Source: Synergistaceae bacterium (GTDB lineage Bacteria; Synergistota; Synergistia; Synergistales; Aminobacteriaceae). Taken from it: a DNA stretch of 13,956 bases. This document shows positions 1 through 13,956 of this stretch, piece by piece; within the stretch, counting starts at the first letter, position 1; every line of letters starts with the position of its first letter. The stretch spans positions 1 through 13,956 of the forward strand of contig JAFTBT010000006.1 of the NCBI GenBank assembly GCA_017455085.1, written 5' to 3'. Both the position numbers and the translations under genes were made by a program. A model generated the notes under the pieces. It worked only from the letters and a program-made list of their open reading frames with translations, searched no databases and had not been told where the DNA came from.

Positions 1-27
1 CCAGACCAGACCAGACCAGACCAGACC
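1..27. repeat. CCAGA pentanucleotide tandem repeat at window edge
   Basis: Five full CCAGA units plus two bases run from the first base of the window, so the array may extend further left. The reading frame of the downstream phosphoethanolamine transferase is open right through the array to the window edge. A 5-bp unit is not a multiple of three, so gain or loss of a unit would shift any reading frame that crosses it. Confidence 0.8.
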
Positions 28-85
28 CCATCTTTATAGTTTTATAGCTGATTGGCTTGACAGTGAAGGATTATTTATCTTTTGG

Positions 86-1720
86 ATGATAGTTCTTAAT
101 TGTCTGTACTGCGGATTGCCGCTAGAGTTTTTCAAGAGGGAAGCGTTTTATTTCCTCAAGGGTATCGGTATATTTTTGCGTGATGTATCGGTCGTATTCC
201 TAACTGTACTCATTCTTGACCTTTTGCTGTATCTTATCCTGAGAAAGTTCCCCGCTATTATCCGGACTGTAAAAGTTGTGTTTCTGACAGTAAGTGCATG
301 TATGTTTGCTGTGGATGCCTTTGCGATTTATTACTTCAAAGCACCCATCAACAACGTTATGCTTGATACGATTCTTATGACGAATTTTAGGGAGGGGACA
401 GAATTTCTGAAAATGTACTTGCTCTCTCCTGATTTGTGGCTGCTGTGCATTTCGGTGATAGTGTTACTGATTCTGTGCAGATATCTGTTCGCCGTAATAT
501 GCAGAAGAAAGGTACTGTTACTGATTCTGCTTGTGGCTGGAGCATCGGCAGGCATAGCTTCAGAATACCGTGACTTCAAAAGAGACAACATGAGGTCTAT
601 GCGGTCTATTGCTCTGACTAGATTATCATCAATGTTCTACAAAAAGTATGAGATAAATTTAGCTTGGCAGAAAGTACTTCAGGGAGCCTCGAAAGATATA
701 CGCTTAACGAAGAATGACAGCGGTATTCCCTATGTAGTGTTTGTACTCGGAGAATCAACCGGCAGGAAACACATGGGCATATACGGCTATCACCTGCCGA
801 CTACTCCGAACTTCACGAGGCTCAAAGCGGAAGGCAGGCTTTATGCGTTTGATGATGTGATCAGTCCGAACGGATTAACCCATCTATCACTACAGAAAAT
901 ATTCACGTTTTACAGCAATGGTGATCTGGGTAAATGGTTCGAGTATACGAGCTTGTTCAGGATTCTCAAGGAAGCTGGGTATTATAGTGTATGGCTTTCA
1001 AACCAAGAACGTCGTATAGGAGGTGAAGTTACGTTTTTATTTTCTGAACAGTGCAGCTCAAGCATATTCATTGAGAAGTTTCGGGAAGACTTCACGAATG
1101 CTATACCATACGATGAAAAAGTACTCCCCTTACTGGATGAATCCCTGAAGTCAGAACACGCCAAAAACTTTTACGTGATTCACCTCATGGGGACACACGG
1201 GCGTTACAACGAGAGGTATCCTGCTGAATACACAAAGTTCAAGCCTGAGCAGGAAGAAGGAAGCTCTGAAGCCGCGAAAACAGCTCAAGCATATTATGAC
1301 AATGCTATTTTGTACAATGACTTCATAGTCAGCGAAATTATCAGCAGATTTCAGGACAGAAACGCGATCGTCATATACATTTCAGACCACGGCGAAGATG
1401 TCTTTGACGGCGGCAGTATACTAGGCCATTCTGAAGGTACCAATGACCGCTATGTCCTCGAGATCCCCATGATAATCTGGCTCTCACAGAAATTCTCCGA
1501 CTCATTCCCCGAACTCGAGCGCAGAATCTCCGACAGCATCCACAGGCCATACATGACCGACGACATCATCCACACACTGCTTGATCTTACTGGCGTTCAT
1601 ACCGACGAATACGACCCCAGAAAAAGCATCATCAATCCACAGTTCGACGCTTCCAGGCCAAGAACACATGCAGGCCGTTTCCTGTACGACAAGGAGTCCG
1701 GACTCCGTGCTATACGCTAA
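86..1720 (+). CDS. Phosphoethanolamine transferase-like membrane protein (EptA/sulfatase-fold family)
   Basis: Predicted inner-membrane enzyme that moves phosphoethanolamine from phosphatidylethanolamine to a surface glycan such as lipid A or core sugar. About five hydrophobic segments (residues about 1-14, 28-52, 62-84, 115-137, 142-158) precede a periplasmic alkaline-phosphatase-fold domain from about 210. Visible catalytic or metal-site motifs are GEST (222-225, Thr225 the likely nucleophile), MGTHGRY (368-374), SDHGED (433-438) and GHSE (447-450). The 544-residue length fits the family. The start is uncertain: ATG 86 has only a distant AAGGA (66-70). The frame stays open without any start codon back to base 2, so the true start may lie left of the window, and the upstream codons would complete the first membrane helix. 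The last 14 bases overlap dgkA. The acceptor cannot be told from sequence; a lipoteichoic-type or other group transferase of the same fold is less likely given dgkA. Confidence 0.85.
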   Translation: MIVLNCLYCGLPLEFFKREAFYFLKGIGIFLRDVSVVFLTVLILDLLLYLILRKFPAIIRTVKVVFLTVSACMFAVDAFAIYYFKAPINNVMLDTILMTNFREGTEFLKMYLLSPDLWLLCISVIVLLILCRYLFAVICRRKVLLLILLVAGASAGIASEYRDFKRDNMRSMRSIALTRLSSMFYKKYEINLAWQKVLQGASKDIRLTKNDSGIPYVVFVLGESTGRKHMGIYGYHLPTTPNFTRLKAEGRLYAFDDVISPNGLTHLSLQKIFTFYSNGDLGKWFEYTSLFRILKEAGYYSVWLSNQERRIGGEVTFLFSEQCSSSIFIEKFREDFTNAIPYDEKVLPLLDESLKSEHAKNFYVIHLMGTHGRYNERYPAEYTKFKPEQEEGSSEAAKTAQAYYDNAILYNDFIVSEIISRFQDRNAIVIYISDHGEDVFDGGSILGHSEGTNDRYVLEIPMIIWLSQKFSDSFPELERRISDSIHRPYMTDDIIHTLLDLTGVHTDEYDPRKSIINPQFDASRPRTHAGRFLYDKESGLRAIR

Positions 1721-2075
1721 TCCTGCATCCAGAATCATCAACGCATCAAGATACTCGCTTGAAGGTCTGCGACATGCTCTCGTTCATGAACAGGCCTTCA
1801 GGTACGAGGCTTTCACGTTTCTGGTGATATGCATTGCTCTGGTTATTCTGCATATGCCGCTGGTCTGGTGCGTCATGATCGCCGGAGAGTGGCTGCTGGT
1901 TATGTGCTTCGAGTTGGTGAACAGCGCACTGGAGAAAGCATTTGACCTCATCACCAAAGAATACAGCCCAGTCATCAAAGCCGGAAAGGATATGCTCTCA
2001 GCAGCAGTGTTTATCGCTATATGCCTGAATATTATCCTGTGGGTTGTCGCTGTAACTTGTTATACTATCCCGTGA
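1707..2075 (+). CDS. dgkA: Diacylglycerol kinase (prokaryotic DgkA)
   Basis: Small integral membrane kinase that phosphorylates diacylglycerol to phosphatidic acid with ATP. The GTG start at 1707 is chosen because AAGGAG (1691-1696) sits 10 bases upstream and it gives 122 residues, the usual size. From this start the key residues fall at the same numbers as I recall for E. coli DgkA: Glu28, Glu69, Asn72, Glu76, Lys94 and Asp95, inside FELVNSALEKAFD and AGKDMLSAAV. Three membrane helices are visible (about 35-50, 54-72, 98-118) plus an amphipathic N-terminus. It overlaps the 3' end of the phosphoethanolamine transferase by 14 bases, so the two are probably translationally coupled. The pairing fits recycling of the diacylglycerol left by phosphoethanolamine transfer. 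Confidence 0.95.
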   Translation: MLYANPASRIINASRYSLEGLRHALVHEQAFRYEAFTFLVICIALVILHMPLVWCVMIAGEWLLVMCFELVNSALEKAFDLITKEYSPVIKAGKDMLSAAVFIAICLNIILWVVAVTCYTIP

Positions 2076-2452
2076 ATCAATGCGATCTGTCTTCTCTGAC
2101 AACCATAAACATGCACGCAAGCTCTCAAGGTGACGGCATAATTATGGCTCTGGAGTTCAATGCAGCAGTAAGAGACCTGAATCAGCTTCAGATTTGCTAT
2201 CTCGGCAACATGAGGGACGGAGGAACCACGCAAGGTGCAACAACGCCATATAGAATATTCTACACACATAATTCTCTGCATACATACCTGCCCACACATT
2301 TTGTGATAGAATGCCTTGAACACATACCTGTACACGTAATAATCTGCACACACAATCATCAAGAAAGTACTGCATAAATATTTCTGTAAACCCATTTTAC
2401 AAAACATGCCTGCTCATAAACATAGACCATCACAAAATTAATGCCTTGCGCT
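2076..2452. other. Non-coding spacer downstream of dgkA
   Basis: No credible gene on either strand: the open frames here have low-complexity His/Tyr/Cys-rich translations and no ribosome binding site. The stretch about 2250-2400 is rich in CA/TA on the + strand (many ACACA and CATAC runs). I see no clear hairpin-plus-T-run terminator after dgkA. Confidence 0.6.
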
Positions 2453-2510
2453 TTTCGCGAGAGAGGCTCAAAAATTTACGCGAAATGATTCAACCTGTGC
2501 GTGATACAAT
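2453..2510 (+). promoter_or_regulatory. Putative promoter with upstream inverted repeat, before the ACT-domain gene
   Basis: An extended -10 element, TGA-TACAAT (TACAAT at 2505-2510), lies 42 bases before the start of the ACT-domain gene; the -35 region (about 2482-2487) is poor. Just upstream is a perfect 7-bp inverted repeat, TTTCGCG (2453-2459) and CGCGAAA (2479-2485), separated by 19 bases. The right arm covers the -35 position, so it could be a repressor or activator site. No regulator can be named. Confidence 0.4.
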
Positions 2511-2552
2511 TTCCCCGCTAATCCCATTCACATATATGGAGCTGATAAATTC

Positions 2553-3005
2553 ATGACTAATATATCCTTCAACGATGAGTGTGTTCACGTAGTATTTCTT
2601 GGCCTGCCTAATGTTCCAGGTATAGCCGCAGAAATCTTCAGCACCCTGTCCGCAAATTCCGTCAGCGTCAGCATGGTCACCCAAAACGCTATGCGTGGAG
2701 GCCGCTCGGATATGTCGTTCCTGATCTCTCGTGACAGACTCGATGACGTGATACCCTTATGCCGGGAACTGAGCGAACGTGTCGGCGGGCAGGGAGTCTC
2801 GTTCATGACGGAGATAGCTGCTATCGGCGTGAACTTTGCTTCTCCGGAGGATGCACCCGGGACTCTAGCTGAAGTGTTCTCTGCACTTGCGGCCTCTAAA
2901 GTGAATATCGAGATCATCAACTCGACTCAGGACAGTGCTATATGCATAGTGAACAGGACAAAAGCACAAGAAGGCCTCGATGCCCTAAAGAGAGCCTTTG
3001 CGTGA
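2553..3005 (+). CDS. Free-standing tandem ACT-domain protein (aspartate-kinase regulatory-domain-like)
   Basis: A 150-residue protein made of two ACT domains and nothing else. The first (about 9-75) contains LPNVPGIAAEIFSTL, VSMVTQN and SDMSFLIS. The second (about 84-150) contains DAPGTLAEVFSAL, VNIEIINSTQDSAICIV and a final ALKRAF helix. This order and wording match the regulatory C-terminus of aspartate kinase, where the domains bind lysine or threonine, but no kinase domain is present. ATG 2553 has GGAG at 2538-2541. In Bacillus, a regulatory beta subunit is made by an internal start within the kinase gene; here the equivalent stands alone behind its own promoter. It might be a regulatory subunit of a separate kinase or an independent amino-acid sensor. 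The domain call is firm, the role is inferred. Confidence 0.85.
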   Translation: MTNISFNDECVHVVFLGLPNVPGIAAEIFSTLSANSVSVSMVTQNAMRGGRSDMSFLISRDRLDDVIPLCRELSERVGGQGVSFMTEIAAIGVNFASPEDAPGTLAEVFSALAASKVNIEIINSTQDSAICIVNRTKAQEGLDALKRAFA

Positions 3006-3018
3006 GTGAGATAGTGTG

Positions 3019-3045
3019 CCGGAGAGTCAGAGATAGGTTCTCCGG
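3019..3045 (+). terminator. Hairpin after the ACT-domain gene, weak terminator candidate
   Basis: CCGGAGA (3019-3025) pairs perfectly with TCTCCGG (3039-3045) around a 13-base loop, 13 bases after the stop codon. There is no T-run after it (TAATATGATG follows), so it may be a 3'-end stabiliser or a Rho-dependent end rather than a classic intrinsic terminator. Confidence 0.35.
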
Positions 3046-3163
3046 TAATATGATGTTCAGCTTTACCACATACAACACTCTAAAATCTTGAACGCTCGCC
3101 ATGTCTTCATGTTCAAACACCAACCCGCCCACAGAAAGTTCGCACAAACGTAAAAATACATAT

Positions 3164-3192
3164 TTGCAAATTTCGTTTTCCTGTAGTAATAT
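3164..3192 (+). promoter_or_regulatory. Promoter of the SLH porin transcript
   Basis: TTGCAA (3164-3169), a 17-base spacer, then TAATAT (3187-3192) give a good housekeeping-type promoter in an AT-rich stretch. Transcription would start near 3199-3200, at the foot of a perfect hairpin, leaving a leader of about 275 nt before the porin ATG. Confidence 0.6.
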
Positions 3193-3199
3193 ATCCGCG

Positions 3200-3474
3200 T
3201 GCTACGGGAAATACGTAGCGAAAGATCGTCAAACCGACGCAGTAACTTTCAAACCGGAAGCCGCAGAAATGAGGTGCAACATCCCCGTTCAGGCATTAAG
3301 GACAAGTTCACAGCAGAGGGCGCAGGAGGTCGGAATACAGCCTCACTGACTGTCAGAGGAACAGAAAGGAAACAAGGTAACTTTCCGAACCCCCCACAGG
3401 CTCAGGGCAGTAATAAGACTGAGTGCGTAAAGGACGATAGCATGTTGACAATTTCATAAGGGGGTTTATTTACA
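3200..3474 (+). other. Long structured 5' leader of the porin mRNA
   Basis: No credible gene lies here, but several hairpins are visible. One is at the expected 5' end: GCTACG (3201-3206) with CGTAGC (3214-3219). A nested one has GAAAG (3220-3224) with CTTTC (3246-3250), enclosing CGTC (3227-3230) with GACG (3236-3239). Another is CCT/CTGA (3341-3349) with TCAG/AGG (3353-3359). A shorter one near 3369-3388 pairs GGAAA with TTTCC. The ribosome binding site AAGGGGG (3458-3464) closes the leader. A 5'-terminal stem would be expected to protect an abundant mRNA. I compared the sequence with riboswitch consensus motifs I know (cobalamin, c-di-GMP, FMN, TPP, SAM, T-box) and none fits. Confidence 0.45.
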
Positions 3475-5046
3475 ATGAAGAAATTAGCAGTATTAGCAGC
3501 TGTTGTAGTTATGGCAGCACTGGCAGCCCCGGCATTCTCAATGACCAACCCGTTCATGGACGTGCCGATGAATCACTGGGCATATGACGCAATCGGACAG
3601 TTAGCAGCACACGGTATCCTCTCAGGTTTCCCCGATGGTACCTACAAAGGCCAGCAGCAGACCACCCGTTACGAGATGGCTTCAGCATTAGCCAGAGCCC
3701 TCGCAGTAGTGGACATGACCAAGGCCAGCAAGCAGGACGTAGAGATGCTGAAGAGACTCGTTGTTGAGTTCAAAGATGAGCTTGAAGCACTCGGCGTAAG
3801 AGTAGACGAGCTTGACGAGAGAGTAGCAGTGCTTGAGAACAGACTCGGCGGCTGGCACATTCACGGAACGTTAGTGCTTGATGTCATGAACGAGAGCAGA
3901 CACGACGCAAAAGACGCTTTCGGCCCTGACGGAAAAGGCGAAGTGAAGTTCGATGAAGCAAGACTGTTATTCGAGCGCACATGGGGCGAGAATGACGAGA
4001 TGTTCTTCCGCGCAAGAGCACGCGGCGACGAAACCGCCTATGTCAGATGGGACAGGTTCTACGTTGAGATGCCGTTCTTCATGGACAGCAGGCTTCTTGT
4101 TGGCCGTCAGAACTGGGCATGGGAAGGCGAGTACAAGATTCCGCTGAAAGAAGTCGGCGGCTGGAATGGAGACCAGATACTCACAGACTGGACATGGACC
4201 GGCATGGGCTTGACCAAGAACTTCGGACTTGGCACAGCTCAGATCATGGCAGCACATCCCAACAAGATCGGCGATGAGGACTGGATGGCAATGGCAAGAG
4301 GTACGTTCCAGTTCACGGAGCAGTTCGGATTTGATCTCGGCGGTCAGGTGTTTGTAGGCGACAACGACGAGCATTACGGCACTCACTGGGATGACACAGT
4401 GCATAAGCATGTAACGAATACCTATCACGAAGCAGGAGATACAGCGTTCAAGAATATGTGGACTCTCTTCGCAGGCCTTCGCTTCAACTTCACTGACGCG
4501 ATCGCACTGAAGGGTATTTTCTACTACCAGAAGGCGAACCGTGAGGCAGTCAATGCAGCAGTAACCGGCTGGGAAGATATAGGCTACGGCATCGTTGACA
4601 AGAACGGCAAATGGGTAGACAGCGCGAACCACTGGGCAGCGATCATCGACATCAAGCAGGAAGCACTGAAGTTCACCAGCTTATGGCTCGAGTACGGCCA
4701 GTTCCAGGAGGGCTTCACCGGAATGAACGATGGTATACTGTTCTACGGCGGACTGCTTCAGGATAACTTCGGCAAGGGCATTTCGGCGTTCGACACGAAG
4801 TACTGGAGAGTTGGAGCTGATCAGGAGTGGAACGACAAGTGGACAACATACCTGTTCTACTATGGCTACGATGTTGACATGGGAGCAAACAGCTACAAGC
4901 CGGCAGAGTTTGGACTTGGTGTGAGCTACAAACTGAACGACTACACCACAATGGGACTGAACTACATGCACGCAAAGAACGATCTTGAAGGCAACGACAG
5001 CAAGGAAGACAACGTAGTGCGCTTCAGGACGAAGGTAGCATTCTAG
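3475..5046 (+). CDS. SLH-domain outer-membrane porin (OmpM-like)
   Basis: Major outer-membrane protein predicted to form a channel and tether the outer membrane to peptidoglycan. Order of parts: Sec signal peptide (1-22, MKKLAVLAA then AAPAFS); one SLH domain (about 25-77, FMDVPMNHWAYDAI, GILSGFPDGTYKG, TTRYEMASALARAL); a charged heptad-like coiled coil (about 84-124); then a barrel region (126-523) rich in alternating aromatic and polar residues, ending VRFRTKVAF with the C-terminal Phe used for barrel insertion. The architecture matches Veillonella OmpM and the abundant Synergistota porins. Codon use looks strongly biased (many CTC/CTT, AAG, GGC, GCA), consistent with high expression. ATG 3475 is preceded by AAGGGGG at 10 bases. 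It is a single-gene transcript, with a promoter at 3164-3192 and terminators at 5166 and 5316. The solute passed is unknown. Confidence 0.93.
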   Translation: MKKLAVLAAVVVMAALAAPAFSMTNPFMDVPMNHWAYDAIGQLAAHGILSGFPDGTYKGQQQTTRYEMASALARALAVVDMTKASKQDVEMLKRLVVEFKDELEALGVRVDELDERVAVLENRLGGWHIHGTLVLDVMNESRHDAKDAFGPDGKGEVKFDEARLLFERTWGENDEMFFRARARGDETAYVRWDRFYVEMPFFMDSRLLVGRQNWAWEGEYKIPLKEVGGWNGDQILTDWTWTGMGLTKNFGLGTAQIMAAHPNKIGDEDWMAMARGTFQFTEQFGFDLGGQVFVGDNDEHYGTHWDDTVHKHVTNTYHEAGDTAFKNMWTLFAGLRFNFTDAIALKGIFYYQKANREAVNAAVTGWEDIGYGIVDKNGKWVDSANHWAAIIDIKQEALKFTSLWLEYGQFQEGFTGMNDGILFYGGLLQDNFGKGISAFDTKYWRVGADQEWNDKWTTYLFYYGYDVDMGANSYKPAEFGLGVSYKLNDYTTMGLNYMHAKNDLEGNDSKEDNVVRFRTKVAF

Positions 5047-5165
5047 TCTGAGCAGTAAGGTTTGAGGTTCTGGGCTTGAGGATTTGGCAGGTTTTGATGT
5101 ATCTTCGGGGGAAGAGGCCGAAGAATCAGGACAGGGCTTCATGAAGAAATAGTGCAGTAAACGAT

Positions 5166-5205
5166 AAGCGGAGTTTTCTCGATGATGAGGGGACTCCGCT
5201 TTTTT
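5166..5205 (+). terminator. Intrinsic terminator of the porin gene (first copy)
   Basis: AAGCGGAGT (5166-5174) pairs with ACTCCGCTT (5193-5201). The inner part can continue through three T-G wobbles and CTC/GAG to a GATGAT loop. A run of six T (5200-5205) follows. Confidence 0.9.
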
Positions 5206-5452
5206 GTGTGAGTGTAGTATTTAGTTGTGGTGTGGATGCAGCTTTTTGTTGTGTGTATGTAGCCTAAGCATGTTTTGGGGACATAAAAACCCGTATGAGT
5301 ATCTGTAATTCTGACAGTGGAGTTTTCTCGATGATGAGGGGACTCCGCTTTTTGTGTGAGTGTAGTATTTAGTTGTGGTGTGGATGCAGCTTTTTGTTGT
5401 GTGTATGTAGCCTCAGAATATGTCGGGAACATAAAAGCCCATATGAGTATCT
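5170..5452 (+). repeat. 149-bp tandem duplication carrying the terminator
   Basis: Unit 1 (5170-5318) and unit 2 (5319 to about 5452) are nearly identical over about the first 100 bases, including the hairpin, its T-run and the following GT-rich stretch. They then diverge moderately (AAGCATGTTTTGGGG against CAGAATATGTCGGGA) and match again around ACATAAAA and TATGAGTATCT. One T is missing from the T-run of unit 2. Confidence 0.85.
5316..5353 (+). terminator. Intrinsic terminator, duplicated second copy
   Basis: AGTGGAGT (5316-5323) pairs with ACTCCGCT (5342-5349) with one T-G wobble, same GATGAT loop, then five T. The wobble replaces a C-G pair of the first copy, so the hairpin is kept and this probably works as a backup terminator. 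Confidence 0.8.
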
Positions 5453-5888
5453 CATCACATGACTGTTATAAAACTATTAGAATGCATAATGAATGTATAG
5501 ATAAGCATTAATATGTCTGATACATGAAGAATGTGGGATGGATAGATTTCTGTTGAGATGTGTCAAGTCTGTGAAAGAATGTGAGGTTATATGTGTGGAA
5601 TAGCTGTGTGTGAAGTGAATGAACGTGAAGTGCGTGATGCATGTGAAGCGTGATGATTGAGATGATCCGAGAGGCTGGATGATGTGAGAAATATTATGCG
5701 GAATGTGTCGGGATGTATGCAACATGACAGACGATATGCGGGAAGCGTTGGGATGGATGTATGGAGCGTGATACATAAAATATGCTAGCCAATATGAAAC
5801 GCATGAGGGTATTTGCATCAAGTGTGGCGATGAGGAAAACTAGAAGTGGCTAAGGAAACTATGAGCGATTAAGAAAATGAGGAGTGGT
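5453..5888. other. Low-complexity spacer between convergent transcription units
   Basis: The + strand is rich in G, T and A and poor in C, with many degenerate GTGAAG, GATGA and GTGTG motifs. It lies between the porin terminators and the 3' end of the tRNA cluster. The - strand has an open frame across much of it (5477-5821), but its His/Ser/Thr/Ile-rich translation looks like composition rather than a protein. I see no RNA gene here. Confidence 0.5.
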
Positions 5889-5895
5889 AAAAAAA

Positions 5896-5971
<76 letters not shown>

Positions 5972-5993
5972 ATTATGTATTGTGTCAAATCAC

Positions 5994-6070
5994 TGGCGCG
6001 CCCTGCAGGATTCGAACCCGCGGCCTGCAGATCCGAAGTCTGCCGCTCTATCCTACTGAGCTAAGAACGC
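5994..6070 (-). tRNA. tRNA-Arg (anticodon TCG)
   Basis: 77 nt with encoded CCA. Acceptor GCGTTCT pairs with AGGGCGC using two T-G wobbles; discriminator G; anticodon stem GCAGA/TCTGC with loop CTTCGGA, reading CGA-type codons. Its 3' 33 nt are identical to those of the other tRNA-Arg in this cluster. Confidence 0.95.
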
Positions 6071-6083
6071 TGTTTATATTCTC

Positions 6084-6162
6084 TGGGGTGAGTGAAGGGA
6101 CTTGAACCCTCAACCGCCGGAACCACAATCCGAAGCTCTAACCAAATTGCGCTACACTCACC
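6084..6162 (-). tRNA. tRNA-His (anticodon GTG)
   Basis: Acceptor GTGAGTG pairs with CACTCAC, with an encoded extra 5' G (position -1, base 6162) opposite discriminator C73, the hallmark of tRNA-His. The anticodon loop is TTGTGGT and CCA is encoded. It follows the 18-bp repeat spacer in the direction of transcription. Confidence 0.95.
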
Positions 6163-6178
6163 ATGTTTTCAAGTTACT

Positions 6179-6394
6179 CACAACTCGCGGACTACCCACA
6201 ACTTGCAGATTACACACAATTCACGAATTAATCAGACCTTGCAGACTAACCATAAATCAATGACTACTCGCAACTCTCGACCTATCCACAACTTGCAACT
6301 TACTCACAAATCACGAACTACTCGCAACTCGCTGACTACTCACAAATTGCAGACTAACCACAAATCACGAAGTATTCATAACTCACTGGCATAA
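6179..6394. repeat. Twelve degenerate 18-bp tandem repeats inside the tRNA cluster
   Basis: Twelve consecutive 18-bp units in register, each starting near CACAA or CGCAA. The + strand consensus is roughly CACAACTCGCAGACTACT, and only the last unit drifts. They occupy most of the 343-base gap (6163-6505) between tRNA-His and tRNA-Arg(TCT), which holds no gene. Because 18 is a multiple of three, the + strand stays open across the array and would read as hexapeptides like THNSRT, but that frame starts inside antisense tRNA-His. Confidence 0.85.
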
Positions 6395-6417
6395 CTCACT
6401 GAACTTAACGGAACATC

Positions 6418-6445
6418 ACTGTAAAAACACTAACATTCTCGTCAA
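6418..6445 (-). promoter_or_regulatory. Possible internal promoter for His-Arg-Lys tRNAs
   Basis: On the - strand TTGACG (6445-6440), 16 bases, then TACAGT (6423-6418). It would start transcription near 6411, so the transcript would cross the 18-bp repeats before reaching tRNA-His. Confidence 0.35.
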
Positions 6446-6505
6446 CTTAGCAAGCTCTGCTACATTGTTGCATCCACATGCCGACTCCGCAAACTGTCTG
6501 TTTAC

Positions 6506-6582
6506 TGGCGCGCCCTGCAGGATTCGAACCCGCGGCCTACGGCTTAGAAGGCCGTTGCTCTATCCAGCTGAGCTAAGAGCGC
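6506..6582 (-). tRNA. tRNA-Arg (anticodon TCT)
   Basis: 77 nt with encoded CCA. Acceptor GCGCTCT pairs with AGGGCGC; discriminator G; anticodon stem ACGGC/GCCGT with loop CTTCTAA, reading AGA-type codons. Third tRNA in transcription order; the repeat-filled gap follows. Confidence 0.95.
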
Positions 6583-6619
6583 GTATACTGCATACATTGC
6601 GTGTTGCCCTGTCAACTTC

Positions 6620-6696
6620 TGGAGCGGGAAACGGGATTCGAACCCGCGACCTACGGCTTGGAAGGCCATCGCTCTAGCCAACTGAGCTATTCCCGC
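6620..6696 (-). tRNA. tRNA-Gly (anticodon TCC)
   Basis: 77 nt with encoded CCA. Acceptor GCGGGAA pairs with TTCCCGC, discriminator T as usual for tRNA-Gly, anticodon loop CTTCCAA within ATGGC/GCCGT (one wobble). Confidence 0.95.
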
Positions 6697-6722
6697 ATAT
6701 CCTGATGTCAACACTTTCACTC

Positions 6723-6800
6723 TGGTCGGGGCGAGAAGATTCGAACTTCCGACCCCCTGCTCCCAAAGCAGGTGCGCTAACCAGACTGCGCTACGCCCCG
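6723..6800 (-). tRNA. tRNA-Pro (anticodon TGG)
   Basis: 78 nt with encoded CCA. Acceptor CGGGGCG pairs with CGCCCCG (C1-G72 start typical of tRNA-Pro), discriminator A, anticodon stem CCTGC/GCAGG with loop TTTGGGA. First gene of the cluster, about 18 bases after the predicted transcription start. Confidence 0.95.
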
Positions 6801-6824
6801 CTCTTTGTTGTTCAACGAGTGAGT

Positions 6825-6852
6825 ATTATATCCTTTCGTGCTGTTTTGTCAA
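6825..6852 (-). promoter_or_regulatory. Strong promoter of the tRNA cluster
   Basis: Consensus TTGACA (6852-6847) and consensus TATAAT (6830-6825) with a 16-base spacer, on the - strand. Just upstream is an A-rich stretch with repeated AACGCAA/AATAACGC motifs that could act as an UP element. It begins 20 bases after the stop codon of the antitoxin gene. Confidence 0.85.
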
Positions 6853-6871
6853 GTTTATTGCGTTATTTGCG

Positions 6872-7117
6872 TTATTGTGTTCGTTGTTTTTCGCGCTCTG
6901 CCCAGACTCTTTTGTTGTGTTCACGTATCCTGTCAATATACGGTTTAGCAGGTCTGAAGCCGGAAAAATCTGTTACCTCAGGTATATCAGAGCAATCTAT
7001 CTCAATTCCACGCAGTTTCCGAGTCGCCTCCATACGCTTCAAAAAATCTTGGCGTATTGCCTCACGTTCATCAGGGTCTTTAACCGCCTTCAAAATGTCA
7101 TGCAAGCCCATAAGCAT
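6872..7117 (-). CDS. Probable BrnA-like antitoxin
   Basis: An 81-residue charged protein directly after a BrnT-type toxin, where the antitoxin normally sits. ATG 7117 is chosen over an earlier in-frame ATG (7144) because AGGAGG (7132-7127) lies 9 bases upstream of it; this site is inside the last codons of brnT. The protein begins MLMGLHDILKAV, has a helical charged region (about 11-38), then CSDIPEVTDFSGFRPAKPY (about 42-60) and a basic helical tail ending REKQRTQ. The DIPEVTDF-to-FRPAKP stretch resembles the linker region of BrnA antitoxins, but the usual DNA-binding C-terminus is not clear. The call rests mainly on position and this motif. Genes overlap by 20 bases, implying coupled translation. 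It is the last gene of the phzF operon. Confidence 0.6.
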   Translation of the reverse strand: MLMGLHDILKAVKDPDEREAIRQDFLKRMEATRKLRGIEIDCSDIPEVTDFSGFRPAKPYIDRIREHNKRVWAEREKQRTQ

Positions 7118-7436
7118 AGTATCTTTCCTCCTCTTTTGTTGCATATCTGGCTGATATTATACGGATAATGTCGTCATTGTACATTGTTACGCGTTCAACG
7201 TAAACCATAAACATCACATCACCATATACCATACCTATAGCCTGCAATCTCTCTTCACCGGTATAGTCATCAACGGAGTTAATATCTATCATAACGTTTT
7301 CATCTTGAAAGATCGCTGCTGCCTCCGAAAACCTGACTCCGTGTTTGCGAAGGTTTATAGCCGCTTTCTTGTCATCCCACGTGAAAGCTATTCCGTCAAT
7401 CACGAGCTTTATCTCCGCGTGTTCGACCTTCCTCAT
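7098..7436 (-). CDS. brnT: BrnT-family toxin (type II toxin-antitoxin system)
   Basis: Predicted RelE-fold ribonuclease toxin. Family landmarks: FTWDDKKAAINLRKHGVRFSEA near residues 18-39 (WD..K...N..KHGV), EERLQAIGM in the middle strand, and IRIISARYATKEEERYY at the C-terminus. ATG 7436 (112 residues) is preferred since GGGAG lies 8 bases before it and it begins one base after the stop of the DUF4298 gene; an in-frame ATG at 7451 with its own GGAG would add five residues. The antitoxin ribosome binding site lies in its last codons. No separate promoter was seen, so expression probably depends on the phzF transcript or an unrecognised internal promoter. BrnT/BrnA pairs usually repress their own promoter. 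Confidence 0.85.
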   Translation of the reverse strand: MRKVEHAEIKLVIDGIAFTWDDKKAAINLRKHGVRFSEAAAIFQDENVMIDINSVDDYTGEERLQAIGMVYGDVMFMVYVERVTMYNDDIIRIISARYATKEEERYYAYGLA

Positions 7437-7437
7437 G

Positions 7438-7749
7438 TCAGAATCTCCCATCTCGCAGAATCTCCGCCATCACTTCCAGAGTCTCCGCCTGCAATTCCCT
7501 ATTCTCACTCAACACGTCATACACGCCGTCCTCACTCAGCACTCCACGCTTCAGGCCTTCCGGCAGTCTTCCGGCTTCATCGTCCGCAAAATCCTTCCTC
7601 CAATCCTCGCCAGCATAATACCCCGCAAGCTCCCGCAATTTGGGCTGAATTTCCCGAAATGCCCTCAGTGACTCAGAATATGCCCTAAGATTTTCTTTTG
7701 CCTTATCTAGAAATTGTTCCATAAGTGCGATTCTTTCTAGCTGGTTCAT
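7438..7749 (-). CDS. DUF4298 family protein
   Basis: A 103-residue, mostly helical acidic protein of unknown function. It matches the DUF4298 pattern as I remember it: an N-terminal helix starting NQLERI..MEQFLD, a middle LRELAGYY..EDWRKDF segment, and the conserved DDEAGRLPEGLKRGVLSEDGVYD stretch (about 56-78). No signal peptide or membrane segment. ATG 7749 follows the phzF stop by three bases; its GGAGGAG site is in the last codons of phzF. Proteins like this are often found as small cytosolic companions of toxin or enzyme genes, but no activity can be inferred. Confidence 0.8.
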   Translation of the reverse strand: MNQLERIALMEQFLDKAKENLRAYSESLRAFREIQPKLRELAGYYAGEDWRKDFADDEAGRLPEGLKRGVLSEDGVYDVLSENRELQAETLEVMAEILRDGRF

Positions 7750-7752
7750 GTC

Positions 7753-8535
7753 CTACTCCTCCTCCAGAATCTCCGAACGTGAATACAGTGCTGCTTTCCC
7801 CGAAATAACTACCCGCTCGTCCTCGTCTCGACAATACAAGTACCCTCCACGCTCTGAGGCCTGATACGCCGTGATGTCCCTCCTGCCGAGAATCTTCGAC
7901 CAGTACGGCACAATGTGGCAGTGTCCAGATCCACACACAGGGTCTTCACTGATCCCCAGCTTAGGCGCAAAGCTACGTGATACACAGTCAGCTTCACCCT
8001 CATGCCCTCTGGCCGTGATATGCACAAGCATTCCGTCAAGCTCACTGATTTTTGCCTGATTGGGTACACATTTACGCACAGCCTCCTCGCTGTTCAGGAC
8101 ACACAGCAAATCCCGACCCATATACGCCGCTTCAGGCATAACACCCAAAGACTCACGCATAGCCTCACTCACGGGAACACTCTCAAGCTCATACGCTGGG
8201 AAGTCCATTGCGTACATGTCATCGTGCCGTGTTACTGTCAATTCTCCGCGCATAGTCGTGAAGGTTACGGATTTGGAGTGTTCATAGAATCTCAGCACCA
8301 CATACGCCGCTGCAAGTGTCGCATGTCCGCAAAGGTCTATCTCTACTTTCGGGGTGAACCACCGGAGACGATACACGTTGCCTTCTTTGACGGTGAAGGC
8401 TGTTTCTGAAAAGTTATTCTCGCGGGCAATGTTCATCATGAGCTGCTTTTCAGGCCAAGAGTCCATCACACACACTGCTGCTTGATTTCCGGAAAATACT
8501 TTGTCGGTGAACGCGTCAACTATATATTGCCTCAT
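7753..8535 (-). CDS. PhzF-family protein (isomerase/epimerase fold)
   Basis: A 260-residue protein of the PhzF family, which has the diaminopimelate-epimerase fold and acts as an isomerase on small acids. N-terminal YIVDAFTDKVFSGNQAAVCV (4-23), then NFSETAF with Glu44, DLCGHATLAAA with His71, and SEDPVCGSGH (196-205) with Asp198. These correspond to the catalytic Glu45, His74 and Asp208 I recall for PhzF of Pseudomonas. No phenazine genes are nearby, so the substrate is unknown and phenazine synthesis should not be assumed. ATG 8535 has AGGAGG 9 bases upstream. It is the first gene of a four-gene operon with DUF4298, brnT and the antitoxin. Confidence 0.9.
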   Translation of the reverse strand: MRQYIVDAFTDKVFSGNQAAVCVMDSWPEKQLMMNIARENNFSETAFTVKEGNVYRLRWFTPKVEIDLCGHATLAAAYVVLRFYEHSKSVTFTTMRGELTVTRHDDMYAMDFPAYELESVPVSEAMRESLGVMPEAAYMGRDLLCVLNSEEAVRKCVPNQAKISELDGMLVHITARGHEGEADCVSRSFAPKLGISEDPVCGSGHCHIVPYWSKILGRRDITAYQASERGGYLYCRDEDERVVISGKAALYSRSEILEEE

Positions 8536-8565
8536 GAATTTATGCCTCCTGAAAAGATATGCGTA

Positions 8566-8571
8566 ATTTTA
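8566..8571 (-). promoter_or_regulatory. Possible -10 box for the phzF operon
   Basis: TAAAAT on the - strand (8571-8566), about 30 bases before the phzF start and just after the murG terminator. No convincing -35 box is seen, so this is weak. Confidence 0.3.
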
Positions 8572-8588
8572 CCGCGTCATGTGCGCAC

Positions 8589-8617
8589 AAAAAATTCCCC
8601 CGCAAAAAACAGGGGAA
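8589..8617 (-). terminator. Intrinsic terminator of the murD-ftsW-murG operon
   Basis: On the - strand TTCCCC (8617-8612) pairs with GGGGAA (8600-8595) and six T follow (8594-8589). The hairpin begins 23 bases after the murG stop codon. Confidence 0.85.
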
Positions 8618-8640
8618 CTCTCACGCTTATATCATCACGT

Positions 8641-9594
8641 TTACGGCATCAGGCCTCCGATAATCTCCGCCAAGTCTTCCGGCTTCCCAGTCTCCGGAAA
8701 CATCCGCCCATTCTTCGCCAGCTTCACAAATTCACGAGCATTTTTCTCTTGATGGTTATCCATTGCACCCGGCCAAGCAATAGTTATCGCAGGCATACCC
8801 CATTTCAGGACTTCAGCCAGCGTAGACCCCCCAGACCTACACACTAACACATCACTCACTGAGTAAAACGCGTTCATATTCCACTGCGACAGTATGAAGT
8901 GCATATTTTCCTCGTCCCGTCTCTCTTTTGACGACAGGAACACAAATTCATACCCCCTGCAAAGCTCCGCAGTCCTCCTCATCAGTTCGCTCAAAGGCCC
9001 GCTCCCTAACGAACCCCCAGCTACCCCGACTATTCTGCTCTCAACAGGAATCTTCAGCCCAAGCTCACGAAGTGCCTCCTCACGCAAAACCCTCACAGGT
9101 TCCCGCGCAGGTGTACCAGTGTACGTGAAGTGCTTTATCCCCTCACACACAGGCCATCCTGTGCAGATATTCGCCCCTAACTTCTCGGCTAGTCTCGCTA
9201 CACGTCCTGCAACTGCATTCTGTTCGTAGAGAGTTACAGGTATCCCCTTCAGTTTTCCCAGCAACAGCGGCGCAAATGAGATATACCCTCCGAATACATA
9301 TATTGCGTCAGGCCTGAAGTCATGTATTATCCGTGAAGTCATCGTGAAGGAGCTCAACAGGTTAGCTATCCGGCCAAGTATTTTTACGGGAGATTTCGTA
9401 CCCATAGGCGAGCCAGCAATAGGCAGAATTTCCGGAGTGATGCCCGCCGAAGTGTATATAGTCCTCTCAAGCTCACGAGATCCGCACAGCCACTTCACAC
9501 TGTCTCCGTTTTTCTGCAAGCCCATCCCGAAAACTATCGCAGGGAATATATGCCCTCCTGTGCCTCCTGACGCTATCAACACTCTATTGCTCAT
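8641..9594 (-). CDS. murG: UDP-GlcNAc:lipid I N-acetylglucosaminyltransferase MurG
   Basis: Adds GlcNAc from UDP-GlcNAc to lipid I, giving lipid II at the inner face of the cytoplasmic membrane. GT-B fold motifs: GGTGGH (10-15) in the first G-loop, FGGYISFAPLLL (101-112), LYEQNAVAGR (122-131), GGSLGS (193-198), RSGGSTLAE (253-261) with the donor-site Glu261, and DNHQEKNA (279-286). ATG 9594 overlaps the ftsW stop as ATGA; the open frame continues upstream for 90 codons inside ftsW but that is shadow. At 317 residues it is shorter than the usual 350-370: it stops soon after the EDLAEIIGGL helix, lacking the customary final helices, and has a short donor-domain loop before NAFYSVSD. A terminator follows at once, so this is a true end rather than a hidden frameshift. 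Confidence 0.93.
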   Translation of the reverse strand: MSNRVLIASGGTGGHIFPAIVFGMGLQKNGDSVKWLCGSRELERTIYTSAGITPEILPIAGSPMGTKSPVKILGRIANLLSSFTMTSRIIHDFRPDAIYVFGGYISFAPLLLGKLKGIPVTLYEQNAVAGRVARLAEKLGANICTGWPVCEGIKHFTYTGTPAREPVRVLREEALRELGLKIPVESRIVGVAGGSLGSGPLSELMRRTAELCRGYEFVFLSSKERRDEENMHFILSQWNMNAFYSVSDVLVCRSGGSTLAEVLKWGMPAITIAWPGAMDNHQEKNAREFVKLAKNGRMFPETGKPEDLAEIIGGLMP

Positions 9595-10748
9595 TGCTTT
9601 TTCTTCTTCTCCTTCTTGGGAGTCTCGATTCTGCTCTCCATCTTTATGCGCATGAGTATGCCTATTTTCGCCCACATGAATATCATCGCGCTTCCTCCTG
9701 CACTGATGAACGGCATAGGGATTCCGGTTAATGGCATAAGCTTTGTGACTCCGGCTACGTTCACGAACATCGGGAATATCACCGACGCTGTAAGACCCAA
9801 CGCTAGGCATTTCGTGAATGGAGTCTTGGCCTCCCTGTACACGTAATACGCCCTCCATGTCCACAGAGCATACAGCAGCATCAGCGTCAACGTTCCCACT
9901 AATCCGAACTCCTCACCTATCGCCGGAAAAATATAGTCGCTCGCAGCTTCAGGCAGGTATCTTTCTTCCTGAAGGCCTCTGCCGATTCCTACACCTGTTA
10001 CTGAGCCATTCGCAAATGCCACAAGCCCCTGTATGATCTGAAAGCCTCTGCCCATAGGGTCATCCCAAGGGTCAAGAAACGCTAACAGCCTGCTCATCCT
10101 GTACGGCGCAACAAGAATCAATATACCTACAAGCACTATTCCGACACCCATTCCGATTAACGGGTACTGCCATCCTCTGCGCTCGATATACATCACGAAA
10201 CATATTGCAGCAATGATTATCGTAGAGCCTAAGTTAGGCTGCAACAGCAACAATCCGGCATTCACAGCAGTAATTATGATTGTGGGGCTTATGAACGCAT
10301 GAAGGTCTGTGCGGAATTTCACAACGTCATCGTCAGTGAGTCGCTTCGCCATCAGCGCGGGAACAGCCAGCAGCATCAACTCCACCGGCTGGAATCTGAA
10401 GCCCGGCAAGTTCAGCCAACGCCTTGCACCGTTAATCGTCACCCCTAAGCCCGGAATCAGAGTCAGCACCAACAGCAACACACCCACACCAAAAAGTTTG
10501 GAGCTGCTTTTGCGGATGCTCTGTGTTGGGACTCTCAGGAAGATTATCATCATGGTTATTCCCAGCCCGATAAACTGGAACTGCTTCAACGGCGCACTAT
10601 ATGGATTTCCTCCGGCCATGCTGTTGCGCAGTGAGAGCGACGAAATCATAATCAGACCTCCTCCGCTCAGGATTAACGGGATTATGACCTCAATGGAGAC
10701 TAACGACAGCAGGACATCTACTACTGCATTTCGCTTACTATCCGGCAA
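9591..10748 (-). CDS. ftsW: Lipid II polymerase FtsW (SEDS family)
   Basis: SEDS-family glycosyltransferase that polymerises lipid II at the division septum with a class B penicillin-binding protein. About ten membrane helices over 385 residues. Conserved segments: INGARRWLNLPGFRFQPVEL (105-124), LDPWDDPMGRGFQI (225-238), GVGIGRGLQ, LPEAASDYIFPAIGEEFG (265-282, with Asp271) and GIPMPFISAGGSA (342-354). The C-terminus is a lysine-rich cytosolic tail. The start is TTG 10748, preceded by AGGGGTG with about seven bases spacing; no other start is as near to the first helix. It overlaps murD by 28 bases and murG by 4. A RodA assignment is possible from fold alone, but the murD/murG context favours FtsW. 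Confidence 0.92.
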   Translation of the reverse strand: MPDSKRNAVVDVLLSLVSIEVIIPLILSGGGLIMISSLSLRNSMAGGNPYSAPLKQFQFIGLGITMMIIFLRVPTQSIRKSSSKLFGVGVLLLVLTLIPGLGVTINGARRWLNLPGFRFQPVELMLLAVPALMAKRLTDDDVVKFRTDLHAFISPTIIITAVNAGLLLLQPNLGSTIIIAAICFVMYIERRGWQYPLIGMGVGIVLVGILILVAPYRMSRLLAFLDPWDDPMGRGFQIIQGLVAFANGSVTGVGIGRGLQEERYLPEAASDYIFPAIGEEFGLVGTLTLMLLYALWTWRAYYVYREAKTPFTKCLALGLTASVIFPMFVNVAGVTKLMPLTGIPMPFISAGGSAMIFMWAKIGILMRIKMESRIETPKKEKKKKQ

Positions 10749-12052
10749 AAATGTTCACCCCTAGCCTTGTAGCTCTTGTACATGTCCCAGCTCGTACATG
10801 CAGGAGAAAGCAACACCACCATTCCGGACTTGGCCAAGCTGCGAGAAACATGCACAGCCTCCTCCATCGTGGAGACTCGGTGAAATGACGTGTAGCCTGC
10901 ACGCTCCAGAGCCTCCTGAATCTTGCCAGCCTCCTCACCGATAAGCACAGCCGAATCGCAGTCAGCCTTCACTGCCTCAGCCAGCGGAGTATAATCCTCA
11001 CCTTTGCCCTGTCCGCCGAGAATAATGATCTTTCGCCCTGGTATGCTCTGAATCGCGGTGATGGTTGCGGCTACGTTTGTGCCTTTGCTGTCGTCAATGT
11101 ACTGTACTCCGTCGATAGTGCCTGCGTGTTCGCACCTGTGAGGCAATGGCCGGAAGCCCTTGAGCAAAAATTTCGCGTCCCCCTTCACGCCCAACAGATA
11201 GGCTGCGCACAGACTCATAGCTACGTTTTCGAGGTTGTGAGAGCCGATTAGCGTGGTGTCTGTGTACCTGAAGAGTGGTATTGCTTGGCCGTTGATGATG
11301 AGTACAGCTTGAGTATCCTGCATGAAGATGTGGCCTTGTGTTTCGTGTGAGGGTGTACCTGTCCAGCTCAGAGTAATAATCTTTCCTGAGGGGTTGAGTG
11401 CGGGAAAATCTCTGTCCTGAATTATGCCCCAGCCTTCGGGGTCTCGCAGTGAGAGTACTCGTGATTTTGCTTCTACGTATGCTTCGTAACTTCCGTGCCA
11501 GTCGAGATGATCCGGAGCTAGGTTAGTGATTATTGCGACTTTTGCGCGGAGATTGCGTGTTGCGCGGGCTAACTGAAAGCTGCTGAGTTCGAGGACTACT
11601 GCGTCAAAATCTTCCTGCGTGAACTTTGCGGAGGCGGTGCCGAGATTTCCGCCTGTACCGGTCTTGAGGCCTGCACGTGCAAGTATGTGGCCGGTGAGGG
11701 AAGTGACGGTGCTTTTGCCGTTGCTGCCGGTGATGCAGACGAGATTGTGAGTCCGGATGTGTGGCAGAACATAGTCCAGTTCGCCGGTGAGGGTGTAGCC
11801 GCGGGATTGTGCCTGCATGAGGATTTCTGACTGAGGGGGGATTCCGGAACTGATGAGGATTTCGCGTGTGTCCTCGAAGACGCTGTCACTGTGGCCTTCT
11901 TCGTAGGCGATATTATTCTGAGTGAAGAGGGCTTTAACGTCATCGGGAATGGATTTCTGTTCGGAGACTAGGACGTTTTCGCCGAGAGAGTGTGCGAGGA
12001 GTGCCAGACCTTGACCGCTGACTCCTGCGCCTATGACTGTGAGTTTGGGCAT
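10721..12052 (-). CDS. murD: UDP-N-acetylmuramoylalanine--D-glutamate ligase MurD
   Basis: Cytosolic Mur ligase that adds D-glutamate to UDP-MurNAc-L-Ala. N-terminal Rossmann segment KLTVIGAGVSGQGLALLA (3-20), ATP loop TGSNGKST (108-115), central TNLAPDHLDWHGS, LIGSHNLENVAMS, and C-terminal domain motifs CEHAGTIDGVQYIDDSKGTN and ILGGQGKGEDY. ATG 12052 (443 residues, close to 438 for E. coli) is preferred to an earlier in-frame ATG at 12142, since the Rossmann loop must lie at the N-terminus and GGGAGG lies 13 bases upstream. First gene of the murD-ftsW-murG operon, transcribed from a -10 box at 12110-12105. The TTG start of ftsW lies inside its last codons. Confidence 0.95.
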   Translation of the reverse strand: MPKLTVIGAGVSGQGLALLAHSLGENVLVSEQKSIPDDVKALFTQNNIAYEEGHSDSVFEDTREILISSGIPPQSEILMQAQSRGYTLTGELDYVLPHIRTHNLVCITGSNGKSTVTSLTGHILARAGLKTGTGGNLGTASAKFTQEDFDAVVLELSSFQLARATRNLRAKVAIITNLAPDHLDWHGSYEAYVEAKSRVLSLRDPEGWGIIQDRDFPALNPSGKIITLSWTGTPSHETQGHIFMQDTQAVLIINGQAIPLFRYTDTTLIGSHNLENVAMSLCAAYLLGVKGDAKFLLKGFRPLPHRCEHAGTIDGVQYIDDSKGTNVAATITAIQSIPGRKIIILGGQGKGEDYTPLAEAVKADCDSAVLIGEEAGKIQEALERAGYTSFHRVSTMEEAVHVSRSLAKSGMVVLLSPACTSWDMYKSYKARGEHFCRIVSEMQ

Positions 12053-12104
12053 AAAGTTTTGAGTGCCTCCCTGTGTGAATGATTTTATGTAGTAATTGGG
12101 AGAT

Positions 12105-12110
12105 ATTATA
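12105..12110 (-). promoter_or_regulatory. Consensus -10 box of the murD operon
   Basis: TATAAT on the - strand (12110-12105), giving a leader of about 45 nt before murD. The expected -35 position (about 12128-12133) is poorly matched, so the promoter may need an activator or be weak. Confidence 0.5.
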
Positions 12111-12169
12111 ACCCGCTTTCTGAAAGAGTAAGATATTGCCATGAACAGGGTTGATACTGGTTTGCAGTG

Positions 12170-12192
12170 AGCTGGCCGAACATGAACCAGCT
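12170..12192. other. Inverted repeat between murD and the acyltransferase remnant
   Basis: AGCTGG (12170-12175) and CCAGCT (12187-12192) form a perfect 6-bp palindrome with an 11-base loop. There is no T-run on the - strand. On the + strand AACTGTTTTT follows. Could be a weak bidirectional end signal or a binding site. Confidence 0.35.
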
Positions 12193-12214
12193 AACTGTTT
12201 TTGTTGAGTGGCGT

Positions 12215-12322
12215 TCAAAACCTCAGGAACTCGCGTATATTCTCGTTATGCATTTGTCTTATCAGGAAGAGACCCAGAGCATCATGCACATAATAGTGAT
12301 TGCTGGCTTTACGCTGCTGTGA
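12215..12322 (-). pseudogene. Decayed copy of the 3' end of the acyltransferase gene
   Basis: This 110-bp block repeats the end of the adjacent acyltransferase gene. The last about 55 bases before the stop are almost identical (two differences), encoding FLIRQMHNENIREFLRF, while the more upstream part has drifted (KPAITIMCMMLW against KLAIIMTGLMLW) and carries a one-base frameshift after LW. The gradient of similarity suggests a remnant of a tandem paralogue rather than a recent clean duplication. No start or remaining N-terminal part exists. Confidence 0.75.
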
Positions 12323-12324
12323 GT

Positions 12325-13375
12325 TCAAAACCTCAGGAACTCGCGTATATTCTCATTATGAATTTGTCTTATCAGGAAGTTCCAAAGCATCAGGCCTGTC
12401 ATGATGATTGCTAGCTTTAGAGTCAACGCTGTAAACACGTTATGCATACCCAAAAAATCAAGTGAGTGGCTCGCTATCCTGTTGGCAAAGAAATCAAAGC
12501 TCATTATGAACACTGTATGCTGTCCCAAGTACCCCAGAAATCCAGAACGATCTGCAAAAATCTTCCTCACCACGCAGAAAACTACTGAAGATACGCCTGT
12601 TGCTCCGATAATCATCAGTATCAAGCTGCCGTAATGATTATTATCAAAGCTCACAGATCCGTCACCAAAGTTAAAGTTGCACATAATTCCTGCTGTTCCG
12701 ACACAAAACATGATAACCAGCAGTGATATTTGCTTCGTGAGGCTCAAACCCTCAAACTTCCCAAGCAAGTCCGAAGTCCTGGTCATGTGCCCGAAAGCAA
12801 TGAATATGATTCCCATCAATGCAGAGTCAATATTCCAAAAGAGTTTTGGGCAGTCGTTTTTAGCAAGCAGGAAGCTCACCACAGGGCATAACACCACAGC
12901 AAAAAAGTAAAGTATTCGGCTCTTTATCCGTGTGATCCAGAAATATATCACCAGAGCTGAAGATAACGCTGTCAAGAACCATAGAGGCGTACAGTTCGGC
13001 ATACATTCGAAAGTACCTCGTGAATATATGATACCCCTCACATAATTGGGAACGTCATACTCCATGCCAAGAAGGAAGTGAATTATTATCTCGATAAGCA
13101 GGTTTATTCCGCAGAGTATGAAGTAAGGGATAATATATCTGTATGCTATTTTGTGAATGAGTTCGCTGAAAGGTCTCTCCTGCTTGAAGAGGTAGCCGGC
13201 AAGCATGAAGAATAGAGGCATATGGAATCCGTTAATGAACTTGTAGATCTGGAACGGGAAAACTCTACCGAAGATTCGAAGGTGTCCGATAAGAACAAGA
13301 AGGATAGCAATTCCACGAAGACAATCAATCCAGCCTAGCCGTGAGCCGTGAGCTTATTCTATGCATATTTCTCAT
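12325..13375 (-). pseudogene. Acyltransferase-3 family membrane protein, frame broken near the start
   Basis: Multi-pass membrane O-acyltransferase of the acyltransferase-3 group (OafA/WecH-like), which adds acetyl groups to surface sugars. The intact frame from ATG 13221 (298 residues) starts MPLFFMLAGYLF, which is normally about residue 50 of the family. Sequence between 13353 and 13221 continues in the same frame and encodes the missing first helix, LGWIDCLRGIAILLVLIGH, with the family's catalytic His, then FINGFH. That frame has no start codon and meets TAA at 13356-13354. ATGs at 13375 and 13366 are in another frame. A 7-bp tandem duplication (13338-13353) accounts for the shift exactly: with one copy the gene would read MRNMHRISSRLGWID onward for 347 residues, the normal size. 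As present, only an N-truncated product lacking the catalytic His could be made. AT-rich compared with the mur genes. Confidence 0.8.
13338..13353. repeat. 7-bp tandem duplication breaking the acyltransferase frame
   Basis: GCCGTGA at 13338-13344 is repeated at 13345-13351, and GC follows (2.3 copies). It lies just inside the acyltransferase coding region. Seven is one more than a multiple of three, so loss of one copy joins the upstream ATG (13375 or 13366) with the downstream frame. Confidence 0.9.
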
Positions 13376-13418
13376 GAATATCAACCGTTTCTTTAGGGAT
13401 TTTTTGTGTCTTGCGCAG

Positions 13419-13447
13419 AGTATATCATACAAAAAACAGCAGGCCAA
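13419..13447 (-). promoter_or_regulatory. Possible acyltransferase promoter overlapping a terminator
   Basis: TTGGCC (13447-13442), a 17-base spacer, then TGA-TATACT with the -10 hexamer at 13424-13419. Transcription would start near 13412, about 37 bases before ATG 13375. The -35 box lies in the hairpin of the flavodoxin terminator, which is unusual, so this could be coincidence. Confidence 0.4.
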
Positions 13448-13459
13448 AATCACCTGCTG
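13431..13459 (-). terminator. Intrinsic terminator of the flavodoxin gene
   Basis: On the - strand CAGCAGG (13459-13453) pairs with CCTGCTG (13443-13437) around a nine-base loop, followed by six T (13436-13431). It starts 23 bases after the flavodoxin stop. Confidence 0.9.
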
Positions 13460-13482
13460 CCTCCATGAACAAAATATGTGTA

Positions 13483-13956
13483 CTAGAATCCCAAGCCTAG
13501 AGTCTTCAGCCAGCGGTCCACTGTCCGTTCAACTTCAGTGGCATTATTCTGTGCAGTGCCTCCACGCATAGCCATAGCAGGCTTCACTTCAGCACCCTTC
13601 AGAGAGCTTTTCAGTGTCCGGTCAGTCCTGCCAGAGCCTGAGCCTTCGTGTGTGCAGAAAGGTATCACGGTTTTTCCTGCCCAGTCATGAGCCTCTATGA
13701 ACGTGTACATGCACATGGGAATATCTCCCCACCACACAGGATACCCCAAAAATATCACGTCATACTCCGAGATGTCCTTGTCCTGAGCTATAGCGGGTCT
13801 GGCTTTCTGGTTCTGCTCCTTCTTGGCCACGTCAATGCAGGTGTCATAATCCGCAGGGTACTTTTTGGCGGGAGCTACCTCGAAAAGTTCTGCACCGGTC
13901 TTTGCGGCGATGACCTGAGCGAGCTTCATGGTGTTTCCGACAGTGATGTAGCCTAC
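13483..13956 (-). CDS. Flavodoxin-family protein (partial, 5' end outside window)
   Basis: FMN-binding electron-transfer protein, cut by the right edge. The frame is open to base 13956 and the first visible codons read VGYITVGNTMKLAQVIA, equivalent to the family's phosphate-binding loop (SxTGNTxxxA), so the ATG at 13929 is internal and not the start. Other family landmarks are GAELFEVAPAKKYPADYD, RPAIAQD..ISEYDVIFLGYPVWWGDIP (isoalloxazine-binding region with the YPVWWG motif) and KTVIPFCTHEGSGSGRT. 158 codons including the stop are visible; only a short N-terminus, possibly with a lipoprotein or signal sequence, is missing. The pattern resembles the flavodoxin_4 group, often annotated as short flavodoxins with unknown partners. 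A terminator follows at 13459. Confidence 0.9.
   Translation of the reverse strand, partial: VGYITVGNTMKLAQVIAAKTGAELFEVAPAKKYPADYDTCIDVAKKEQNQKARPAIAQDKDISEYDVIFLGYPVWWGDIPMCMYTFIEAHDWAGKTVIPFCTHEGSGSGRTDRTLKSSLKGAEVKPAMAMRGGTAQNNATEVERTVDRWLKTLGLGF

Follow-up and report, generated by a model that had tools for sequence, protein, structure and literature searches.

In a stretch of Synergistaceae DNA analysed here (13,956 nucleotides, positions 1 to 13,956 of contig JAFTBT010000006.1; hereafter the window), a gene for an acyltransferase-3 (AT3) protein is probably, at odds of roughly seven in ten, a simple-sequence contingency locus caught in its OFF frame, and one of a clade-wide set of such loci in the Synergistaceae. 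Membership of a clade-wide switch system can be claimed for this locus with more confidence than continued switching of this copy, since its array is almost the shortest of its kind and its ribosome site is weak. The following elements, all on the minus strand, make up the core of the locus.

13337..13353, minus strand: perfect 7-nt tandem array, 2.43 copies, sense unit GCTCACG, joining the start-codon frame to the acyltransferase frame
13325..13375, minus strand: frame from the ATG at 13375 (second ATG at 13366), 16 codons by way of the array and then a stop
12325..13353, minus strand: intact acyltransferase-3 frame, 342 codons plus stop, Pfam PF01757 at E 5.4e-18
13282..13317, minus strand: R-X10-H motif of the first helix (RGIAILLVLIGH), read in the enzyme frame

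Translation would start from one or other of the ATGs that precede the array, pass through a short leader and the array itself, and reach the AT3 frame only in one of the three copy-number classes modulo 3. With the copies now present it would run 16 codons to a stop, and initiation at the internal ATG would leave out the catalytic first helix. Each 7-nt unit added or removed, presumably through slippage or recombination, would shift the gene to another frame, and such shifts may switch surface-sugar acylation on and off; the reversibility of the change, the expression of the gene and its sugar substrate are what we infer.

The array has the properties expected of such a switch: its unit is not divisible by three, and it lies in the 5′ coding region between the start codon and the gene. 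An earlier note on this DNA had described a perfect tandem duplication of GCCGTGA, which is what both direct reading (13338-13344 and again 13345-13351) and TRF return, the latter reporting period 7, 2.4 copies and a 100% match over the 17 nt of 13337-13353. The two ATGs, at 13375 and 13366, lie in one frame, a base off that of the enzyme; it ends at the stop at 13325-13327, 16 codons after the first ATG, so that in the two-copy state both do run into a stop, as had been claimed. The ATG at 13375 and the enzyme frame are offset by 22 nt (1 mod 3); as the unit of 7 nt is likewise 1 mod 3, the note's frame arithmetic holds, with a single copy giving an acyltransferase of 347 residues; the PF01757 match (Acyl_transf_3, 65.6 bits against a gathering cut-off of 31) agrees with the family named. 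The enzyme frame opens at 13353, immediately preceded by a TAA, and its earliest ATG, GTG or TTG lies at 13221. The R-X10-H motif, whose Arg and His are reported to be essential in Salmonella OafA (PMC7448272), lies ahead of that point, and a product begun at 13221 would therefore lack it. Membership of the PF01757 family suggests that the enzyme acylates a surface sugar.

Taken alone the window repeat is only mildly unusual, since a perfect period-7 run of at least 17 nt occurs in 2.7% of 300 first-order Markov sequences modelled on the window. It gains its significance from its position at the frame junction and from the array that a relative carries at the equivalent position. Other repeats were also seen in the window: the 3′ end of the acyltransferase gene is repeated 110 bp downstream as a 57-bp direct repeat, 96% identical (12213-12269 and 12323-12379), and the segments 5170-5452 and 6175-6388 hold a 148-bp unit (1.9 copies) and an 18/54/90-bp array, next to which 88-nt repeats resemble tRNA genes by eye.

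The relative in question is the locus L001, found in a Synergistaceae MAG from goat abomasum (G001), the sole carrier of a close orthologue (57% identity) among 185 Synergistota genomes at E 1e-20; of 48 candidate stretches in viral contigs none was confirmed, and no DNA match turned up among plasmids. Its neighbourhood resembles that of the window, with flavodoxin-like genes, the acyltransferase and then murD-, ftsW- and murG-like genes, named by their likeness to the window genes, which were themselves Pfam-scanned. Comparison with related genomes, which the earlier note had proposed as a check, shows that L001 has its own 7-nt array at the corresponding position, between the ATG and helix 1, with the unit GGCTCAA in 3.43 copies, and that its ATG likewise misses the enzyme frame by one base, the offset (+1) equalling that of the window. 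The array has kept its place though its unit and copy number have changed, which fits the expectation for a live array.

A wider census points to a recurrent arrangement. PF01757 was searched in 81 genomes of the goat MAG’s family, 48 of which gave a match, and the 5′ regions were gathered; an array was counted when perfect, of period 4-12, at least 15 bp and at least 2.3 copies long, and located from -160 to +20 of the helix-1 motif. Among 127 census loci, 101 matched a home-made profile and 26 did not, 20 of these being placed through Pfam coordinates and six (L144, L151, L154, L155, L156, L158) left out, as their Pfam match starts past the N-terminus. Genes whose profile match starts after position 12, eight short or weak PF01757 matches and the second gene of L126 (with a GGAGTCA array) were also left out, and duplicates were merged, giving 112 distinct genes with a located N-terminus, the window’s included. 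Arrays were found in 56 of these, or in 54, all with units of 5, 7 or 8 nt, once L051 and L127 are dropped as AT-rich intergenic runs; the same test passed in just 3 of 444 control windows inside those AT3 genes. The 56 genes hold 58 arrays, with period 7 in 37 (one dropped), 5 in 11, 8 in nine and 6 in one (dropped), and none of the 5′ arrays of the 112 genes has a period of 3 or 9. Copy number reaches 14.4, and the window array is joint second shortest among the 54, with L102 equal and only L021 shorter.

The distribution follows relatedness to the window. Where MurD shares 64% identity or more with the window’s, in 35 genomes, 53 of 98 genes (window excluded) have an array and 27 genomes hold at least one array-bearing AT3 gene, while none of 13 AT3 genes in nine more distant genomes has one; the MurD identities of G032, G036, G050 and G067 come from partial matches. 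Two further lines of argument were considered and rejected. A contig ends within 160 nt upstream in 11 of the 112 genes, and seven of these 11 contigs begin inside the array, which is no proof of copy-number mixtures, as one unit common to several loci also breaks assembly. Nor do stop-free units prove translation: all 20 distinct units are stop-free in the sense direction (P 0.0175 against letter shuffles), but so are 14 of the 20 in antisense.

Start codons, picked as Shine-Dalgarno-preceded starts upstream of the array, could be assigned in 45 of the 56 array genes; seven others are truncated at a contig end, and four, among them the window’s, lack such a start, the window’s ribosome site being too weak for this rule. 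The 45 picks fall in frame in 11 cases, at +1 in 18 and at +2 in 16, with no departure from equal thirds (P 0.42). Nine of them are TTG or GTG, and ATG-only picks give nine in frame, 14 at +1 and 13 at +2. L102, with 2.43 copies as in the window, is in frame.

Out-of-frame AT3 genes remain under purifying selection. In five of eight pairs, those unsaturated at synonymous sites and including pairs in which neither member is in frame, dN/dS is 0.12-0.30: L122 (in frame) and L130 (not in frame) give 0.12, L062/L052 0.18, L052/L085 0.26, and L022/L098 and L054/L069 0.30 each. The other three, window/L009 (pS 0.74, pN 0.25), L023/L108 and L014/L016, are saturated. L052, L062, L054 and L069 have no in-frame start within the stretch examined, and their enzymes are nonetheless conserved. 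Copy number differs between relatives, as in L122 and L130 (12.0 versus 6.4 copies, 90.4% identical over 700 nt) and L052 and L085 (3.4 versus 14.4 copies, 79% identical). In L054 and L069 the units themselves differ (GACCA versus AGCAGAG) while the gene bodies are 84% identical in DNA, and here the 5′ module seems to have been exchanged as one piece.

Evidence that arrays are read through comes from the protein catalogue, which was searched with the in-frame L122 protein, the 7,996 candidates with most shared words being scored. Among these, 74 relatives were found at E 1e-60 or better, of which 22 carry, by motif, an array-encoded N-terminal peptide linking leader and enzyme (14 by a stricter repeat test); in one example, MQNRVIIDQTRPDQTRPDQTRPDRNSALELLR, the protein begins at the predicted ATG and leader and array are read into the enzyme. 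A further 23 are full-length without an array peptide, and 29 start inside or after helix 1, as gene calling on an out-of-frame gene would give. The period of these peptides is five or seven residues, equal to three units of DNA, as would follow from one copy number in three being in frame. In P0039, which shares 90% identity with L122, a seven-residue repeat occurs twice, and in L122 four times.

The array, its frames, the conservation of the enzyme, the recurrence in the clade and the copy-number differences between relatives are established by the sequences. The comparative evidence favours the copy-number switch that the earlier note proposed over a one-off fixed mutation or an assembly error: the orthologue has an array, as do about half of the related genes, their frames are mixed, selection persists when the gene is out of frame, and in-frame array peptides occur in the catalogue. 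An assembly error, with the real molecule having a different copy number, is extremely improbable. Arrays in this clade do often lie at contig ends (the 11 genes and seven contigs noted above), but one unit at several loci also explains such breaks, a 17-bp array is much shorter than a sequencing read, and the orthologue carries its own array at the corresponding position. It is also very unlikely, if somewhat less so, that the enzyme is produced in the present frame through recoding or an unusual start codon, the repeat being no switch at all. This idea draws on the +1 offset common to the window and L001, and on the public annotation of the L001 gene (catalogue protein P0004) from an in-frame CTG; it has to contend with the TAA directly before the window array in the enzyme frame, with the next start at 13221, and with the three offsets across 45 relatives, for which no single recoding event would serve.

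A different matter is whether the clade system is real while the window copy is locked OFF, its array contracted and its start weakened, and is heading towards a pseudogene, which we consider unlikely. The near-shortest array and weak ribosome site would suit such decay, as would the 57-bp direct repeat of the gene’s 3′ end and the catalogue relatives nearest to the window enzyme: none of the five (P0001-P0005) has an ATG-started leader running through an array, P0001, P0003 and P0005 starting after helix 1 and P0002 at helix 1, and P0001-P0003 and P0005 are known as protein sequences only. However, the 342-codon frame is intact, P0001, 95% identical to the window enzyme, keeps the remainder of the enzyme, and L102 is in frame at the same 2.43 copies. 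A short array need not be a silent one either, as a four-copy 5-nt tract of Haemophilus hsdM is reported to switch at a high rate (PMC2651432). The preferred reading remains a contingency locus in its OFF frame.

Upstream of the array lie two predicted promoters.

13356..13384, minus strand: P2, sigma-70-like promoter, TTGATA, 17 nt, TAGAAT, score 10 of 12
13419..13427, minus strand: P1, possible upstream promoter, an extended -10-like TGATATACT, found by eye and conserved as a class in relatives

P2 ends 2 nt ahead of the window array, and the start codon lies between its -35 and -10 hexamers; its -10 of TAGAAT counts against the preferred reading. The test of P2 covered the 46 array genes whose upstream sequence reaches 60 nt or more, together with 39 additional arrays picked by unit only, eight of which run into a contig edge before any gene; the search for pairs of relatives itself demanded a P2-like element and hence is no test of P2. 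In the 60 nt ahead of the array the best sigma-70 score averages 10.3 of 12 in the 46 genes (shuffled 7.7), compared with 8.0 (shuffled 7.5) in 54 AT3 genes without arrays, and the -10 terminates 0-8 nt ahead of the array in 41 of the 46. The 39 unit-picked arrays give a mean of 9.97 (shuffled 7.66), with at least 10 in 30, and the other side of these arrays reaches that score in 2 of 31. When 64 loci are aligned on the -35, TTGAC is conserved and the spacer far less so. An extended -10 of the TGnTAnAAT type is found about 60 nt ahead of the array in 20 of the 46 genes (shuffles 2.9 +/- 1.6) and in 21 of the 39 unit-picked arrays (4.0 expected). The strict pattern occurs five times in 400 kb of G061, both strands counted, and twice at arrays.

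Transcription usually starts 6-8 nt after a -10 element. For P2 this would place the predicted start point within the array or at its edge, past the start codon, and P2 transcripts could therefore not yield the full protein. Our boldest guess is that transcription initiated from P2 may make the array more mutable. More broadly, it is a tentative idea, which we think rather doubtful, that the clade has a large modular phase-variation system in which a portable 5′ module (an extended -10 upstream, then ribosome site, start codon, near-consensus sigma-70 promoter and 5-, 7- or 8-nt array) precedes many surface-glycan genes and passes from one to another, its promoter at the array edge acting as a built-in mutator.

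Similar arrays occur at other surface-sugar genes. Across the 81 genomes the unit GACCA forms arrays in 17 and GGAGTCA in nine, and of 43 loci with these units 30 enter a long open frame, eight reach a contig edge and five (L211, L264, L268, L272, L273) do neither. Pfam assigned the 30 to glycosyltransferase family 2 (six) and family 61 (four), methyltransferases (six, one slightly below cut-off), PIG-L deacetylase, polysaccharide pyruvyl transferase, FrhB/FdhB C-terminus and DUF6492 (two each) and nucleotidyl transferase (one), with no match for five. One methyltransferase gene and its array appear identical in L202 (G001:C55) and L207 (G030:C48), from genomes of different species, reflecting either recent transfer or mixed MAGs. 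The window itself holds a second candidate switch of like kind.

1..27, plus strand: (CCAGA)5.4 running off the left window edge, within open reading frame 2-1720, of sulfatase fold

Of the 12 relatives of this ORF that share its fold, three (L026-L028) have 5-nt arrays at the same end and five none, and by eye L025, L029, L031 and L033 have 10-nt arrays there. A 400-kb stretch of G061, picked regardless of arrays, contains ten with 2.9 copies or more, half of them with 6-nt units and the rest with units of 7 nt (three) or 8 nt (two); 400 kb of the distant G014 contain a single one, of 9 nt. Of G061’s five 7-8-nt arrays, two open long genes, one being the acyltransferase L098; another sits at the first base of a contig, and the remaining two are not directly followed by a long gene. 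These last, on C2 at 164972-165018 (6.7 copies) and 255331-255388 (7.3 copies), have a similar upstream module and are perhaps empty or eroded modules.

Repeat-driven phase variation has been described chiefly in host-adapted pathogens. A primer on the subject likewise presents it as typical of surface genes in small-genome pathogens (PMC11475388). In Salmonella oafA, which the window locus resembles in anatomy, an AT3-type surface-sugar acetyltransferase is inactivated by a 7-bp repeat change (PMC9705250, PMC11921320), contraction of the repeat abolishing O:5 acetylation (PMC9705250), and a review of AT3 proteins describes oafA and oafB as phase-variable (PMC9558356); whereas oafA is a single gene, the clade has many, with about 20 units, arrays of up to 14 copies and a common upstream module. 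The lipooligosaccharide genes of Haemophilus influenzae, including oafA with its (GCAA)n, also carry frame-shifting 5′ coding repeats in several genes per genome (PMC6479036, PMC2651432). Their units are mostly of 4 nt, though 5-, 7- and 8-nt tracts are present (PMC2651432), while those of the Synergistaceae, in another phylum and with an abutting promoter, are of 5, 7 and 8 nt, and 10 nt in the sulfatases. The heptanucleotide tracts of Haemophilus HMW1/HMW2 resemble the present arrays as 7-nt arrays at promoters (PMC2651432, PMC11475388), but they tune expression by their length from upstream, whereas the Synergistaceae arrays lie downstream of the start codon. In marine Beggiatoaceae the heptamer TAACTGA forms direct repeats near the start codons of many genes per genome; it is one intergenic unit, without functional bias, for which regulator sites were proposed (PMC4679880), in contrast to the many coding units of the Synergistaceae with their bias to surface-sugar genes. 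For the Synergistetes, putative DNA inversions are reported in one of two species (PMC5903667); our search of the open-licence literature on phase variation or repeats in Synergistetes, Synergistaceae or Synergistota found no description of the array system, and the available part of PMC3711429 holds nothing on it.

The arrays point to large-scale, repeat-type phase variation of Synergistaceae genes that build or decorate surface sugars. If this is true, these bacteria would wear a combinatorially variable glycan coat, relevant to their encounters with phages and with the immune system, and gene catalogues would list many such genes as truncated. The promoter beside most arrays poses the further question of whether the mutation rate of an array is set by the transcription that would start there.
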